DNA from: Lachnospiraceae bacterium AC2012
Lineage (GTDB): Bacteria > Bacillota > Clostridia > Lachnospirales > Lachnospiraceae
Length of the DNA stretch: 64,000 nucleotides
Direction of reading: 5' to 3'
NCBI GenBank assembly: GCA_000702525.1
Contig: JNIN01000001.1
Coordinates: 992,001-1,056,000, forward strand
Shown here: positions 1 through 64,000 of the stretch, piece after piece
Layout: every line of letters starts with the position of its first letter
Numbering within the stretch: the stretch's first letter is position 1
The notes under the pieces: model-generated
Databases searched by the model: none
Seen by the model: only the letters and a program-made list of their open reading frames with translations
Told to the model about the DNA's origin: nothing
Translations under genes and position numbers: made by a program

Positions 1-437
1 GCTTCGATCGGATGCGGAAGTGTCCAAGTCAGATTTCTGGAAATAATCAGATCAAATGTATCATCGGAAAACTCTAATTTTTCCGCATCCATCTGCACTA
101 TGGAAACCGATTCTTCATTCAGTCCATAAGCAGCTATCATCTCCTTGCCCTTTTCTACCATTTCCGGTGTAAGATCAATTCCAGTAATCGTATGCCCCTG
201 TCTTCCAAGAATGATTTCAAAAAATCCGGTTCCACATCCAATGTCCAGAATATTTAATTTCTTACCATTCGGAATATATTTATTGATTTCTTCTAACCAT
301 TGCTCTGCTTTCTTGCTCTCAATCTCATCCTGTCGTAATTCGTAAAAGCTCTCTGCACGCTTCTTCCAATACTTCTTCACTCGATCTTTCACTCGCTTCG
401 ACTGTCTCTCGAAGGCAATTCTTCTAAGTCTACTCAT
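1..437 (-). CDS. SAM-dependent class I methyltransferase (3' part lies outside the window)
   Basis: The N-terminal part of a small-molecule-type methyltransferase; the gene runs off the left edge. Reading the complement gives a start at 437 (MSRLRRIAFE), then motif I LDIGCGTGFF, an acidic loop (TGIDLTP) and motif IV-like ISRNLTWTLPHP, the usual order in a Rossmann-fold SAM methyltransferase. The start lies 6 bp after the stop of the next methyltransferase, so the two are co-transcribed. The two proteins resemble each other in the N-terminal YW..RA.S...... segment and in the SRNL.W.L..P motif, so they are paralogues. They follow a nickel/peptide ABC transporter, which suggests that they modify the transported ligand or a carrier of it. 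This link is inferred from position only; the substrate is unknown. Confidence 0.85.
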   Translation of the reverse strand, partial: MSRLRRIAFERQSKRVKDRVKKYWKKRAESFYELRQDEIESKKAEQWLEEINKYIPNGKKLNILDIGCGTGFFEIILGRQGHTITGIDLTPEMVEKGKEMIAAYGLNEESVSIVQMDAEKLEFSDDTFDLIISRNLTWTLPHPIE

Positions 438-443
438 TCTACC

Positions 444-1211
444 TTACCCCTTCATCGCTTTAATCATAAACATTGGGGTGGAACGATAATTGACTTTCTC
501 CTTTTCCGAATAAACTCGGCTACCAATATCCAATACTGTTTCTACCCCTTCGATTCCCATTGTTAAAAGTACCTCTTTATCCCATTGTGGCCGGGATACA
601 TCCGTCATAGGAAGATGATTTGCAATCTCCTCCATCTGGTCGAAATTCTCGCCAATATTATAATCTTCAAACCCGCTCTTACTGACATTTTCTCTATCCC
701 TGTCATAAGCTTTTCGGCTATTTTCATCACGTAAATAGGTATACCAATTTGCATCAAAAACCAAAAGCATACCGGATGGCTTCAATACACGAAGCCACTC
801 CTGATATGCTTTCTTAGGGTTTTCTAAATTCCAAATTAGATTACGAGAGATTACTACATCATAACATCCCTCTCTAAAACTCAAATCCATCGCATTCTCT
901 CTGACAAACCGAATACTCACCTCACAGCTCTCTGCATTCTTTTTCGCCTCCGTCATCATTTCCACGGAGTAATCCGCTGCAGTCACTGTATAACCAAGTT
1001 CTGCCAGTACAATGGATAAAAACCCCGGTCCCGCTCCGATATCAAGGATTCGGATTTGACTCCGATCCTTGTCACCAAAAGCGGATGAGATTTGTTCTTC
1101 TAACAAATCTTTCCAGGTATTTCTCTGTACCCCCACAAGTTCTTCTTGATTTACTTCTGAATAGCTCTTGGCACGATTGTCCCAATAGCCTTTACTATCT
1201 GTCCTTCTCAT
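444..1211 (-). CDS. SAM-dependent class I methyltransferase
   Basis: A 255-aa Methyltransf_11/25-type enzyme. It has motif I LDIGAGPGFL (about residues 56-65), an acidic end of strand 2 (TAADYS), the DVVISRNLIWNL motif around residue 120 and a following LRVLKPSGMLLV strand typical of this fold. The C-terminal 90 residues (from YDRDRENVSK) carry no motif that I recognise. The gene lies 28 bp after the transporter lipoprotein and 6 bp before a second, related methyltransferase, so it is the sixth gene of a seven-gene operon. The substrate cannot be read from the sequence. Methylation of a metal ligand or small peptide imported by the adjacent transporter is a guess from context. The fold assignment is firm and the role is open. 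Confidence 0.88.
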   Translation of the reverse strand: MRRTDSKGYWDNRAKSYSEVNQEELVGVQRNTWKDLLEEQISSAFGDKDRSQIRILDIGAGPGFLSIVLAELGYTVTAADYSVEMMTEAKKNAESCEVSIRFVRENAMDLSFREGCYDVVISRNLIWNLENPKKAYQEWLRVLKPSGMLLVFDANWYTYLRDENSRKAYDRDRENVSKSGFEDYNIGENFDQMEEIANHLPMTDVSRPQWDKEVLLTMGIEGVETVLDIGSRVYSEKEKVNYRSTPMFMIKAMKG

Positions 1212-1239
1212 AATCCCAATACATTTCCTAATTCATCTG

Positions 1240-2796
1240 TTATTCTATATCCAAATCTACTGTTACTTCATAATAATCACAGGCATGTGCTGTCCAGTTT
1301 GAAACATTCGCCTTGGAAATCATATTCATCTCTAAGAAGGAACAGAACAGGTAAGCATTATCATCGAGAATTGCCTGCTGTAAAGCAATCGCATATTCTG
1401 CACGCTTTTCTGTATCGAATTCTGTAGAAAGTTCCTGAATCATATTCGTAACTTCTGGATTTTCATAAGCGCCAAAATTGTAATCCATCTCTGGCAAACA
1501 GCTTGTTGTAAAGAAATACTGTGGATCACCAGATGGTGCTGTTACAAGCGCAGATGCATAGATATCAAAGGATGACATATCAGCAAGGAAGTCTCTTCTA
1601 TTTGCAGTACAATTGATATCTACTGCGATACCGATTTCTTTTAATGTTGCCTGCGCAGACTCTGCTAATAATGGTAATTCCTGACGGCTAGGGTAAGTTA
1701 ACCAACGAATCACTAAATCCTTGCCATCCTTCTCACGGATTCCATCACCATCGTTATCAACCCATCCTGCTTCTTCCAAAATCTGCTTTGCAGCTTCTGG
1801 ATCATAGGACGCTGCTGTAACATTTTCTCCACCAAACTTTGAAAAACCATCTGGAAATGCTCCGTTTGCAGGTACCCCATGTCCATCTAATAAAGTATCC
1901 ACAAATCCCTCTTTATCAACACCCATTGCAATCGCTTTACGAACCGCATCATCCTGCATCACTTCGCTTGTCATATTCATACTGCAGAAAAATGCTCTGG
2001 ATGTCTGGATGCTTGAGAACTGATACGCATCATTTTCAAAATTTGGATAAGACTCATACGCCATACCGTATGCCGCATCAATATCCCCTGACTGCAGTGC
2101 TGCAGCTAATGTATCACCATCCGAAATTGTCTTGATTGTTAACTGATCTAACTTTGGAGTTCCATTCCAATAATATTCATTTGGAACGAGTGTTAAATGA
2201 TCATCTGTCACAAGCTCTGTAGCCTTGTATGGACCGGTTCCTGCTACGATTCCATTTTCGAAATCGGATGCATCCACATCGATGATACATGCATATGGAT
2301 CACCAAGATAATTCATCAATGCAGGGTTCGGTTCCGATGTTGTAATGGTAAGTGTCATCCCATCGGCTTCCATAGATGCAATCTTAGTATCACTAGGAGC
2401 ACGATCATGATTCTCTAAAAGGTGTTCCAAGCACTGTTTCACTGCTTCTGCATCCATCTCTCTACCAGATGAGAACTTCACACCATCCTGCAAAGTAATC
2501 GTCCATGTGCAGTCACCATCATTTTCCCAGGATGTTGCAAGCCATGGTTCCAACTCCATCGTATCCGTATAATGTACCAGTGTTTCACCAACACCATAAC
2601 GGATACAAGGCCATCCATTATAAGTGACATGTGGATTAATGGTTTCTTCCCAGTTTTCCGCATTAAACGTGGTATCACCAATCACCATTGTTTTCGTTTC
2701 ATTCTCTGTTTTTTTTGCTGAGTTAGCACCACAACCTGTAAAGGATGCCATTGTCATTGTTGCAGCTAATAACACTGCCAAAAGTCTTTTTTTCAT
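1240..2796 (-). CDS. ABC transporter substrate-binding lipoprotein, nickel/peptide type (SBP family 5)
   Basis: Solute receptor of the transporter encoded just upstream. The protein has 518 residues, the usual length for the NikA/DppA/OppA family. It starts with a lipoprotein signal (KKR, hydrophobic stretch, lipobox FTGC with Cys22), so it should be anchored to the outer face of the membrane. The family signature around 'E.WEETINPHVTYNG' and the 'LEPWLATSWEND...WTI.L..GVKFSSG' segment (about residues 80-115) are classic family-5 receptor blocks. In most operons of this family the receptor comes first, but here it comes after the two ATPases. The ligand could be nickel, a metal-chelate or a short peptide. 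The neighbouring methyltransferases make a modified chelator attractive but do not prove it. The start has a GAGAGGG ribosome site. Confidence 0.9.
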   Translation of the reverse strand: MKKRLLAVLLAATMTMASFTGCGANSAKKTENETKTMVIGDTTFNAENWEETINPHVTYNGWPCIRYGVGETLVHYTDTMELEPWLATSWENDGDCTWTITLQDGVKFSSGREMDAEAVKQCLEHLLENHDRAPSDTKIASMEADGMTLTITTSEPNPALMNYLGDPYACIIDVDASDFENGIVAGTGPYKATELVTDDHLTLVPNEYYWNGTPKLDQLTIKTISDGDTLAAALQSGDIDAAYGMAYESYPNFENDAYQFSSIQTSRAFFCSMNMTSEVMQDDAVRKAIAMGVDKEGFVDTLLDGHGVPANGAFPDGFSKFGGENVTAASYDPEAAKQILEEAGWVDNDGDGIREKDGKDLVIRWLTYPSRQELPLLAESAQATLKEIGIAVDINCTANRRDFLADMSSFDIYASALVTAPSGDPQYFFTTSCLPEMDYNFGAYENPEVTNMIQELSTEFDTEKRAEYAIALQQAILDDNAYLFCSFLEMNMISKANVSNWTAHACDYYEVTVDLDIE

Positions 2797-2848
2797 TATT
2801 TAACCCTCTCTTAGACTAATAATATATATTTGTAAAACCGTATAACGG

Positions 2849-3619
2849 CTACAAAACAGATTCCATCAATCTCATCGTATACGCAGCTTTCGGATTTCGA
2901 ATCACTTCGTCCACCATCCCCTCTTCTACGATAGATCCCTGATACATCACAAGTACACGGTCACAAATCTGCTGTACCAATGCGATATCATGGCAGATAA
3001 ACAAAATCGATAATTCCTGATTAGACTGCTTTAATTCCCGCAGTAAATCTATAATTTCCTTTTGGATTGTCACATCCAATGCCGATGTTGCTTCATCAAA
3101 AATCAAAATCTTTGGATGAATTGCAAGAGCACGCGCTATCGCCGCTCTTTGACATTGTCCGCCACTAACTTCATGTGGATACCGGTCAAAATATTCCTCT
3201 GACAATCCACATCTCTTTAGTAATTTTATGCCCTCTTCTCTTGCATCCTTCTTGCTGAGTCCCTGATTTCGAAGACTCTCAACGATGCCATCTCCTAAGG
3301 TGCATCTTGGATCAAAAGATTCCGTCGGCATTTGAAAAACCATCTGTATCTCTTTATAGACTTCTCTTAATTTTCTACCTTTCAGATGCGTAATATCATT
3401 TCCATTCATTAGAATCTGACCTTCTGTAGCATCTAAAAGCCGTGTAATCATGCTGACGGTTGTACTCTTACCGCTACCACTCTCTCCAATCAGACCAAGA
3501 CATTCCCCTTGATACAACGAGAAATGAATATGATCCACTGCCGTAAATTTCACGGCCTGTTTATTTCCAAATACCTTGGTAAGATTCCGTACTTCTAAAA
3601 CTTTTTTCGTCTGTTCCAT
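2849..3619 (-). CDS. ABC transporter ATPase, NikE/DppF type
   Basis: Second nucleotide-binding subunit of the nickel/peptide importer, 256 aa. Visible motifs are Walker A GESGSGKST (about residues 41-49), a Q-loop region VFQMPTESFDPR, the ABC signature SGGQCQRAAIARAL and Walker B LIFDEATSALD followed by a conserved His in ICHD. These mark a catalytically complete family member. It follows its partner ATPase by 4 bp. It is slightly short because it lacks most of the C-terminal oligopeptide-transporter extension found in longer DppF proteins, ending soon after YTMRLMESVL. It pairs with the 3624-4403 subunit on the cytoplasmic face of the two permeases. Confidence 0.92.
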   Translation of the reverse strand: MEQTKKVLEVRNLTKVFGNKQAVKFTAVDHIHFSLYQGECLGLIGESGSGKSTTVSMITRLLDATEGQILMNGNDITHLKGRKLREVYKEIQMVFQMPTESFDPRCTLGDGIVESLRNQGLSKKDAREEGIKLLKRCGLSEEYFDRYPHEVSGGQCQRAAIARALAIHPKILIFDEATSALDVTIQKEIIDLLRELKQSNQELSILFICHDIALVQQICDRVLVMYQGSIVEEGMVDEVIRNPKAAYTMRLMESVL

Positions 3620-3623
3620 CCTT

Positions 3624-4403
3624 CTACCTCTTTAATCTTGGAACTGCTTCCATAAGTTTTTTTGTATAGGCTTCCTTCGGATGTTCCAAAACATCCTGAC
3701 AGCGACCGTACTCTACCATCCTGCCATCCTTCATCACCATTACTTCATCCGCCATAGCACGAACTAAGCCGATATTATGCGTAACAAGAAGGATAGATGT
3801 ACCAAAAATCTCACGTGCTTTCAACAGTTCTTCTATGACCTGCTTTTGCACAAATACATCCAGTGCAGACGTCGGTTCATCCGCTAATAAAACTTTCGGA
3901 TGAAGTAGCATGGCTGCAGCAACACCAATTCTCTGCTGCATACCACCAGACAGTTCAAAAGGATAGCTTCTGAGTATTTTTTCTGCGTCTTCAAATCCCA
4001 ATTTATACAAAAGTTCTTTTGCTTGGGATTGGAATTCCTTTTTTGTTATTCTCTGATGCTCTTTCATAAACTCATAGAGCTGATCTCCCACCGTTCGAAT
4101 CGGGCAAAAAGAGCTTCCTGCATTTTGAAATACCATCGCTATCTCTGCGCCATTTATCTTTCGAATCGTCGCTTCCGAAGCCTCTGTAAGGTTCACATCA
4201 CCATACCAGATGGCTCCCTTCGTAACCATTCCACCCGTACCGAGAATTCTCATCGCAGCTTTCAGCAATGACGATTTTCCAGAACCGGACTCTCCCACAA
4301 TGCCGATAATCTCGCCTTCTTTTAACGAAATATTCATATCCTGAACCATCGTTTTTCCATCATACGCGATGTCTACATGTTCGTAACGCAATATTTCTTT
4401 CAT
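3624..4403 (-). CDS. ABC transporter ATPase, NikD/DppD type
   Basis: First nucleotide-binding subunit of the importer, 259 aa. It has Walker A GESGSGKSS, Q-loop VFQNAGSSF, signature LSGGMQQRIGVAAAM and Walker B LLADEPTSALD with a downstream LVTHN switch histidine. The C-terminal VLEHPKEAYTKKLMEAVP tract is typical for the dipeptide/nickel branch. It lies 3 bp after the permease stop and 4 bp before the second ATPase, which indicates translational coupling in one operon. ATP hydrolysis here drives import of the ligand delivered by the 1240-2796 lipoprotein. Confidence 0.92.
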   Translation of the reverse strand: MKEILRYEHVDIAYDGKTMVQDMNISLKEGEIIGIVGESGSGKSSLLKAAMRILGTGGMVTKGAIWYGDVNLTEASEATIRKINGAEIAMVFQNAGSSFCPIRTVGDQLYEFMKEHQRITKKEFQSQAKELLYKLGFEDAEKILRSYPFELSGGMQQRIGVAAAMLLHPKVLLADEPTSALDVFVQKQVIEELLKAREIFGTSILLVTHNIGLVRAMADEVMVMKDGRMVEYGRCQDVLEHPKEAYTKKLMEAVPRLKR

Positions 4404-4406
4404 TTC

Positions 4407-5237
4407 CTACACACCTCCCCTTCGATTCTTTGGATCTGCGTAGTCTCGAATCGTATCTCCTAAAAGATTAAAAATCATAACCGATACGAATATTGCGAAT
4501 CCCGGCGCCAATGTCACCCAAGGCACAATCGTCAATAAGCTTCTTGTATCACTCATCATACTTCCCCACTCTGCCATCGGCGGTTTTGCGCCCAAACCAA
4601 GAAAGGATAACCCTGCAAGTTCCATCATCATCGTTCCAATATCAAGCATCGACGTAACCAAAATCGGTCCCATGATATTTGGTACTATATGCTTTCCTAT
4701 GATCTTTGCTGTACTGCTTCCCGATAATCTGGCTGCCCTGAGATATAACATTTCCTTCTGTGCCAGTGTCTGACTTCTCGCAATTCGTGCATATTTAGGC
4801 CAGGAAATGGCCGCCAGTGCAAAGATAGCATTATGCAGTCCTCCCCCTAGAACGCCTGCAATTGCTAACGCAAATACAAGTCCCGGGAACGCCAAAAACA
4901 TATCAGAAATTCGCATCAACACTGTGTCGATCCATCCACTGCACCAACCCGCGATGATTCCAAGGATGGAACCAATCATTGTAATAATAGACACTAAAAA
5001 AAGAGTAGAAAAGATACTTGTTCTACTCCCGATAATGACGCGCGATAACATATCTCTTCCATATCTGTCCGTGCCAAATGGATGCGCCCATGACGGCATC
5101 GCCTTGGCATTGGACAAATCTTGAAGATATGGATCACATGGAGTCAAATAACTAGAAAAAATAGAACACACTATTAAAATCAATGCTAATGTACCAAAGA
5201 TTATTAGCCTTCTCTTTACTGTAAATGGATTACGCAT
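4407..5237 (-). CDS. ABC transporter permease, NikC/DppC type
   Basis: Membrane subunit of about 276 aa with an N-terminal membrane segment (IIFGTLALILIVCSIF), a periplasmic loop containing PHPFGTDRYGRDMLSRVI-like sequence, and a core of five more membrane spans. The coupling-helix EAA-like motif is RAARLSGSSTAKIIGKHI. 'FGTDRYGRD' is the hallmark of the C-type subunit. Two in-frame ATGs occur (5243 and 5237). The second is preferred because it stands about 9 nt from the GGGGGTGA ribosome site, whereas the first nearly touches it. The reading frame overlaps the end of the other permease by 8 bp, a sign of coupled translation. Confidence 0.9.
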   Translation of the reverse strand: MRNPFTVKRRLIIFGTLALILIVCSIFSSYLTPCDPYLQDLSNAKAMPSWAHPFGTDRYGRDMLSRVIIGSRTSIFSTLFLVSIITMIGSILGIIAGWCSGWIDTVLMRISDMFLAFPGLVFALAIAGVLGGGLHNAIFALAAISWPKYARIARSQTLAQKEMLYLRAARLSGSSTAKIIGKHIVPNIMGPILVTSMLDIGTMMMELAGLSFLGLGAKPPMAEWGSMMSDTRSLLTIVPWVTLAPGFAIFVSVMIFNLLGDTIRDYADPKNRRGGV

Positions 5238-6171
5238 TTTCATTCACCCCCAGACGGATACGTGGATCCAGTAGATGATAAAGTAAATCCGTAACAAGAT
5301 TTACCAAGACGTAAATCATCGCCATCCAGACAACGTATGCCTGTATCATCGGATAATCGCGCATAGTAATCGCATCAACGGCCAACTTTCCAACACCATC
5401 CCACATAAAGATACTTTCAATAATCGCTGTACCACCAAGTAAACTACCGATGGACAACGCTAATAGTGTTATGATGGTTAGCATAGATGCCTTCATTACA
5501 CTCTTCCAGAGAAGAATATGATTTCGTATACCTCTAGCCTTCGCTCCAATAACATATTCTTTATTCAATTCTTCCAGTACGGTTGCCCGTACCTGTCGCA
5601 TATATTTTGATGACATTGCAATTGCCAATGTAAGCGTTGGCATAATGGCACTTTCCAAACCTGTACCACTCGAAATTACCGGAAGTAATCCAAGCTTAAT
5701 CGCCAAAAGTTGCATCAATAATAAACCAACAAAAAAGTTTGGTAAGGAATTTCCTATAAAACTAAAAAAACGGATGATATAATCCACCACTCGATCATGA
5801 TGAACCGCTGCAACTACACCAAGGGGAATCGAAATCAGAATCGTTGCAATCACAGATAAAAGTGTCAATAACAAGGTAGCTGGCAATTTCGACACAAAGG
5901 TATCGAATACATTTCTTCCGGAAACATAGCTCACACCCATATCTCCCGTCAAAAGTCCACCAAGCCATCTGACATATTGTTCCATAAATGGACGGTCTAA
6001 CCCCAATTCTGCCCTCTTTGCATCAATGATTTCCTGCGCAACAGCACCTTTATCCGCATACATCTCTGTAATCGCATCACTTCCTGCGATACGCATCATT
6101 GCAAACGATAAAAAAGTTATCCCCAGTAACACAGGTATTAACTGCAAGAAACGCTTCCCAACGTATTTCAT
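5230..6171 (-). CDS. ABC transporter permease, NikB/DppB type
   Basis: First gene of the transporter operon, 313 aa. The open frame extends farther upstream to 6372, but that would run through a terminator hairpin and into the chemoreceptor gene. The start at 6171 (MKYVGKRFLQLIPVLL) matches the family's N-terminus and usual length of about 310 and follows AGAGGGG. Six membrane segments are visible, with the family EAA loop (VIGAKARGIRNHILLWKSVMK) near residue 200. It forms the translocation channel with the downstream C-type permease. Ligand specificity (nickel, metal chelate or peptide) is not set by this subunit. Confidence 0.9.
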   Translation of the reverse strand: MKYVGKRFLQLIPVLLGITFLSFAMMRIAGSDAITEMYADKGAVAQEIIDAKRAELGLDRPFMEQYVRWLGGLLTGDMGVSYVSGRNVFDTFVSKLPATLLLTLLSVIATILISIPLGVVAAVHHDRVVDYIIRFFSFIGNSLPNFFVGLLLMQLLAIKLGLLPVISSGTGLESAIMPTLTLAIAMSSKYMRQVRATVLEELNKEYVIGAKARGIRNHILLWKSVMKASMLTIITLLALSIGSLLGGTAIIESIFMWDGVGKLAVDAITMRDYPMIQAYVVWMAMIYVLVNLVTDLLYHLLDPRIRLGVNENA

Positions 6172-6205
6172 GATTCTATAATCCCCTCTTTTTCCCATTC
6201 GTTTT

Positions 6206-6318
6206 GACAATAAAAAAACTTTATGGAAAAGCCTCCATAAAGTTTTCATACTCCCCAGCTGTATTATTCTATACGATGGGAATTTGCACCACAAGCCCCC
6301 CACGGGGATATTTCCATG
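6206..6318 (-). promoter_or_regulatory. Structured leader of the transporter operon with terminator hairpin
   Basis: The 150-bp gap between the chemoreceptor stop and the transporter start holds, in transcription order, a CCCC-GT-GGGG hairpin, the string GGTGCAAATTCCC (6279-6291), a second potential stem pairing TTCCCA with TGGGGA around a GTAT/AATAC inner stem, and then a strong terminator at 6212-6246. The terminator is a 13-bp perfect stem (6215-6227 with 6234-6246) followed by seven U residues. GGTGCAAATTCCC resembles the conserved box of cobalamin riboswitches, but the equally conserved GCCACTG-type core is not seen, so that identity is not claimed. The hairpin may simply end the chemoreceptor message, or it may be an attenuator for the operon. 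A possible promoter (TTGTGG-N17-TAGAAT) overlaps the same stretch. Confidence 0.5.
6212..6246 (-). terminator. Rho-independent terminator between chemoreceptor and transporter genes
   Basis: Perfect 13-bp inverted repeat (6215-6227 and 6234-6246), loop of six bases, followed on the minus strand by a run of T. It lies 41 bp before the transporter start codon, so it can act either as the end of the upstream gene or as a conditional stop inside the operon leader. Confidence 0.85.
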
Positions 6319-6319
6319 G

Positions 6320-8350
6320 TTAAATTGTAAACTGTTCCAGATTGGTATTGATAACATCCACTGCATCAGCAACAGAATTCGCAGCCTTTGCTACGTGATC
6401 ACTCGAAGAAGCTACACCTCTTGCTGCATCCGTCACTAATTCTACTGTAGATGAAATCTCCTGTGTCGATGCGGACTGTTCTTCGGAAATAGCAGCCATA
6501 TTCGTTGCAACATCATTCACTGTCTGCATGCTCTCCGCCATAGTATTCAATGTATCCGTAGCCTCGGAAAGCTCTGCCGTAATCTGCTGGAATGTTGCTG
6601 CAGCAGTATTTACATAGCCTGCATTATTGGTAATCATCTCGCAGTTTGCTTCTGATTTCTCTGTAAGAAGTTTTACACGATCTGACATTTCCTTAATAAT
6701 TGCTGAAATCTGATTTGTCGCATCTGCGGAATTATTAGCAAGTTCTCCAATCTCTGATGCTACAACGGCGAAGCCTCGTCCGATTTCACCCGCTCTTGCT
6801 GCTTCGATAGAAGCATTCAGAGAAAGCAGGTTTGTCTGTGATGAAATCGCCGTAATCATTTCTACAATATCATTAATCTTCTGCGCTGCTTCATCTACAC
6901 TCTTCACCGCTTCTGCCATGTCATTCATGGAAATGACGACGTTGTCCATACCTTCCGCAACGGAGATCATATCCTTCTGGCCGATTTCCGCCTTCTCGAC
7001 AAGTGCATTCATAGAGGTTTCGATGCGCTGCTCGCCCTCTGTCACTTCTTCAATCGTATGCGCCAGTGTTGTTGCGGACTCTGCCACATCAGATACCGCA
7101 TCCGCCATATTTGCGATGTTGCTTCGAATCTGTTCCATAGAGGATGACTGCTCTTCTGCCGCTGATTCCAGTGTTTCCGCTGTAGACTGTGACTTATGCG
7201 CATCCTTACGAAGTTTCTCGGATACATCTTTGATATCCGTAAGTGCATGTCTCATGCCTGTTATAAAACGAGCCATCGCCGAATTCATATACGCAATCTC
7301 ATCATTTCCTTCTGCTACGACTTCAACCGTGAAGTCACCACCTGCGATACGCTCAATATTATTTGTAAGCGCTTCCACCGGATTCTTAATCATCTTCTTA
7401 AGAACAAACATCATAATTGCAACAACTGCAATTACAACGAGAATCGTAAATACAACGAGAATCATGATGATATGATTCAGTGTCGCAAGAACTTCGGATG
7501 ATTTCGCATAGATAACAACTTTCCAATCCGTTCCTTCTACTGTAGATGTACTGACGAAATATTTTGCACCGGCTTTCATCGTTACGACGGCACCATCTTC
7601 TTCGCTAAGTACGTTTGAAATACCTGTCAGAAATGCATCATCTGCATGATCTTCTAACTTAGAACCACAAACAGAGTTATCTTCATAAGATAATACCAGT
7701 CCCTGCTCCGTTACAAGCATTGCCTTACCGGATTCATAGAGTGTAATGCTATTTAATTCCTTCTGAACTGCACTCATCATAAGGTCTGCTACGAATACAC
7801 CTTCTCGACCGTCCTTTAACGTAATTTTTCTCTGTACGGTAGAGCAAAGATCTCCTGTCGCCTTATCAAAGTATGGCACATCATAGAAATGGAAGCTGCT
7901 ATCGGAATATCCCATAGCTTCCTGATACCATGGCTTCTGTAATGGATCAATTCCCTCTTCCACCGATGCATCTGCCGGATAGATAAAGGTTCCATCATTT
8001 AATGCAAGATATCCACCAGTTGGAATCATTTCGTAACGACCAATCGTTCCATCTAAGTAAGCACGAAGTTCCGTTTCATCATTGAAGGTTGTCTGCTCAA
8101 GAGCATCTGCAACACCATTCAGATAATAGAATGTCGAATTTAAATCACGATCAATGACGCCCGCATCCACAGATACTTCATTACTAAAAGAACTGTGAAT
8201 CAGGTCCCTCACCATATTGTAACCAAATCCAATTACTATAAATTCAGCCGCAAGCATACTAATCACCAGCATCAGTGCTGAGATAATCGATAGCTTGCGG
8301 CTAATAGATGTCATTTCTTTGTTTTTCTTACTAGTTGAATTCCTTTTCAT
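6320..8350 (-). CDS. Methyl-accepting chemotaxis protein with extracellular cache domain
   Basis: A 676-aa chemoreceptor. The start at 8350 is chosen because AGGAGG lies 5 nt upstream; an ATG 15 bp farther out would place that ribosome site inside the gene. Layout: membrane segment near residues 25-45, extracellular dCACHE-type sensor (about 50-290, with Y.....KPWYQEA and the [11 protein letters not shown] region), second membrane segment rich in V and I (about 295-325), HAMP (about 320-375), and a long signalling coiled coil. The kinase-contact hairpin tip is intact ([27 protein letters not shown]). It probably senses a small ligand outside the cell and controls CheA. The transporter operon lies downstream on the same strand, separated by a terminator; whether both respond to the same ligand is unknown. 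Confidence 0.93.
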
Positions 8351-8414
8351 GTAAGTCCTCCTCATTCTTCATAACCAAGTCTCGGCGCCTGTCGCATGCA
8401 CCGAACAGTACATA

Positions 8415-8442
8415 ATTCTACCATTCTCAGACTTGATTTCAA
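8415..8442 (-). promoter_or_regulatory. Probable sigma-A promoter of the chemoreceptor gene
   Basis: On the minus strand TTGAAA (8437-8442) is followed after 16 bp by TAGAAT (8415-8420), about 50 bp before the AGGAGG ribosome site of the chemoreceptor. It is close to the housekeeping consensus. I see no sigma-28-type motility promoter in the same gap (8351-8525). Confidence 0.55.
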
Positions 8443-8525
8443 TGAATTGTGACCTACATAAATAAAGTTTGTGACAATTGTCTTTTTTTATTATAAATTT
8501 TGGGATTTTATTATACTATTTTAAC

Positions 8526-9305
8526 TTACTCTACAAACTCAATTTCCAATTTGTATTCTGGACAAACACCTGAAACTGTAGGTTGATACAATTCCCAAAC
8601 TGTCATCTTTGCAAATTTATCTGCTCTATCTCTTTCATTCAATTCATCCAATTTATCTTCCATTCTTGATGTAGCCTCCGTCTGAATTTGAGCAAGCTGT
8701 TCTGGATTCATTGTAATATCTCCAAACGCAAGCCATCCCTTTTCCGTATCTTCGAATTCCATTTCTTCACTTGGAACATTTATTTTTCCACATTCACAAT
8801 GTGGTATTTTCATTGTAATTACCTTTTTTTCATTATCTATACTAAAATCTTCTTTTGATAGATTACTTAAATCTACAGTATATGTAGCGATTCCATTATA
8901 TGTAATCACCTGTGTCTTTGTGAACATCGACAAATTCGCTAATCCAGTATCTGTTAATGTAACCGCATCCGATATTTGAGCTTCATACACTTCTAACTTT
9001 TTTAATTGCGTCCTATCACCTAATATTGGATCAGAAAAATCTGCTGCTGTATATCCTAAAAAACCATTGTTTTCTATAACCATATCATGCTTTTCTGCCG
9101 GATCTTCGAACCCAAATTGTTCTTTAAAGTCTTGCCATGTATTATTAATCGAGAACTTAATATATGCGACTCCTCCAATTACCAATCCAACCGTAATAGC
9201 AAGCGACAATAAGCTATTTAATAGCTTTCCTTTTCTACTGCCTATTCTAGCCCCTTTCGATGCAGCTTTTTCAACCTTTTTTATTAACTCTTCTTCATCC
9301 ATCAT
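8526..9305 (-). CDS. DUF4230 domain protein, membrane anchored
   Basis: A 259-aa protein with a basic cytoplasmic N-terminus (about 30 residues), one membrane segment (SLAITVGLVIGGVAYI, about 33-49) and a large extracellular part. The stretch 'TQLKKLEVYEAQISDAVTLTD' followed by a beta-rich 'ITYNGIATYTVDLSNL' and an 'ITMKIPHCECGKINV' segment matches what I know as DUF4230, whose function is undefined. The start follows TTAAGGGGGT, an unusually G-rich ribosome site that is perfectly complementary to a candidate small RNA at 62.9 kb. A terminator (9364-9383) separates it from the lipoprotein gene upstream, so it is probably transcribed on its own. Confidence 0.75.
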   Translation of the reverse strand: MMDEEELIKKVEKAASKGARIGSRKGKLLNSLLSLAITVGLVIGGVAYIKFSINNTWQDFKEQFGFEDPAEKHDMVIENNGFLGYTAADFSDPILGDRTQLKKLEVYEAQISDAVTLTDTGLANLSMFTKTQVITYNGIATYTVDLSNLSKEDFSIDNEKKVITMKIPHCECGKINVPSEEMEFEDTEKGWLAFGDITMNPEQLAQIQTEATSRMEDKLDELNERDRADKFAKMTVWELYQPTVSGVCPEYKLEIEFVE

Positions 9306-9354
9306 TTTCGAGTACCCCCTTAAAATCTCATTTATAATTGTAACTTAATTATCA

Positions 9355-9384
9355 CAAAAAGAAAGGCCTCATCTCTGAGGCCTC
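9355..9384 (-). terminator. Terminator after the lipoprotein gene
   Basis: Perfect 8-bp stem AGGCCTCA (9364-9371) with TGAGGCCT (9376-9383), four-base loop, followed on the minus strand by CTTTCTTTTTG. It lies 15 bp beyond the lipoprotein stop. Confidence 0.85.
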
Positions 9385-9398
9385 AATTTCTTTTCTTT

Positions 9399-10301
9399 CT
9401 AATTTGTATAAGACAATGCTACTTCCGATAGTTTTTGACTGCATCTACTTGTTACATCCAAATAATAATTCAGATCTGCTTCCGTCATTTGATCTTGCTT
9501 AGAAGACCACGTATTTAACTCAGTGGCCATCTGAGAATACTGCGTCATATATGACGAATACTCATTTAGTAATGACATATCTGTTGGATTATTCTGATAT
9601 TTTTCCATGAAAGCAACGTATTCATCTACAAATGTTTCATACGAATCCAAAAATGCTTTTAAATCTGGATCTACCTCATCTTGAGAAGATGCATTATCAT
9701 TTGATACCACTGACGTATCAACAGAAACATCTCTTACAATATTTTCAAAGAAATCCAAATATGGCATATTTTGATCTTTAGAACAGTAAGACAACATTAC
9801 CATTGTTCCATAGTCTTTATTCAAGAGGAAATATGAATCTACATATATTTTTTCTGCATTATTATCCAATTCCGAATTAATTAACACTTTTGAATATTGG
9901 TCAGATTCATTGTATGATTGACTTGTCACATTAACCTCGTATCCTTTTTTTTCAAGACCTTTAGAATAATCATTTACCATTACTTGAACATCTTCGTCGG
10001 ACATATTACTTGCATTATATATATTATTAGTTCCATACGACAAATACAGCCATGTTTTTCTATTCTCTTCTTTATCTATATAATACGTTGCACTATTTCC
10101 ATCACTATTCACTTCTGAACTTGAAGGAAAATCAAAATTGAAACCTCCCAAATCCAGATGCTTCATCTCAATAGTAGATGTATCCACCAATTCACTTCTT
10201 ATTTCATTGGTATCTGTATTACTTTGTTCTTTACCCCCACATCCTGTCAAAGCTATCACTACAATGCAAAATAGCACGATTAATTGTACTCTTCGTTTCA
10301 T
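9399..10301 (-). CDS. Secreted lipoprotein of unknown function
   Basis: A 300-aa protein that I do not recognise. Its N-terminus is a clear lipoprotein signal: MKRR, a hydrophobic stretch and lipobox LTGC with Cys21. The mature protein begins with a Ser/Asn/Thr-rich linker (about 22-45). A folded part of about 150 residues containing 'YIDKEENRKTWLYLSYG' and a 'KVLINSELDNNAEKIYVDSYFLL' strand pair follows, resembling the psbP/MOG1-like folds of small Gram-positive lipoproteins only in general pattern. It ends in a helical acidic tail (YETFVDEYVAFMEKYQ and following) of the kind seen in DUF6591-like lipoproteins. It follows the Mor-like regulator by 20 bp and ends at a terminator, so those two genes form one unit. 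Confidence 0.75.
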   Translation of the reverse strand: MKRRVQLIVLFCIVVIALTGCGGKEQSNTDTNEIRSELVDTSTIEMKHLDLGGFNFDFPSSSEVNSDGNSATYYIDKEENRKTWLYLSYGTNNIYNASNMSDEDVQVMVNDYSKGLEKKGYEVNVTSQSYNESDQYSKVLINSELDNNAEKIYVDSYFLLNKDYGTMVMLSYCSKDQNMPYLDFFENIVRDVSVDTSVVSNDNASSQDEVDPDLKAFLDSYETFVDEYVAFMEKYQNNPTDMSLLNEYSSYMTQYSQMATELNTWSSKQDQMTEADLNYYLDVTSRCSQKLSEVALSYTN

Positions 10302-10321
10302 ATCGCATATCCCTCCATTTT

Positions 10322-10582
10322 TTATTCTAATTCCCTTACCTCTTTTAATATTTGCCGTATCCTTCGCTCAGATAATCCCATTTCCTTTGCAATTTCAGAA
10401 ACTGTCATATCATTTTGATGTTCGATTATATATTTCTGCGTATATTCCTTTGAAAACAATCTTTGTGGAAACGTCACATTTGTACCTGAAAATCTTTTCC
10501 ATATTTTCAAAATTTGAACATCATTTAGTATCTCTGCCAGTTCTCCATAAACTCCAGCATAACGTTTCGGATTGTTTTTCAA
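10322..10582 (-). CDS. Small Mor-family-like helix-turn-helix DNA-binding protein
   Basis: About 86 aa. The first half (YAGVYGELAEIL...W..F.GTNVTFPQRL) resembles the N-terminal dimerisation part of phage Mor/C activators. The second half is a compact HTH, with MTVSEIAKEMGLSERRIRQILKEV at the C-terminus. The open frame allows GTG at 10591, but that codon touches the AAAGGAGG ribosome site; TTG at 10582 stands 8 nt from it and is the better start. Mor-like proteins bind dyad-symmetric DNA as dimers, and the next non-coding block upstream (10891-11262) is an array of inverted motifs, which makes this protein a candidate ligand. That link is inferred. It is the first gene of a two-gene unit with the lipoprotein. 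Confidence 0.7.
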   Translation of the reverse strand: MKNNPKRYAGVYGELAEILNDVQILKIWKRFSGTNVTFPQRLFSKEYTQKYIIEHQNDMTVSEIAKEMGLSERRIRQILKEVRELE

Positions 10583-10724
10583 ATACTCCACCTCCTTTAA
10601 TTTTTGATTTTAATTCATTTATTTTGAAATTGTCCTCTGTTAATTGCATATGAAATTTTCATAACAAATTTCCAATTTCAAATCCTTTTCTCCTTTCATA
10701 TAAGCAGATGTAATTTTTGCGAAT
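10583..10724 (-). promoter_or_regulatory. 142-bp leader in front of the Mor-like gene
   Basis: Contains two ribosome-site-like tracts on the minus strand: AAAGGAGG just before the gene, and AAAGGAGAAAAGGA about 100 bp farther upstream, which could open a 13-codon leader peptide (TTG start, stop TAA). No convincing promoter or riboswitch was recognised; a weak TTCGCA-N17-TATGAA is possible. Confidence 0.3.
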
Positions 10725-10764
10725 GATATAAAAAAAGGGTCGTATGAAAAATTCATACGACCCT
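10725..10764 (-). terminator. Terminator at the downstream end of the non-coding block
   Basis: Perfect 13-bp stem AGGGTCGTATGAA (10736-10748) with its complement at 10752-10764, three-base loop, then TTTTTTATATC on the minus strand. No protein gene ends here on that strand. The terminator therefore either stops read-through from thiN (stop at 11906) or ends a separate transcript made from the 10.8-11.9 kb block. Confidence 0.85.
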
Positions 10765-10799
10765 AAACAACAACGTCACTACTAACTACTCATCTAATG

Positions 10800-10819
10800 A
10801 TTCAATTATAAAAATGTTC
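10800..10819. repeat. Direct repeat, copy 1, left border of the motif array
   Basis: Pattern ATTC-N-ATTATAAAAATG-N-TC. The second copy at 11306-11325 matches at 18 of 20 positions, including a 12-bp perfect core. The two copies lie 506 bp apart and bracket the array of inverted motifs. Confidence 0.75.
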
Positions 10820-10890
10820 GGTATGACACTGGTACACCTGATGCACAACTCTGATTGTTTTAGCGTGATTATCAACTAATTTTACACACT

Positions 10891-11262
10891 TTACAGAATA
10901 TATCCTTGTTTTTGAATTTCTTCTGTAAGCCAATTTTGTAATTTTCGTCAAATTACGGTAGAAATCCTGATTCAGTTACCATATACCGTAATGCTCTTAT
11001 TATTTTAAACAAGTTATATTGTCCTTTACAGAAGATCGCTACATTATATCTTCTTTTTCTGTAATTTGATAAACAGCTAAGAAGATTGCTTACAGAAAAC
11101 TTACCTTTTCAACTTGATATTCTGTAACCCAGAAAAATCCAGGATTTTTACTACGGTAAAAATAGAGTAACGAGCAAATTGTTCCGTAAAACAGCATATT
11201 GTTAAAAAATTTTAACCATGCATTTACGGAACAGGATTTGAAAACAAGTATGTATTCTGTAA
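10891..11262. repeat. Array of twelve 8-bp motifs in alternating orientation, helically phased
   Basis: The motif TTAC(A/G)G(A/T)A and its reverse complement alternate strictly along 372 bp. Starts are 10891, 10921, 10953, 10984, 11026, 11057, 11090, 11120, 11151, 11182, 11224 and 11255. The steps are 30, 32, 31, 42, 31, 33, 30, 31, 31, 42 and 31 bp, that is about three or four turns of DNA. Neighbouring partners often match each other exactly, including where the sequence departs from the commonest form (TTACGGTA at 10953 pairs with TACCGTAA at 10984; TTCCGTAA at 11182 pairs with TTACGGAA at 11224). Such compensated change points to either dimeric protein sites or tandem RNA hairpins. A GTTAAAA-AA-TTTTAAC palindrome sits in the centre of the second 42-bp gap (11201-11216). 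No protein is encoded here. It is not CRISPR, because the units are inverted and only 8 bp long. Confidence 0.8.
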
Positions 11263-11305
11263 ATCTAGCAAAGAACCTTATAAAAATCAGCAAAAAACCT
11301 AACTA

Positions 11306-11325
11306 ATTCCATTATAAAAATGGTC
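11306..11325. repeat. Direct repeat, copy 2, between motif array and giant palindrome
   Basis: Second copy of the ATTC-N-ATTATAAAAATG-N-TC repeat. Its last bases are also the first bases of the long inverted repeat (AATGGTCCAC). Confidence 0.75.
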
Positions 11326-11896
11326 CACTAACCCCGTTCCTCCGCCGTGGCCCTGCCGCCCTTGCCCCTTTGCCCGGATCTTCGCAAGAATATTGTATTT
11401 TTCCTATATGCAAAGACTCGCATCCTCGATTATCCTGTGTTTTTTGTAAGTCTGTACAGTTTCCCGGAACCGCTTTCACCGGACTGATATTCCTGTTCTT
11501 CGTTAAGACTTTCTGGGGACGGCAAAGCGTAGGTGAATAAAGTAAGCTTAGTAAAATAAAAACAGGTTTTGCGATGTATCGTCATGCGTCGCCATGGACG
11601 GCGACGCAAGTGGCACCTGAGACACGACGTTGAATGTGCCACGGTGACGATACATACAAAACCTGTTTTGTTATTTTACTTAGCGAACGACACTTGAACC
11701 TACGCTTTGCCGTACCCAGAAAGTCTAATAAAAAATTCCAAATATCTGTCCCGTGTAAAGCGGTTCCGGGAAACGGTTCATCCTGCAAAAAACACAGGAT
11801 CGATGCTCGCTTTTTGCATATGGAAAAATTACAATATTCGCAAAATGGATCCTGGCAAAGGGGCAAGGGCGGCAGGGCCACGGCGGGTGGACCATT
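11319..11896. repeat. 578-bp imperfect palindrome (giant hairpin) next to thiN
   Basis: Two arms of about 265 bp face each other. They begin with AATGGTCCAC at the left and end with its complement at the right. The best block is a 33-bp perfect match (11342-11374 with 11854-11886). Others are 17 bp (11460-11476 with 11757-11773) and 28 of 29 bp (11506-11534 with 11698-11726). By eye the arms are about 80 percent alike, with small bulges and one 13-bp insertion in the left arm. The apex is not a simple loop: it carries two local hairpins, GCGTCGCC/GGCGACGC (11586-11607) and GTGGCAC/GTGCCAC (11610-11642), making a three-way junction. The arm tips are markedly GC-rich compared with the array beside them. 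Short open frames in both directions follow the arm symmetry and are not believed to be genes. It may be a mobile palindromic element (MITE-like) or a structured RNA; the sequence alone does not decide. Confidence 0.85.
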
Positions 11897-11905
11897 CCAG
11901 GGCCA

Positions 11906-12589
11906 TTAGTCTCGGGCTTCGATCACCAATAGTGATCCCAGCTGCACACGAATCTTTGCTACGGTATCTACCAGTTCATTACTGATGCCGAGCGATGTAA
12001 AACTTGGGAGATCATAATCCTCTAATTCGTACTTTAAGCCCTCGAGCGTAACACCATAGGCAGTACCATTGACCGCTACGACAGAGATATACTGCCCAAA
12101 TTGTTTATCTCTACGGATAACCGCACAAGCCGGATGCTCTTCCGCTGTCAGCATATATACCTTATTATGCGGATCAATCATCCAGATTTTACGATTGTGC
12201 TCTGGGCCTTTGCCAAGAATCATCATATTTCCAAGAACATGATCGAGTCTTGTACCCGTACTTCCGACGAAATAAATATTTCCTGAGGATTCTTCAAATG
12301 CAATATTCAGGGCAGCCTCCGAATCTGTATCATCTTTCTCCGGATTCAGATAAGTAATCTGCGTATCCAGATTCTCCATCTCCTGCTTCTTCGCAGGCTC
12401 AATGGAATCAAAATCTCCAACAATATGATCTGGCACAATGCCAAGATCCAGACAACACTCCACGCCCTTATCTGCTGCGATTACATAACATGTTTCACCA
12501 TGCTTCTCTGCATGCAGTTTTGCCTCCTCATATTGTTCCTTTACAAATTCTCTGTCTGCGGCTCCGCCGCTTATAATAATTGCACTCAT
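11906..12589 (-). CDS. thiN: Thiamine pyrophosphokinase
   Basis: Transfers pyrophosphate from ATP to thiamine, giving the active cofactor TPP. The 227-aa length fits the family. Visible are the N-terminal nucleotide-sugar-like fold with CYVIAADKGVECC, the metal-binding GDFDS motif (about residues 68-72), the PEKDDTDSE active-site motif (about 92-100) and the GSTGTRLDH motif (about 120-128). The C-terminal beta domain carries LEGLKYEL, the usual substrate-binding stretch. It is the last gene of the long murE-thiN operon, 20 bp after rpe. A 578-bp palindrome starts 9 bp after its stop codon and so would form the 3' end of the operon message. Confidence 0.93.
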   Translation of the reverse strand: MSAIIISGGAADREFVKEQYEEAKLHAEKHGETCYVIAADKGVECCLDLGIVPDHIVGDFDSIEPAKKQEMENLDTQITYLNPEKDDTDSEAALNIAFEESSGNIYFVGSTGTRLDHVLGNMMILGKGPEHNRKIWMIDPHNKVYMLTAEEHPACAVIRRDKQFGQYISVVAVNGTAYGVTLEGLKYELEDYDLPSFTSLGISNELVDTVAKIRVQLGSLLVIEARD

Positions 12590-12609
12590 GTGACTATTTC
12601 CCCAAATCT

Positions 12610-13260
12610 TTATGCCATATGTTCTAAGAAGTCTGTTACGTTTTGTCCTGCGTCACCATTAAATACAGCGCTACCAGCTACAATAATATTGGCTCCAGCA
12701 TCTAAAACATCATCTACGTTATCCAGTGTAATTCCACCGTCCACTTCGATGTCTGTCTTCAATCCTTTACGCTCAATCATAGCCTTCAACTCGGCGATCT
12801 TATCCAGCGAATATGGGATAAACTTCTGTCCACCAAATCCAGGATTTACGGTCATCAGAAGCACCATATCGAGTTCCGGAAGGATATATTCAATCGCAGA
12901 AAGCGGTGTGGTAGGATTCAATGCAACTGCTGCAAGTACATTTTCCTCCTTGATCATATGAACCAATCGGTCGAGATGATTTGTCGCTTCCGCATGTACG
13001 GTAATAATATCTGCGCCTGCCTCCGCAAATTCATGAATATACTGCTCCGGATTATCAATCATCAAGTGTACATCCAAAATCTTCTCCGTATATTTACGAA
13101 GGGACTTAAGGACTGGAAGTCCAATGGAATAATTCGGAACAAAATGTCCATCCATGATATCGACATGGATATATTCTGCACCTGCTTCATCAACTTCCTG
13201 TACTGCTGCACCAAGCTGACCAAAATCAGCGGATAAGATGGATGGTGATAAACAATTCAT
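12610..13260 (-). CDS. rpe: Ribulose-phosphate 3-epimerase
   Basis: Interconverts ribulose 5-phosphate and xylulose 5-phosphate in the pentose phosphate pathway. The start at 13260 (MNCLSPSILSADF) is chosen over an upstream ATG because it matches the family N-terminus and follows GAGGGAG by 6 nt, giving 216 aa. TIM-barrel motifs are present: SPSILSADF, HVDIMDGHFVPNYSIG (metal-binding His and Asp), DVHLMIDNP, MTVNPGFGGQ and EVDGGI, plus a phosphate-binding VAGSAVF. It sits between rsgA and thiN, the common order in Firmicutes. Confidence 0.96.
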   Translation of the reverse strand: MNCLSPSILSADFGQLGAAVQEVDEAGAEYIHVDIMDGHFVPNYSIGLPVLKSLRKYTEKILDVHLMIDNPEQYIHEFAEAGADIITVHAEATNHLDRLVHMIKEENVLAAVALNPTTPLSAIEYILPELDMVLLMTVNPGFGGQKFIPYSLDKIAELKAMIERKGLKTDIEVDGGITLDNVDDVLDAGANIIVAGSAVFNGDAGQNVTDFLEHMA

Positions 13261-13317
13261 AGTTTCTCCCTCATGACTCAACAACAAAACTCTATTTCTC
13301 GCTTTCTATTACTACTT

Positions 13318-14196
13318 CTAATATTTCTTTCGATTCTTAACCTCTTCATAGAGAAGAAGATAATTATCATAACGACTCTGGCTGATTTTTCCATCCTCCA
13401 AAGCTCTCTTCACTTCACAATCCGGCTCATGGATATGTGCACATCCCTGGAAACGGCACTGCGGACTGTAATCCCGAAATTCCCGGAATAAATCCGAGAG
13501 GTCTTCCTTCTCAATCTCCGGAATCAGCATAGAACCAAATCCCGGCGTATCCATAAGATACGTATCTTCGCCAAGTGCCAGACACTGACTATGACGTGTG
13601 GTATTCTTACCTCGCTGAATCTTCTCCGAAATGGCACCCGTCTCCATCACGGTGGTTCCATGCATTAAATTCGTAAATGTCGACTTTCCGACACCGGATG
13701 GTCCGGCTACCGTTGTCGTCTTACCCTTTAAAACATTCCAAAGAATCTCCTTCTCTTTTCCGGATTTCATGGAAGTTGTGATGACCTGATAACCAGCCGA
13801 CTCATAGATGGCTTTCAGTCTGTTTGTCTCGCCTTCCGTATCCAGATCCACCTTATTGATGACGATTACCGTTGGAACATCCTGGTATTCCATCATCCCT
13901 AAGAAACGATCCAAGAGATTCAAGTTTGGCTTTGGCTTCGTAACGGAGAAGATGTACATCGCCTGATCTACATTGGATACGGCTGGACGAATCAATTCGT
14001 TCTTTCGTTCCATAATCTTCTCTACATTACCAACCTTTTTCTCTTCGTCGATGACGGCCATATCTACAAAATCACCCACCAGCGGTTTCACACCCGCTTT
14101 ACGAAATGCTCCCTTAGCCTTGCATTCATACAGCCCGGCCTCTGGAACATCTACATAATAGAATCCAGCGATTCCCTTTAAGATACGACCCTTCAT
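13318..14196 (-). CDS. rsgA: Ribosome small-subunit-dependent GTPase
   Basis: Late-stage 30S assembly GTPase, 292 aa. The circularly permuted G motifs appear in order: NKVD (G4), GPSGVGKST (G1) and DTPGFG (G3). An N-terminal OB-like domain (residues 1-70) and a C-terminal zinc site (CRFQGCAHIHEPDC) complete the family layout. Of two close ATGs the inner one (14196, MKGRIL) stands 7 nt from GAGGA and is preferred. It is encoded 57 bp after prkC, and PrkC-type kinases are known to phosphorylate this GTPase in other Firmicutes. Confidence 0.96.
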   Translation of the reverse strand: MKGRILKGIAGFYYVDVPEAGLYECKAKGAFRKAGVKPLVGDFVDMAVIDEEKKVGNVEKIMERKNELIRPAVSNVDQAMYIFSVTKPKPNLNLLDRFLGMMEYQDVPTVIVINKVDLDTEGETNRLKAIYESAGYQVITTSMKSGKEKEILWNVLKGKTTTVAGPSGVGKSTFTNLMHGTTVMETGAISEKIQRGKNTTRHSQCLALGEDTYLMDTPGFGSMLIPEIEKEDLSDLFREFRDYSPQCRFQGCAHIHEPDCEVKRALEDGKISQSRYDNYLLLYEEVKNRKKY

Positions 14197-14263
14197 GCAC
14201 ATTTCCTCATATTATTTACCAAATAAACTACTTTCTAATCCTTACTTTCTTACATGCTAAGCT

Positions 14264-16213
14264 TTACTGCTCCTTAAAGGAAACAGACTGTGTTGTAACA
14301 TTTCCATTCGCATCTGTAATCGTAAGTGTACCGGAGGATGTTGTGATACCACTTGCACTTACTGTCGATCCAGAAGATGCGATGTTACCACTTGCAACCG
14401 TCTTGCCATTACTATCTGTTAATACATAGCTTCCACCAGCATAATCAGCGGAAATGTCTACGCTAGCTGTATAAGTCTTCGCCTCGGCACCCTTAGAAAC
14501 TGTGATAGATACAGAGCTTCCCTTTGTTACATAAGTACCTGCGGAAGTACCCTGAGAGATAACATTTCCTTCTGCTACCGTATCACTGTATTCTGTCGTT
14601 ACACTTGCAGATAAACCAAGAGCGGAAAGTGCAGATTCTGCCTCGGACTGGGACTTGCCCTTCACATCCGGAACCTGAACCGTTTCCTTACCCTGAGATA
14701 CAGTGATGGTGATCGTATCGCCTTCCTGGCCTTCACCTGTTGGAGAATAGCTGATAACCTTACCGGATTCTACATCATCACTGTATTCATAATTGGTATT
14801 GTACTTAAATCCTGCGGACTTCAATGTAGAGATCGCATTGGATTCTGTCATTCCTGTAACATCCGGAATATCAATATCACCCTTACCAGAAGAGAAGGTT
14901 ACCTTGATCGTTGTATTCTTGTCTACCTTCTTACCGGCATTTACAGACTGATCCATAACAAGACCTTCTTCGTACTCATCAGAGGATGCAGTACCGATAT
15001 TCTTGTAACCAAGGCCAGCATCTTCGAGTGCTTCCTTCGCTTCATCCTCTGTCATACCAAGAAGATTTGGAACTTCTACCTGCTCTGTTGCTTCTGTTGT
15101 TGTCTCCGTATCGTCGGACTTACTTGAGCCGAATTTAAAGAGACCGAAGAAACTACCAATGATATAGATCACGATGGCTGCAATAATCACAGCAGCAACA
15201 ATTCCCATGATGGTAATTGCCTTTTCCATCTTAGGATTTACCTTGTCATCTGTCTCATCCTCTTCTTCGTCTTCCTCTTCGATTTCATCCTCTACCGGAT
15301 CTGTCTCTTCACGAATCTTATTGAGTTCGTCCTCTGTGATCACACGTGTCTTCTCCGCTTCATCCGTGTTAATCATAGTGACAAAATCCTCTTCCGGATT
15401 AATCAGCGCCTTCTTCAAATCTGTGAGAAGGTCTGCCATCGATTCATATCTCTTATCCGGGCTCTTCATAGTAGCCTTCTGGATAATCTTCTCCATACTG
15501 ATTGGAAGGTCCGGTGCAAATTCTGTTGGAGGTGTCATCTCACCCTGTAAATGCTGAATCGCAACGGCAACGGCTGTCTCTCCGTCAAATGGTACGCGAC
15601 CGGTTGCCATCTCATACATCACAATACCGAGCGAATAGATATCAGACTGTGCTGTCACGTAACCATTTCTCGTCTGCTCTGGACTTGAATAATGTACGGA
15701 ACCCATCACGTCAGCGTGGATTGTATTTCCACTTGCTGCCTTGGCGATACCAAAGTCTGTAACCTTAACCTTACCTTCTTTGGAAATGATAATGTTCTGC
15801 GGTTTGATATCTCTATGAATAATATTCTTCTTATGTGCGGCTTCGATACCACGACCAACCTGAATGGCGATACTAATAACTTCCTTGTAATTCAGTCTGC
15901 CCTTCTTCTCAATATAAGTCTTCAGTGTGATACCTTCGACATATTCCATAACGATATAGTAGAGTCCATCTTCGGAACCTACATCGTAGATATTTACAAT
16001 ATTTGGATGTTCCAAACCAGCTGCAGACTGCGCCTCTGTACGGAACTTGGATACAAAAGTTGTATCTTCTCCAAATTCTTCTTTTAATACCTTAATTGCA
16101 ACTTCTCTACCTAATACATGATCCTTTGCTTTATAAACATTCGACATTCCGCCGGCGCCGATTTTTTCTAAAATCTCATATCTATCTGCTAAAAATGTTC
16201 CTGCATTTAACAT
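14264..16213 (-). CDS. prkC: Membrane serine/threonine kinase with PASTA repeats
   Basis: Eukaryote-like kinase of 649 aa. The cytoplasmic catalytic domain (about 12-275) has the glycine loop GAGGMSNVYKA, catalytic VAIKVLK (Lys41), HRDIKPQN and DFGIAKA, so it should be active. An acidic linker (EDEIEEEDEEEDE) leads to a single membrane segment near 335-356. Outside are three PASTA repeats (beginning VEVPNLLG, IDIPDVTG and VQVPDVKG), which bind muropeptides and related wall fragments. A Ser/Thr-rich C-terminal domain of about 60 residues (from TYTASVDIS) follows and is not part of every PrkC. The cognate phosphatase gene lies 15 bp upstream. Together they control growth, wall synthesis and ribosome-associated GTPases. 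Confidence 0.96.
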   Translation of the reverse strand: MLNAGTFLADRYEILEKIGAGGMSNVYKAKDHVLGREVAIKVLKEEFGEDTTFVSKFRTEAQSAAGLEHPNIVNIYDVGSEDGLYYIVMEYVEGITLKTYIEKKGRLNYKEVISIAIQVGRGIEAAHKKNIIHRDIKPQNIIISKEGKVKVTDFGIAKAASGNTIHADVMGSVHYSSPEQTRNGYVTAQSDIYSLGIVMYEMATGRVPFDGETAVAVAIQHLQGEMTPPTEFAPDLPISMEKIIQKATMKSPDKRYESMADLLTDLKKALINPEEDFVTMINTDEAEKTRVITEDELNKIREETDPVEDEIEEEDEEEDETDDKVNPKMEKAITIMGIVAAVIIAAIVIYIIGSFFGLFKFGSSKSDDTETTTEATEQVEVPNLLGMTEDEAKEALEDAGLGYKNIGTASSDEYEEGLVMDQSVNAGKKVDKNTTIKVTFSSGKGDIDIPDVTGMTESNAISTLKSAGFKYNTNYEYSDDVESGKVISYSPTGEGQEGDTITITVSQGKETVQVPDVKGKSQSEAESALSALGLSASVTTEYSDTVAEGNVISQGTSAGTYVTKGSSVSITVSKGAEAKTYTASVDISADYAGGSYVLTDSNGKTVASGNIASSGSTVSASGITTSSGTLTITDANGNVTTQSVSFKEQ

Positions 16214-16228
16214 CTCATTCTCCTCGCT

Positions 16229-16954
16229 TTACATCTCAATAAGAACAACGGTGATATTGTCTCGACCGCCATTCTCCTCTGCTGTATTTACCAGTTTCTT
16301 AGCTTTAATCTCCGGAGTATCACTCGCTACGAATAATATATCTGTCATCGTTTCCTTTGACACCATATTCGTAAGTCCATCCGTACATAATAAAATCTGA
16401 TCTCCCGGCCGTACTTCAACATCGAAGAAATCCGTACGCACGGCTTCTTCTGCTCCAACAGCTCTTGTTATCATATTTTTTCTTGGGTGTATCATAGCTT
16501 CTGACTCTTGGAGATTGCCCTCACGAACCAGTTCCTGTACCAGGGAATGATCTCTGGTAATCTGACGAAGTTCCTGATCTGTAGCTACGTATAGTCTACT
16601 ATCTCCAACATTGGCGATGTATAGATGTCCGTCCAGATAAGTTGCCGCCACTAATGTGGTACCCATGCCCTTTTTATCCGGATCTGCAAGTGCTTCATGA
16701 TAAACCTTATAGTTTGCACTTGTAATCGCCTGCTCCAATACCGCGATTGGCTCTTGAATTGTTGAATTACGAATTGCTTCTACAACAGACTGTACTGCGT
16801 ATGCGGAAGCAAATTCCCCTGCGTTGTGTCCGCCCATTCCGTCGGCCACCAAAAACAGATTGGAAAGTGGCCCCGTCTTCTGATCTGTAGCAAATACAAA
16901 ATCCTGATTCTTGCTGCGCACACGTCCTGTCTCTGTTATTGAGTAAAATCTCAT
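16229..16954 (-). CDS. prpC: PP2C-family protein serine/threonine phosphatase
   Basis: Reverses PrkC phosphorylation. The 241 aa contain the PP2C metal-binding motifs in order: RSKNQDFVF, LFLVADGMGGHNAGE, GTTLVAA, IANVGDSRLYV, LLCTDGLTN and GGRDNITVVLI. A GTG start at 16966 is possible, but ATG at 16954 is placed one base after the rlmN stop codon, about 10 nt from AAAGG, and begins with the family's MRFYSITETG pattern. Tight spacing on both sides shows it is co-transcribed with rlmN and prkC. Confidence 0.95.
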   Translation of the reverse strand: MRFYSITETGRVRSKNQDFVFATDQKTGPLSNLFLVADGMGGHNAGEFASAYAVQSVVEAIRNSTIQEPIAVLEQAITSANYKVYHEALADPDKKGMGTTLVAATYLDGHLYIANVGDSRLYVATDQELRQITRDHSLVQELVREGNLQESEAMIHPRKNMITRAVGAEEAVRTDFFDVEVRPGDQILLCTDGLTNMVSKETMTDILFVASDTPEIKAKKLVNTAEENGGRDNITVVLIEM

Positions 16955-16955
16955 G

Positions 16956-17990
16956 TTATAGTTCACCTTTCATGTGTCGCCTTCTAAGCTGTCCACAGGC
17001 CCCGTCAATATCGCGACCCATTTCTCTCCTAATAGTAACATTTATCCCATATTTTTCAAGTTTATCCTTAAAAGCCAACACGACCTTATGACTGGATTCC
17101 ACGTAATCACGTTCCTTAATTGGATTCACCGGAATCAGATTGATATGACATGGCAGTCCCTTGACTAAACCAGACAATTCCTTGGCATCTTCCTCGGAAT
17201 CATTAACTCCACCCACAAGGCTATATTCAAATGTTATACGACGTCCCGTCGTTTCAAAATAATACTTACAAGCATCGATAACTTCATGAATCTCGTACTT
17301 ATTTGCAACCGGCATAAGTTCCAATCGCTTCGCCTGGTTTGGCGCATGAAGGGAAATCGCAAGCGTAATCTGCAGATGTTCCTCTGCCAACTGGCGAATC
17401 TTCGGTACAATACCACAAGTACTCACCGTGATATTTCTCTGCGACAGATTTGCTCCCTGCTCATCTGTCAGTAGACGAATAAACTTCACGATATTATCGT
17501 AGTTATCCATCGGTTCGCCGGTACCCATAACAACGACATGATTAACGCGTTCCTCGATATCTCTTTCAATACGATAAATCTGATCCAGCATCTCTGCCGG
17601 TGTCAGAGAACGAAGTAATCCATCGAGTGTTGAAGCACAGAAACGACATCCCATGCGACATCCTACCTGCGAAGAGATGCATACCGAATTACCAAAAGAG
17701 TAACGCATCAGCACGGACTCTACCATATTGCCATCTTCGAGTTTAAAAAGATACTTCCGTGTGCCGTCTTCTCGTGACACCTGCAAATCCTCTTTCTCTA
17801 AGATGGTAATCGTACCCTGCTCCTGCATCTTCTGCTTCAGACTCTTTGGAATATTCTTCATCTCGTCATAAGAAGATGCCTTATGTACATGAAGCCATTC
17901 AAATATCTGTTTTGCACGAAACTTCTTCTCGCCCATCTCTTCCATGGCACTTGTAAGTTCCGATAGATTCATTGATTTAAAATCTAACAT
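16956..17990 (-). CDS. rlmN: 23S rRNA (A2503-C2)/tRNA (A37-C2) methyltransferase, radical SAM
   Basis: Methylates C2 of adenosine 2503 in 23S rRNA and adenosine 37 in some tRNAs. At 344 aa it has the usual length. The radical-SAM iron-sulfur cluster motif is CRMGCRFCAS (near residues 115-124) after QVGC. GTGEPMDNYDN, RNITVSTCGI and the SLHAPN motif follow, and the cysteine needed for the covalent intermediate is in the C-terminal GACGQLR segment. The N-terminal accessory domain is normal. It lies in the operon between rsmB and prpC. Confidence 0.97.
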   Translation of the reverse strand: MLDFKSMNLSELTSAMEEMGEKKFRAKQIFEWLHVHKASSYDEMKNIPKSLKQKMQEQGTITILEKEDLQVSREDGTRKYLFKLEDGNMVESVLMRYSFGNSVCISSQVGCRMGCRFCASTLDGLLRSLTPAEMLDQIYRIERDIEERVNHVVVMGTGEPMDNYDNIVKFIRLLTDEQGANLSQRNITVSTCGIVPKIRQLAEEHLQITLAISLHAPNQAKRLELMPVANKYEIHEVIDACKYYFETTGRRITFEYSLVGGVNDSEEDAKELSGLVKGLPCHINLIPVNPIKERDYVESSHKVVLAFKDKLEKYGINVTIRREMGRDIDGACGQLRRRHMKGEL

Positions 17991-18040
17991 ATCGTTTTTA
18001 CCACACTTTTTTGTTTATTTTGTGTACATCAAAAAGATTC

Positions 18041-19312
18041 TTATTTTCGTTTGAACACGGAGATAAAGAATCCATCCATATAATCTTTTCCCGGAAGAAT
18101 CTGTTCCATGGATTCCAGTGTGAAATCTTTAAACTGTTCCTGAAACCATTCCACATTGTCTTCATTTTCCAATTTACAGATGGTACAGGTACTAAAAACA
18201 AGGGTTCCGCCCGGTTTTACATACTGGTGTACCGTCGACAAAATCTCTCTTTGTAATGCCTGCAGAGATTTCTGATCCTCTCTTGTTATACGGTATTTGA
18301 TATCCGGTTTCTTTCCAATAATACCTAGTCCGGAACAAGGTAAATCCGCGATGACGATATCCTCTTTTTCCATCAGCTTCTCATCGAGTTCTCTCGCATC
18401 CCAGACCTCAGCCACCATATTTTTCATATTCGATCTCTCGATATTTTCACGAATCAAATCGACTTTCATCTCTGTCAAATCGCGAGACCGTACACTACCA
18501 GTGCCCTTCAATAACTCTGCAACATGCAGACTCTTACCTCCCGGTGCGGCGCAGACATCCAGGACTTCCTGATTTGCCTTTACACCGGCGCGCTCAGCCA
18601 CCATCATCGAACTCAGATCCTGGATGTAGAATTCTCCATCCTGAAATGCCTTTAAAGAGCTCAGGTGATCATAGTCTGAAATCTGAAAGGCATAAGGAAG
18701 TTCCTTCACCGGCTTTACCGTCACGCCTTCCGCTTCCAGATGTGCACGAAGTTCCTCCGGCGAAACAACCGCCGTATTGGTACGAATCGTGGTATCATGC
18801 GCATGTAAAAAGGCAGCGAGGATTTCCTCGGTCTTCTCTTCTCCAAAACGCTCTGTGAAATCTTCTACAATCCATTCCGGCATAGAATATTTCTCGGAAA
18901 TGCTAAAGCTCACCTTCTTTTCCTCTCGCGCAATACTTCGAAGTACGCCATTCACAAAGCCCTTCAACTGAGGGACAGAGCGCTTATTCGTAAGTTTTAC
19001 CGCCTCATTACATACCGCCGAAGCCGGAACCGCGTCCATATATTTCAATTGATAAACACTCATTCGAAGAATATTTCGAATCTCTGGTTTCATTTTACGA
19101 ACCTTCGTCTTGGAATAAGTGTTAATGATTCGATCCATCTCCATACAACGTTCTATCGTTCCACGGGATAATCTGGAGATAAAGCTTCTCTCCTGCTTGG
19201 AAAGATACTGATGCTTCTCCAGCACCTGCGATAAAACAATATGGGAATAGTTTTTGTTCTCTAATACCTCAAGTAAGATATCAAGCACAATATTTCTGAG
19301 ATTCACCGTCAT
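18041..19312 (-). CDS. rsmB: 16S rRNA (cytosine967-C5)-methyltransferase
   Basis: A 423-aa enzyme with an N-terminal NusB-like RNA-binding domain (about 1-130, including RNIVLDILLEVLE and FISRLSRGTIERC) and a C-terminal SAM domain. The catalytic elements are VCAAPGGKSLHVAELL (motif I), IADLPCSGLGIIGKKPDIKYR (PCSGLG cysteine) and LVFSTCTICKLENED (second cysteine). It overlaps the preceding protease gene by 4 bp (ATGA-type junction), which implies coupled translation. Confidence 0.95.
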   Translation of the reverse strand: MTVNLRNIVLDILLEVLENKNYSHIVLSQVLEKHQYLSKQERSFISRLSRGTIERCMEMDRIINTYSKTKVRKMKPEIRNILRMSVYQLKYMDAVPASAVCNEAVKLTNKRSVPQLKGFVNGVLRSIAREEKKVSFSISEKYSMPEWIVEDFTERFGEEKTEEILAAFLHAHDTTIRTNTAVVSPEELRAHLEAEGVTVKPVKELPYAFQISDYDHLSSLKAFQDGEFYIQDLSSMMVAERAGVKANQEVLDVCAAPGGKSLHVAELLKGTGSVRSRDLTEMKVDLIRENIERSNMKNMVAEVWDARELDEKLMEKEDIVIADLPCSGLGIIGKKPDIKYRITREDQKSLQALQREILSTVHQYVKPGGTLVFSTCTICKLENEDNVEWFQEQFKDFTLESMEQILPGKDYMDGFFISVFKRK

Positions 19313-20025
19313 TCTCTACGTCTTCCTCCGGAAATCAAAATCAAACGAAGTAACTGTAGAATCATCGCTGCCGCAGATGCCACATAGGTAAGCGCTGCAG
19401 CGGATAATACTCTCTTCGTATATTTCAGCTCAGCCGGATCAAGCATCTGGCTCTCTCTAAGGAAAACCAGAGCTCGATGGCTGGCATTAAATTCAACTGG
19501 CAATGTCACAATCTGGAATAATACGGACAGAGAAAAGCAAATGATGCCAAGCATAATCAGGAAATATCCCGTATTAGATGTCATGAAGAATCCAAGCAAA
19601 ATCATTGGCCAGCAGATTGCGGAACCGAAATTCGCAACCGGTACCAAGGTGGAACGAAATGACAATGGGAAATATTCCTTCTGATGCTGAATCGCATGTC
19701 CGCATTCATGTGCCGCAACGCCAATAGCTGCCACACTCGTAGAACCATAGACTGCATCAGAAAGCGCAAGGGTTTTATTTCTAGGGTCATAATGATCCGT
19801 CAGCTGACCGCTGATATGTACCACCTGCACATCATAGATTCCATTGCGATGTAACATTTCCTCTGCGGCCTGACGTCCGGTCAGTCCACAGGCACTTCTA
19901 TAACGACTGTATTTGCTAAAGGTTGACTTCACCCTTGCCGATGCAATCAGACAAATCACCGCACCAATGACTACAAGGATGTAAGTTGGATCATAAAACA
20001 TCCCATATCCATATCCGTAAAACAT
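19309..20025 (-). CDS. Zinc-dependent membrane neutral protease, YugP-like
   Basis: A 238-aa integral membrane protein with a zinc-protease HECGHAIQH motif (about residue 127) between membrane segments. Further family marks are the initial PTYILVVIGAVICLIASA span, the SGLTGRQAAEEMLHRNGI-like segment and LSDAVYGSTSVAAIGVAAHE before the motif. The glutamate and both histidines of HEXXH are present, so proteolysis is possible. Substrates of this family are not well defined. The gene is a standard member of the fmt-rsmB cluster in Clostridia. It follows fmt by 11 bp and overlaps rsmB. Confidence 0.9.
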   Translation of the reverse strand: MFYGYGYGMFYDPTYILVVIGAVICLIASARVKSTFSKYSRYRSACGLTGRQAAEEMLHRNGIYDVQVVHISGQLTDHYDPRNKTLALSDAVYGSTSVAAIGVAAHECGHAIQHQKEYFPLSFRSTLVPVANFGSAICWPMILLGFFMTSNTGYFLIMLGIICFSLSVLFQIVTLPVEFNASHRALVFLRESQMLDPAELKYTKRVLSAAALTYVASAAAMILQLLRLILISGGRRRE

Positions 20026-20036
20026 GTCTGTACCTC

Positions 20037-21011
20037 CTAGATCATCTCTCCAGCTTCGATCTTATGTCCTCTCAAGAAGTCTTCCATCTGCATACGCTTC
20101 TTGCCTTCCAACTGAATCTCATCCAATCCAAGGAGGCCTTCTCCCGTCTGCACGAGAACATGCTTCTGATCTGCATAAAGCACCTGTCCCGGCTCTGCAG
20201 ATTCCACTCTTGTCTCACCTTTATGTGAGCCAGGAATAGCAAGAAATGCATCGAGCGATTCGTATACTGTTGCCCGATAAATCTTAAGATTCTTATCCAT
20301 ATATCTGGTATATGCACTTGGCCATGGATTTAAACCACGGACAAATCTTTCGATTTTCTCCGCCGGTTCACAGAAATCAATGTCGCCAAGATCCTTCTTA
20401 ATCATGCCAACATGTGTTGCTTCCTCTTCGTTCTGTGGAATTGGAGATACTTCTCCCTTTGCAATCAAATCAATGGTTTCCACGCAAAGTTCTCCACCGA
20501 TAACCGCAAGACGGTCAAAGAGACTTCCTCCTGTTTCATCTGCTGCAAGTTCTACTTCGCGCTGTGTGAGGATATCTCCATCATCCAGTCCAACGCCCAT
20601 CTGCATAATAGTAATTCCGGTTGTCTTGTCGCCATTTAAAACAGCCCACTGAATAGGTGCTGCACCACGGTATTTTGGCAGGAGGGAAGCATGCACATTG
20701 ATACAACCGTGCTTTGGCATCGCCAGAATCTCCTTTGGTAAAATCTGTCCAAATGCCGCTACAACCGCGATATCTGCCTCATACTTCTTCAATTCTTCCA
20801 CGCATTCCGCCTCACGGATTCGCTTTGGCTGATATACCGGGATATCATTCTCCACTGCCCAAACCTTGACGTCGGAATACTGCATCTTATTTCCACGTCC
20901 CTTTGGCTTATCCGGCTGTGTTACTACTAATACGATTTCATGGCCGGCTTTCTTCAACGCATCTACTGTGCTTACCGCGAAATCCGGTGTTCCCATAAAG
21001 ATAATTTTCAT
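20037..21011 (-). CDS. fmt: Methionyl-tRNA formyltransferase
   Basis: Formylates initiator Met-tRNA using 10-formyltetrahydrofolate. The 324 aa begin MKIIFMGTPDFAVSTVDAL and carry the active-site block HASLLPKYRGAAPIQWAVLNGDKTTGIT and the catalytic Asp in GLDDGDILTQ. The C-terminal OB-like domain contains RFVRGLNPWPSAYT. It starts 3 bp after the def stop codon; the two enzymes act at opposite ends of the same formyl-methionine cycle. Confidence 0.97.
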   Translation of the reverse strand: MKIIFMGTPDFAVSTVDALKKAGHEIVLVVTQPDKPKGRGNKMQYSDVKVWAVENDIPVYQPKRIREAECVEELKKYEADIAVVAAFGQILPKEILAMPKHGCINVHASLLPKYRGAAPIQWAVLNGDKTTGITIMQMGVGLDDGDILTQREVELAADETGGSLFDRLAVIGGELCVETIDLIAKGEVSPIPQNEEEATHVGMIKKDLGDIDFCEPAEKIERFVRGLNPWPSAYTRYMDKNLKIYRATVYESLDAFLAIPGSHKGETRVESAEPGQVLYADQKHVLVQTGEGLLGLDEIQLEGKKRMQMEDFLRGHKIEAGEMI

Positions 21012-21014
21012 AGA

Positions 21015-21500
21015 TTATTCTTCTTCCATTTCTTCATCATCATAAGTTACATCCATCAGAGGTCCCTCTGCGAGCTCATCATAGAGATGTCCATCCAAAT
21101 GGTCTAATTCATGGCAGATTGCTCTCGCCAAAAGTTCTGTACCTTCGATTGTGTATTCCTGCATATCACGGTCGAGTGCCTTTGCAATCACGTGATTTGG
21201 ACGAGTCACAATACCAGCCTTGTCTGGGATACTGAGGCATCCCTCCTGTCCTGTCTGCTCTCCATCCTGCTCAATAATCTCAGGGTTAATCATAACGATT
21301 GGGCCTTCTCCCACATCGATTACTACGATTCTACGAAGTACGCCAACCTGTGGTGCGGCAAGTCCTACACCATTTGCTTCATACATGGTATCCAGCATAT
21401 CGTCAATTAAAGTCTGTGTACGCTCTGTCATCTCCTTAACAGGTCTACAAACTTTATTTAATACCGGATCACCTTCCACACGAATTGTTCTAATTGCCAT
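21015..21500 (-). CDS. def: Peptide deformylase
   Basis: Removes the formyl group from nascent proteins. Family motifs are [18 protein letters not shown] (metal-binding Cys) and [10 protein letters not shown] (two metal-binding His plus catalytic Glu). The open frame extends 10 codons farther up, but the start at 21500 ([14 protein letters not shown]) follows AGAGGTAGGA and gives 161 aa, the usual length. An acidic tail ([12 protein letters not shown]) closes the protein. Confidence 0.97.
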
Positions 21501-21547
21501 ATTCCTACCTCTTTCTATTCCTATACTCAAACTTCCAAATTTTATAT

Positions 21548-23779
21548 TTAGAAAGATGACATCGGGTCAAAATCAAACCAGACCATTGCATTCGAATAGC
21601 GATTACTATTCAGTAAATAGTTCTCAATCTGATCCTTAATCTCTACCAGTCTATCATACTCTGCATCTTTCAAATAAACCACATAACGATACACATCCTG
21701 TATCTTCGCAATGCTCGCCGGTTCTGCGGAACTACAGAAGATTCGCTCCCGACGGTCCTTAATCAATTTTTCTATTTCCTTCGCCTGTGCACCGGCGACT
21801 TCTTCCTTTGGCGATGTCACCAGAATCATCAGCATATGCGCACATGGCGGATAACGAAGCATCTTCCGATAGATGATTTCATGTGCATAGAATTCCTCGT
21901 AGTCCTGCTTCGCTGCTGCCTTGATACTAAAGTGCTCCGGCTGATACGTCTGTATCACAACATTTCCGGGTTTATCCCCTCGACCGGCGCGCCCTGCTGC
22001 CTGTGTCAGCAATTGAAAAGTTCTCTCTGCGCCACGATAATCATTGGCATTCAGCGACATATCCGCAGCCAGAATTCCAACCAGCGTAACATTTGAAAAA
22101 TCATGGCCCTTTACAATCATCTGTGTACCAATCAGGATATCCGCCTCACGATTCTCAAATTTTTCCAGAATCTTCGCATGGCCTTCCTTCCCTTTTGTCG
22201 TATCCGCATCCATACGAAGCGTCTTCACACCAGGAAATAACTTCTGCACCGAATCTTCGACCTTCTCTGTTCCCATGCGAAATCCGCCAATATACGGGCT
22301 ATTACAGCTCGGACAAGTCTTCGGCATCACAATCGTATGACCACAATAATGACAAATCAATTTCTGGTTTCGATGCAATGACATCGGAACGTCACAATGC
22401 GGGCACTTGATCACTTCTCCACACGCTCTACAGGAAATCGTCCCCAGCATTCCGCGGCGATTCAAGAACAGCATGATCTGCTCTCCTTTCGCCAGGCGAT
22501 CCTGCATCAGTTCTGTCAATCTGCGACTGAAAATGGTACGGTTTCCGGACTTTAACTCGGCTCTTAAATCCACCACATCACACTCCGGAAGTGGCCGCTC
22601 CTCTACTCGCTTTGTCAATCTAAGAAGCTCATATTCTCCCTCCATCGCCTTGGCATAACTCTCCACCGATGGCGTCGCAGAACCGAGTACTACAGAGGCA
22701 TTTGCCATCCGCGCTCTCTCCACAGCCACAGATCTTGCATGATATTTCGGAGCCTGTTCACTCTTATAGGAGTTTTCATGCTCTTCATCAATAATAATCA
22801 TCCCGAGATTCTGAAACGGTGTAAATAACGCCGATCTCGGTCCGACCATAATCTTACAATCGCCCTTCTTCGCACGCTCAAACTGATCGTAACGTTCTCC
22901 GGGTGTCATGCGGGAATTCATAATCGAGACAACATCGCCAAAGCGCTGATAGAATCGCATTACCGTCTGTCTCGTCAGCGCGATTTCCGGAATCAAGACA
23001 ATCGTTTCCTTGCCTTCCTCCAACATCTTCTGTATCAGATGCATATAGACTTCCGTTTTACCGGAACCCGTAACACCATAGAGCAAGTACGTCTTCTCGA
23101 TGTTTTTTGCATGATTCTTAAGAATCTGTGTGACAGCCCGACTCTGTTCTTCATTCAATGGATGGCTCTTGTCCATTCGTTCCATTTCCTTCACTGGATT
23201 TCGATACGCTCTTTTCAACTGGATCTCCACCCACCCAAGCTTCTCAAACTCACGAATATAACTGGTTGGAATCTCCTGCTCCTTCGAAATCACATCCCAG
23301 GAAATGATACGCTGCTCCATCAGAAGTTCGAGCAAACGCAACTTATACTTACTCGGTTTCGTCTTTTTCAGCATAAGATTTCGCTGCTCTCTCGCCTCCG
23401 CATCTGAAAGCAAGAGATGCACTTCCTTCTCCTGCTTCGCCTTCTCTTTTGTCTTAATCGGAAGTACGGTCTTAAGCGCGAGATTCATCGTAGAACCATA
23501 ATTTCTCTTAATCCAGGCTGCCAATCGAATCATCTGCGACTCGATGGTAATCTGGTCATCCCGCACCTCGATGATATCCTTGATGCGAGAGATCTCGATC
23601 TTCGGTTCCTTCGATAACGAAAGAACGAATCCATTGAGCGTACGTCCACCATTTCCAAAAGGAATCACAACGCTGCAACCTTCCTGCACCACATTCTCCA
23701 GATGATTCGGCACACGATATTGAAATGTCTTATCCAGTTTTTCTAATGATAGATCTACTATGACATCACAAAATAACAT
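21548..23779 (-). CDS. priA: Primosomal replication restart helicase
   Basis: Reloads the replisome at stalled forks. The 743 aa show the N-terminal 3'-DNA-binding domain (about 1-105), Walker [12 protein letters not shown] (about 240), Walker [13 protein letters not shown], and the eight-cysteine zinc-binding insertion ([19 protein letters not shown] and CPSC). The C-terminal helicase motifs are [15 protein letters not shown] and QAAGRAGRG. It starts 3 bp after the murE stop, so it is the second gene of the operon. Confidence 0.96.
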
Positions 23780-23782
23780 GTT

Positions 23783-25249
23783 TTATCTTCCAAGTTCTTC
23801 TAAAACTTCTGCAATTAATACCCTTTCATCCATTGGATATTTCTTGCCCTTAATCTCCTGATAATCTTCATGTCCCTTACCGGCAAGAACAATAATATCT
23901 CCCGGCTGGCCATGTTCGATGGCATACTTGATTGCCTCTTTACGATCGATGATTTCTACATACTTACCATCGGTCTTTGCGATTCCAGTTTTGATATCAT
24001 TGATGATATCCTGTGGCTCTTCAAATCTTGGATTATCCGATGTGATAATCGTAAGATCAGCAAGTTTACCAGATACTTCACCCATCTCATATCTTCTAAG
24101 CTTCGAACGATTACCGCCACAACCGAAGAGACAAACCAGTCTTCCCGGATTGTATTCCTTTAAGGTTGTAAGAAGAGACTGGAGTGACATCGCATTATGT
24201 GCGTAATCAATCATCAAAGTGAAGTCATCGGAAACTTTCACCATTTCGATACGTCCCTTAACCTTAGCAGCCTTTAATGCCTTCTGCATATCTTCATTAG
24301 ATACATTGAAATGATGACAGATGGCAATGGATGTCAGTGCATTGTAAACACTGAATTTACCAGGAACATCAATCTCCATTGGACAATTAACAAGTCCAGA
24401 TACCTGGAAGGAAACGCCAAGATATCCCGGCTTATGAATCAGCTCTACCTCGGTTGCACGGATATCTGCATTCTTGCCAAATCCATAGGTTTCCACCGTA
24501 CAAGTATGTCCCTGCAGAATATCTTCGAGATGCTCAGAATCTCCATTGAAGATTCCCATTCTACATTTCTTGAATAACATCGCTTTGCACGCCATATATT
24601 CTTCAAAACTTGCATGCTCATTCGGTCCGATATGATCCGGTTCGATATTGGTAAAGATACCAATTTCAAAAGTGAACCCATCTACGCGGTGCATCATCAG
24701 TCCCTGCGAAGATACTTCCATAACGCAGACTTCCAGTCCTGCATCGAGCATCTTACGGAAATATTCCTGTACCAAATAAGACTCTGGTGTTGTATTAGCC
24801 GCTGGAATACGTTCTTCCCCGATGATTGCCTCGATCGTTCCAATCAGACCAACCTTATATCCGGCAGATTCTAAAATGGCCTTTACCATATAAGTAGTTG
24901 TTGTCTTACCCTTGGTTCCGGTAACACCAATCACTTTTAATTCATCCGCCGGATGATCAAAATATGCTGCTGCAAGATAAGCCAGTGCTTCTCTGGTATC
25001 ATTGACACGAATTACCGTTACGCTCTCCGGTACAACGACTTCTTCCTGCACGATCAGAACCTTCGCGCCCTTTTCTACTGCCTCAGCAGCAACCGTATGT
25101 GCATCGAATGTTGCACCTTTTAAACATACGAACATAGAGCCCGCTGTAACTTTTCTTGAATCATAAACGAGATTTGTAATCTCTCCATCTAAACTACCCT
25201 GAACTAATGAATAATCCAGGTCTTCTAATAATCCATGAATACTTTTCAT
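23783..25249 (-). CDS. murE: UDP-N-acetylmuramoyl-tripeptide synthetase (meso-DAP adding)
   Basis: Adds the third amino acid of the wall stem peptide in the cytoplasm. The 488 aa have the Mur-ligase ATP motif GVTGTKGKTTTTYM (about 110-123), NTTPES, the EVSSQGL carbamylated-lysine region and IDYAHN. The substrate loop reads SDNPRFEEP; DNPR in this place is the mark of meso-diaminopimelate ligases, as against L-lysine types. It opens the operon that runs to thiN and is divergent from pyrB. Confidence 0.95.
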   Translation of the reverse strand: MKSIHGLLEDLDYSLVQGSLDGEITNLVYDSRKVTAGSMFVCLKGATFDAHTVAAEAVEKGAKVLIVQEEVVVPESVTVIRVNDTREALAYLAAAYFDHPADELKVIGVTGTKGKTTTTYMVKAILESAGYKVGLIGTIEAIIGEERIPAANTTPESYLVQEYFRKMLDAGLEVCVMEVSSQGLMMHRVDGFTFEIGIFTNIEPDHIGPNEHASFEEYMACKAMLFKKCRMGIFNGDSEHLEDILQGHTCTVETYGFGKNADIRATEVELIHKPGYLGVSFQVSGLVNCPMEIDVPGKFSVYNALTSIAICHHFNVSNEDMQKALKAAKVKGRIEMVKVSDDFTLMIDYAHNAMSLQSLLTTLKEYNPGRLVCLFGCGGNRSKLRRYEMGEVSGKLADLTIITSDNPRFEEPQDIINDIKTGIAKTDGKYVEIIDRKEAIKYAIEHGQPGDIIVLAGKGHEDYQEIKGKKYPMDERVLIAEVLEELGR

Positions 25250-25306
25250 AAGATTAACCTCTTTTCCAACCTAAAAACTATTTCTAAAAATAAAAACTCA
25301 GAGAAA

Positions 25307-25366
25307 ATTATACCAAAAATCAACATCAAATTCTATGTTGATATGGCATAGATTTAATATTAAAAT
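25307..25366. promoter_or_regulatory. Divergent murE / pyrB promoters around a shared inverted repeat
   Basis: On the minus strand an extended -10 (TGGTATAAT, hexamer 25307-25312) points to murE. On the plus strand TTGATA (25338-25343) and TAAAAT (25361-25366), 17 bp apart, point to pyrB. A perfect inverted repeat ATCAACAT-N8-ATGTTGAT (25319-25326 and 25335-25342) overlaps the pyrB -35 box and covers the murE -35 region. It could be an operator acting on both. I see no PyrR-type antiterminator in the short pyrB leader. Confidence 0.5.
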
Positions 25367-25402
25367 AAGTCAGAACAATTTATAAGTTATTAGGAGGATA
25401 TT

Positions 25403-26320
25403 ATGCGTCATCTTATGAGTCCTCTGGACTTCTCTGTGAGCGAGCTGGAAAAGCTTATGAGCTTAGCTTCTGACATTGAGAAGAATCCGGAAGTATATGC
25501 ACATAAATGTGCGGGAAAGAAACTAGCAACTTGTTTCTATGAACCTAGCACCAGAACACGACTTAGTTTCGAAGCCGCTATGCTTAATCTTGGTGGTTCT
25601 GTTCTTGGTTTCTCTAGTGCTGATTCTTCATCAGCTGCCAAAGGTGAGAGTGTCAGCGATACACTCCGTGTCATTTCTTGTTACGCCGATATTTGTGCGA
25701 TACGTCATCCAAAAGAAGGTGCTCCACTCGTTGCATCGATTCATTCAGGTATTCCAGTTATTAACGCCGGTGACGGTGGTCATCAGCATCCAACACAAAC
25801 ATTAACTGATCTATTCACTATTCATTCTTTACACGGTGAGATTCGTGATCTTACTATCGGCTTATGTGGCGACTTAAAATTCGGTCGTACTGTTCATTCT
25901 CTTATTAATGCACTGGTTCGTTATCCAGGTATTCGTTTTGTATTGATTTCCCCAGAAGAGCTTCGCGTTCCTGATTATATTCGTGAAGAAGTCTTAGACA
26001 AAAACAATATTCCTTATGTGGAAGTAGAAAAGCTCGAGGAAGCTATGCCGGAACTCGACATCCTGTACATGACAAGAGTACAGAAGGAACGTTTCTTCAA
26101 TGAGGAAGATTACATCCGTATGAAGGACTTCTACATCTTAGACCGTGAAAAGATGAAACTTGCGAAAGAGAATATGATGGTGCTTCATCCCCTTCCACGT
26201 GTCAATGAAATCTCGGTAGAAGTGGATGACGACCCTAGAGCAGCTTACTTCCGTCAGGCGCAGTACGGTGTCTATATCCGTATGGCTCTGATTCTCACCT
26301 TACTTGGATTGGAGGAATAG
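25403..26320 (+). CDS. pyrB: Aspartate carbamoyltransferase catalytic subunit
   Basis: Condenses carbamoyl phosphate with aspartate, the committed step of pyrimidine synthesis. The 305 aa contain the carbamoyl-phosphate site [13 protein letters not shown], the [10 protein letters not shown] loop with the catalytic Lys shortly before, [14 protein letters not shown] and the aspartate-binding [11 protein letters not shown]. It has a strong TAGGAGG ribosome site. It is followed after 2 bp by the regulatory chain, as in enterobacteria and many Clostridia. Confidence 0.97.
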
Positions 26321-26322
26321 AA

Positions 26323-26751
26323 ATGTTAAATATCAGTGGAATTCACGAAGGCTACGTACTCGACCATATCAAAGCCGGTATGTCTCTTCAGATTTATCAT
26401 GATTTGAAGCTCGATCAGTCAAACCATACGGTAGCCATTATTATGAATGCAAAGAGTAAAAAGATGGGCACAAAGGATATCATCAAGATTGAATGCTCTC
26501 CAGAGGACATTGACCTCGATATCCTTGGCTATATCGACCATAAGATTACCGTAAATATCATCAAAGATGAAAAGATTTACGAAAAACGTGTATTGACACT
26601 TCCTAAAGAAGTGAAAAACATCATCCAGTGTAAGAACCCAAGATGTATCACTTCGATCGAACAGGGATTAGACCAAGTCTTCCTCTTAACCGATGAAGAA
26701 ACCGAAACCTATCGCTGTAAATACTGCGAAGAGAAATACATCCGTTTCTAA
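26323..26751 (+). CDS. pyrI: Aspartate carbamoyltransferase regulatory subunit
   Basis: A 142-aa allosteric chain. The N-terminal nucleotide-binding domain (about 1-95) is followed by the zinc domain with four cysteines, CKNPRC and CKYCEEKY, which joins it to PyrB. Its presence predicts a PyrB6-PyrI6-type holoenzyme subject to nucleotide feedback. The gene ends 63 bp before a shared terminator. Confidence 0.95.
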   Translation: MLNISGIHEGYVLDHIKAGMSLQIYHDLKLDQSNHTVAIIMNAKSKKMGTKDIIKIECSPEDIDLDILGYIDHKITVNIIKDEKIYEKRVLTLPKEVKNIIQCKNPRCITSIEQGLDQVFLLTDEETETYRCKYCEEKYIRF

Positions 26752-26810
26752 TACTTCTTCGTTTTATACAATTATAGTTTTATACAAAAATCTTTAAAAT
26801 CCTTATATAA

Positions 26811-26856
26811 AAAAGGCGTTGGAATCCAATTTCTAAGATTCCAACGCCCTTTCTTT
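26811..26856. terminator. Bidirectional terminator between pyrI and the DnaJ-like gene
   Basis: 12-bp perfect stem GGCGTTGGAATC (26815-26826) with its complement at 26837-26848, ten-base loop, T-rich on both outer sides (CTTTCTTTTC on plus, TTTTTTATATAAGG on minus). It serves both converging genes. Confidence 0.85.
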
Positions 26857-26857
26857 T

Positions 26858-27484
26858 CTAGATTCTGCAACACAGATTACAGAAAATATTTAAAATCAGC
26901 ATATTCAGGCACCATCTGCCCGCATCCGCATAAGGTCTTTGATATGCAGCACCACGTGTTTCATACCACATCGCACCACCGTCCAGATGCTGACGGAACT
27001 GGCGATAACTGAAATTACTTGGTTCATATTCTAAAGCACGATTGATATACGTTCTGGCATCCATAACATTTCCCAGCTTCTCTGATGCAATCGCTGCAAG
27101 ATAATACCATCTGCCACTTCGATTGGAAACGTCGATACTGTTTAACACATTCATCGCTTCACGATAATAACCATTCATGATGTAATTCCATGCCGCCTGC
27201 ATCTCATTCGAGTTCTGCTGGCTACCGGAATAGGAGCCACTCTGGCTATGACGATTACCGTAGGAATAACCAAATCCACCAAACGAATCTGTTCCCTGCT
27301 GTCTCTGCTTCATAATCAGATCATATGCCTGCTGCACTTCTTTAAATTTTTCTTCTGCTTCTTTTTTATTCGGATTATTTACATTCGCATCCGGATGATA
27401 TTTACGACTTAAGCTTCGGTAAGCTCTCTTAATCTCATCATCCGATGCGTCTCTTGACACACCTAGTACCTGATAAGGATTCAT
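26858..27484 (-). CDS. DnaJ-domain protein
   Basis: A 208-aa protein whose first 70 residues are a complete J-domain with the HPD motif ([15 protein letters not shown]), so it can stimulate a DnaK-type ATPase. A Gly/Ser/Gln-rich linker follows (GGFGYSYG to QNSNEM), then a helical TPR-like segment ([20 protein letters not shown] to RALEYEPSN) and a short hydrophobic cysteine-containing tail ([12 protein letters not shown]), which may be membrane-associated. It lacks the zinc-finger and C-terminal domains of true DnaJ. It starts 8 bp after the DUF5685 gene, and the pair is a common Lachnospiraceae unit of unknown role. Confidence 0.88.
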
Positions 27485-27492
27485 AAAAACTC

Positions 27493-28347
27493 CTATGATA
27501 TCTTCTTTTTATTTTTGTCTCGCTTTTTCAGCTGTATGTATTCATATCTGGACCAAACACCAGAATAGATAATATTTCGAAGAACACCACTGTTCATAAG
27601 AACCGGCATACGTTCGAAGGATTTTGCACACTCTGACATCAGTGCTGTCATCGTCTGCTGCATACATACTTCATAACTTGCTTCACATGACTGATACATC
27701 GCAATCAACGGATTGTATGCACCCTTCTTCTCATCTTTCTCTCTGTCTTCATATGCATCTAATACATAGATAAACTTACCAAGATAGAATCCCATATTAC
27801 GCAGATCATTATTCCAGATATCGTCATCACGCCACTGGAAAATCTCAGCCATCACTTCCCCTGTATAATTCGATACTTTATCCAGGTTCGATTCCATTGC
27901 CTTCTCTGCGCGATTAAGCTTTAAGATGTATTCCTCGATGGCATGTACCTGACGAGGATACTCTTCCTTAATCTGTTTATAGATTGGACGGAGAGAATCG
28001 CCGAAACGTTTCTTCGTACGATTTCCATCATCCTTATAATCATCCATAAGATTGTAGTAGCTGAGAACAATGTCCATCGCTGCCGCATAGCGAAGCGCTT
28101 CATTTCTGACACTGTACTTCTTGGTCATCGGATGGAAGTGGCAGAAAAACCGTTCTTCCTCTTCTGGTAGCTCATATAATCCTGATAACAGTATTCCAAG
28201 GAATGCTGAATCATAATTCAATAACACCTGCCCCTTGGCCCCGGCAAACTCGCGCAACTCTCTGCAAAGACCACAATAATATTTCTGATATATTTTTCTA
28301 TCCTGTTCGGACAATTCGTCCCGATTTACATTGACATATCCAAACAT
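27493..28347 (-). CDS. DUF5685 family protein
   Basis: A 284-aa soluble, helix-rich protein. It opens [16 protein letters not shown] and has the family's Cys pair near residue 30 ([11 protein letters not shown]), a FFCHFHP motif near 68, and an all-helical body with acidic DDYKDD and [17 protein letters not shown] segments. The helical fold with Asp-rich clusters recalls prenyl-synthase-like proteins, but no activity is established. It lies between a zinc-ribbon protein and the DnaJ-like protein with gaps of about 10 bp. Confidence 0.82.
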
Positions 28348-28358
28348 TCTTTATTACC

Positions 28359-28790
28359 TCATGACTTCTTAATAAATCTTGTAGAACATCTCTTACAAGT
28401 AATCTCAATCTTGCCATGTCCCTTTGGTACCCTAAGCTTTTGATGGCAATTCGGGCACTTATAAAAACGATAATACTTCCTCTGTGAAAACCAATTGGCT
28501 ACTTTACGAATGGTAGACTGCCATTTGAATTCTACCTTATTCAGAAACGGACGAATTCGATCCGTAATTTGAAGATACCTCTGATTCTCCAGATATCTCT
28601 TAGAAATATTTCTAGACATCATTCGAAAGTAACTATAGATTATTAAAAGCAACGCCAATAAATAAACCATAGCCGAATGTGTAAGCATCGTTGTCAGCAT
28701 CAATAGCAATGCAAGCCATGTCGTTGCTCTGCCCAATTGATCGACACCATTTCTACCAACCATAAAGCGCATCATCTTGTCTCTAAACAT
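28359..28790 (-). CDS. Small membrane protein with C-terminal zinc ribbon
   Basis: About 143 aa. The start at 28790 (MFRDKMMRFMVGRNGVDQLG) is preferred over an upstream ATG because an AAGGTGG site precedes it and the Arg-rich N-terminus is characteristic of such proteins in this family of bacteria. Two membrane segments (TWLALLLMLTTML and MVYLLALLLIIYSYF) are followed by a basic cytoplasmic part and a four-cysteine ribbon (CPNCHQKLRVPKG...CKRC). The function is unknown; the ribbon suggests binding to nucleic acid or protein. It is the first gene of the three-gene unit with DUF5685 and the DnaJ-like protein. Confidence 0.75.
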   Translation of the reverse strand: MFRDKMMRFMVGRNGVDQLGRATTWLALLLMLTTMLTHSAMVYLLALLLIIYSYFRMMSRNISKRYLENQRYLQITDRIRPFLNKVEFKWQSTIRKVANWFSQRKYYRFYKCPNCHQKLRVPKGHGKIEITCKRCSTRFIKKS

Positions 28791-28948
28791 AAAAACCAAC
28801 CACCTTATAATAAAATAGAGAGAGCCCATCTAAGAGCTCTCCCCTTGCACCTTTAATAAGACTTTATATGGAAACCGGCGCATAGTCAAGGCATCCGATT
28901 CCTTTTAATAAAAGTTTTAGATTCTATTCAAACAGTGTACACAAATCC

Positions 28949-30073
28949 TTAAAACAATTTTACTTTTTGTTCCATCAGTGATCGATCATAAGCATATTTC
29001 ACAGCAGTCTCTGCAGAAATACGACTTCTCATATAAAGTTCGTAAATGGCATCGTCCATCAGGGACATACCTGCGCCCTGAAATCTCTCCATCAATTGCG
29101 GAATCTGCTGAATCTTATTTCCCTTAATCGCCTCTTGGATTGTAGGATTTTTCAGCATAATTTCAAATGCTGCCACACGACCTTCACTATTCATTCGTGG
29201 CATCAATTGCTGCGTAATAATGCATTCTAGCACCATAGAAAGCTGCACACGAATCTGCTGTTGCTGATGCGGTGGGAAAACTTCAATCAAACGATACAGC
29301 GAATCCACGGTATTATTCGTATGAAGAGATGAGATTACCAGGTGACCCGTCTCTGCTGCGAGAATCGCCATCTGGATGGTCTCCATATCCTGTAATTCCC
29401 CGACGAAGATCACATCCGAATCCTGTCGAAGCGCGGCTTCCAATGCGGCATGATAGCTCTTGGTATCCGTACCAATCTCACGCTGCAAAACCATGGAACG
29501 TCCATGCTTTAACAGATATTCAATCGGGTCCTCCACCGTAATGATGGATTTGGTATAAGTATTTGCAATCTGCTCAATGAGAGCGGCAATTGTCGTCGAT
29601 TTACCCGTACTTACAGAACCCGTGACTAGAACCAGTCCCTTGGACAGATTCGTTAAATCAACCACCGGCTTCGGCAGGCCAAGTTCTGTTGGATCCGGGA
29701 TATCAACCAGGAGGAGTCGAAGCGACATCGCATAGGTATTTCTCTGCCGAAATACATTAATTCGAATACGACTAAATCCCGTAATCGAATATGCAAAATC
29801 CAATTCGCCTCGTTCCTTTAATTCTTTCATCTGGTTCGATGAAAGCATAGTATCTAACATGGAGTCTATTTCATATGGTTTGAAGTATCGATCGGGAAGA
29901 GGCACAAGTTCACCATCAATGCGAAACAGTACCGGACTCGCCGGTGCAAGATGGATATCCGATGCGTTACGAATCTTCGCTTCTCGAAGAATCTCAATCA
30001 ATCCCTCGAGCTTTGCTTCCTGCCTCGCACGGACTTCTTCATTTATCTCTTCTCTCTCTTCAAAATCTGCCAT
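28949..30073 (-). CDS. PilT-like type IV pilus retraction ATPase
   Basis: About 374 aa. The start at 30073 (MADFEEREEIN) follows TAGGGAG; an upstream ATG would lie against the 3' end of rnpB. An N-terminal PAS-like domain precedes the ATPase core with Walker A VTGSVSTGKSTT, the acidic Asp box (ITVEDPIEYLL), Walker B as VIFVGELQDMET and the His box HLVISSLHTN. The Walker B region is usually VGEMRD; here it is GELQD. No other pilus genes lie in the window, so this is an orphan PilT by position. It could retract pili encoded elsewhere. Confidence 0.87.
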   Translation of the reverse strand: MADFEEREEINEEVRARQEAKLEGLIEILREAKIRNASDIHLAPASPVLFRIDGELVPLPDRYFKPYEIDSMLDTMLSSNQMKELKERGELDFAYSITGFSRIRINVFRQRNTYAMSLRLLLVDIPDPTELGLPKPVVDLTNLSKGLVLVTGSVSTGKSTTIAALIEQIANTYTKSIITVEDPIEYLLKHGRSMVLQREIGTDTKSYHAALEAALRQDSDVIFVGELQDMETIQMAILAAETGHLVISSLHTNNTVDSLYRLIEVFPPHQQQQIRVQLSMVLECIITQQLMPRMNSEGRVAAFEIMLKNPTIQEAIKGNKIQQIPQLMERFQGAGMSLMDDAIYELYMRSRISAETAVKYAYDRSLMEQKVKLF

Positions 30074-30099
30074 AGCACTCCCTAATTTTATATTCAAAA

Positions 30100-30437
30100 G
30101 AGCCTGTCATGAGCCGGGTTATGTCTAGAGTGATCATCTATCTAGAATGACTGTCGCCAGCCATTTCAAGCGACCAACCTGGAGCTGGCGGGCCACGTCA
30201 ATGCTCCGTTTCGGTCTTGCTTCGAATGGGGTTTACATATGCCCCGCCTGTTACCAGACGGGCGGTAGTCTCTTACACTGCCTTTCCACCCTTACTGCCT
30301 AAGCAGCGGTTTATTTCTGTTGCACTTTCCTTGGGGTCACCCCCACCGGACGTTATCCGGCATCCTGCCCTGTGAAGCCCGGACTTTCCTCACCTGCGGT
30401 CTTTCGACACTTGCAGCCGCGATCACTTAACAGACTC
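30100..30437 (-). ncRNA. rnpB: RNase P RNA, bacterial class A
   Basis: The catalytic RNA that matures the 5' ends of tRNAs. On the minus strand the conserved core is plain: GAGGAAAGTCCGGGC with the adjoining GCAGG (P4 and CR I), AGGGTGGAAAGGCAG, and the 3' AACCCGGCT. The ends GAGTCTGTTAAG (about 30437) and CATGACAGGCTC (about 30100) pair to form P1, followed by TTTT, which probably ends the transcript. Its length of about 338 nt is somewhat short for class A. The PilT-like gene begins only about 27 bp farther on. Confidence 0.95.
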
Positions 30438-30448
30438 TTTTATACAAA

Positions 30449-32098
30449 TTATAAATTGAAAATTCCACCACCAATAAATTCTCGCACAAGAGAAGTACTA
30501 CTGATACTCTCCGGCGGAATCGGAAGGAAATAATCAAGTAACTTCAAGAGACGGTTTGCTTCGTCATATTCCGGAGCACCTTTCTCTATCGCATACAGCT
30601 GTGGCTGCGCGTATAATTTTAACACAGACATCTCATAAATCAAGGCCGAATTGAACATTACGTCCGCTTGTTCCTGAAACGGGAAGATATTCATACGTTC
30701 TCCACGCCTTACACTATCCCACATCGCAATCGTCTCCTGCGCCGATGTTCCCCTGGTTCTGGCATCTCTTACGATACGTCGAATCAGGCGTCCATCCGTC
30801 GTAGACAGCGGATTATGTTCATCGATACTAAGCTGTGTTAATGCACTGATATAAATCTTATATTTACTTTCTGCCGGCAAGCTCTCGGTCATTCGTTCAT
30901 TCAATCCGTGAATTCCTTCGATTACAAGAATATCATTCTCACCCAATTGCATATAATGATCCCGATATTCTCCCTTGCCAATAATGAAATTAAACGTTGG
31001 CAAAAGTACTCTCTCACCACGTAACAACCTCTGCATATGGTCATTAAATTCATCGATTTTCAAACCTTCGATGCTCTCAAAATCCTTCTCTCCGAATTCA
31101 TCCAATGGCATCTCACTTCTCGGTTTGTAATAGTCATCCAGACTCAGTGGATGTGGATGCGCTCCCAGCGCACGAAGCTGCGTCGAAAGACGATGCGCAA
31201 AGGTCGTCTTTCCGGATGAGGATGGTCCCGCAATCAAGACAAATTTACGAGATGGATTGGAAATGATTTCTCTTGCCAATTCCCCAATCCGCGCCTCCAT
31301 CAGAGCTTCCTGCATCAGGATAATATCATTCGCTTTCCCTGCTGCAATGGCATCATTTAATGCGCCCACTGTTGGAATCTCCATCGTATCGGACCATTTC
31401 TTATTGGTCTTAAGTACCTGGAACAATTTCTGTGCCGGGTGAAACATCGCAACCTCTCTGGTATGCTTTAAATCCGGGAATTGCAATACAAACCCTTCAT
31501 CGTATGGGAAGATATCAAAATATCTCAGATACCCTGTCGACGGTGCCATATAGCCGTAGAAATAATCCTTGATTCCATCCAGTTCATAGATATTGATATT
31601 GGAGGATGAACGATAACGCAACAACCGGTCTTTATTGTTCATACCGGCTTCGCGAAACATACTTCTCGCATCGTCGGTTCGCATCGTATATTTCTCCATC
31701 GGAAGATCCTGAAGGACAAGATCCTTCATGATTTTCTTCAGTTCCCGAAGTTCATCATCGGACAACACTCTGCCATCAGACATCTGGCAATAATATCCCT
31801 GTCCAATGGAATATAACACCTTCACATCCGCTGGCTTCTCTCCTAAGAGAATCGAAAGCGCCTTCTGCATCATGAAAATAACGGATCTTCGATAGGTTCT
31901 CTGTCCATTCTCCTGCGCCGTCGTCACAAATTCGAGAACGCCGTCCTCGGAAGGCGCATTCCATAATTCCCGTAGTTTATTTTGAAATACTGCCAATACA
32001 ATATCGTCCGGATATTGATCCTGTACTCTCTCTGATAGTTCCTGAAATGTTGTACCCTCCGGTACTTTCCATTCCTCATCACGCCATTTGATCTTCAT
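30449..32098 (-). CDS. TGS/ThrRS-like domain fused to uridine kinase
   Basis: About 549 aa. The start at 32098 (MKIKWRDEEWKVPEG) follows GGGTGAG; upstream codons lack a ribosome site. The first 60 residues resemble a TGS domain, the next 120 a threonyl-tRNA-synthetase-like second additional domain, and residues from about 285 onward are a phosphoribulokinase/uridine-kinase domain with Walker A GPSSSGKTTFAHRL and a SLDDYYKPRSEMP lid motif. This fusion is known in Clostridia and is annotated as uridine kinase, but its real substrate has not been settled to my knowledge. It stands between rnpB and the nif3 gene. Confidence 0.85.
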   Translation of the reverse strand: MKIKWRDEEWKVPEGTTFQELSERVQDQYPDDIVLAVFQNKLRELWNAPSEDGVLEFVTTAQENGQRTYRRSVIFMMQKALSILLGEKPADVKVLYSIGQGYYCQMSDGRVLSDDELRELKKIMKDLVLQDLPMEKYTMRTDDARSMFREAGMNNKDRLLRYRSSSNINIYELDGIKDYFYGYMAPSTGYLRYFDIFPYDEGFVLQFPDLKHTREVAMFHPAQKLFQVLKTNKKWSDTMEIPTVGALNDAIAAGKANDIILMQEALMEARIGELAREIISNPSRKFVLIAGPSSSGKTTFAHRLSTQLRALGAHPHPLSLDDYYKPRSEMPLDEFGEKDFESIEGLKIDEFNDHMQRLLRGERVLLPTFNFIIGKGEYRDHYMQLGENDILVIEGIHGLNERMTESLPAESKYKIYISALTQLSIDEHNPLSTTDGRLIRRIVRDARTRGTSAQETIAMWDSVRRGERMNIFPFQEQADVMFNSALIYEMSVLKLYAQPQLYAIEKGAPEYDEANRLLKLLDYFLPIPPESISSTSLVREFIGGGIFNL

Positions 32099-32181
32099 GT
32101 ACTCACCCACTTTTCTGTCATACCGACGAGACCGTAATCTATACAAGCATCACATTAACAGTTACAAAACAAAGAAAAAGC

Positions 32182-32955
32182 CTAAACGACATAAAACGGT
32201 TCCTTCTTTGGTTCTTCTATAACTTCGATGGAAGGGAAATATCCACGCATCTCGTTCGCCATATAGGAAATGAACAGATGCTCTACACCGTAGTGACCAG
32301 CGTCAATCACCATCAAGCCCTTCTGATTTGCATCAATTCCGGAATGATGATCTACATCTCCCGTCACCAGCACGTCTGCGCCCTTCGAAATGGCAAGATC
32401 CATCTCGCTCTTTCCAGAGCCCGGAAGAATCGCTACTCGTTTCAACAACGTCGCCGGTTCACCAAAAACTTTCACCGACTGAATCTGCAATTTATCGCGA
32501 ACCAGCATCGCATAATCACGAAGTGTCATTTCCTCTGGTAAATCACCAACACTTCCGATTCCCTTGCCATCTTCCAGGCAAACATCCAATACCTCTGTTG
32601 CCTCTAATCCAAGACAACGATCCACAAGGTCTCCCATGCCATGAATATCGAAATTCGTATGCATCGCATAGACAGCTATATGGTGCTCTGCCAAGCGCAA
32701 AATCTTATGGCCAATGAAATCCGATGCCACGATTCTCTTCATACCTGAGAAAATCATAGGATGGTGCGTAACAATCAGATCTGCACCACTGGAAATCGCA
32801 TGTTCCACTACTTCGTCCGTCGCATCCAATGCAACATAGACTTTGTTCACATCCCATGCTTCATCTCCCAATAACAATCCTACATTGTCCCAGGAACAGG
32901 CATCCTCTTGTGGAATCGCAGCTTCTAATCTACGAATAATCTCTCTTACCAGCAT
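32182..32955 (-). CDS. Nif3-like dinuclear metal-centre protein
   Basis: A 257-aa NIF3/YqfO-family protein. Metal-binding residues are in VTHHPMIFSG (two His), VYAMHTNFD and the C-terminal IDAGHYGVEHLF. The DNVGLLLGD motif near residue 25 is diagnostic. It is the short form, without the PII-like insertion of B. subtilis YqfO. It has been proposed to be a GTP cyclohydrolase I type 2 or a metal chaperone; the activity is uncertain. It follows trmK by 43 bp, the usual order in Firmicutes. Confidence 0.92.
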   Translation of the reverse strand: MLVREIIRRLEAAIPQEDACSWDNVGLLLGDEAWDVNKVYVALDATDEVVEHAISSGADLIVTHHPMIFSGMKRIVASDFIGHKILRLAEHHIAVYAMHTNFDIHGMGDLVDRCLGLEATEVLDVCLEDGKGIGSVGDLPEEMTLRDYAMLVRDKLQIQSVKVFGEPATLLKRVAILPGSGKSEMDLAISKGADVLVTGDVDHHSGIDANQKGLMVIDAGHYGVEHLFISYMANEMRGYFPSIEVIEEPKKEPFYVV

Positions 32956-32998
32956 TTATACCCTCGATTCCTCTAAAACAAACGAATTCGTACTATCT

Positions 32999-33727
32999 TT
33001 ATTTTAACAATTCTTGTAACAATTGTATCTTGTTTTCCACAATTTTTCTTCTTGTGAGAATTCTCTCCTCGTCAAGATCTGGCAGTTTGGAAAGAATCGT
33101 CTCTTCCCGCTTTAAATCCTTCTTCAGATACTTCATCAACACGGGATGATGCGATGCAAGAAGCATCGGTCCATAGAGGAGTTCCGCTTCTGTATAAGGC
33201 TTGCTCTCATCTGTACGAAGATTTTTATATTCTTCCTCCGACAATTGACTCTTATGCACGAGTTTCATCATCGGATAGAATTTTCCATCCTCTTCTACCA
33301 TATCCTCCGAAACCAGGACAAAGCCCTGCGAGAACACGAATTTACGTACTTCATCAATTTCGGATTGTGGCTGCAGAATCAATTCCTTCAGCTGCTGACA
33401 TACAGCTAAGCCTTCGGTAAGAATATGAATCGTAACATTTCCACCCATACCAGCAATTAAAACTGCATCTGCTTCTCCCGCAGAAAGGGCAGCGACGCCA
33501 TCGGATAATCTGGTCTCGATGGCATCGGACAATCCAAATTCTGCAATATGCGTCTTCGCCCGATCGAGTGGTCCCTCGCGAAGATCCATCGCAATGGCTC
33601 GTTCACAAGTCTCACTCTGCACAAGATAAATCGGTAGAAAACCATGATCTGTTCCAACGTCACAGAATGTTTTGCAAGAGCTGACAAGATTTGCCAGCGC
33701 CTGCATACGTTTTGATAAATGAATCAT
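32999..33727 (-). CDS. trmK: tRNA (adenine22-N1)-methyltransferase
   Basis: A 242-aa class I methyltransferase of the TrmK family, which modifies A22 of tRNA in Gram-positive bacteria. It begins with the typical LSKRMQALANLVSSCKTFCDVGTDHG, followed by AIAMDLREGPL and the catalytic-site-like AVLIAGMGGNV. The C-terminal coiled coil ends LQELLK. It lies 9 bp after rpoD and before nif3, the conserved arrangement. Confidence 0.95.
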   Translation of the reverse strand: MIHLSKRMQALANLVSSCKTFCDVGTDHGFLPIYLVQSETCERAIAMDLREGPLDRAKTHIAEFGLSDAIETRLSDGVAALSAGEADAVLIAGMGGNVTIHILTEGLAVCQQLKELILQPQSEIDEVRKFVFSQGFVLVSEDMVEEDGKFYPMMKLVHKSQLSEEEYKNLRTDESKPYTEAELLYGPMLLASHHPVLMKYLKKDLKREETILSKLPDLDEERILTRRKIVENKIQLLQELLK

Positions 33728-33736
33728 CTGCCTATC

Positions 33737-34894
33737 CTATTCTAAGTAATCCTTGAGCTTTCTGCTTCGGCTTGGATGACGAAGCTTGCGAAGTGCCTTA
33801 GCTTCGATCTGACGAATACGCTCACGAGTTACATTGAATTCCTTACCAACTTCTTCCAAAGTTCTGCTACGTCCATCTTCCAGACCGAAACGAAGAATCA
33901 GAACCTTCTGCTCACGATCTGTCAATGTCTCGAGAACTTCCCCTAACTGCTCCTTGAGCAATGTAAAGGTTGCTGCATCTGCAGGTACTGGGACATTATC
34001 ATCCTGAATGAAATCGCCAAGATGAGAATCTTCTTCTTCACCGATTGGTGTTTCTAAAGATACTGGTTCCTGAGAAATCTTAAGGATTTCACGTACACGC
34101 TCTACTGGCATATCCATCTTCTCTGCGATTTCTTCTGGCACTGGTTCACGACCAAGTTCCTGAAGGAGCTGTCTGGATACACGGATTAACTTGTTAATAG
34201 TTTCTACCATATGTACCGGAATACGGATGGTACGAGCCTGATCTGCAATCGCTCTTGTGATTGCCTGACGAATCCACCATGTAGCATAAGTAGAGAACTT
34301 GTAACCCTTACGGTAATCGAACTTCTCAACCGCCTTAATCAAACCAAGGTTACCTTCCTGAATCAAATCAAGGAATAACATACCACGACCTACATAACGC
34401 TTAGCGATACTTACTACCAGACGAAGGTTTGCTTCTGCAAGACGCTGCTTTGCAGCTTCATCGCCTTCTTCCATACGCTTTGCAAGTTCGATTTCTTCTT
34501 CTGCAGAAAGAAGAGGCACCTTACCGATTTCCTTTAAGTACATACGTACCGGATCTTCGATGCTGACACCATCTGGAACAGAGAGGTCAATCTTATCCAT
34601 CTCGATTTCTTCATCGTCATCATCTGGAATAAATCCATCTTCATCTGGTACCGGAGCATCCTTCTGAATTTCGATATGATTCTTCTCGAAGAATTCTAAA
34701 ATCTGCTCTAACTGCTCTGGGTTTGGCTGAATATCTCTAAAAGCATCACTGATCTGATCATAAGCAAGTGAGTTATTTGTCTCCTTTGCCATCTTCAGAA
34801 GGTCCATGAGCTTCTGCTCTAATGCTTCTTTATCGATTTCCTTTCTTCCACCCTTCTTTGCGGAAGTCTTCTTAGTTTTCTTTTCTTCTGCCAT
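33737..34894 (-). CDS. rpoD: Primary sigma factor (sigma-A/RpoD)
   Basis: Housekeeping sigma factor, 385 aa. A Lys-rich N-terminus and an acidic linker ([16 protein letters not shown]) precede region 1.2 ([21 protein letters not shown]), region 2 ([29 protein letters not shown], the -10 recognition helix), region 3 and region 4 ([30 protein letters not shown], the -35 HTH). It is co-transcribed with dnaG 15 bp upstream. The promoters called in this window (TTGACA / TATAAT-like) fit its consensus. Confidence 0.98.
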
Positions 34895-34909
34895 GATAAT
34901 CTCCTAATC

Positions 34910-36688
34910 TTATACATTAAATTTGATTCGCTTCATCTTCTCTAGAAGCTTTTTATTTTCAACAATTCGAGTCAAAGCGTCTATGTCAGACGGATCGAGA
35001 TTCTTTCGATCCTGCTCCATGCTGTTTTTCTTCACACGAAGCACCGTCTCCCTCAACGCCTTTTCCTTATCCGAATCAGACGAAAGTTCACCAACGGTTG
35101 TATTAAAAATGGCTGCTACCAGTCGCTGCTGTTCCTCTTCCTGGAACATACTGACGATTCTGGCCGGATTAACCGCACCACTTTCTGCAATTTGTTTGTA
35201 TACCTCTTCTGCCACCTGGCGATATACACCTTCTGAGAAGTCTTTCGCATCAACATAAGGCGAAATCAACTCATATACCTTTGGATTCTCACAAATCCAA
35301 GTGAGCAATAATCGCTCTGACTTCTGCATACCGTCCTGCTTTGGCTTTGGCTGAATTCCGGACTTCAGAGGCTTCCGCTCTTCTTTCCTTACAATTCCGC
35401 CCTTGCCCGCTCTGGAAATGATTAATTTCTGCAGGTTTTGCAGACTGAAATTATATTGTTTCGCAACTGCTTCCGCGTAATTATTTCTCTCAATCTCTTC
35501 CGGAAATTCCAAGATCATATCGGCAATCGCAACCTGATACGCCGTTTTGCTTTCCGGATCGCTCATATCATATTGATCCTGCAGCATCCGAATACGGAAC
35601 ATAAAACTATTCTCTGCCTCATCAATACGCTTCTGATACTCCTCTGCACCAAGCGCCTTGATAAATTCATCCGGATCCTTATAAGGTCGCATATTGATAA
35701 CCTTACAGGTGAGTCCCACTTCTTTCAGGATGGGGATTGCTCGAAGCGCTGCTTTCACGCCGGCACCATCACTATCGTAGCTCAGGTAAATCTCTTTACC
35801 ATAACGCTTCAACAGATTTGCATGACCCGACGTAAGTGCCGTTCCAAGCGAAGCGCAGGCATTATCGAATCCCGCCTGATGCAAAGCAATCACATCCATA
35901 TAACCTTCGCATAGAATCAATTGCTCCCGATGCGTCTTCTTCGCAAGATAAAGGCCAAAGAGATTTCGACTCTTATCGAAAATCATCGTCTCCGGTGAGT
36001 TCAGATATTTCGGCTCACCATCGCCCATCACACGGCCACCAAATGCGATGACACGACCATTCATATCCATAATCGGGAACATCGCTCTATTCCAGAACTT
36101 ATCATGTCCACCTCGCTCGTCCAAGGTAACCAGCCCACTATCTTTCAGGATTTGGTCCGAATATCCTTTGGACTTCAGATACTTATACAAATCATTGCTA
36201 TACTGATCTGCATATCCCAGGCCGAACTTCTGCATCGTCTCCGGTGAAAGTTCACGCTTGATGAAATAATCCATCGCCCGTTGTCCTCTTGGGCTTCGAA
36301 GCATCGAATAGAAATATTTCGCCGCCTCTTTATTAATCTCAAGAAGCTGCGTACGTTTATCCTGCCTCATCTTCTCTTCCGCCGTCATCTCCCGTTGTGG
36401 CAATTCGATACCGGCTCTATCAGCCAGCATCTCCATTGCTTCCGGGAAGGACATATTCTCGTGGTTCATAAGGAAGGTAATGACATTACCTCCCGCACCA
36501 CAACCAAAGCAGTAATACATCTGCTTACTTGGCGTTACAGAAAAGGATGGCGTCTTCTCATTATGAAAGGGACATAACCCGAAATAGGTACTTCCCCTTT
36601 TTTGTAAATGCACATATTGGGAAACTATATCGACGATATCATTCCTGGAACGAACCTCTTCGACTAGTTCATCCGAATAAAATGGCAT
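34910..36688 (-). CDS. dnaG: DNA primase
   Basis: Makes RNA primers for replication. The 592 aa have the CHC2 zinc-binding domain (CPFHNEKTPSFSV and CFGCGAGG), the RNA-polymerase core with the EGYMDVIAL toprim glutamate and the SYDSDGAG aspartates, and a C-terminal helical region for DnaB contact. The start ATG at 36688 (MPFYSDELVEEVR) stands behind TTGGAGG; a TTG two codons upstream was not chosen. It lies between dgt and rpoD. Confidence 0.97.
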   Translation of the reverse strand: MPFYSDELVEEVRSRNDIVDIVSQYVHLQKRGSTYFGLCPFHNEKTPSFSVTPSKQMYYCFGCGAGGNVITFLMNHENMSFPEAMEMLADRAGIELPQREMTAEEKMRQDKRTQLLEINKEAAKYFYSMLRSPRGQRAMDYFIKRELSPETMQKFGLGYADQYSNDLYKYLKSKGYSDQILKDSGLVTLDERGGHDKFWNRAMFPIMDMNGRVIAFGGRVMGDGEPKYLNSPETMIFDKSRNLFGLYLAKKTHREQLILCEGYMDVIALHQAGFDNACASLGTALTSGHANLLKRYGKEIYLSYDSDGAGVKAALRAIPILKEVGLTCKVINMRPYKDPDEFIKALGAEEYQKRIDEAENSFMFRIRMLQDQYDMSDPESKTAYQVAIADMILEFPEEIERNNYAEAVAKQYNFSLQNLQKLIISRAGKGGIVRKEERKPLKSGIQPKPKQDGMQKSERLLLTWICENPKVYELISPYVDAKDFSEGVYRQVAEEVYKQIAESGAVNPARIVSMFQEEEQQRLVAAIFNTTVGELSSDSDKEKALRETVLRVKKNSMEQDRKNLDPSDIDALTRIVENKKLLEKMKRIKFNV

Positions 36689-36733
36689 AGCCAACCTCCA
36701 ACTTCTAGTTCTAAATATTTGTCAAATCAGGAT

Positions 36734-37759
36734 TTAATCTCCATCCACATCCCATGACTTTGGCATAAAGTATTCACAGAATTTGGTAGATGCATATTGA
36801 TCGGTCATACCGGAGATATAATCCGCAATCACACGATCTTTCGATGCCTCTCCCATCTCTACTGCCTGATAGAATTTCTTCGGCATATCTTCTGGAACAT
36901 CCTGATAATATTCATATAACATCTTCAGCATTCGACGTGCCTTGACCTCTTCCCCCTTCGCAACCGGGTTCGTATAAACCTGCTGATACATAAAGGTTCG
37001 AAGATCCATCATCGCCTGAAATACCTCGGTCGACATCTTGATGTCTGGCGTTCCCATCGAATTCATAATGACATCATGAATCATATGATCCAATCTTGAT
37101 TTTGCATCAAAACCAAGGGTCTTACGAATCTCTAAGGGAATATCCTCCTCGGAAATGATATGTGCGCGAATACTATCATCTATATCCGCATGGATATAGG
37201 CTAATTTATCCGAAAGTCGCACAATCTTCCCTTCTGGAGTTGCAGGTTCCGTGCTCATCTGATGATTTCGAATTCCATCTCTAACCTCCCAGGTCAGATT
37301 CAATCCTCTTCCATCATTTTCGAGTTTTTCAACAATACGAACGCTCTGCTCATTGTGCTTAAAACCCTCTTTGCAGCACTCGTTCAAAACTTTCTCACCC
37401 GCATGTCCATAAGGCGTATGTCCCAGATCATGCCCGAGTGCAATCGCCTCGACCAGATCCTCATTCATGCGAAGTGCCTTCGCAATCGTTCTGGCATTTT
37501 GCGAAACTTCCAACGTATGTGACAGACGGGTTCTATAATGATCCCCCAGTGGTGTCAAAAAGACCTGTGTCTTATTCTTAAGTCTCCGAAAAGCCTTACA
37601 ATGCAAGATTCGATCTCTGTCTCGCTGGAATAAGGGACGAATATCACACTGTGGTTCCTCCATCTCACGACCCTTGGAATTCACACTTAACGTTGCAAAT
37701 TCACTGAGTGTCTCTCGTTCCATCATTTCTATTGTTTCTCGTATAAGCGTAACCAACAC
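36734..37759 (-). CDS. dGTP triphosphohydrolase-like HD-domain protein
   Basis: A 341-aa member of the dGTPase type 2/3 family, which hydrolyses dNTPs to nucleoside and triphosphate. The HD metal site is visible as TRLSHTLEV (first His), ALGHDLGHTPYGHAGE (HD pair) and a later DKLAYIHADIDD aspartate. The start is unclear: GTG at 37759 overlaps the GGGAGG ribosome site, and TTG at 37756 is almost as close. Family N-termini begin near this place. It precedes dnaG by 45 bp in the conserved dgt-dnaG-rpoD order. Confidence 0.92.
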   Translation of the reverse strand: MLVTLIRETIEMMERETLSEFATLSVNSKGREMEEPQCDIRPLFQRDRDRILHCKAFRRLKNKTQVFLTPLGDHYRTRLSHTLEVSQNARTIAKALRMNEDLVEAIALGHDLGHTPYGHAGEKVLNECCKEGFKHNEQSVRIVEKLENDGRGLNLTWEVRDGIRNHQMSTEPATPEGKIVRLSDKLAYIHADIDDSIRAHIISEEDIPLEIRKTLGFDAKSRLDHMIHDVIMNSMGTPDIKMSTEVFQAMMDLRTFMYQQVYTNPVAKGEEVKARRMLKMLYEYYQDVPEDMPKKFYQAVEMGEASKDRVIADYISGMTDQYASTKFCEYFMPKSWDVDGD

Positions 37760-37861
37760 CTCCCTCTAAAAAAAGGAAACATCTTCTCACATAATATTAA
37801 TTACGCAAAGAAAAGACATTTCCTTTTTATTTTTCATATTTTTTAAATTTTTTGAAAAAAT

Positions 37862-38950
37862 CTATACAATCTCACCACAAACGGATACTACATGGCAGTT
37901 TGGACCTGTCTGAATAATCGTTCCATCCACATCTACCAACGGATATGCAATTCGCATCTTTTCGATATAAGTAATCTTACCCACATCACCATTGGATAAA
38001 ATCACCAATTTTCCATTCAATTCGCGAATCATCTGCTCTAAGAATAAATTTACAATTCTAGGGTCCAAATCCGAAAACTGGTCCCGATAGAAGCTATCTA
38101 AAATCTTTAATGGCGTCGCACTTTCCTTATAGACACGCTTCGAAATCATCGCATCATAGATATCCGAAATCGCAGTAATCTTGGCAAAATAAGGAATCTC
38201 ATTCAACATCAACCCGTCCGGATACCCCGTACCCGTAATGCGCTCATGATGATTTCGAACGCCCGTCAGTATTTCCTCATCTGTAACTCCCGAACGAACC
38301 AGCATCTCATAAGAATATACAGCATGAAGCTTTACAACTTCGAATTCTTCCTTCGTCAAGCGCCCCGGTTTATTCAAAATATGATCCGGAATGCGTAGTT
38401 TTCCAATATCATGCAAAAGACCAATAGATATTAGCTTTTCAATTCTGTCATCCCCCAGTCCAAGCCAGCGACCAATCATGCCATTTAAAATGGCGACATC
38501 TACGCTATGTGTCTGTAAGAGTTCATCCATATCACTCATGTAAGAACCCAGTTGTAACAGGAAATACGGCTGCATAATATCCACCGCATTCCTTGTCATC
38601 GACACCAATCGAACCATCGATTCCTGATTGATTTGATTTGTATAAGATGTCTCACGTATAAACTCTGACATCACTTCCCGCGTCTCATTATAACGTTTCG
38701 CAATCTGCCCATTTAGCTTGGAAACATATTCATGCTGCTTTAGTAATTTCTGGTAGGTTCCTTCCCCAACGAAAATTTCTACATCCTGTTTCGCAATATC
38801 TCTCAATCGATCCAGAATCGTAGCATCAATCACCGTACCATGGCATAAAAGCACCGGATTCTCATCCACAATATAATATAAATCCGAATCCAGATACATA
38901 CCGCTAAGCAGCATATCGGATGATATTTTCTCTAATTTCTGATTACCCAT
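37862..38950 (-). CDS. HD-GYP domain cyclic-di-GMP phosphodiesterase-like protein
   Basis: A 362-aa soluble protein. The first 140 residues are an uncharacterised helical sensor-like part. Residues of about 150-310 form the HD-GYP domain with GLLHDIGKLRIPDHILNK, the second metal His set NHHERITGTGYPDGL and the AKITAISDIYDAMIS motif, so catalysis looks intact. A C-terminal beta domain follows (VILSNGDVGKITYIEK and on). It very likely degrades c-di-GMP, acting opposite to GGDEF proteins such as the one at 58.5-61.2 kb. It has no membrane segment. Confidence 0.92.
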   Translation of the reverse strand: MGNQKLEKISSDMLLSGMYLDSDLYYIVDENPVLLCHGTVIDATILDRLRDIAKQDVEIFVGEGTYQKLLKQHEYVSKLNGQIAKRYNETREVMSEFIRETSYTNQINQESMVRLVSMTRNAVDIMQPYFLLQLGSYMSDMDELLQTHSVDVAILNGMIGRWLGLGDDRIEKLISIGLLHDIGKLRIPDHILNKPGRLTKEEFEVVKLHAVYSYEMLVRSGVTDEEILTGVRNHHERITGTGYPDGLMLNEIPYFAKITAISDIYDAMISKRVYKESATPLKILDSFYRDQFSDLDPRIVNLFLEQMIRELNGKLVILSNGDVGKITYIEKMRIAYPLVDVDGTIIQTGPNCHVVSVCGEIV

Positions 38951-38982
38951 ATTTCTATATACTTCCCTTACCTCAATCTAGT

Positions 38983-39810
38983 CTAATCTTCTTTGCCTAA
39001 CTCCCAACAAGCCACTGCGGATGCAGCAGCAACATTCAAAGAATCTACGCCCTCTCGCATAGGAATCTTCACTCTGTAGTCTGATTTAGTCACCGTTTCC
39101 CGCTGTAAACCGGCGCTCTCTGTCCCCATTAAAATCGCCAACCGCTCCTCTTCTTTTAACTTTGGATCCGTAAGATCGATGGAATCCTCGGTTAGCGCCA
39201 TTGCTACTGTTTTATATTTTAACGCATGTAATGCATCCATATCTACTGTATTCTGAGAAATCACTGTCCATGGTATCTGGAACACCGTCCCCATACTAAC
39301 GCGCGCCGCTCTTTTATAGAGCGGATCGGCTGACCCTTTGGTAAGAACCACAGCATCCATATGCAGTGCCGCTGCATTTCTAAAGATCGCTCCCACATTC
39401 GTAGGGTTCATAACATTTTCAAGGACGACAATGCGTCTCTTCCCTTCACAGATTTCCTCGAGGGTTTGCATCGGCTTTCTTCGAAAAATTGCCAACATCC
39501 CTCGTGTCATGGAAAAGCCCTTGATTTCCTTCTCCAGCTCATCCAACGGAAGCGTATAGATTGGCACCTCTTCTGGAACCAGCGACAAAACATCCTCTGT
39601 CTGTTCCTGGTTCTCCTCCTTCGGATAGGCTTCTTCCATCAAAATCGAAAGGACTTCATAGCCAGCGCGTAATGCCCGCCCAATCACATTCGGGCTCTCT
39701 GCAATAAAAACGCCCACATCCGGCTCATTTAGATGAAACAGTTCCGTTTCTCTATACTTTACGTACAATTCTAATACATCTTTATCAAATTTTGTCATTT
39801 TCTGAATCAT
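38983..39810 (-). CDS. SpoU-family RNA 2'-O-ribose methyltransferase
   Basis: A 275-aa SPOUT enzyme. It has an N-terminal substrate-binding domain (about 1-100) and the three knot motifs NPTNVGAIFRNA (motif 1), LMGTESAGL (motif 2) and IPMREGVDSLNVAAASAV (motif 3). The target is probably rRNA or tRNA; I cannot say which. It lies 32 bp upstream of the HD-GYP gene on the same strand and diverges from the small gene at 39974. A second in-frame ATG exists at 39798. Confidence 0.9.
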   Translation of the reverse strand: MIQKMTKFDKDVLELYVKYRETELFHLNEPDVGVFIAESPNVIGRALRAGYEVLSILMEEAYPKEENQEQTEDVLSLVPEEVPIYTLPLDELEKEIKGFSMTRGMLAIFRRKPMQTLEEICEGKRRIVVLENVMNPTNVGAIFRNAAALHMDAVVLTKGSADPLYKRAARVSMGTVFQIPWTVISQNTVDMDALHALKYKTVAMALTEDSIDLTDPKLKEEERLAILMGTESAGLQRETVTKSDYRVKIPMREGVDSLNVAAASAVACWELGKED

Positions 39811-39973
39811 TCGTCATTATTTCCTCTCAACAAACTCTTATTTTACCCCATCCTGAAACTTTTGTGTGCATCGTTTTTGATAAAAACGAGATATTTTTAT
39901 GCATTTTTTACATAGACGAATTTCATTTCACGTATTAAAGTAGGAGAATATGATTTTTTAGGAGGGATATTCC

Positions 39974-40258
39974 ATGGCTAGCCGTAGTCAATTAATTTCA
40001 CAGCTTGCAACAGCAATGAATAACGATGGCCTCAACATCGAGATGCCAAATCACTATGACCGTTCCACAGGAACATTCTATATCCGCGGAAACGAAGTAA
40101 CGAAAAACTCCGCAAAAAGAGCGCTTCGATTCTTCGAAGAAAAGGCCTTAAAATGCCCAAATTCTGTAAAAGGGCAGGAAGTCCTTCAATACTATAATAT
40201 CGCAATTGCTTCCATCCAAAAATGTATGGAAGAAGCCAACGAATCAACGACAAAATAA
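39974..40258 (+). CDS. Small conserved-looking protein of unknown function (94 aa)
   Basis: Not recognised. It is a 94-aa soluble, basic-to-neutral protein with a helical start (SQLISQLATAMNNDG), a short beta segment (TGTFYIRGNEVTKNS) and a helical end with one cysteine pair far apart. TTAGGAGGG stands 8 nt before the ATG, and the gene is followed 26 bp on by a strong terminator, so it is a complete single-gene unit on the opposite strand from all neighbours. Coding is supported by the excellent ribosome site, isolated orientation and regular amino-acid composition. Confidence 0.75.
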   Translation: MASRSQLISQLATAMNNDGLNIEMPNHYDRSTGTFYIRGNEVTKNSAKRALRFFEEKALKCPNSVKGQEVLQYYNIAIASIQKCMEEANESTTK

Positions 40259-40262
40259 TACC

Positions 40263-40277
40263 GTGCTAAATTAGCAC
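40263..40277 (+). repeat. Short palindrome GTGCTAAATTAGCAC
   Basis: A perfect dyad five bases after the stop codon of the 94-aa gene, followed by TTTT. It may be a minor stop signal ahead of the main terminator. Confidence 0.5.
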
Positions 40278-40281
40278 TTTT

Positions 40282-40320
40282 AAAAAGAGGCGAAATCATC
40301 ATCCATTTCGCCTCTTTCTT
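40282..40320. terminator. Bidirectional terminator between the 94-aa gene and the chemoreceptor
   Basis: 12-bp perfect stem AAGAGGCGAAAT (40285-40296) with its complement at 40305-40316, eight-base loop, T-rich on both sides. It separates two converging genes. Confidence 0.85.
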
Positions 40321-40356
40321 ACGTTATTTTTTTAAATTATTCTTTTCATCTAAAAC

Positions 40357-42417
40357 TTATAACTTAAACTGTCCTACAATGCTACTCAAATCTTCTGCAA
40401 CATCTTCCTGATTGACAGCCATATCTGAGAAATCATTGACCGCACCGGATACGTCATTGACTGTATCGGTAATCTCTGCACTACTGCTTGCAGTATCTTG
40501 CGCAGATTCCGCAATGGACTGTACGGCAAGATTTACTTCATCCATACTATGGTGAATGGTATTTACCATATCATCAATCTTTTCAAACAATCCACCGAAC
40601 ATCTCTGCATCATCACCGTATTGCTTACCAAAGGTAACAAATTTACCATAATCCGGTGTTACCGTTTCCTGCAGGAATACAAGCAATTCCGAAGCACTGT
40701 CATCGAGCGACTTAAAGGCATCCTGTACACCATCAATCGTCTCTTTAATCTGGTCTACGGTACCAGCTGTCTCACTCGCAAGATTATTAATCTCCGATGC
40801 AACTACCGCAAAACCTTTACCCTGTTCACCAGCTCTGGCAGCCTCGATCGTTGCATTCAATGACAATAGATTGATCTGATCGGCAATATCTGCAATATAA
40901 TTTGCAAGGTCTCCAATCTTGGATACGATTTCTGCCTTCTGCCTTGCCACTTCCAGATCCTTCTCACGAGCTTCTACAATAGTCGTGGCATGACTATATG
41001 CCTGCTTGCTTCCGCTCTCAATCTCTTCTGCTCTCGCCTTGATTTCACGGACTTCTTTGGCAGTTGCAGAGACTTCTTTTGCAAGATCCGTTACGGATTC
41101 ATTGACTTCTTCTACGGATGCACTAACCTCTTCGGTTGCTGCACCGGTAGATGTCATCGCATCATTCACTGCAGCCATATTATTCTGAATCGCATCGAAC
41201 TGCGTTGATAAATCCCGTGCAAGACGCGTCATCTGCTCACTCGCACCACTTACCTGGCTGGAACCCTCCGCAATTCTGGAAATGATATCGCGGTTACTCT
41301 CGTACATATCATTCAGCGTTCCACCCATCTGACCGATTTCATCCCCACGTTTCAACTGCATCTTCGAAACCGTAAAGTCACCGCCGGCCAACTTATGTGC
41401 AAAATTCTTCACATTGGAAATTGCCTTGGCAATACTATTTACCTGAAGCAATACAACCAAAATACAAATGAGCGTTGCTACAACAGCTACCACAGTCATA
41501 GATTTAATCAGCTGATGAACCGGTGCCTGTAATTCAGACTGTGGAATCTGAATCATCAACTTCCACTCTACACCAGGAATCGTAGAATAATAGAGATTAT
41601 ACGTCTCCTCTCCATCCGTATAGGACGTAAGTCCTGTATCATTTGCAAAAATCTCTTTTGCTGCCGTCTGTAAGGACTGATTCTCATCTTCGGTAATATT
41701 TACACTATTCTCAACTTTTGACATATCCTCCGTATAGAGGTAAGTTCCATTTCCTGTTGTCAGCATTGCGCAACCATTCGTACCCACTTTTACATCCGAC
41801 ACGATACTCTGCACCGTTCCAAGTACGATATCTGCTGAGATACAGCCCAAATATTTCCCATTATTATAAATCGGTGCGATACAAGTTGACATAATAGTTC
41901 CAGAAGTAGGATCATAATACGGATCTGTAATATCCGCTTCCCCCGCTGGCAGTTCCTTTGCAATCGTATAATATTCCTGCGTAAAGTAATCATATTCTGC
42001 GTTACTATAATCCCAGTTTTCCACGATTTCATCGCCATCCTTGTACCAATATGGTCCAATATATTCCTGTGAAGCATCATAGGCATATGGTTCAAACCAG
42101 ATACCAGAGCCACTCAGGAAGTCCGAATTATCAACCGCTTCCGAAAATACCGCCTTATATTCTTCCATGGTTGTACTCTGATAAGTACCCGCTACCATAG
42201 ACGCCAAATCCACTGCCGTTCCACGAACAACGCTTAAATCACCGTTTATTTCATTCATACTGGCATTTAATTCTGCCGTCATATGGCTTGCAATCTGCTC
42301 ATTGATAATGTTACTACTGGTTCTTTCTGAAATCACCGTCAGAAGTACCATTGCCAATACAATAAATGGAAGTATGGAGCCTAGCATCTTCCACCGTAAA
42401 CTACCACGTTTTTTCAT
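40357..42417 (-). CDS. Methyl-accepting chemotaxis protein with dCACHE sensor
   Basis: A 686-aa chemoreceptor. The start at 42417 ([12 protein letters not shown]) follows GGGGAGG; a farther ATG is ignored. First membrane segment near 12-32; extracellular dCACHE domain (about 40-300) with [18 protein letters not shown] and the downstream [17 protein letters not shown] block; second membrane segment near 305-325; HAMP; signalling domain with intact hairpin tip [26 protein letters not shown]. The sensor recalls amino-acid-binding cache domains, but I cannot name a ligand. It is 34 bp downstream of a kinase-like gene (42452-43645) on the same strand and may be co-transcribed with it. Confidence 0.93.
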
Positions 42418-42451
42418 AACATATCCTCCCCGTATAAAAAACAATTACTGT

Positions 42452-43645
42452 TTACAGCTTCATATCTCGATTATCCGGAATAATAATTACAATTCTGGTT
42501 CCATGATTCATTTCACTTCGAATCTCTAAGGATCCTCCTTGTAATTCTTGTATACGCTTTCGAATTCCCTGAATATCTATAAAATAATTATCCGCAGGAT
42601 CCTCATTTATCTTCTCTGTGTCAAAGCCATTCCCATCATCTTCAATAATAATATAGGTCTTAGCTCTATCCCGATCTGTCTTAATCCATAACGTCTTATC
42701 TCCATCCTTAGGCTTCAATCCGAAGCAAACCGCATATTGCACCAAGGAACGAATCGCATACGATGGAATCTTGAAATCAACGGCTCGAATCTCGCGATTC
42801 ACCTGCATATCCATTCCATATTTCTCCATCTGCGAATAGAGATAATCCTCTACCACTTCCATCTCGTCTTCAAAGGAAACCAGACCGACCTGCTGCATCC
42901 GTTCTTCCTCAACCTGATGTGCCACATCCATTTTCTTATGTTCATATTCCATCTGAAGTGCAGCGTAATCATGCACCTCCTTCATTTCATAACTCAGGAA
43001 CATAAGTAATAAGGCAAAGGTAATACCAACATTGATAAGCGACATGCCATATAAAACCATCTGCAGCATCACAGCCACAATCGGAATCATAATAAAGGCA
43101 TATAATGCAAAACGAATATCCTTCGGCATCTTCTGTCGATTCAACAAAATCTCATAGACACAAATACCGAAACAGATATACATAATAATCGTTCCATAAT
43201 ACCATCCAGCTGTCCTGAAATAATGATTCGTCGCGTCAAATCCATAATATAAATCTGTAAATTGGGAAATAATAACTAAGATCATGCCTATCGTACAAAG
43301 TAGATGTACCATATTCACCCATCTGCGATTCTCTCTACCTCCATGATTTTTAATCACATGATAGAAAAAAGCCGCTGCCAGGGCAAACATCACGTAATTC
43401 AAGGAAAACACCATGAAATTACTGACTCTGGTCATAACAATCCCCAGCGAAGTAACGTTACCTCGATAAATATAAGCAAGGCAATCCATCACCATCGTAA
43501 CTGCATTTATAACAAGCATGGAAATCAACAACCAAACCGTCTTCTTTATGTACTTTTTTCGAATAAGCAATATTCCTGCACACGTAGCAGAAAATACGGC
43601 CCCCCATAACTCCAGTCCGATCTGGAAATATTGTAATTGACTCAT
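42452..43645 (-). CDS. Membrane protein with degenerate histidine-kinase ATPase domain
   Basis: A 397-aa protein whose start at 43645 is supported by AGGGGG. The first 225 residues carry about seven membrane segments. A helical linker (EYEHKKMDVAHQVEEERM) leads to a C-terminal HATPase domain of the YesM/LytS kind, with DDGNGFD (G1) and IRKRIQELQGGSLEIRS plus a GTRIVIIIP end strand. Two features look wrong for an active kinase. The N-box that should read like LVENAIKHG reads LVQYAVCFG, losing the metal-binding Asn. No phospho-acceptor His of the HFLFN type is visible. It may be a pseudokinase or receptor. The adjacent gene (43768) is another kinase-like protein. Confidence 0.8.
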   Translation of the reverse strand: MSQLQYFQIGLELWGAVFSATCAGILLIRKKYIKKTVWLLISMLVINAVTMVMDCLAYIYRGNVTSLGIVMTRVSNFMVFSLNYVMFALAAAFFYHVIKNHGGRENRRWVNMVHLLCTIGMILVIISQFTDLYYGFDATNHYFRTAGWYYGTIIMYICFGICVYEILLNRQKMPKDIRFALYAFIMIPIVAVMLQMVLYGMSLINVGITFALLLMFLSYEMKEVHDYAALQMEYEHKKMDVAHQVEEERMQQVGLVSFEDEMEVVEDYLYSQMEKYGMDMQVNREIRAVDFKIPSYAIRSLVQYAVCFGLKPKDGDKTLWIKTDRDRAKTYIIIEDDGNGFDTEKINEDPADNYFIDIQGIRKRIQELQGGSLEIRSEMNHGTRIVIIIPDNRDMKL

Positions 43646-43767
43646 GTAAAACCCCCTAAAGCCCATATGAAAGTAATTTAATCATATCAAATTTCTTTGA
43701 TATCAAAACATTACAAGTCAATTCTTTATCAAAACTTAATATTTAAGAAATTTTCTATTATATTCAT

Positions 43768-44775
43768 CTATATAATTGGTAAAATCAGGCTCGCACAACC
43801 ACCATGTTTTGTATTTGACAGACACAGTTCTCCACCCATCGAATTGGCAATTATTTCCGCAGTTTCCAAGCCTTCATTGATCCGTTCATGATTTCTAAAT
43901 TTGGCAATCACACCCTTTGGGAACCCTACACCACCGTCATATACAGCAATTACGATATCATCATTTAGCTTTAAATCAATTTGAATTTCACCCTTCTCCG
44001 GTGCGAATGAAATAGCATTATCCAGAAGGTTCATCATAATTCTATAAATCTTCTGTTTCGGAAGCAGTTCTCCGATGCCACTTAAGTTATCATTTCCAAC
44101 AATCTTATACGTCAACTGCTTCTCGTACATCGTATAAGCGCAATCTTCCATGCACTCCTCTACAATGTCCTGCAGATAGAACTGCTTTTTCTCCCTTTGG
44201 TTATGCAAATCATCCATCTGGTTATGGAGCATTGTCTGCATATCCTTCATCGAAGCCAAAAGTCCTTCTATCCTCTCTTTCTGCGTCTCTGTCAAGCTTT
44301 CCGACTCTAACGCTTTCACATATTCATTAGCGATGTATAATTGTTTTTCCAAATCCCCACAAAGCTTGGATACCGACAGCCGATCCTTCGCAAGCATCTG
44401 ATTTCTCTCATCTTTTACTTCTGCTAACGACTGTTCCAACACATTCCTCATAAAAATGATATTCTGAAACTCCTGCACTTCTGACGCATCCGATTCACTC
44501 GTACATTCCGCGATATAACGAAGCTCATTAGACATTCTCTTTGCCGTCAAAAGCATAATATAAATAGGGCAGAAAACCATCGCGATGATTAGAAAGATGT
44601 GGAACAAAAATCCCGTTCTTGTCAGATGTCTTCCATAAATATCCACATGTCGTAGCAGCCCAAACTGCACCATCATCACGATGACAAACCCAAAACTTAA
44701 GGCAACGGCAATCTCCCCCCATAAGATCTTAACCAATTGCTTTAAAAATACTCGAAAAAAACTGTTCCCGTTCAT
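43768..44775 (-). CDS. Membrane histidine-kinase-like protein lacking an evident phospho-acceptor histidine
   Basis: About 335 aa. The start at 44775 (MNGNSFFRVFLKQ) follows GCGGGGG. Two membrane segments (about 18-38 and 55-80) precede a coiled coil and a HATPase domain with a normal N-box (IMMNLLDNAISFAPE) and G1 (VYDGGVGF). Where a DHp helix would carry SHELR.PL, the sequence has LCGDLEKQLYI, with Gly in place of His, and the usual GLGL of the G2 box is EGLETAEI. ATP may bind, but self-phosphorylation on His looks unlikely. It follows the rsmH-side genes and lies 122 bp upstream of the other kinase-like gene, suggesting a joint signalling module. No response regulator lies next to it. Confidence 0.78.
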   Translation of the reverse strand: MNGNSFFRVFLKQLVKILWGEIAVALSFGFVIVMMVQFGLLRHVDIYGRHLTRTGFLFHIFLIIAMVFCPIYIMLLTAKRMSNELRYIAECTSESDASEVQEFQNIIFMRNVLEQSLAEVKDERNQMLAKDRLSVSKLCGDLEKQLYIANEYVKALESESLTETQKERIEGLLASMKDMQTMLHNQMDDLHNQREKKQFYLQDIVEECMEDCAYTMYEKQLTYKIVGNDNLSGIGELLPKQKIYRIMMNLLDNAISFAPEKGEIQIDLKLNDDIVIAVYDGGVGFPKGVIAKFRNHERINEGLETAEIIANSMGGELCLSNTKHGGCASLILPII

Positions 44776-44798
44776 ATATACAAGCCCCCGCATCTAGT

Positions 44799-45899
44799 CT
44801 ATGCCTTGATGGCATAACGTAATTTTGTCGAATGTGCTCTCGGATTACGATAGCACTCTTCCTTGGATGGTCGAATCACATCCTCGGTAATCTCAGAATA
44901 AAGTCCCATCTTCTTCTGCATCTTAAAGAACTTCTTTACCAGACGATCTTCTCCGGAATGGAAGGTAAGAATCGCAACTCTTCCCCCCGGTGCTAAAGCA
45001 TCTGGAAGCTGCTCTAAAAATTCATAGAGTACTTCAAACTCCTGATTCACATCAATTCGAATCGCCTGAAATACTCTTGTGCAGGATTTTTTCACAAGCT
45101 TCTTTTGTTCCTCGCGACTTAAGGACTTTACTTCCTTTTCCTGCAATACCACATCTTCAATCAGCTGTTTTAACTGCCCACTGGTCTCCAACGGCTTATG
45201 TGCACGAAGTGTCTTAGATATAGCATCCGCAATGTCTCTTGCATAAGGTTCGTCTGCATTTTCTATAAACAGACTGGTCATCTCATCACGGTCTAATTCC
45301 TTCAGACGTTCCGCCGCGGAAACGCCACTTTCCGGATTAAATCGAAGATCCAGCGGTCCATCTTCTCGCCATGTGAATCCTCGTTCTGGATTATCAATCT
45401 GCATGGAGGAAACGCCAAGATCCGCCATTATAAAATCAAATGGTCCATGTTCTCTTGCCACTTCTCCAATATTTCTAAAGTTCGTATGGATAGGTGTCCA
45501 GATGTTCTCATCGAAACCACGATCTCGCATTCGCTTTGTCGTCTTCACGATTTCAATCGGATCGATATCGAGGGAATAGAGATGCCCCTCGCCCTCGAGT
45601 TTTTTACAAAGCGCTGTCGAATGACCGCCATACCCCAGAGTGCAATCGAGTCCCTTCATCCCCGGCTGAATCTGAAGTGCATCTAAAATCTCCTGCACCA
45701 TAATCGAGATATGCATGCCGGCAGGTGTATTGCCTTTACTGATGACATGCTGAATCTGATCTCCATATTTTTCGGGATTCTGCTCTTTATATTTCTCACT
45801 GAACTTCTTTGGATATTTCCCACTATATCGTACTCTACGCTTATGTGGCTTCTCCTCGGAAGGTGCATTTACATGATCAACATTTTTATTTTCTGTCAT
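44799..45899 (-). CDS. rsmH: RsmH-type 16S rRNA (cytosine1402-N4)-methyltransferase, stand-alone
   Basis: A 366-aa enzyme; the start at 45899 follows TTAGGAG. Family motifs are GLDCTLGYGGHSTALC (motif I), the ADLGVSSMQIDNPERGFTWREDGPLDLRF block, RVFQAIRIDVNQEF and ILTFHSGEDRLVKKFF, so it is a full RsmH. It has an unusual basic N-terminal tail of about 50 residues (PHKRRVRYSGKYPKKFSEKY...) not present in ordinary family members, and it is not in the mraZ-ftsL division cluster where rsmH normally lies. It is probably a second copy; the target base may be the same or different. Divergent from tdk. Confidence 0.88.
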   Translation of the reverse strand: MTENKNVDHVNAPSEEKPHKRRVRYSGKYPKKFSEKYKEQNPEKYGDQIQHVISKGNTPAGMHISIMVQEILDALQIQPGMKGLDCTLGYGGHSTALCKKLEGEGHLYSLDIDPIEIVKTTKRMRDRGFDENIWTPIHTNFRNIGEVAREHGPFDFIMADLGVSSMQIDNPERGFTWREDGPLDLRFNPESGVSAAERLKELDRDEMTSLFIENADEPYARDIADAISKTLRAHKPLETSGQLKQLIEDVVLQEKEVKSLSREEQKKLVKKSCTRVFQAIRIDVNQEFEVLYEFLEQLPDALAPGGRVAILTFHSGEDRLVKKFFKMQKKMGLYSEITEDVIRPSKEECYRNPRAHSTKLRYAIKA

Positions 45900-45996
45900 A
45901 AAAACTCCTAAAACTTTTGTTTCACTACACATTATTCTACCATGAATAATAGGGCTATGGTAGAATAGAATGCAGTACAAAAGTTGGAGGGGAATT

Positions 45997-46581
45997 ATGG
46001 CTAAATTAATATTTCGCTATGGTGCTATGGACGCATCCAAGACAGCGAATGCACTGATGGTACGATTCAATTATTATGAGAGAGGCATGCATGCCGTCGT
46101 ATTAAAGCCAGGTATGGAAAACCGTGACGGAGACAATATCATCAAATCTCGTATTGGCTTATCCGCCGAATGCGAATCTGTAGAAAGCTTTCTAGAAGAA
46201 CGAACACCGGATTTCAAAGATGCCGACGAAATCGACTGCATCATCATCGATGAAGCGCAGTTTTTATCCGTTGCACAGGTCGATCAATTCGCTTGGATTG
46301 TTGACAATCTGAATATCCCGGTTATCTGCTATGGACTGAGAACGGATTTCCTTGGCAAGGCATTCCCCGGTTCCGCAAGACTTCTAGAACTTGCGGACAA
46401 TCTGGAAGAGGTTCCAACCATCTGCTGGTGCGGACACAAGGCGAGATTTCAGGCACGTGTCTGTAATGGAAAAATGGTCACGGAGGGCGAGCAGGTTGCA
46501 CTAGGCGGCAACGATATGTACGTTTCTCTCTGCCGTAAACACTTTATGAACGGCGAAATCGGACCGGCATTTTTAAAATAA
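45997..46581 (+). CDS. tdk: Thymidine kinase
   Basis: Salvages deoxythymidine to dTMP. The start at 45997 (MAKLIFRYGAMDASKT) follows GGAGGGG and gives 194 aa. The P-loop reads GAMDASKT, with Ser14 where most family members have Gly before the catalytic Lys. The Walker B (CIIIDEAQFLS), the thymidine-binding lasso (VICYGLRTDFLGKAFPGSARLLELAD) and the zinc ribbon (CWCGHKARF and later CRKHF) are all present. Other Clostridia have small-residue variants at this P-loop place, so activity is likely. Followed by a terminator. Confidence 0.93.
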   Translation: MAKLIFRYGAMDASKTANALMVRFNYYERGMHAVVLKPGMENRDGDNIIKSRIGLSAECESVESFLEERTPDFKDADEIDCIIIDEAQFLSVAQVDQFAWIVDNLNIPVICYGLRTDFLGKAFPGSARLLELADNLEEVPTICWCGHKARFQARVCNGKMVTEGEQVALGGNDMYVSLCRKHFMNGEIGPAFLK

Positions 46582-46597
46582 TAAATTTCTTTCCCAT

Positions 46598-46653
46598 CAA
46601 AAAAAGCGATAGAACTTTGGTTCCACGAACCTCAAGTTCCATCGCTTTTTATC
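46598..46653. terminator. Bidirectional terminator between tdk and the nucleoside hydrolase
   Basis: Long stem AAAAAGCGAT-GAACTT with complement AAGTTC-ATCGCTTTTT (46601-46616 and 46634-46650), with an inner GGTTC/GAACC hairpin. T runs on both sides serve both converging genes. Confidence 0.85.
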
Positions 46654-46689
46654 TCTATTTCGATTTATATCACTTCTACTATATTTCCA

Positions 46690-47619
46690 CTATTTTAAGG
46701 AAGCAGATAATTCCTTTAACATCTCGATTACTGTTGCCATAAGCTTTGGCTGGTCTACCTGATTTAACAGGAAGACATTACCATTTGGATCTTCTGTACA
46801 AACTGTCTGTCCAACCGTTTCTCTCTCGCTACAATCAACCTTAACCGTAGACTGCACGCCGCCGAAAAGTTCTGGGAAACGGAGGTAAAGAATCGTTGTA
46901 GCATCATGAATTCCAAGTAATGGTTCATTGATATAATATGGCTGATTAAATTCGAAATCCATCATACGTCCATAGATATTCAAAAGTTCATCATCGCTTG
47001 CAACAAGTTCTGCAACCGCTTCTCTTGTCATACCGCAGATCGTTGTAACATCCAATCCACACATCACAATAGGAAGACCGGAGTTATAAACAATATGCGC
47101 TGCTTCCGGGTCGCCCCAGATATTGAATTCTGCATAAGGAGTATCATTTCCAGGTCCTGCAGAACCACCCATCATAACGATCTTCTCAATCTTATCCTTG
47201 AGTTCCGGGAATGCACGAAGCAGTGTTGCAACATTAGTAAGAGGTGCCAGTGTTACGAATGTAATCTTGCCTTCCACTTCCATAATCTTGTTACGAATTG
47301 CAAGGAATGGACTCTCTTCGATTGCCTTCTTTTCTGTTGCTGGAATCTCAACATTTCCAAGACCATTTGCACCGTGAACAGCTTCTGCATCTCTCTTCTT
47401 ACGAACGAGAGGAACCGCTGCACCACGAACAACGACTGCATCTTCCATTCCTAAGTAAGAGCTCAGGCGAAGTGCATTCTCGGTTACTGTCTCAAGGGAA
47501 GAATTACCTCCACAAGAAGAAATACCAATCACGTGAATCTGCTCCTTGCTGGCAGCTGCCATTGCAAGTGCTAATGCATCATCAATTCCAGGGTCTGTGT
47601 CAATCCAAATATTAATCAT
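46690..47619 (-). CDS. Inosine/uridine-preferring nucleoside hydrolase
   Basis: Splits nucleosides to base and ribose. The 309 aa open with the calcium-binding cluster IWIDTDPGIDDALAL. The TLAPLTNVA motif, VMMGGSAGPGN and the C-terminal His/Asp site IHDATTILYL follow, the standard IUNH layout. The ribokinase gene lies 11 bp upstream on the same strand, so ribose released here is phosphorylated by its neighbour. This pairing defines a nucleoside salvage unit. Confidence 0.94.
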   Translation of the reverse strand: MINIWIDTDPGIDDALALAMAAASKEQIHVIGISSCGGNSSLETVTENALRLSSYLGMEDAVVVRGAAVPLVRKKRDAEAVHGANGLGNVEIPATEKKAIEESPFLAIRNKIMEVEGKITFVTLAPLTNVATLLRAFPELKDKIEKIVMMGGSAGPGNDTPYAEFNIWGDPEAAHIVYNSGLPIVMCGLDVTTICGMTREAVAELVASDDELLNIYGRMMDFEFNQPYYINEPLLGIHDATTILYLRFPELFGGVQSTVKVDCSERETVGQTVCTEDPNGNVFLLNQVDQPKLMATVIEMLKELSASLK

Positions 47620-47630
47620 AAATAACTCCT

Positions 47631-48536
47631 TTAATCTATCTTCGTTAAAACTTCGTCTCTTGTTGGCATAGCGGACTGTGTGCCTCGTCTGGTCACTTCA
47701 ATTCCAGATGCTACTGCCGCAAAACGAAAAGCTTCTCTCGCGTCTTTGCCCTCGGAGAACATCGTAATCAAAGCTCCAAGGAAAGTATCGCCCGCTCCGG
47801 TTGTGTCAATCGCATCGCATTTCACTGCTGGAAATGTCACCGCTTCCTCGCCCCTCACATAGAGCTTACTTCCGCGACTTCCCAAAGTCTGTACCACAGA
47901 ACGGATATCATATTTCTCCATCAGCTGATTCCAATCTGCTTCTGTAATCTGATCCGCAGGAATTCCAGATAACACTTCGCCCTCCGTCTCATTTACAACC
48001 AGCGTATCGACATGCTCTAACAGGCGTTCTTCATAGCTGTCGATCGGAGATGGATTCCATACGACTTTGACGCCATATTTCTGGCAAAGCTTCTCTGCTG
48101 CATATACAGAATCTCCAGGAATCTCCAGCTGCATAATACAATAATCCGCCTGCTGAAACAGCTCTTCATGCGATGCAATATATTCCGGAGAAACCATGAA
48201 ATTCGCAGAAGAATCCACAACGATATGATTCTCGCTATCATCGGAAATGTTAATGTACGCCTTGGAGCTAGGCACCTCATCCGTACGTTTAATATAATCT
48301 GTATTTACACCAAATTCTCTCAAGGACTGCAGTAATGCGTCACCAGCCTCATCCTGACCAACGCATCCAAGCATGACCACATCACCACCGGATTTTGCAG
48401 CGGCAACTGCCTGGTTGGCTCCCTTACCACCAGGACTCTGTGTAATGCCCTTCGCCAGAACCGTCTCTCCCGGCTTTGGTAATGATTTTACACGGATATT
48501 GACATCCATATTAATACTTCCAACAACTAAAACCAT
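47631..48536 (-). CDS. rbsK: Ribokinase
   Basis: Phosphorylates ribose at O5. The 301-aa PfkB-family protein has the N-terminal GSINMDVNIRVKSLPKPGET motif, SPGGKGANQAVAAAKSGG and the catalytic anion hole DTTGAGDTFLGAL (Asp base). Length and ends are normal. It sits between a nucleoside hydrolase (11 bp downstream) and an ion/anion permease, linking ribose from nucleosides to the pentose phosphate pathway. Confidence 0.95.
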   Translation of the reverse strand: MVLVVGSINMDVNIRVKSLPKPGETVLAKGITQSPGGKGANQAVAAAKSGGDVVMLGCVGQDEAGDALLQSLREFGVNTDYIKRTDEVPSSKAYINISDDSENHIVVDSSANFMVSPEYIASHEELFQQADYCIMQLEIPGDSVYAAEKLCQKYGVKVVWNPSPIDSYEERLLEHVDTLVVNETEGEVLSGIPADQITEADWNQLMEKYDIRSVVQTLGSRGSKLYVRGEEAVTFPAVKCDAIDTTGAGDTFLGALITMFSEGKDAREAFRFAAVASGIEVTRRGTQSAMPTRDEVLTKID

Positions 48537-48589
48537 AAGTTTCTCCTTACCTACTAATAAGCTTGACTAATACTATATCAAAAAATAGC

Positions 48590-49951
48590 CTAAAGCGCCA
48601 CGAAAAACAGCATCAACATCGCAATAAATATTACCAGTATGGATGCCGGGATCGAAGTACGACAATACTTTCCCCAGGTGATTGGATATCCATTCTTAAT
48701 CGCGACCGATGTACCGACAACATTCGCGCTCGCTCCAATCGGCGTTGCCGAACCACCGATATCCGTTCCCAGTGCAAGCGCCCAGGCCAGAATCGACAAA
48801 TCCATCCCCGAGGAAACAGACAAAGCGCGAATCACAGGAATCATCGTAGCCGCAAATGGAATATTATCGATAATTGCCGATGCAATCGCAGACACCCATA
48901 GAATAATGGCAATCATCAAGAGTCTTCTGCCTCCACTGACATCCTGAATAAAGTCTGCCAGCAGGTTCAAAACACCAGTTTCTTCCAATCCGGACACAAC
49001 CACAAATAATCCGGTAAAAAAAAGCAAGGTTCGATAATCCACTTCCTGCAACAGTTTCCTTGCATCCTTTCCTACGGAAAATAACGTAATCACTGCGATG
49101 ATAATCCCAATACATCCAACCGTAAGATGCGTATGCGCATGCGTCACCAAAAGCACCACCGCAAAGAGAAAGATGACGGTACTAATCCAGAAATCTCTTT
49201 GGCTTCTCACAACAGATTGTGGAGAAGGCATTGCCTGAATATCCTCCTCCGTAACCTTTTCCTGCATTAACTCCTTATGATAGACCAGCATAAAATAAGC
49301 CACCACAGCAACCAGTCCAACCAGAGCAATCACACCCGTATGCGTTATAAAATCAAGAAAGGTATAATGCAGCGATGTTCCAATAATGATATTCGGTGGA
49401 TCTCCACACATGGTCGCTGACCCACCCAGATTCGCACAAAAAATCTCCGATAATATCATGGGAATCGGATCCAATTTCAGAAGCTGTGCCAATTCCACTG
49501 TCACAGCGGCTAGAAATAGGATCACCGTGATACTATCAATAAACATCGCCAGCACAAAGGACATCAACATAAAGGAAATCATCAGCGGAATCGGGCGATA
49601 TTTCACGAGAGCTGCAATTCTCATGCAAAGCCACTTGAAAAATCCTGCTCTTCCCATTCCTTCTACCATAATCATCATACCGGCAATAAAAATAATCGTC
49701 TCCCAATTGATTCCGGTGCTAACGGTAGACTCTGCTTCGCTTGCAATCCAGAAGGAGCGCTCCGCAAAGTGTGTAACATTAAGCGCCCTTAAAATTGCGC
49801 CTCTATCATGCATACAGAGTCCAAACACAAAAACAATCGTAAGTGCTGCCGCACTTAGCGTCACCACATGACGTTCAATCTTTTCCGATATAATCAATAC
49901 GAACATCACGATAAAAATCAACAATGCCAAAATCTGTTCTAAAGATAACAT
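48590..49951 (-). CDS. ArsB/NhaD-type ion transporter (SLC13-like fold)
   Basis: A 453-aa protein with about 12 membrane segments and two inverted halves. Diagnostic stretches are IIFIAGMMIMVEGM, NLGGSATMCGDPPNIIIG (first half) and DIGGSATPIGASANVVG (second half), the paired hairpins that bind the transported ion. Family members are either arsenite/anion exporters or Na+/H+ antiporters of the NhaD kind; motifs alone do not tell which. No arsenic genes are nearby. It may be co-transcribed with the cytidylate-kinase-like gene 34 bp upstream. Confidence 0.87.
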   Translation of the reverse strand: MLSLEQILALLIFIVMFVLIISEKIERHVVTLSAAALTIVFVFGLCMHDRGAILRALNVTHFAERSFWIASEAESTVSTGINWETIIFIAGMMIMVEGMGRAGFFKWLCMRIAALVKYRPIPLMISFMLMSFVLAMFIDSITVILFLAAVTVELAQLLKLDPIPMILSEIFCANLGGSATMCGDPPNIIIGTSLHYTFLDFITHTGVIALVGLVAVVAYFMLVYHKELMQEKVTEEDIQAMPSPQSVVRSQRDFWISTVIFLFAVVLLVTHAHTHLTVGCIGIIIAVITLFSVGKDARKLLQEVDYRTLLFFTGLFVVVSGLEETGVLNLLADFIQDVSGGRRLLMIAIILWVSAIASAIIDNIPFAATMIPVIRALSVSSGMDLSILAWALALGTDIGGSATPIGASANVVGTSVAIKNGYPITWGKYCRTSIPASILVIFIAMLMLFFVAL

Positions 49952-49985
49952 ATACTATCCCCCAATAAGTATTTTTATCCAAAAC

Positions 49986-50582
49986 CTATTTATCTATTCG
50001 TTTTGTGATGTAGTCATAAAGAAGATCGATTGTTCCTTCTACACCTAATTTACTTGAATTAATACAAAGATCATATCCACGCGAGTCGCCCCACTTGAAT
50101 TCGCTATACCGATTATGATATTTCTTTCGGCTGTCATCATGTCGATCCATCTTACTTAATGCATCCTGCTTCGGTAATTCATAGATTCGCTTTACGCGCT
50201 CCATCTTCACATCTCTATCTCCGAGAATAAAAATCGTAATCAGATTCGGATTATCCTTCAAAACTGTTTCTGCGCAACGCCCAATGATAACAAAGGATTC
50301 CCCCTGCTCTGCCTTCTCACGAATAAAATCAAATTGCATATTCGCAAGATTCTCTGCGATAGAATTCGAATGACCTCGCACCTTTCTCGAAAAAATCGGA
50401 TGTGACAATTTCTCCTCGTATCCACGCATTGTCTCTTTGATATCCTCAGCTCCGATAAACATATGGTCGAGAAGATTTCTGTCATAAAATGATATCTTCA
50501 ATCTCTCAGCCAATTCTTTGCCAATCTCATGTCCACCGCTTCCAAATTCACGACCGATAGCTACAATAATCTGATCTTCCAT
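49986..50582 (-). CDS. Cytidylate kinase-like family protein
   Basis: A 198-aa P-loop protein of the cytidylate kinase-like family (AAA_26 type). The loop reads GREFGSGGHEIGKELAERL, with GSGGHEIG in place of a classical GKS/T box, as usual for this family. SFYDRNLLDHMF, FVIIGRCAETVL and the lid RVKRIYELPKQDAL follow. It is not the main Cmk. The true substrate is unknown. It is placed 9 bp after the flippase gene. Confidence 0.87.
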   Translation of the reverse strand: MEDQIIVAIGREFGSGGHEIGKELAERLKISFYDRNLLDHMFIGAEDIKETMRGYEEKLSHPIFSRKVRGHSNSIAENLANMQFDFIREKAEQGESFVIIGRCAETVLKDNPNLITIFILGDRDVKMERVKRIYELPKQDALSKMDRHDDSRKKYHNRYSEFKWGDSRGYDLCINSSKLGVEGTIDLLYDYITKRIDK

Positions 50583-50591
50583 ATGATCCCC

Positions 50592-52037
50592 CTATTTTTT
50601 TAACCTTCTCTTAGCTCCTCTTACATAATTCATAAATAATGCGTTCTTCTGCACATATAAAAGAATGGCATAAACCATTGCTCCCCCTAAGATAGCAACC
50701 AGTAGATAAAGCATCTCATTTTCAACCACTAGATGTAACAGTATAAGATAAACTGTCATTCCCGTACATGCGATTAACGACTGTACCCCGTGGAATAACA
50801 GATTCTTAAGATGTAGATGTTTCCTCGCGTAAAAATAAAATACAATGAAATTCAAAATTTCTGAAACAACTGTTGTAACTGCTGCAGCATCCTGCTTTCC
50901 AATTGGAATTAAAACAAGATTTAATAATATATTTAATGTCGCACTAATAAGCGCTGTACGAAGCATAATCTTCTCAAGCTTCTTTGGAACAAGAATGCAC
51001 TGCGCAAAAAACAGTGCCGATACACTAAAAAGTACCGATATAGCTAAAATCTGAAGGGAAAGTGTCGCATCAATATACGCTGTTCCTCCAATTAGAAGCA
51101 CAATCTCTTTTGCACAAAGAATCATACCCGTAATTGCTGGAAACATCGCCAACATCATCGTCTTACACATCTCTTCTATCGTATCATCAAATCGATGCAA
51201 ATCTTCGCTGTCAAAATACTTCGAAAGTCTTGGAATAGAAACCTGAAATACTGCAAGCAATGCCAGTTTCACCACATCATAGATTCTTGTGGATACAGAA
51301 TATAAACCGTTGTAATAATCACCGACCAAAAGACCGATGAGCACTGCATCCGAACTCACATAAATCGTTGTCGCAACCTCCGTCGCAAACAGCGTTATCA
51401 CCGGCCGAAGATGTCTCTTCAGATTCATCCTCCAGGTGAGCTGAAACTTATGCTTACGAGCGAAATAAAGGTGATTCAGCACCCCTTCTGCGGTCGCCTG
51501 GAACATCATAATCCAGGTATAGATATAATAATCCTTCTGTTCATGAATAAAACAAAAGACAAAAATCAACGAAAGCACCTGGATCAGTAAGGTTCGTATC
51601 GTAATATAGCGATAATCCTCATAAACCGAGCACATCCAATCTACGCCGAACGTTCGACCGATAATCACAATCGAATAAATCAAAAGCAATCCCGTATAAG
51701 AACGAAGAACGGGAAATGCAAACAGCGAACAAGCCAAAAGTAGATACGAAAGCACGGTCGCTGCCATATTGATGGAATAAATCTCGTTGAAGAAAATCGT
51801 CCTTCTCGCCGTATCATTTCTTACAATTCCACCTTCTCTGATCGCATAATTTCGGGTTCCAAGCCCAGCTAATAAAGAGAAATAACTAATCACAGCAATC
51901 GTAAAATTAACCTTGCCCAGATTCTCTACTCCAAGCATTCTCGAGACATATGGAAATGTAATTAAAGGAAAAACAATAAAGAGAAATGTTCTTATCCCAT
52001 TTAATATCACGTTCGTTTTTAACGATTTCTCCTGCAT
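50592..52037 (-). CDS. Polysaccharide flippase (Wzx/RfbX family)
   Basis: Moves lipid-linked sugar units across the membrane. The 481 aa have about 14 membrane segments. The start has the family's N-terminal NGIRTFLFIVFPLITFPYVSRMLGVENLGKVNF, and ISYFSLLAGLGTRNYAIREG follows. Basic residues close the C-terminus (RGAKRRLKK). No glycosyltransferase or sugar synthesis genes are next to it, so its polymer is undefined. The gene has an AAAGGTGG ribosome site, a -10 box (TATAAT, 52076-52081) and a long inverted repeat just upstream. Confidence 0.92.
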   Translation of the reverse strand: MQEKSLKTNVILNGIRTFLFIVFPLITFPYVSRMLGVENLGKVNFTIAVISYFSLLAGLGTRNYAIREGGIVRNDTARRTIFFNEIYSINMAATVLSYLLLACSLFAFPVLRSYTGLLLIYSIVIIGRTFGVDWMCSVYEDYRYITIRTLLIQVLSLIFVFCFIHEQKDYYIYTWIMMFQATAEGVLNHLYFARKHKFQLTWRMNLKRHLRPVITLFATEVATTIYVSSDAVLIGLLVGDYYNGLYSVSTRIYDVVKLALLAVFQVSIPRLSKYFDSEDLHRFDDTIEEMCKTMMLAMFPAITGMILCAKEIVLLIGGTAYIDATLSLQILAISVLFSVSALFFAQCILVPKKLEKIMLRTALISATLNILLNLVLIPIGKQDAAAVTTVVSEILNFIVFYFYARKHLHLKNLLFHGVQSLIACTGMTVYLILLHLVVENEMLYLLVAILGGAMVYAILLYVQKNALFMNYVRGAKRRLKK

Positions 52038-52075
52038 TTAAGTAACCACCTTTAGTTTATTAATCCACTATCCCT

Positions 52076-52137
52076 ATTATACCCAATTATGTATGTATAT
52101 ATTTCGCAAATTTAAACAATTTTTAAATTTGCGAAAT
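52076..52137 (-). promoter_or_regulatory. Flippase promoter with 16-bp perfect inverted repeat
   Basis: TATAAT (52076-52081) on the minus strand has no good -35 hexamer. In its place is the edge of a perfect dyad, ATTTCGCAAATTTAAA (52101-52116) with its complement at 52122-52137, five-base spacer. No T-run follows, so it is not a terminator. Its position at and upstream of -35 suits an operator or activator site for the flippase-kinase-transporter genes. Confidence 0.55.
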
Positions 52138-52167
52138 GAAGACACATCACAAAAACTCCCCACCGGA

Positions 52168-52210
52168 AAAAACACTTATTCCAATGTCATTCCATTGAAA
52201 TAAGTGTCTT
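52168..52210 (-). terminator. Terminator after the 277-aa paralogue genes
   Basis: 15-bp stem with one mismatch (52172-52186 with 52193-52207), six-base loop, then GTTTTTTCC on the minus strand. It ends the 52275-53993 transcription unit. Confidence 0.8.
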
Positions 52211-52274
52211 CCTGAGTCATAAGATATTCCAAAGCGTATATCAGAAATTATTGTTTTAAAATAACCCCTATTGT

Positions 52275-53108
52275 CTATTTACTGGCCGCATTTGTTATAA
52301 CTGCATCCGTAAGCTTTTCAATCAAGGTTTTCATTGAATCCGTATCATGCCAATTATCGTTATTCATGAGCGCATCCACTACGCTCCTTGAATCCTTTAA
52401 GCCCTGATAAGAAGAAATCATTTGCGAATCCTTACGTGTCGTTCCACTTTCATAAAAAGAAGCCTGACCGTCATATTGGCTCTTTAGAGGCTTAACTATA
52501 TTCTTTTCAAAAACACGCTGATAAGAATCATCCAATGATTTCATTCTGGCAGTCTGTTCTTCCGAATCTCCAATCCCTTTAATTTCCTCACGAAGCTTAT
52601 CATACAAAGCATTCAGCTTTTCTACATAAGATAAATCCACTTCATCTTTCTTAATTCCGGAATCAACATATTTACCAATTGTCTGGGTTGCATATGCTTT
52701 CTTAAATCCGACGCTTTCTTTTTCAAAAGCTTTCTCATACTCCGGATAAACCTTTGCCTCTTTTGCATTAGAATTAATCTCTAATAATATGGATTCCCGT
52801 GTTGCATTCTCTGCTCTGAGTCTTCCGGTCTCACTGATCTCCATTTCAACCCCTTCTGCAGAACGATTTACCGAAGATTTATTCTTTACTTCATCTCGTT
52901 TCTCTTCCGATATTTGAATCTGCTGTTCAAGATGTGCGGATTTTTTCGCTCTATTTGATTCCACAGTCTCTCCATTGGGATTTGCTACCAGCGCTTTTGT
53001 TTTAAAATCATTTCCATTGTTTTTAATGTACTCTTCCAGTTCCGCAATTTCCCTTTGTGCGGCACTTACGTTATAGCCTTCCGACCGATTCAAACTAATA
53101 CTACTCAT
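52275..53108 (-). CDS. Unknown protein, paralogue A (277 aa)
   Basis: Not recognised. A 277-aa hydrophilic, helical protein rich in Glu, Lys and Ser without signal peptide, membrane segment or enzymatic motif. It begins MSSISLNRSEGYNVSAAQREIAELEEYI. The second half aligns with the neighbour encoded at 53160-53993: SLDDSYQRVFEKNIVKPLKSQY and the C-terminal NNDNWHDTDSMKTLIEKL. The shared WHDT..MK..I motif is the best landmark. A ribosome site AAGGAGG precedes the start. With the next gene it forms a two-gene unit that ends at a terminator and diverges from a LytTR/GHKL pair. Confidence 0.7.
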   Translation of the reverse strand: MSSISLNRSEGYNVSAAQREIAELEEYIKNNGNDFKTKALVANPNGETVESNRAKKSAHLEQQIQISEEKRDEVKNKSSVNRSAEGVEMEISETGRLRAENATRESILLEINSNAKEAKVYPEYEKAFEKESVGFKKAYATQTIGKYVDSGIKKDEVDLSYVEKLNALYDKLREEIKGIGDSEEQTARMKSLDDSYQRVFEKNIVKPLKSQYDGQASFYESGTTRKDSQMISSYQGLKDSRSVVDALMNNDNWHDTDSMKTLIEKLTDAVITNAASK

Positions 53109-53159
53109 ATTATTCTACCTCCTTGTAATATTTCTACACTTCAGTACGTTCTTATATTT

Positions 53160-53993
53160 TTAATGTAGCCTCAAATAATAATCTGTAGTACTTTGACCAT
53201 ACTTATCCATAAGTTTTTGCGCATTTTTACCTGCTAAACTTTTTGCTGAACGATACTCATCTGAATTAGTATTCCACTCAGTAATAGTTGCATACTGTTT
53301 TACACTTTTTGATATAATAGCTTTCATGCCATTAGTATCATGCCATAATTCTGTATTTCCCAAAAGTTCAAAGAAATCCTTTGTTCCATTTGTAAGCTTT
53401 TCAAATCGTTTTGCATTCATTTCTTTTGAAGCAATTCTGTGTGTTAACACATCTTTAACCGTATCTTTCGACGCACTTATCTCTCCGACCACTTCACCGC
53501 CATCATCAAACATAGAAAGCTTGTGTTCGAATGCTCTTTTTAAAGGATTTAAAATCTCCTTTTCCATAGCCTTCTTGTATGCATTATCCAATCTTTCCAT
53601 TTGATATATCTGGGCCTGGCCACTATAGTTAGAAAAAATTCTATCTTTCTTTTGTTGATAGGTATCTTCCATCCGATCTATCGCTTCAAAATCTAAATCC
53701 TTCTCTGAAAAATCATGATTACTATAGTCACCGTATGTATAAAAAATAGATTTTTTAAATCCATTTGCCACCTCTGAAAATTCATCCATATACTTGTTTT
53801 CCAAAGAGCATTCATACATGTGTCGAGCACGTTCACTCACCTCTACCATAGCAGCATTTCGTTCTTCTTCAGTTGTTACTTTGCCTGTCTCTTTTAATTC
53901 TGATAAATTTCCCTGTCGAATGTTCTCCTTCAACGTAATTCTGTAATTAGGGTCTTTGTACTTTGCCGAATCCTCCATGTTAATAATCTTCAT
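53160..53993 (-). CDS. Unknown protein, paralogue B (277 aa)
   Basis: Not recognised. It has the same length as its neighbour and is plainly related to it: RLDNAYKKAMEKEILNPLKRAFEH corresponds to the partner's segment and ELWHDTNGMKAIISKSVKQ to the shared C-terminal motif. The first 80 residues differ. There is no signal peptide and no membrane span. AAGGAGGAGTAGCGAT precedes the ATG. The tandem arrangement with 51 bp between them suggests duplication followed by divergence, or two subunits of one assembly. Control by the divergently encoded LytTR regulator is likely from position. Confidence 0.7.
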   Translation of the reverse strand: MKIINMEDSAKYKDPNYRITLKENIRQGNLSELKETGKVTTEEERNAAMVEVSERARHMYECSLENKYMDEFSEVANGFKKSIFYTYGDYSNHDFSEKDLDFEAIDRMEDTYQQKKDRIFSNYSGQAQIYQMERLDNAYKKAMEKEILNPLKRAFEHKLSMFDDGGEVVGEISASKDTVKDVLTHRIASKEMNAKRFEKLTNGTKDFFELLGNTELWHDTNGMKAIISKSVKQYATITEWNTNSDEYRSAKSLAGKNAQKLMDKYGQSTTDYYLRLH

Positions 53994-54123
53994 ATCGCTA
54001 CTCCTCCTTGAATAAAAATGTATTCCTTTACAACTTCATCTTTTGCACTTAATCATAAATGCATCATACTCGTGTTCTATTTTCATTTATTATTTCGTCC
54101 AACTTCGATATATATCAATACTC

Positions 54124-54187
54124 CTGGCAAAAATAACATCATTCTGGCAAAAAACGGTAATTCATATCCATCTATTTGACTTATAAT
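54124..54187 (+). promoter_or_regulatory. Direct repeats and promoter between the paralogue genes and LytTR operon
   Basis: CTGGCAAAAA occurs at 54124 and again at 54144, a 20-bp period, and TATAAT stands at 54182-54187 with a poor -35. LytTR regulators bind pairs of short direct repeats about two DNA turns apart, just upstream of the -35 box, so this is the most likely autoregulatory site. The intergenic gap (53994-54219) could serve both directions. Confidence 0.5.
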
Positions 54188-54219
54188 AATCTTAAGATTT
54201 TATCGTCGGGGGTATCGAA

Positions 54220-54954
54220 ATGTATAGAATTGCCATATGTGAAGACGACGCTCTATATGCTAAGCATCTTTCAAACGAAATTGCAAAATGTTTTTCGGAG
54301 CTAAATGTTTCCATACAAACAAACACATTCCTGAACGCGGAAGATTTCTTAGAGAATCTCAACCGTTATGACCTATATTTTTTGGATATATTGTTAGGTG
54401 ATAAAAACGGAATAGATATTGCAAAAGAAATCCAGAATCGTTATGGGAAACAAATCATCATCTTTGTAAGCAGCCACGAATCTTCTGTATTCGATGCGAT
54501 TCATCAATCTCCTTTTCGATTCATCCGAAAAGACAAACTACTACAGGAGCTTCCTGAAGCATGCGAAGCATATTTAAACAATCTTAATATTACTCGTGAC
54601 CATAAAGAGAAAAAAACGATTCTTGTCACACAAAATCAATCCATAATTCTTATCCCGATTGACTCCATTTACTATTTAGAGTCAAAAGGTCACTATATTG
54701 ATTTTGTTTGTTCAGACGAAACCTATCATATCCGCGGTGGCTTTAAAGACTACATTGACCTATGCGAAAGTCCAGAATTTGGTCGTTCCGCGCAATCCTT
54801 TCTGGTTCATTTTAAATATGTTACCGGTATTTCTACTAATGATGTTACCCTCATCACGGGAAAAAAGTTTCCTCTTTCTCGTTCTCGCAAGAAAGAGTTT
54901 CAAGAGAAATACATGCACTATCAGAGGTTAATACAATATGAATATTCTTTTTAA
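54220..54954 (+). CDS. LytTR-family response regulator
   Basis: A 244-aa AgrA/ComE-like regulator. The receiver domain (1-120) has the acidic pair ED9-D10, phospho-acceptor Asp56 (DLYFLDILLG) and switch residues in FVSSHE and the FRFIRKDK end. Residues of about 135-240 are a LytTR DNA-binding domain (IDSIYYLESKGHYIDFV and SFLVHFKYV). The ribosome site is CGGGGG. The next gene, a GHKL kinase, overlaps it by 17 bp. Such pairs answer peptide signals in Firmicutes, but no peptide precursor or AgrB-type processing gene is seen here. Confidence 0.93.
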   Translation: MYRIAICEDDALYAKHLSNEIAKCFSELNVSIQTNTFLNAEDFLENLNRYDLYFLDILLGDKNGIDIAKEIQNRYGKQIIIFVSSHESSVFDAIHQSPFRFIRKDKLLQELPEACEAYLNNLNITRDHKEKKTILVTQNQSIILIPIDSIYYLESKGHYIDFVCSDETYHIRGGFKDYIDLCESPEFGRSAQSFLVHFKYVTGISTNDVTLITGKKFPLSRSRKKEFQEKYMHYQRLIQYEYSF

Positions 54955-56245
54955 TTTTATTGAATTTTTTGCTTGCTTTCTGCAAGAGGTTTGTCTCTTT
55001 TTATTTGTTAAATGTTTTCACGAACGTTCCACAAATTTTATTTTTATACCTATGCTAGCCGGTTCTGCCCTGTCATATCTATTAACGTGCGTTCTAGAAC
55101 ATCAATTAGATAGTATTCCCGCATCCATAATTGGCGTTATTTTTGATGTTTTTCTTATCCATCTTTGGTTCACCGGGAGTCTTTTATCAAAAACTCTTTT
55201 GATTGTAATTTATAACATTTTAGACATTGCTTGTGGAACACTCACATATTTTGTTTTTTCTTGCATAAGCACGACCAACATTCCCTTAATATCTGTTCAG
55301 CCAACGGCAACCCGTGTTTACTTTATACTTTCCACGTATTTACTTGAATTAGTTTTTATCTATTATTTTAAAAAGTATCGTCAATACAAATCTTCTCTTT
55401 TCACTGAGACCGAATTATATATTTCACTTATTTTTTTCTTCTGTGATTTTATGATAATGATTGGTACATATCTTCTTTACGCAAAAATGGCACCCTACAG
55501 CATAAATCTTGCAATCGTATGTTGTAGCATCAGTGCTTTTATGATGATCTGTACTTTTTTCGTACTTCTGCTTCTTCATCGATTAAGTATAAAAAACAAT
55601 GAATTGCTATCTCAAGAGATTTTTAAAACGCAAATAAAAGAGCAAAAGAAATTACTAAAAAGTCAACATCAGCAAGCTGCACTTACGCAATATCTTCGAC
55701 ATGATTTAAAAAATATTCTTTTAAACTATCAAATTCTCTTAAATGATTGCAAAACAGAAGAAGTAAAAAAAGATATTGAAGAGCGAATTGGCCTTATTAG
55801 TTCTAACGCCGCGCCTAATTATTCGGATAACTCTGTTTTAAATTCATTATTACAATCAAAGCTAGAGACCTGTAACAATAACCATATTACAGTTACCATC
55901 CGTACATTTATGCCTTCTGACTATCATAATATGGATCTGTTTGTTATCATTTCGAATCTGATAGATAACGCAATTGAGGCCGAAACTAAACTGGAACCAT
56001 CGCAAAGAGAAATCGGTATTCACACCTATATAGATAATAATCAATTGGGAGTCATTATTCGAAACCGAATCGAAGAGTCTGTATTAAAGAAAAATCCTCA
56101 TTTTAAAACAGAAAAGCCCGACCACGTAAATCACGGAATCGGGCTTCAAAGTGTTCGTTATTATGTTGAAAAGAATAATGGTCTAATTGATTTCTTCGAA
56201 GAAAACGGTTTTTTCGGGGTTCATATTATTGTAAATCTTTCTTAG
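54938..56245 (+). CDS. GHKL sensor histidine kinase (AgrC/ComD type)
   Basis: A 435-aa kinase. Six or seven membrane segments fill residues 1-215, a coiled coil follows, and the phospho-acceptor is His255 in QYLRHDLKN. The ATP-binding domain has the N-box ISNLIDNAIEAE and the C-terminal G2 HGIGLQSVRYYVEKNNG, both complete. Overlapping translation with the LytTR regulator shows they form one two-component system. The many-pass sensor suggests a hydrophobic or peptide ligand at the membrane. Confidence 0.93.
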   Translation: MNILFNFIEFFACFLQEVCLFLFVKCFHERSTNFIFIPMLAGSALSYLLTCVLEHQLDSIPASIIGVIFDVFLIHLWFTGSLLSKTLLIVIYNILDIACGTLTYFVFSCISTTNIPLISVQPTATRVYFILSTYLLELVFIYYFKKYRQYKSSLFTETELYISLIFFFCDFMIMIGTYLLYAKMAPYSINLAIVCCSISAFMMICTFFVLLLLHRLSIKNNELLSQEIFKTQIKEQKKLLKSQHQQAALTQYLRHDLKNILLNYQILLNDCKTEEVKKDIEERIGLISSNAAPNYSDNSVLNSLLQSKLETCNNNHITVTIRTFMPSDYHNMDLFVIISNLIDNAIEAETKLEPSQREIGIHTYIDNNQLGVIIRNRIEESVLKKNPHFKTEKPDHVNHGIGLQSVRYYVEKNNGLIDFFEENGFFGVHIIVNLS

Positions 56246-56277
56246 TCTAGTATAAAAAGCAAGATTCATTAATAAAA

Positions 56278-56328
56278 AAGAAGGGGCTGTGAAAAAATGA
56301 GATACTCATTTTCCCAGCTCCCTTTTTA
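56278..56328. terminator. Terminator after the histidine kinase / before tRNA-Leu
   Basis: Long stem AAGGGGCTG-GAAAAAATGAG with complement CTCATTTT-CCAGCTCCCTT (56281-56326), three-base loop, T-rich on both sides. It ends the kinase message on plus and the tRNA pair on minus. Confidence 0.85.
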
Positions 56329-56331
56329 GGA

Positions 56332-56415
56332 TGCGGAAGGCGGGACTTGAACCCGCACGACATTGCTGCCACAAGATCCTTAGTCTTGCTCGTCTGCCAA
56401 TTCCGACACTTCCGC
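56332..56415 (-). tRNA. tRNA-Leu (anticodon AAG)
   Basis: A class II tRNA of 84 nt. The acceptor arms GCGGAAG/CTTCCGC pair, discriminator is A, and CCA is not encoded. The anticodon arm is CAAGA-CTAAGGA-TCTTG, giving AAG at 34-36 and G37. The T arm is CGGGTTCAAGTCCCG. The variable arm is GGCA-GCAA-TGTC. The first base of the anticodon is A, which would be deaminated to inosine or read as A to decode CUN. Confidence 0.95.
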
Positions 56416-56457
56416 TCACATTGTAAAAACAATGATTGCAACTATTATGAAATTAAA

Positions 56458-56541
56458 TGCGGAAGGCGGGACTTGAACCCGCACGATGTAACCACCACAA
56501 GATCCTTAGTCTTGCTCGTCTGCCAATTCCGACACTTCCGC
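56458..56541 (-). tRNA. tRNA-Leu (anticodon AAG), second copy
   Basis: The same as the copy 42 bp downstream except in the variable arm, which here reads GGTG-GTTA-CATC. The stem changes are compensated (C-G to U-A and A-U to G-C), so the arm is kept while its sequence and loop change. CCA is not encoded. Confidence 0.95.
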
Positions 56542-56690
56542 GTATATTCACTTGAGAACTCGTCTCTCGCGACGACTCCTATATATTACCATTGCACCAT
56601 CATTCGGTCAAGCACTTTTTTATTATTTTTTTAGATTTTTTGTTAGCTCATTTCCAAACAATAATAAGTGCGGATAAACCAAAAAAACTG

Positions 56691-56719
56691 TTGACACAAA
56701 TCCCCAAAACAGATAGAAT
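56691..56719 (+). promoter_or_regulatory. Sigma-A promoter of tRNA-Leu(CAG)
   Basis: TTGACA (56691-56696), 17-bp spacer, TAGAAT (56714-56719), 11 bp before the mature tRNA. The best-matching promoter in the window. Confidence 0.85.
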
Positions 56720-56730
56720 ATCACTTGTTC

Positions 56731-56814
56731 GCAGGAGTGGCGGAATTGGCAGACGCGCAGGCTTCAGGTGCCTGTGGTAGCAATATCGTGTGGGTTCAAG
56801 TCCCATCTCCTGCA
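56731..56814 (+). tRNA. tRNA-Leu (anticodon CAG)
   Basis: Class II tRNA of 84 nt with acceptor GCAGGAG/CTCCTGC, anticodon arm CAGGC-TTCAGGT-GCCTG (CAG at 34-36), long variable arm and T arm TGGGTTCAAGTCCCA. CCA is not encoded. It has its own promoter and terminator and faces the other two leucine tRNAs. Confidence 0.95.
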
Positions 56815-56821
56815 TCTATTT

Positions 56822-56862
56822 TGTAAGCCAGGTTTGAGGAAACTCAAATCTGGCTTATTTTC
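56822..56862 (+). terminator. Terminator of tRNA-Leu(CAG)
   Basis: 14-bp stem with one G-U pair (56825-56838 with 56843-56856) closed by GAAA, followed by ATTTTCATTT. Confidence 0.85.
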
Positions 56863-56974
56863 ATTTCACTTAATTCTTTTTACGCAGTCGAATGACTCCT
56901 AATAGAAAGAATCGTATACACCTATACTTTCTTATGTCAAATAAATCTTTTAAAGACTCACTCGCATAGACTAA

Positions 56975-57010
56975 AAGAAAAACGAGACGGCCGAAGTCGT
57001 CTCGTTTTTC
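56975..57010 (-). terminator. Terminator of the DUF1846 gene
   Basis: Stem AACGAGACGGC (56981-56991) with GTCGTCTCGTT (56996-57006), loop of four, followed on minus by TTTCTTTTAG. Confidence 0.8.
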
Positions 57011-57011
57011 T

Positions 57012-58496
57012 TTAATTATGATATAACTTATTTCCTTCGTATCTTGGTTCGCATGTTAAATGCACGCCAAGCTGCTTAAATACTCCCACATCAACCTGAG
57101 AAAGGATTACGGAAGAATGTACTTCTAATCCTGATAACATTGGAAGACAATCATATGCCTTCTTAGCATCTTCACTATGAATGGCTTCCAGTGAAAGTGC
57201 GATTAAAAGCTCATCCAGGTGAAGTAATGGATTTCCATCTCCAAGATAATCTACCTTCAGATTCATAATCGGTGTAAGAACTTCTGGAGAGATTAATTTG
57301 ACACCGTCTTCAATCCCTGCGAAATGCTTTAATGCATTTAAAATCATCGCAGATGAAGCACCCAGCATCTGTGATGTCTTACCTGTAATAATCGTTCCAT
57401 CTGCAAGTTCCAACGCTGCGCAAGGAACCCCTGTCTTTTCTGCTTTAATATTAGCTGCAGCTACAACAGCACGGTCTGCAATTGTCACACCAGCTTTTTC
57501 CATAAGGAGCTCTAATTTTGCGATTGCAGAATCTGAACCTTCACCCTTTCTCTTCGCTACAACAGCTTCGAAATAACGGCGAACAATCTCCTGCTTACTT
57601 GCTTCACGACAAGCTTCATCGTCAACGATCGCATTTCCAGCCATATTCACACCCATATCGGTTGGAGACTGGTATGGGGATTCGCCGGAAATCTTTTCGA
57701 ACATCGTCTTAAGAACTGGGAATACTTCCACATCACGGTTGTAATTGATCACCGTCTCACCATAAGCTTCCAAATGGAATGGATCAATCATATTCACATC
57801 ATTTAAGTCCGCTGTTGCTGCTTCGTACGCAAGGTTTACCGGATGATTCAATGGAATATTCCAGATTGGGAATGTTTCAAACTTCGCATAACCTGCCTTA
57901 ACACCACGCTTTGCTTCATGATAAAGCTGAGAAAGACAAGTTGCCATCTTACCACTTCCTGGGCCAGGTGCAGTTACAACAACGAGTGGACGGGTTGTCT
58001 CAATATAATCATTCTTACCAAATCCTTCATCGGATACGATAAATGGAATATTCGATGGATATCCCGGAATGATATAGTGACGGAACACCTTCAGTCCAAG
58101 CGCCTTTAATTTCTTCTCATATGCTACCGCAGATGGCTGCTCGGCAAACTGTGTCAAAACGACTGATCCCACATAGAGTCCGTTGCTTGTAAATGCATCA
58201 ATTAATCGAAGAAGATCCATATCGTATGTGATACCAATATCACCACGAACCTTGTTCTTCTCAATATCGCCGGCTTTAATTGCAATCACGATTTCCGTCT
58301 TATCTGCTAACTGCTTTAACATCGTAATCTTTGCATCCGGCTTAAATCCTGGGAGTACACGGGAAGCATGATAATCATCAAAGAGCTTTCCTCCAAACTC
58401 CAGGTAGAGCTTACCACCGAAATGATCGATTCGCTCTCTAATTCTCTTTGACTGCATCTCAGTATATTTCTCATTACTGAATCCAATTTTTCCCAT
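57012..58496 (-). CDS. DUF1846 domain protein
   Basis: A 494-aa cytoplasmic protein. The start at 58496 (MGKIGFSNEKYTEMQSKRI) follows AAAGGAG. The family is recognised by the N-terminal YLEFGGKLFDDYHASRVLPGF and the DIGITYDMDLLRLIDAF motif, the TAPGPGSGKMATCLSQLYHE P-loop-like segment, and the FPIWNIPLNHPVNLAYEAAT block. Its function is not established; it may bind nucleotides. It is encoded alone between a terminator and the GGDEF-EAL gene. Confidence 0.93.
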   Translation of the reverse strand: MGKIGFSNEKYTEMQSKRIRERIDHFGGKLYLEFGGKLFDDYHASRVLPGFKPDAKITMLKQLADKTEIVIAIKAGDIEKNKVRGDIGITYDMDLLRLIDAFTSNGLYVGSVVLTQFAEQPSAVAYEKKLKALGLKVFRHYIIPGYPSNIPFIVSDEGFGKNDYIETTRPLVVVTAPGPGSGKMATCLSQLYHEAKRGVKAGYAKFETFPIWNIPLNHPVNLAYEAATADLNDVNMIDPFHLEAYGETVINYNRDVEVFPVLKTMFEKISGESPYQSPTDMGVNMAGNAIVDDEACREASKQEIVRRYFEAVVAKRKGEGSDSAIAKLELLMEKAGVTIADRAVVAAANIKAEKTGVPCAALELADGTIITGKTSQMLGASSAMILNALKHFAGIEDGVKLISPEVLTPIMNLKVDYLGDGNPLLHLDELLIALSLEAIHSEDAKKAYDCLPMLSGLEVHSSVILSQVDVGVFKQLGVHLTCEPRYEGNKLYHN

Positions 58497-58546
58497 ATTG
58501 ACTCCTTTCAAACTTTCCAATTTACATTTTTACCAACGGATAAAAA

Positions 58547-61216
58547 TTATAATTTATAAGGCGTCTCGATGCAATACTTCTCTTCGAATTTATCTTGTGG
58601 AAGTGGTTTGTCATAATAATAACCCTGAATCAAATCAACCTTCATCTCACGAAGCGCTTCTGTCTGTTTCTGATCTTCCACGCCTTCCACTACGACATCC
58701 ACATCAATCGCCTCTGCCAGGCTGGATACCGTCTTTACAAAAGCATCAGAAAAATCATCCTGACCGACATCATCAATAAAGCTCTTATCGATTTTAATCG
58801 TATCCAGTGGCATATCTCTCATATAGCTAAGGGAAGAATATCCCGTACCAAAATCATCCAAGGCCACGCGAACCCCCATCTTCTTAAGTTCCGCCAGAAT
58901 TCGATTCATCGCTTCCATATCCTGCACCGCAAGTCCCTCTGTCACTTCTAATGTCAGATTCGAAGGCATCAATCCCGTACTCTCTAACGCATCTTGCACC
59001 GTCAGTACAATATCATCACGAATTAACTGAATCACGGAAAGATTGACATGCACTTTATATTCCGGATGACCATAATCATTCCAGAATTTGCATCGCTTAC
59101 ACGCCTCTAAGAGTACATGCTGTCCGATTGGGACAATCAATCCCAGATATTCTGCAAGCGGAACGAAATCCCCGGGCATCACAAAGCCAAGGTCTTTGGA
59201 CTGCCAACGCACCAGTGCTTCCGCACCTCTACAAGGGTGTCCCGGCTGGGAAGCATCTACAATCGGCTGATAATAAACCAAAAATTCACTACAATCATGC
59301 TCCACCGCACTTCTCAGTGCACGCTCCATATCCAGTCTCTGAATCGCTCTCTCTCCGGTTTTCTCACTATAAAATTCCACATGATTTTTACCATGATGTT
59401 TCGCATCACGAAGTGCAAAATCGGCGCGCTGCATCAAGGTCGTAACGTCTTCTCCATCCTTTGGAAAATAAACGGCGCCCATACTCATCGTGCAATAATA
59501 CTCCTGATCCTCGAGATTCCAAGGCGTTGCAAACGCGTCCATAATGCGATTCACAATCTTCTCGATACGCTGATTCTCAGATGCTGGAATAATCAAAGCA
59601 AATTCATCTCCACCTGCTCGATAAGCTTTCACAGTCACTCCGGTAATCTTCTGGAATTCATCCGCTACCGCAACAAGCAAGGCATCACCAACGGTGTGAC
59701 CAAGTCCATCATTGATATTCTTAAAATCGTCCAAATCAATATAGAGAAGCGCACCTTCGGCACTTTCCCGCTTGGCATTTCGAATCTCGATATCCAAATC
59801 CAATTCGCAACGTTTTCGATTATACAATCCCGTCAGATAATCCATATTGGCCTGACGTTCTATCCGTTTTTGGTACTGCTTCATCTCGGAAATATCATAG
59901 AGCGTACAAAGTCTGACACTTCTGCCATCCACCCAATGAATATTCTCAAAAGATAAATCATACCAGAAATCAGACGCAACCGAATGATATTCGAAATGTT
60001 TCGTCTCCGCATCTTTTGTGTCGAGCAGTAACATTTCCAAGGTACTACTATCGACCTCATTTCGAACCATCTCTTTGTAAGTGCCATTGGTATAGAGTAA
60101 CATCCTCTTTCTAGCGTCTACTACGGCGATTCCACAGCCCGTATTTTCAAGAATCGATTCTAACGTGCTATAGGAACTTGCAAGTGAATTCTTCGTGATT
60201 CGTTTTACAAGTACTGTCTGCAGAACGCACTTTACATCATTTAAGAACTTCACTTCATCCATCGTCCATCGACGTTCTTCCCCATGCACCAGGAAGCAGA
60301 CATACATCCCGTTCTGTTCACTGACCTTAATCGGTAGGAACACGCCCGACATCACATCGTATTTATTTAGAAATCTCTGGAATTCTTTTGGCGCATCCGC
60401 GCTGGAGGAAATCGTATAAGGTCTACCCGTGAAGAATGGCAGCTCTGAAATCGAAACATGATGGAAATCATTTATGAGCGATTCTCTCGATTTGCTGCAC
60501 TCGATAATCATATCCACCGTTTCCTGATCGGAATTCAAGCGAAGAATGGAAGCATTACTAATTCCATAGAATTCTGTAACCTGCTCTAAGATCTTCTTTG
60601 CCACATGGATAAAGTCCCCCTCTTCTTCTAAGGACTTCAAAATCTCTGTCAAAGCTTCGCTCTTTTTCAACAGTGCCTCCGTCTTTCGGCCACTGTTTTC
60701 CACCTGTCCCAAATCATCCGAAAGTCTATCCTTTCGAATCATCTCTTCCATATATCGCTCTGTCAGCGTCTCTAAAAGTTCTGTTGCCTCGTCGAATTGC
60801 GCTCTCGTCGTCTTGCGATACGCATTAGAAAGATACGTATCCTCGGAAAGCGCATTGCCATCGATGGCCATCATCACCCATACACCGACAAGTTTTCGTT
60901 TCTCCCCTCGGAGTGAAAGACCACGCATCATAAGATGCGATTCCTCCATCGGCGCATCGATTACATTTTCTATATCGCCATCACGAAACTGGCGCACTAA
61001 GGCATCTTTATGCGAGAGGAAATATTTACGCAGATACGCCATCTCATCCTCATCCGCATGAATGTCCGTAACCTCTCCACTAAGAGCATCATAGCAAAAC
61101 ATATAGATATGATTTGTCTTAGCGAAGACGTCCTGCAGGTCCTGTAAAGCCTTACGTTCTAGATTTTCAACTCTTTGCATCCCCCGGTCTAAGTGTTTCA
61201 CCCCTGATATATTCAT
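58547..61216 (-). CDS. GAF-PAS-GGDEF-EAL cyclic-di-GMP turnover protein
   Basis: An 889-aa soluble protein. A helical start (1-50) and a domain of unknown kind (about 35-150) precede a GAF-like domain (about 190-345) and a PAS-like domain (about 350-450). The GGDEF domain (about 455-615) has RAGGDEFALI with no visible RxxD inhibitory site. The EAL domain (about 635-885) has EALVRW, the NLS asparagine, LEVTEG, DDFGTGYSSL, IKIDKSF and VVVEGVED, the complete set for phosphodiesterase activity. It may both make and destroy c-di-GMP. Starts 3 bp after the next gene on the same strand, with AAGGAAAT as ribosome site. Confidence 0.94.
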   Translation of the reverse strand: MNISGVKHLDRGMQRVENLERKALQDLQDVFAKTNHIYMFCYDALSGEVTDIHADEDEMAYLRKYFLSHKDALVRQFRDGDIENVIDAPMEESHLMMRGLSLRGEKRKLVGVWVMMAIDGNALSEDTYLSNAYRKTTRAQFDEATELLETLTERYMEEMIRKDRLSDDLGQVENSGRKTEALLKKSEALTEILKSLEEEGDFIHVAKKILEQVTEFYGISNASILRLNSDQETVDMIIECSKSRESLINDFHHVSISELPFFTGRPYTISSSADAPKEFQRFLNKYDVMSGVFLPIKVSEQNGMYVCFLVHGEERRWTMDEVKFLNDVKCVLQTVLVKRITKNSLASSYSTLESILENTGCGIAVVDARKRMLLYTNGTYKEMVRNEVDSSTLEMLLLDTKDAETKHFEYHSVASDFWYDLSFENIHWVDGRSVRLCTLYDISEMKQYQKRIERQANMDYLTGLYNRKRCELDLDIEIRNAKRESAEGALLYIDLDDFKNINDGLGHTVGDALLVAVADEFQKITGVTVKAYRAGGDEFALIIPASENQRIEKIVNRIMDAFATPWNLEDQEYYCTMSMGAVYFPKDGEDVTTLMQRADFALRDAKHHGKNHVEFYSEKTGERAIQRLDMERALRSAVEHDCSEFLVYYQPIVDASQPGHPCRGAEALVRWQSKDLGFVMPGDFVPLAEYLGLIVPIGQHVLLEACKRCKFWNDYGHPEYKVHVNLSVIQLIRDDIVLTVQDALESTGLMPSNLTLEVTEGLAVQDMEAMNRILAELKKMGVRVALDDFGTGYSSLSYMRDMPLDTIKIDKSFIDDVGQDDFSDAFVKTVSSLAEAIDVDVVVEGVEDQKQTEALREMKVDLIQGYYYDKPLPQDKFEEKYCIETPYKL

Positions 61217-61219
61217 AAT

Positions 61220-62701
61220 TTATTTCCTTCTTATAATGAAAATCTTGGATCTTTTTCTAAATGCAATCGTCTGTTCCAATGTATAATCACTGGAAAGACG
61301 CATCAATTTCTTTAACAGTTTCTCTTCATTACTAAGGAGAATCAATACCGCAGAATCTGTGGTAATCTCCTTCGTCTTCCGGAAGAACGCCTGATAGAAG
61401 TCCTCACGTTCCTTCGGTTCCTTGGAATAAAGATCCGGAAATTCCGTAATCACCTCATCAAAGAGGTAGTCATGTTTAAAATCAAAATAATCTCGATTAA
61501 TATAATTCGCATGCATGCCGGCAGCTTCGGTATTCACACGTGCCGCACGGATGGCATCCCCAAAGGTATCCAGTCCATAGATCTCTCTGGCATGCAGTGC
61601 GCGATGGCGCTCGATCAGCAGTGTTCCCACGCCACAGAACGGATCGATAATCTGTGCATCTTTCTTCATATACTTTTTGGAAAGTGCAACCATCGATGCG
61701 GCTGTAAGTGGTGCTGTCGATGTAGAAAGCGCTTCCTTACGATACGCGAAACGCTGCATTTCCATCATTGGTAAGCGGAAGAACGGTGCCAATGTACCGT
61801 CTTTTCGAATCTGGAACTGTAACTCCACATCATAGTCCGATGGCACATTCTGGAATACGCCCTTGCTCGCTTCTTCGATAGCAAAGCCAATCTCCTTGGA
61901 AGCCGGCTTATGCTCTTCCGGAAGGCCCTTCCACTGAATGCGGAAACGGTACGGTGCGCCACCTACCAAAAGCTGATCTAACATCACCTTCATCTTGCTC
62001 TCAGCAATCACTGCACCAACATTCTCTTTCGTCATAACGGTACCGCGCTTCATCGGAAGCAGATAAAGCACTTCTTTATATAAAGGATTGCTATAAATCT
62101 TCTTCCATTCCTTGCTACGAATACGAACTCCACTCGAAGAGATTCTGCTTCCATGGAAATCCCCGGACAAGTCCTCGCGAACCAATTCGTCCGCCGTTAA
62201 AAGAAGTTCGAATTCCTGTTCCGGAAATGCAAAGCTACGCTCTACCACTTCAAATCCGCTTAAGATCTTCTCTAACTGTTTTCTCTCGCCGCGGACATGC
62301 TTCTTCTCCGATTCATCCAAATCTTTGCTCTGAAGAACCGCTAAACGATCACGAAGCACCTCGATATAATCTGTTACATCGTAAGAAGAGAGTCCCTTCA
62401 CATAGGATTCCTTTACGAATAAAGTCTCTTCCGATTGATAATACTTCATCAGGAGATCGACAAATGTATAACCGTCCTTTTCTTCTATATATGTAGCTAA
62501 ATCTCCCAACAGAAGTGCCAGATTCTTACGCACCTTCGGATCTTCATTTTGAAAAAGAGTCTCGTAGTCCGAAATCGCATCTACATCCGTAAAATCCGCC
62601 AACACTTCTTTTTCCAGTGTTCCAGCAGATAGCTCCTCTCGAATCTTACTTAAACTCTGTCTTACATTTTTATCTTTACATAATTCTTTTAATCTACTCA
62701 T
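61220..62701 (-). CDS. HEAT-like protein with THUMP/UPF0020-type RNA methyltransferase domain
   Basis: A 493-aa protein. Residues 1-165 are helical and HEAT-repeat-like (DPKVRKNLALLLGDLATYIEEKDG). The middle part (about 165-320) resembles the substrate-binding half of TRM11/RlmL-type enzymes. The C-terminal domain has DPFCGVGTLLIERH (motif I with the DPFCG signature), IYGLDTF and ITEFPDLYS in place of the usual D/N-PP-Y catalytic motif. The catalytic motif is therefore altered or different, and the substrate (RNA or protein) is not certain. It is translationally close to the GGDEF-EAL gene. Confidence 0.75.
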   Translation of the reverse strand: MSRLKELCKDKNVRQSLSKIREELSAGTLEKEVLADFTDVDAISDYETLFQNEDPKVRKNLALLLGDLATYIEEKDGYTFVDLLMKYYQSEETLFVKESYVKGLSSYDVTDYIEVLRDRLAVLQSKDLDESEKKHVRGERKQLEKILSGFEVVERSFAFPEQEFELLLTADELVREDLSGDFHGSRISSSGVRIRSKEWKKIYSNPLYKEVLYLLPMKRGTVMTKENVGAVIAESKMKVMLDQLLVGGAPYRFRIQWKGLPEEHKPASKEIGFAIEEASKGVFQNVPSDYDVELQFQIRKDGTLAPFFRLPMMEMQRFAYRKEALSTSTAPLTAASMVALSKKYMKKDAQIIDPFCGVGTLLIERHRALHAREIYGLDTFGDAIRAARVNTEAAGMHANYINRDYFDFKHDYLFDEVITEFPDLYSKEPKEREDFYQAFFRKTKEITTDSAVLILLSNEEKLLKKLMRLSSDYTLEQTIAFRKRSKIFIIRRK

Positions 62702-62807
62702 GCCTTATATTCTACTTGATTTTCCTTAAAATTGCATTAAAGAATAGCACTTGTGCACATTGCACAATTATACAGATATATAATTGTGTATTTTGTCATC
62801 TTCGCTA

Positions 62808-62944
62808 TTGTAAATTTGTGACTGAGATAATATAATAAGGAAGACTTAAGAACGAACCCCCAATTAGTGTTCTTATGTCGCTTCCCCTTTATATATTTAT
62901 ATAACCCCCTTAAGAAATACAACCCCGACGGTTGTATTTTTTTT
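62808..62944 (+). ncRNA. Probable small regulatory RNA with C-rich loops
   Basis: In the 286-bp gap between two minus-strand genes, the plus strand carries a promoter (TTGTAA 62808-62813, 17 bp, TATAAT 62831-62836) and a strong terminator (stem AAATACAACC 62915-62924 with GGTTGTATTT 62930-62939, eight T). The transcript would start near 62843 and be about 100 nt. It contains no open frame with a ribosome site. A first hairpin, TAAGAAC/GTTCTTA (62847-62853 and 62869-62875), shows CCCCC in its loop. Further unpaired C runs lie at 62884-62887, 62905-62909 and 62923-62926. Such loops typify regulatory RNAs that pair with Shine-Dalgarno sequences. ACCCCCTTAA (62904-62913) is a perfect complement of the ribosome site of the DUF4230 gene. 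Confidence 0.55.
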
Positions 62945-62987
62945 GCCCATTTTTAGGGCAGGATTCCTACTGCTTTTTGCAGCGGAA

Positions 62988-63386
62988 TCATTTCTTATTA
63001 TGTCTAAGAATTCTCTTTGCACCAGCCAGACCAATAATCGTAATCGCAGAAATCAGATTCTCCAGTGGTGTCCCATGATTGATTACCATATTTCTTGCAA
63101 TCAGGAAAATAATCGTCTCCAGCACATTTTCCGAAGTCGGTCTACAGAGCATCTTCAAAAACTCAATTCCAATGACAATCGTAAAAATCTGCTCCAGATA
63201 AGACATAAAAGATTCTGCATCGCCACCCGATTTTATAAGTTCTAGCAATTCCGGAACCATAAAATAAATACAGACAAGTGCACCAAGCAAAACAAACACT
63301 GCCATAAACACTTCCAGATAAAAACTCGTCTTTGTCGCAATCGTCTTAAACATCTTCTCTGTTCTCTCTTCCTTTTCGATATTCAT
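62988..63386 (-). CDS. PsiE-like membrane protein
   Basis: A 132-aa protein with about four membrane segments (LEVFMAVFVLLGALVCIY, SYLEQIFTIVIGIEFL, VLETIIFLIARNMVI and ISAITIIGLAG) and cytoplasmic ends. The IGIEFLKML...LETIIFLIARNMVINHG pattern matches PsiE, named for phosphate-starvation induction in E. coli; its function is unknown. AGGAGG precedes the start. Confidence 0.75.
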   Translation of the reverse strand: MNIEKEERTEKMFKTIATKTSFYLEVFMAVFVLLGALVCIYFMVPELLELIKSGGDAESFMSYLEQIFTIVIGIEFLKMLCRPTSENVLETIIFLIARNMVINHGTPLENLISAITIIGLAGAKRILRHNKK

Positions 63387-63443
63387 ACGTCCTCCTAAAA
63401 ATCAAACTGCACACTCTATGTTTAGTATGCCATAATCTATAAA

Positions 63444-63476
63444 AAAAATCTCCCCTGCTTATTGCAGGAGAGATGT
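63444..63476 (-). terminator. Terminator of the ilvE gene
   Basis: 11-bp stem with one mismatch (63448-63458 with 63464-63474), five-base loop, followed on minus by TTTTTTTT. Confidence 0.85.
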
Positions 63477-63509
63477 AACATTTCTCAATCTATTATGCTT
63501 AAGAATCGA

Positions 63510-64000
63510 TTAGTCTTCTACTGGAAGTGTCCAGTTGTATTTGTCTTCTAACTTGCCCCACTGGATACCTGTTAATGTATCATAGAGCTTCTGTGTCAAT
63601 TCGCCAGTCTTCATATCGTTAATCTGGATGACATCATCCTTGTAACGAAGTTCTCCAACAGGAGAGATTACGGCTGCTGTACCCGTTCCAAATACTTCTT
63701 CCAGCTTGCCATTATGTCCAGCTTCCATAAGATCCTTAATTGCAAGATGTTCTTCACGCACCTTGTAACCCCAGTCACGGAGCAGATGAATCATAGAATC
63801 ACGTGTTACACCAGGAAGAACAGTTCCTTCGATTGGTGCTGTCCAGATTTCTCCATCAATCTTGAACATGATATTCATAGATCCTACTTCTTCAACATAA
63901 GTACGTGTCTCACCATCCAGCCATAATACCTGCTCATAGCCTAATTTTTCTGCCTTTACCTGGCCAAGGATGGATGCCGCATAATTGCCACCGCACTTTG
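63510..64000 (-). CDS. ilvE: Branched-chain amino acid aminotransferase (5' part outside the window)
   Basis: The C-terminal 163 residues of a fold-type IV PLP enzyme; the frame is open to the right edge. The block KCGGNYAASI...AEKLGYEQVLWLDG, followed by YVEEVGSMNIMF and VLPGVTRDSM, is diagnostic of the long BCAT form (about 340-360 aa). The PLP lysine lies outside the window. It transaminates leucine, isoleucine and valine with 2-oxoglutarate. It ends at a terminator. Confidence 0.95.
   Translation of the reverse strand, partial: KCGGNYAASILGQVKAEKLGYEQVLWLDGETRTYVEEVGSMNIMFKIDGEIWTAPIEGTVLPGVTRDSMIHLLRDWGYKVREEHLAIKDLMEAGHNGKLEEVFGTGTAAVISPVGELRYKDDVIQINDMKTGELTQKLYDTLTGIQWGKLEDKYNWTLPVED

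Follow-up and report, generated by a model that had tools for sequence, protein, structure and literature searches.

A helix-phased array of alternating 8-bp sites in Lachnospiraceae bacterium AC2012, probably a gene-less relative of arrays that adjoin a family of PD-(D/E)XK-like proteins

What kind of element is a run of twelve short motifs, pointing alternately left and right at nearly regular steps, in the genome of Lachnospiraceae bacterium AC2012? The run occupies positions 10891-11262 of the window, the 64,000-nucleotide stretch of contig JNIN01000001.1 analyzed here. A first-pass annotation, made from the letters alone, had described twelve alternating motifs separated by 30-33 or 42 bp, and that description is confirmed: eleven sites match TTAC(A/G)G(A/T)A exactly and the twelfth, at 11151, carries one mismatch (CTACGGTA), all in strict alternation with steps of 30, 32, 31, 42, 31, 33, 30, 31, 31, 42 and 31 bp (Table 1). 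The window as a whole holds 25 exact matches to TTACRGWA (shuffle mean 6.55), 11 of them inside the array. A shuffled-sequence check disposes of chance, since 2,000 dinucleotide shuffles of 10800-11399 reached at most 2 sites per 380 bp against the 11 observed. The claim that the motifs face nearly one side of the helix also stands, as both orientations are coherent at 10.5 bp (R=0.81 for forward and 0.90 for reverse sites; a comparison with random steps of 25-47 bp gives p=0.0002). The annotation knew no named element of this build, and none was found in Pfam, NCBIfam, Rfam, or the open-access literature; an Rfam scan of 9000-13000 left the array itself unmatched, its sole match being TwoAYGGAY at 11536-11694, outside the array.

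Table 1. Sites, ends, and flanking repeats of the window array (positions in the 64,000-nucleotide window)
Feature	Position	Strand	Remark
Site 1, TTACAGAA	10891..10898	+	exact motif match
Site 2, TTACAGAA	10921..10928	-	exact motif match
Site 3, TTACGGTA	10953..10960	+	exact motif match
Site 4, TTACGGTA	10984..10991	-	exact motif match
Site 5, TTACAGAA	11026..11033	+	exact motif match
Site 6, TTACAGAA	11057..11064	-	exact motif match
Site 7, TTACAGAA	11090..11097	+	exact motif match
Site 8, TTACAGAA	11120..11127	-	exact motif match
Site 9, CTACGGTA	11151..11158	+	one mismatch; TTACGGTA in older copies L026-L028
Site 10, TTACGGAA	11182..11189	-	exact motif match
Site 11, TTACGGAA	11224..11231	+	exact motif match
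Site 12, TTACAGAA	11255..11262	-	exact motif match
Left terminal inverted repeat TTTACAGAATATATCCTTGTTTT, includes site 1	10890..10912	+	24 of 30 bases match right end
Right terminal inverted repeat, near-complement of left, includes site 12	11241..11263	-	30-bp end comparison
Dispersed repeat around array	10818..11309	+	92-93% to four longest copies; right limit read from alignment
ATTATAAAAATG, left member of 12-bp direct repeat	10805..10816		flanks window copy; candidate target duplication
ATTATAAAAATG, right member of 12-bp direct repeat	11311..11322		flanks window copy; candidate target duplication

The array is not a solitary feature. The AC2012 genome comprises two contigs, C1 (2065 kb) and C2 (485 kb), and searching it with the array region returned many copies; a three-motif pattern gave 71 matches against 0 for the reversed control, and these fall, as counted by hand, at 18 array places, 12 on C1 and 6 on C2. 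The window array is one member of a dispersed repeat, ten other copies of which are 89-95% identical to its DNA. Spacing is constant to about 1 bp in the window copy and 13 others, with single off-consensus sites in L017, L020, and L026. Among the 11 recent copies, variation affects 3 of 72 core columns, compared with 90 of 281 spacer columns (p=1.5e-7), and the older copies L026, L027, and L028 keep 97-99% of the core and 67-69% of the spacers; L026 can be aligned over the array alone, L027 and L028 from 38 bp before it. Because core and steps are kept while spacers diverge in old copies, the sites and their spacing are the conserved entity. Conservation of spacing in relatives, proposed earlier as a mark of function, is upheld across these copies and across the gene-linked arrays described below. 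The array DNA had no match in three same-genus genomes that are 77-83% complete. Terminal inverted repeats, a classical feature of MITEs, are present in the window array, and a possible sign of mobility among the copies is the 12-bp direct repeat at one of them, the window's.

Array copies sit in mosaics with other intergenic repeats, including the TwoAYGGAY palindrome and an element with ends AATGTCATTTAGATA. In the window, 11322-11893 forms an imperfect palindrome of 570 bp (z -24 for the single-strand DNA fold) whose tip is the Rfam TwoAYGGAY match; AC2012 has one more copy, 96% identical, together with partial ones, some next to array copies, so that these hairpins are a dispersed repeat in that genome. 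The AATGTCATTTAGATA ends lie at L017 3293, L018 3910/4568, L019 3914, L020 3195, L022 3724/4529, L023 3829, and L025 3893, and in L018 and L022 they are inverted at both sides, around array-bearing stretches of ~670-820 bp. The element with these ends resembles a MITE and carries some of the array copies. On the 3' side of the array, 8 of the 11 recent copies (L016, L017, and L020-L025) have a further long hairpin module, AATCATGGAGCGAACGCAGCTGTCAAGGG with its partner, which by reading is absent from the window copy, L018, and L019.

If sites and spacing are conserved, is the paired stem conserved as well? The first-pass annotation had pointed to base changes matched between partners and had taken the dyad or stem, rather than the letters, to be under selection. 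The matches are real in the window copy (10953/10984, sites 3 and 4; 11182/11224, sites 10 and 11), but they do not extend to its relatives: L016 and L026 lack the match at sites 3/4, and L026 and L028 lack it at sites 10/11. Even within the window, the R letter is unmatched in one of the six > < pairs and the W letter in one of six; in L016, L026, L027, and L028, 1-3 of 6 pairs are unmatched per R/W position. The RNA covariance check suggested for both strands gave no support, with RNAalifold on 7 of the 14 full copies returning terms of +0.58 on the + strand (6 of 105 pairs compensated) and +1.65 on the other (3 of 74). Given unmatched partners and lack of covariation on either strand, the stem is not the conserved thing and the proposed selection on it falls. 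The chain of RNA hairpins is likewise unsupported and was set aside on the same grounds, although the array has strong folding energy as RNA (z -8.2 for one strand and -7.2 for the other).

Arrays of the same build occur beyond AC2012. Among same-family genomes, the pattern was present in 3 of 397, counting AC2012 itself; G127, one of these three, has what seems to be a chance match. Across 84,980 species genomes, a scan yielded 22 stretches, of which 11 are titled Lachnospiraceae (genera or MAGs, among them Pseudobutyrivibrio, 'Butyrivibrio fibrisolvens 16/4', and Roseburia), 6 come from a single Clostridiales MAG (RGIG5941), and 5 lie elsewhere, four of these last being chance-like. The single matches L053, L058, L064, and L065 and the viral contig L071 were discarded as chance-like. 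In the better arrays the motifs again alternate, at steps near 31-32 bp and in RGIG5941 also 41, while the motif letters vary by genome, being TTACAGTA in RGIG5941 and mainly TTACGGAA in Pseudobutyrivibrio. Two species (L055 and L061) have a gene-less array within a common 393 bp at 94% identity, beyond which 40 bp more are common (L055 extends only ~480 bp rightward); this sharing suggests that gene-less arrays may move.

A protein partner for the array class is indicated by L060, L067, and L051, in which the array lies directly upstream of one common ORF; the other neighbor of L051 differs, and its stretch covers just 35 residues of the ORF. The family protein has ~265 residues in two domains, the C-terminal half being PD-(D/E)XK-nuclease-like. 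The linked ORF itself had no Pfam match above cut-off, no NCBIfam match, and no PDB match. Its final 115-140 residues match the C terminus of PADLOC PDC-S68 (E=5.7e-29). Across the PADLOC models the matched part of the family is limited to the C-terminal 90-140 residues, which for PDC-S68 fall at the end of profiles ~1200 positions long; the PDC-S68, PDC-S69, and HEAT_CxxC_PDDEXK models share this nuclease-like domain with the family, and the AC2012 homolog additionally matches HEAT_CxxC_PDDEXK. Eleven positions are invariant in 119 of 119 proteins (K160, E162, Y178, E179, D192, F193, E207, H208, G210, Y217, and E244 in L104 numbering), consistent with a kept nuclease center. For the N-terminal half, matches to DUF6788 were weak and below cut-off in 3 of 6 short queries (E 0.019-0.16), sequence searches of the PDB gave nothing convincing (one match at E=0.17, to an unrelated coiled protein), and AlphaFold models of two sequences, at a mean pLDDT of 46.5, were too poor for use.

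The family was found in 104 of 299 Lachnospiraceae genomes sampled (with at most 8 matches counted per genome) and in 42 of 291 genomes of a class-level sample, some through one half alone. Of ten array-bearing genomes tested (10 of the 22 pattern stretches, one per genome, with L063 and the four chance-like ones left out), eight carry the family; the two without it are those of L052 and L068, whose pattern matches have another build by reading and were set aside. A scan of viral contigs found no relative of the family protein, and in plasmids (7 records) and phages (3) the C-terminal part alone was matched, none reaching 80% query coverage.

How tightly are gene and array joined? Counts for 120 family genes indicate that the two go together, with the array mainly upstream. 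A repeated 7-mer within 600 bp was present upstream in 83 of 111 genes, downstream in 25 of 116, and in a control stretch 901-1500 bp downstream in 8 of 112 (p=5e-27); with 900-bp stretches, the figures are 83/112 upstream (leaving 29 genes without), 25/117 downstream, and 97/120 on either side. Thirteen further full-length genes, mostly from other families, had an upstream array by the same measure in 10 cases. An identical motif occurs on both sides of the gene in 9 of 80, at least one of which (L076, TGGAAAA) may be low complexity. In these counts, an array was scored when an exact 7-mer was more frequent than in any of 30 shuffles; arrays that have diverged escape this test, and some rows will be chance; as background, 4 of 63 window stretches pass, one of the four being the array. 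The gene sample is likewise not random, as it combines the best-scoring places (30 loci and 60 more) with the family genes of array-bearing genomes. A gene match was obtained for 122 of 123 loci, the exception being L051 with its 35 residues; L060 and L067 are the same places as L104 and L103 and were dropped from the 120-gene counts, though kept in the step-length table (n=109) and in the row-by-row array listing. The protein set A3 holds 54 of 114 eligible proteins, hand-picked and mostly with clear arrays.

Many gene-linked arrays come within 100 bp of the start of the gene, and the largest (L079) has up to 31 sites over ~800 bp. Of 107 arrays, 91 contain sites in both orientations; by exact 7-mer, alternation predominates in 51 of the 107 and a single direction in 28. 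Some are homogeneous tandem repeats (~51, 53, 62, or 72 bp), and others, the window's included, share the motif alone. Sites of the window class are found in this setting as well: TTACGGAA lies upstream of a family gene in L074, L103, L104, L105, and L106, with a count in L103 that merely equals the shuffle maximum, and the window's motif class together with similar steps was found beside a family gene in genomes of the Pseudobutyrivibrio group (L074, L104, L105, and L106). The steps of L074 (30, 33, 30, 66, 30, and 33) are close to those of the window array. A hairpin GTGGCGGCTCGCCAC with a T-rich tail precedes the array in three units of the Pseudobutyrivibrio group, L104, L074, and L105 (one base different in L105); it is perhaps the left edge of a unit or a terminator. 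As to genomic position, 23 of the 120 units lie directly 3' of guaA (9), rpsI (5), lysS (6), or tuf (3), in the same direction, the gene names being confirmed by NCBIfam for one locus each, and the motifs differ among units behind one and the same gene. Residence behind four essential genes is as compatible with a stable locus as with a mobile one.

Helical phasing is a property of the whole class. The commonest same-orientation step per array (n=109) falls at 51-54 bp in 36 arrays, 60-65 in 34, 71-75 in 15, and 83-86 in 5. For 46 representatives, one array per protein cluster, the best period among 8-14 bp was 10.5 bp with R=0.81, a value reached in 0 of 5,000 random draws. Steps of whole helical turns speak for a protein on double-stranded DNA. 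The suggestion that the window array is a multi-site platform for a dimeric DNA-binding protein gains indirect support here, from spacing kept in relatives and from these helical steps.

If a family protein reads the array beside its gene, which part of it does so? Motif sharing rises steeply with protein identity, from ~1% of pairs below 40% identity to five of six pairs at 70% or more. Among pairs with C-terminal identity of at least 80%, the motif is shared in 5 of 5 with N-terminal identity of at least 65%, in 1 of 3 at 50-65%, and in 0 of 9 at 35-50%. L105 and L113, for example, are 96% identical in the C-terminal half and 36% in the N-terminal half, with motifs TACGGAA and GGATGCA. All nine non-sharing pairs set L104, L105, and L106 against L111, L112, and L113, so they amount to one group contrast and essentially one natural domain swap. 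In the wider set of pairs with C-terminal identity of at least 0.55, both halves are more alike when the motif is shared (p=4e-7 and 3e-7), and that set therefore cannot separate the N-terminal from the C-terminal half. Judged from these comparisons, the motif changes with the protein, and the N-terminal half is probably the reader.

The window array has no family gene beside it, and is for that reason called an orphan. The one family gene found in AC2012 lies elsewhere, at C1:204996-205790, and its array uses the half-site G(T/C)ACAG(A/T)A with steps of 24/28, letters near the window's in another geometry; a 52-bp tandem repeat of 6.2 copies is visible upstream of this gene (L072 1062-1382). 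It was not retained as the certain cognate, because the half-site is close but the geometry different, and the search of AC2012 gave no family gene whose array carries exactly the window motif. The product of C1:204996-205790 may still recognize arrays of the window class, or the arrays may have outlived their true cognate gene, lost once they had spread. In RGIG5941, the orphan motif TTACAGTA is the array motif of none of four genes examined, out of five family matches.

The nearest known kind is the REP/BIME repeat with its RAYT, although both enzyme class and repeat type differ. REP/BIME systems are intergenic arrays of alternately oriented short motifs with dispersed copies, in which a gene lies beside its cognate repeat, gene and motif co-evolve, and gene-less copies are thought to be mobilized in trans (PMC2817692). 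On that account, alternating motifs, dispersed copies, a cognate gene, and gene-less copies are common to both. The RAYT is a tyrosine transposase, whereas the protein here is PD-(D/E)XK-like, and the Pfam matches listed (25 of 31 families, 54 members) include no transposase family. The REP unit is palindromic with compensated changes, whereas the 8-mer here is non-palindromic and partner changes are uncompensated; further distinguishing features of the present class are the helical phasing of its half-sites, an array located mostly to one side of the gene, and the number of arrays in AC2012, 18. TIGR-Tas loci also have short repeats in alternation, located upstream or downstream of a gene whose protein includes a nuclease, with letters that vary between loci, and they combine a Nop domain with dual-repeat units, 9-nt variable spacers, and 36-nt RNAs (PMC12045711). 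The likeness lies in the repeats, their nuclease-bearing neighbor, and the locus-specific letters. It ends at the unit, which in that description yields 36-nt RNAs, whereas the arrays here have steps near 52, 63, and 73 bp at whole helical turns; the window array family shows no covariation, and no Nop domain is among the Pfam matches listed for the same 25 of 31 families (54 members).

Regulatory proteins offer another comparison. Lrp-type and other multimers use sites about three turns apart and assemble as an oligomer on one face of the DNA. The arrays resemble these in having sites at whole helical turns, but the sites are 8-bp half-sites in alternating orientation, and no Lrp-like domain is among the Pfam matches listed for the linked protein. 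The array-gene system as such had no description that we could find in the open-access literature, subscription papers lying outside the scope of the search.

With somewhat better than even confidence, we read the window array as an orphan, gene-less member of the arrays that belong to the two-domain PD-(D/E)XK-like protein family. The array class appears to be a novel kind of selfish DNA, based on binding sites in phase with the helix. Protein dimers would bind neighboring half-sites on one helix face and so coat the array; gene and array would form one selfish unit; and gene-less arrays could be spread in trans by such a protein, by analogy with BIMEs and RAYTs. The window copy would then be a platform of sites and a passenger, rather than a control site of neighboring genes. 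A fuller version, possible but offered tentatively, is a new selfish single-gene element of Clostridia in which a modular protein acts on its own phased half-site array, is copied in a homing-like manner, and spreads gene-less arrays. In such a reading, cleavage-driven copying might place gene and array behind guaA, rpsI, lysS, and tuf, and the DNA-reading N-terminal half would be exchangeable while joined to a PD-(D/E)XK half.

Several other explanations deserve weighing against this orphan-array reading. Toxin-antitoxin and restriction controller proteins repress their own genes through upstream sites, and the nuclease-like protein could do the same through its array, orphans being decoys or relics that titrate it. 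The excess of arrays upstream (83/112 against 25/117 downstream), many within 100 bp of the gene start, is what such an operator would produce; we nevertheless think it unlikely, as the 31 sites over ~800 bp in L079 far exceed an operator, 9 of 80 genes have the motif downstream too (L076 perhaps through low complexity), and AC2012 has 18 array places for one related gene. It is distinctly improbable that the array is a nucleoid, partition, or origin-like platform co-opted by the host and bound by an unrelated host protein. Retention of the motif in old copies and the presence of copies on both replicons, C1 and C2, would suit that role, but the motif class recurs with similar steps upstream of a nuclease-like gene in other genera, three same-genus genomes (77-83% complete) have no array match, and ten copies at 89-95% identity behave like a spreading repeat; for an origin or partition site in particular, dispersed and gene-linked copies argue against a replicon-specific element. 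The chance that the array is the binding platform of the Mor-like protein encoded at 10322-10591, as first proposed, is close to negligible. That gene adjoins the array and encodes an HTH protein (Sigma70_r4, HTH_Mga, and Mor above cut-off), but with no second homolog in the AC2012 genome it accompanies only 1 of 18 arrays, and the proteins linked to the array class are of a different family.

Two further alternatives concern what the array DNA does, if anything. An RNA-level element, whether a hairpin chain or a guide-RNA array of CRISPR or TIGR-like type, seems very unlikely. Strong folding on either strand speaks for it, as do arrays beside a nuclease, which at first sight recall TIGR loci, and the mutually dissimilar 14 bp beside the sites in 63 of 95 arrays, a trait expected of variable spacers (mean identity under 0.45, in a measure that mixes both flanks). 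Against these stand the unsupported covariation and unmatched partner letters, steps in multiples of 10.5 bp that RNA would not need, several arrays (L084, L132, L142, L146, and L192) made up of simple tandem repeats that lack variable spacers, and the Nop domain and 36-nt guides that TIGR-Tas requires (PMC12045711). A guide-RNA array was rejected because the inter-motif sequence had no phage or plasmid source, the best phage match being at E=0.1 and plasmids giving none at E up to 1. Slighter still is the case for a neutral passenger, in which the array would simply fill the interior of ordinary MITEs bounded by AATGTCATTTAGATA and have no binding role. L018 and L022 do lie between inverted AATGTCATTTAGA ends, and one such end is present at L017, L019, L020, L023, and L025, but the motif core is kept while spacers diverge, and in older copies the alignment extends little beyond the array.

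Should the orphan-array reading and its protein partner be borne out, the specificity code of the family would be readable from sequence and open to direct test, as the target is written beside most genes. The N-terminal halves would constitute a natural library of sequence readers, each labeled by its adjoining array, and REP/RAYT would gain a nuclease-based parallel among the systems that generate intergenic repeats in bacteria.

A few observations at the margins of the family may be recorded. ORFs of ~100 aa that match just the N-terminal half of the family protein occur at L213-L220; a repeated 7-mer lies beside 1 of the 8 (L213, 5 against 4 in shuffles), with no regular steps, and such stand-alone proteins were dismissed as array owners at these eight loci. 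G642, a 1.9-Mb genome outside Lachnospiraceae, has 11 family matches, some of them pieces of one gene, and no regular array was seen at two of its loci (L225 and L226); it is a possible array-less branch of the family. In L052, positions 1319-1487 hold repeated TTACGGAA at multiples of 10-11 bp beside a NikA/MobC-like gene and a relaxase gene, and these repeats are probably an oriT-type site of another kind.
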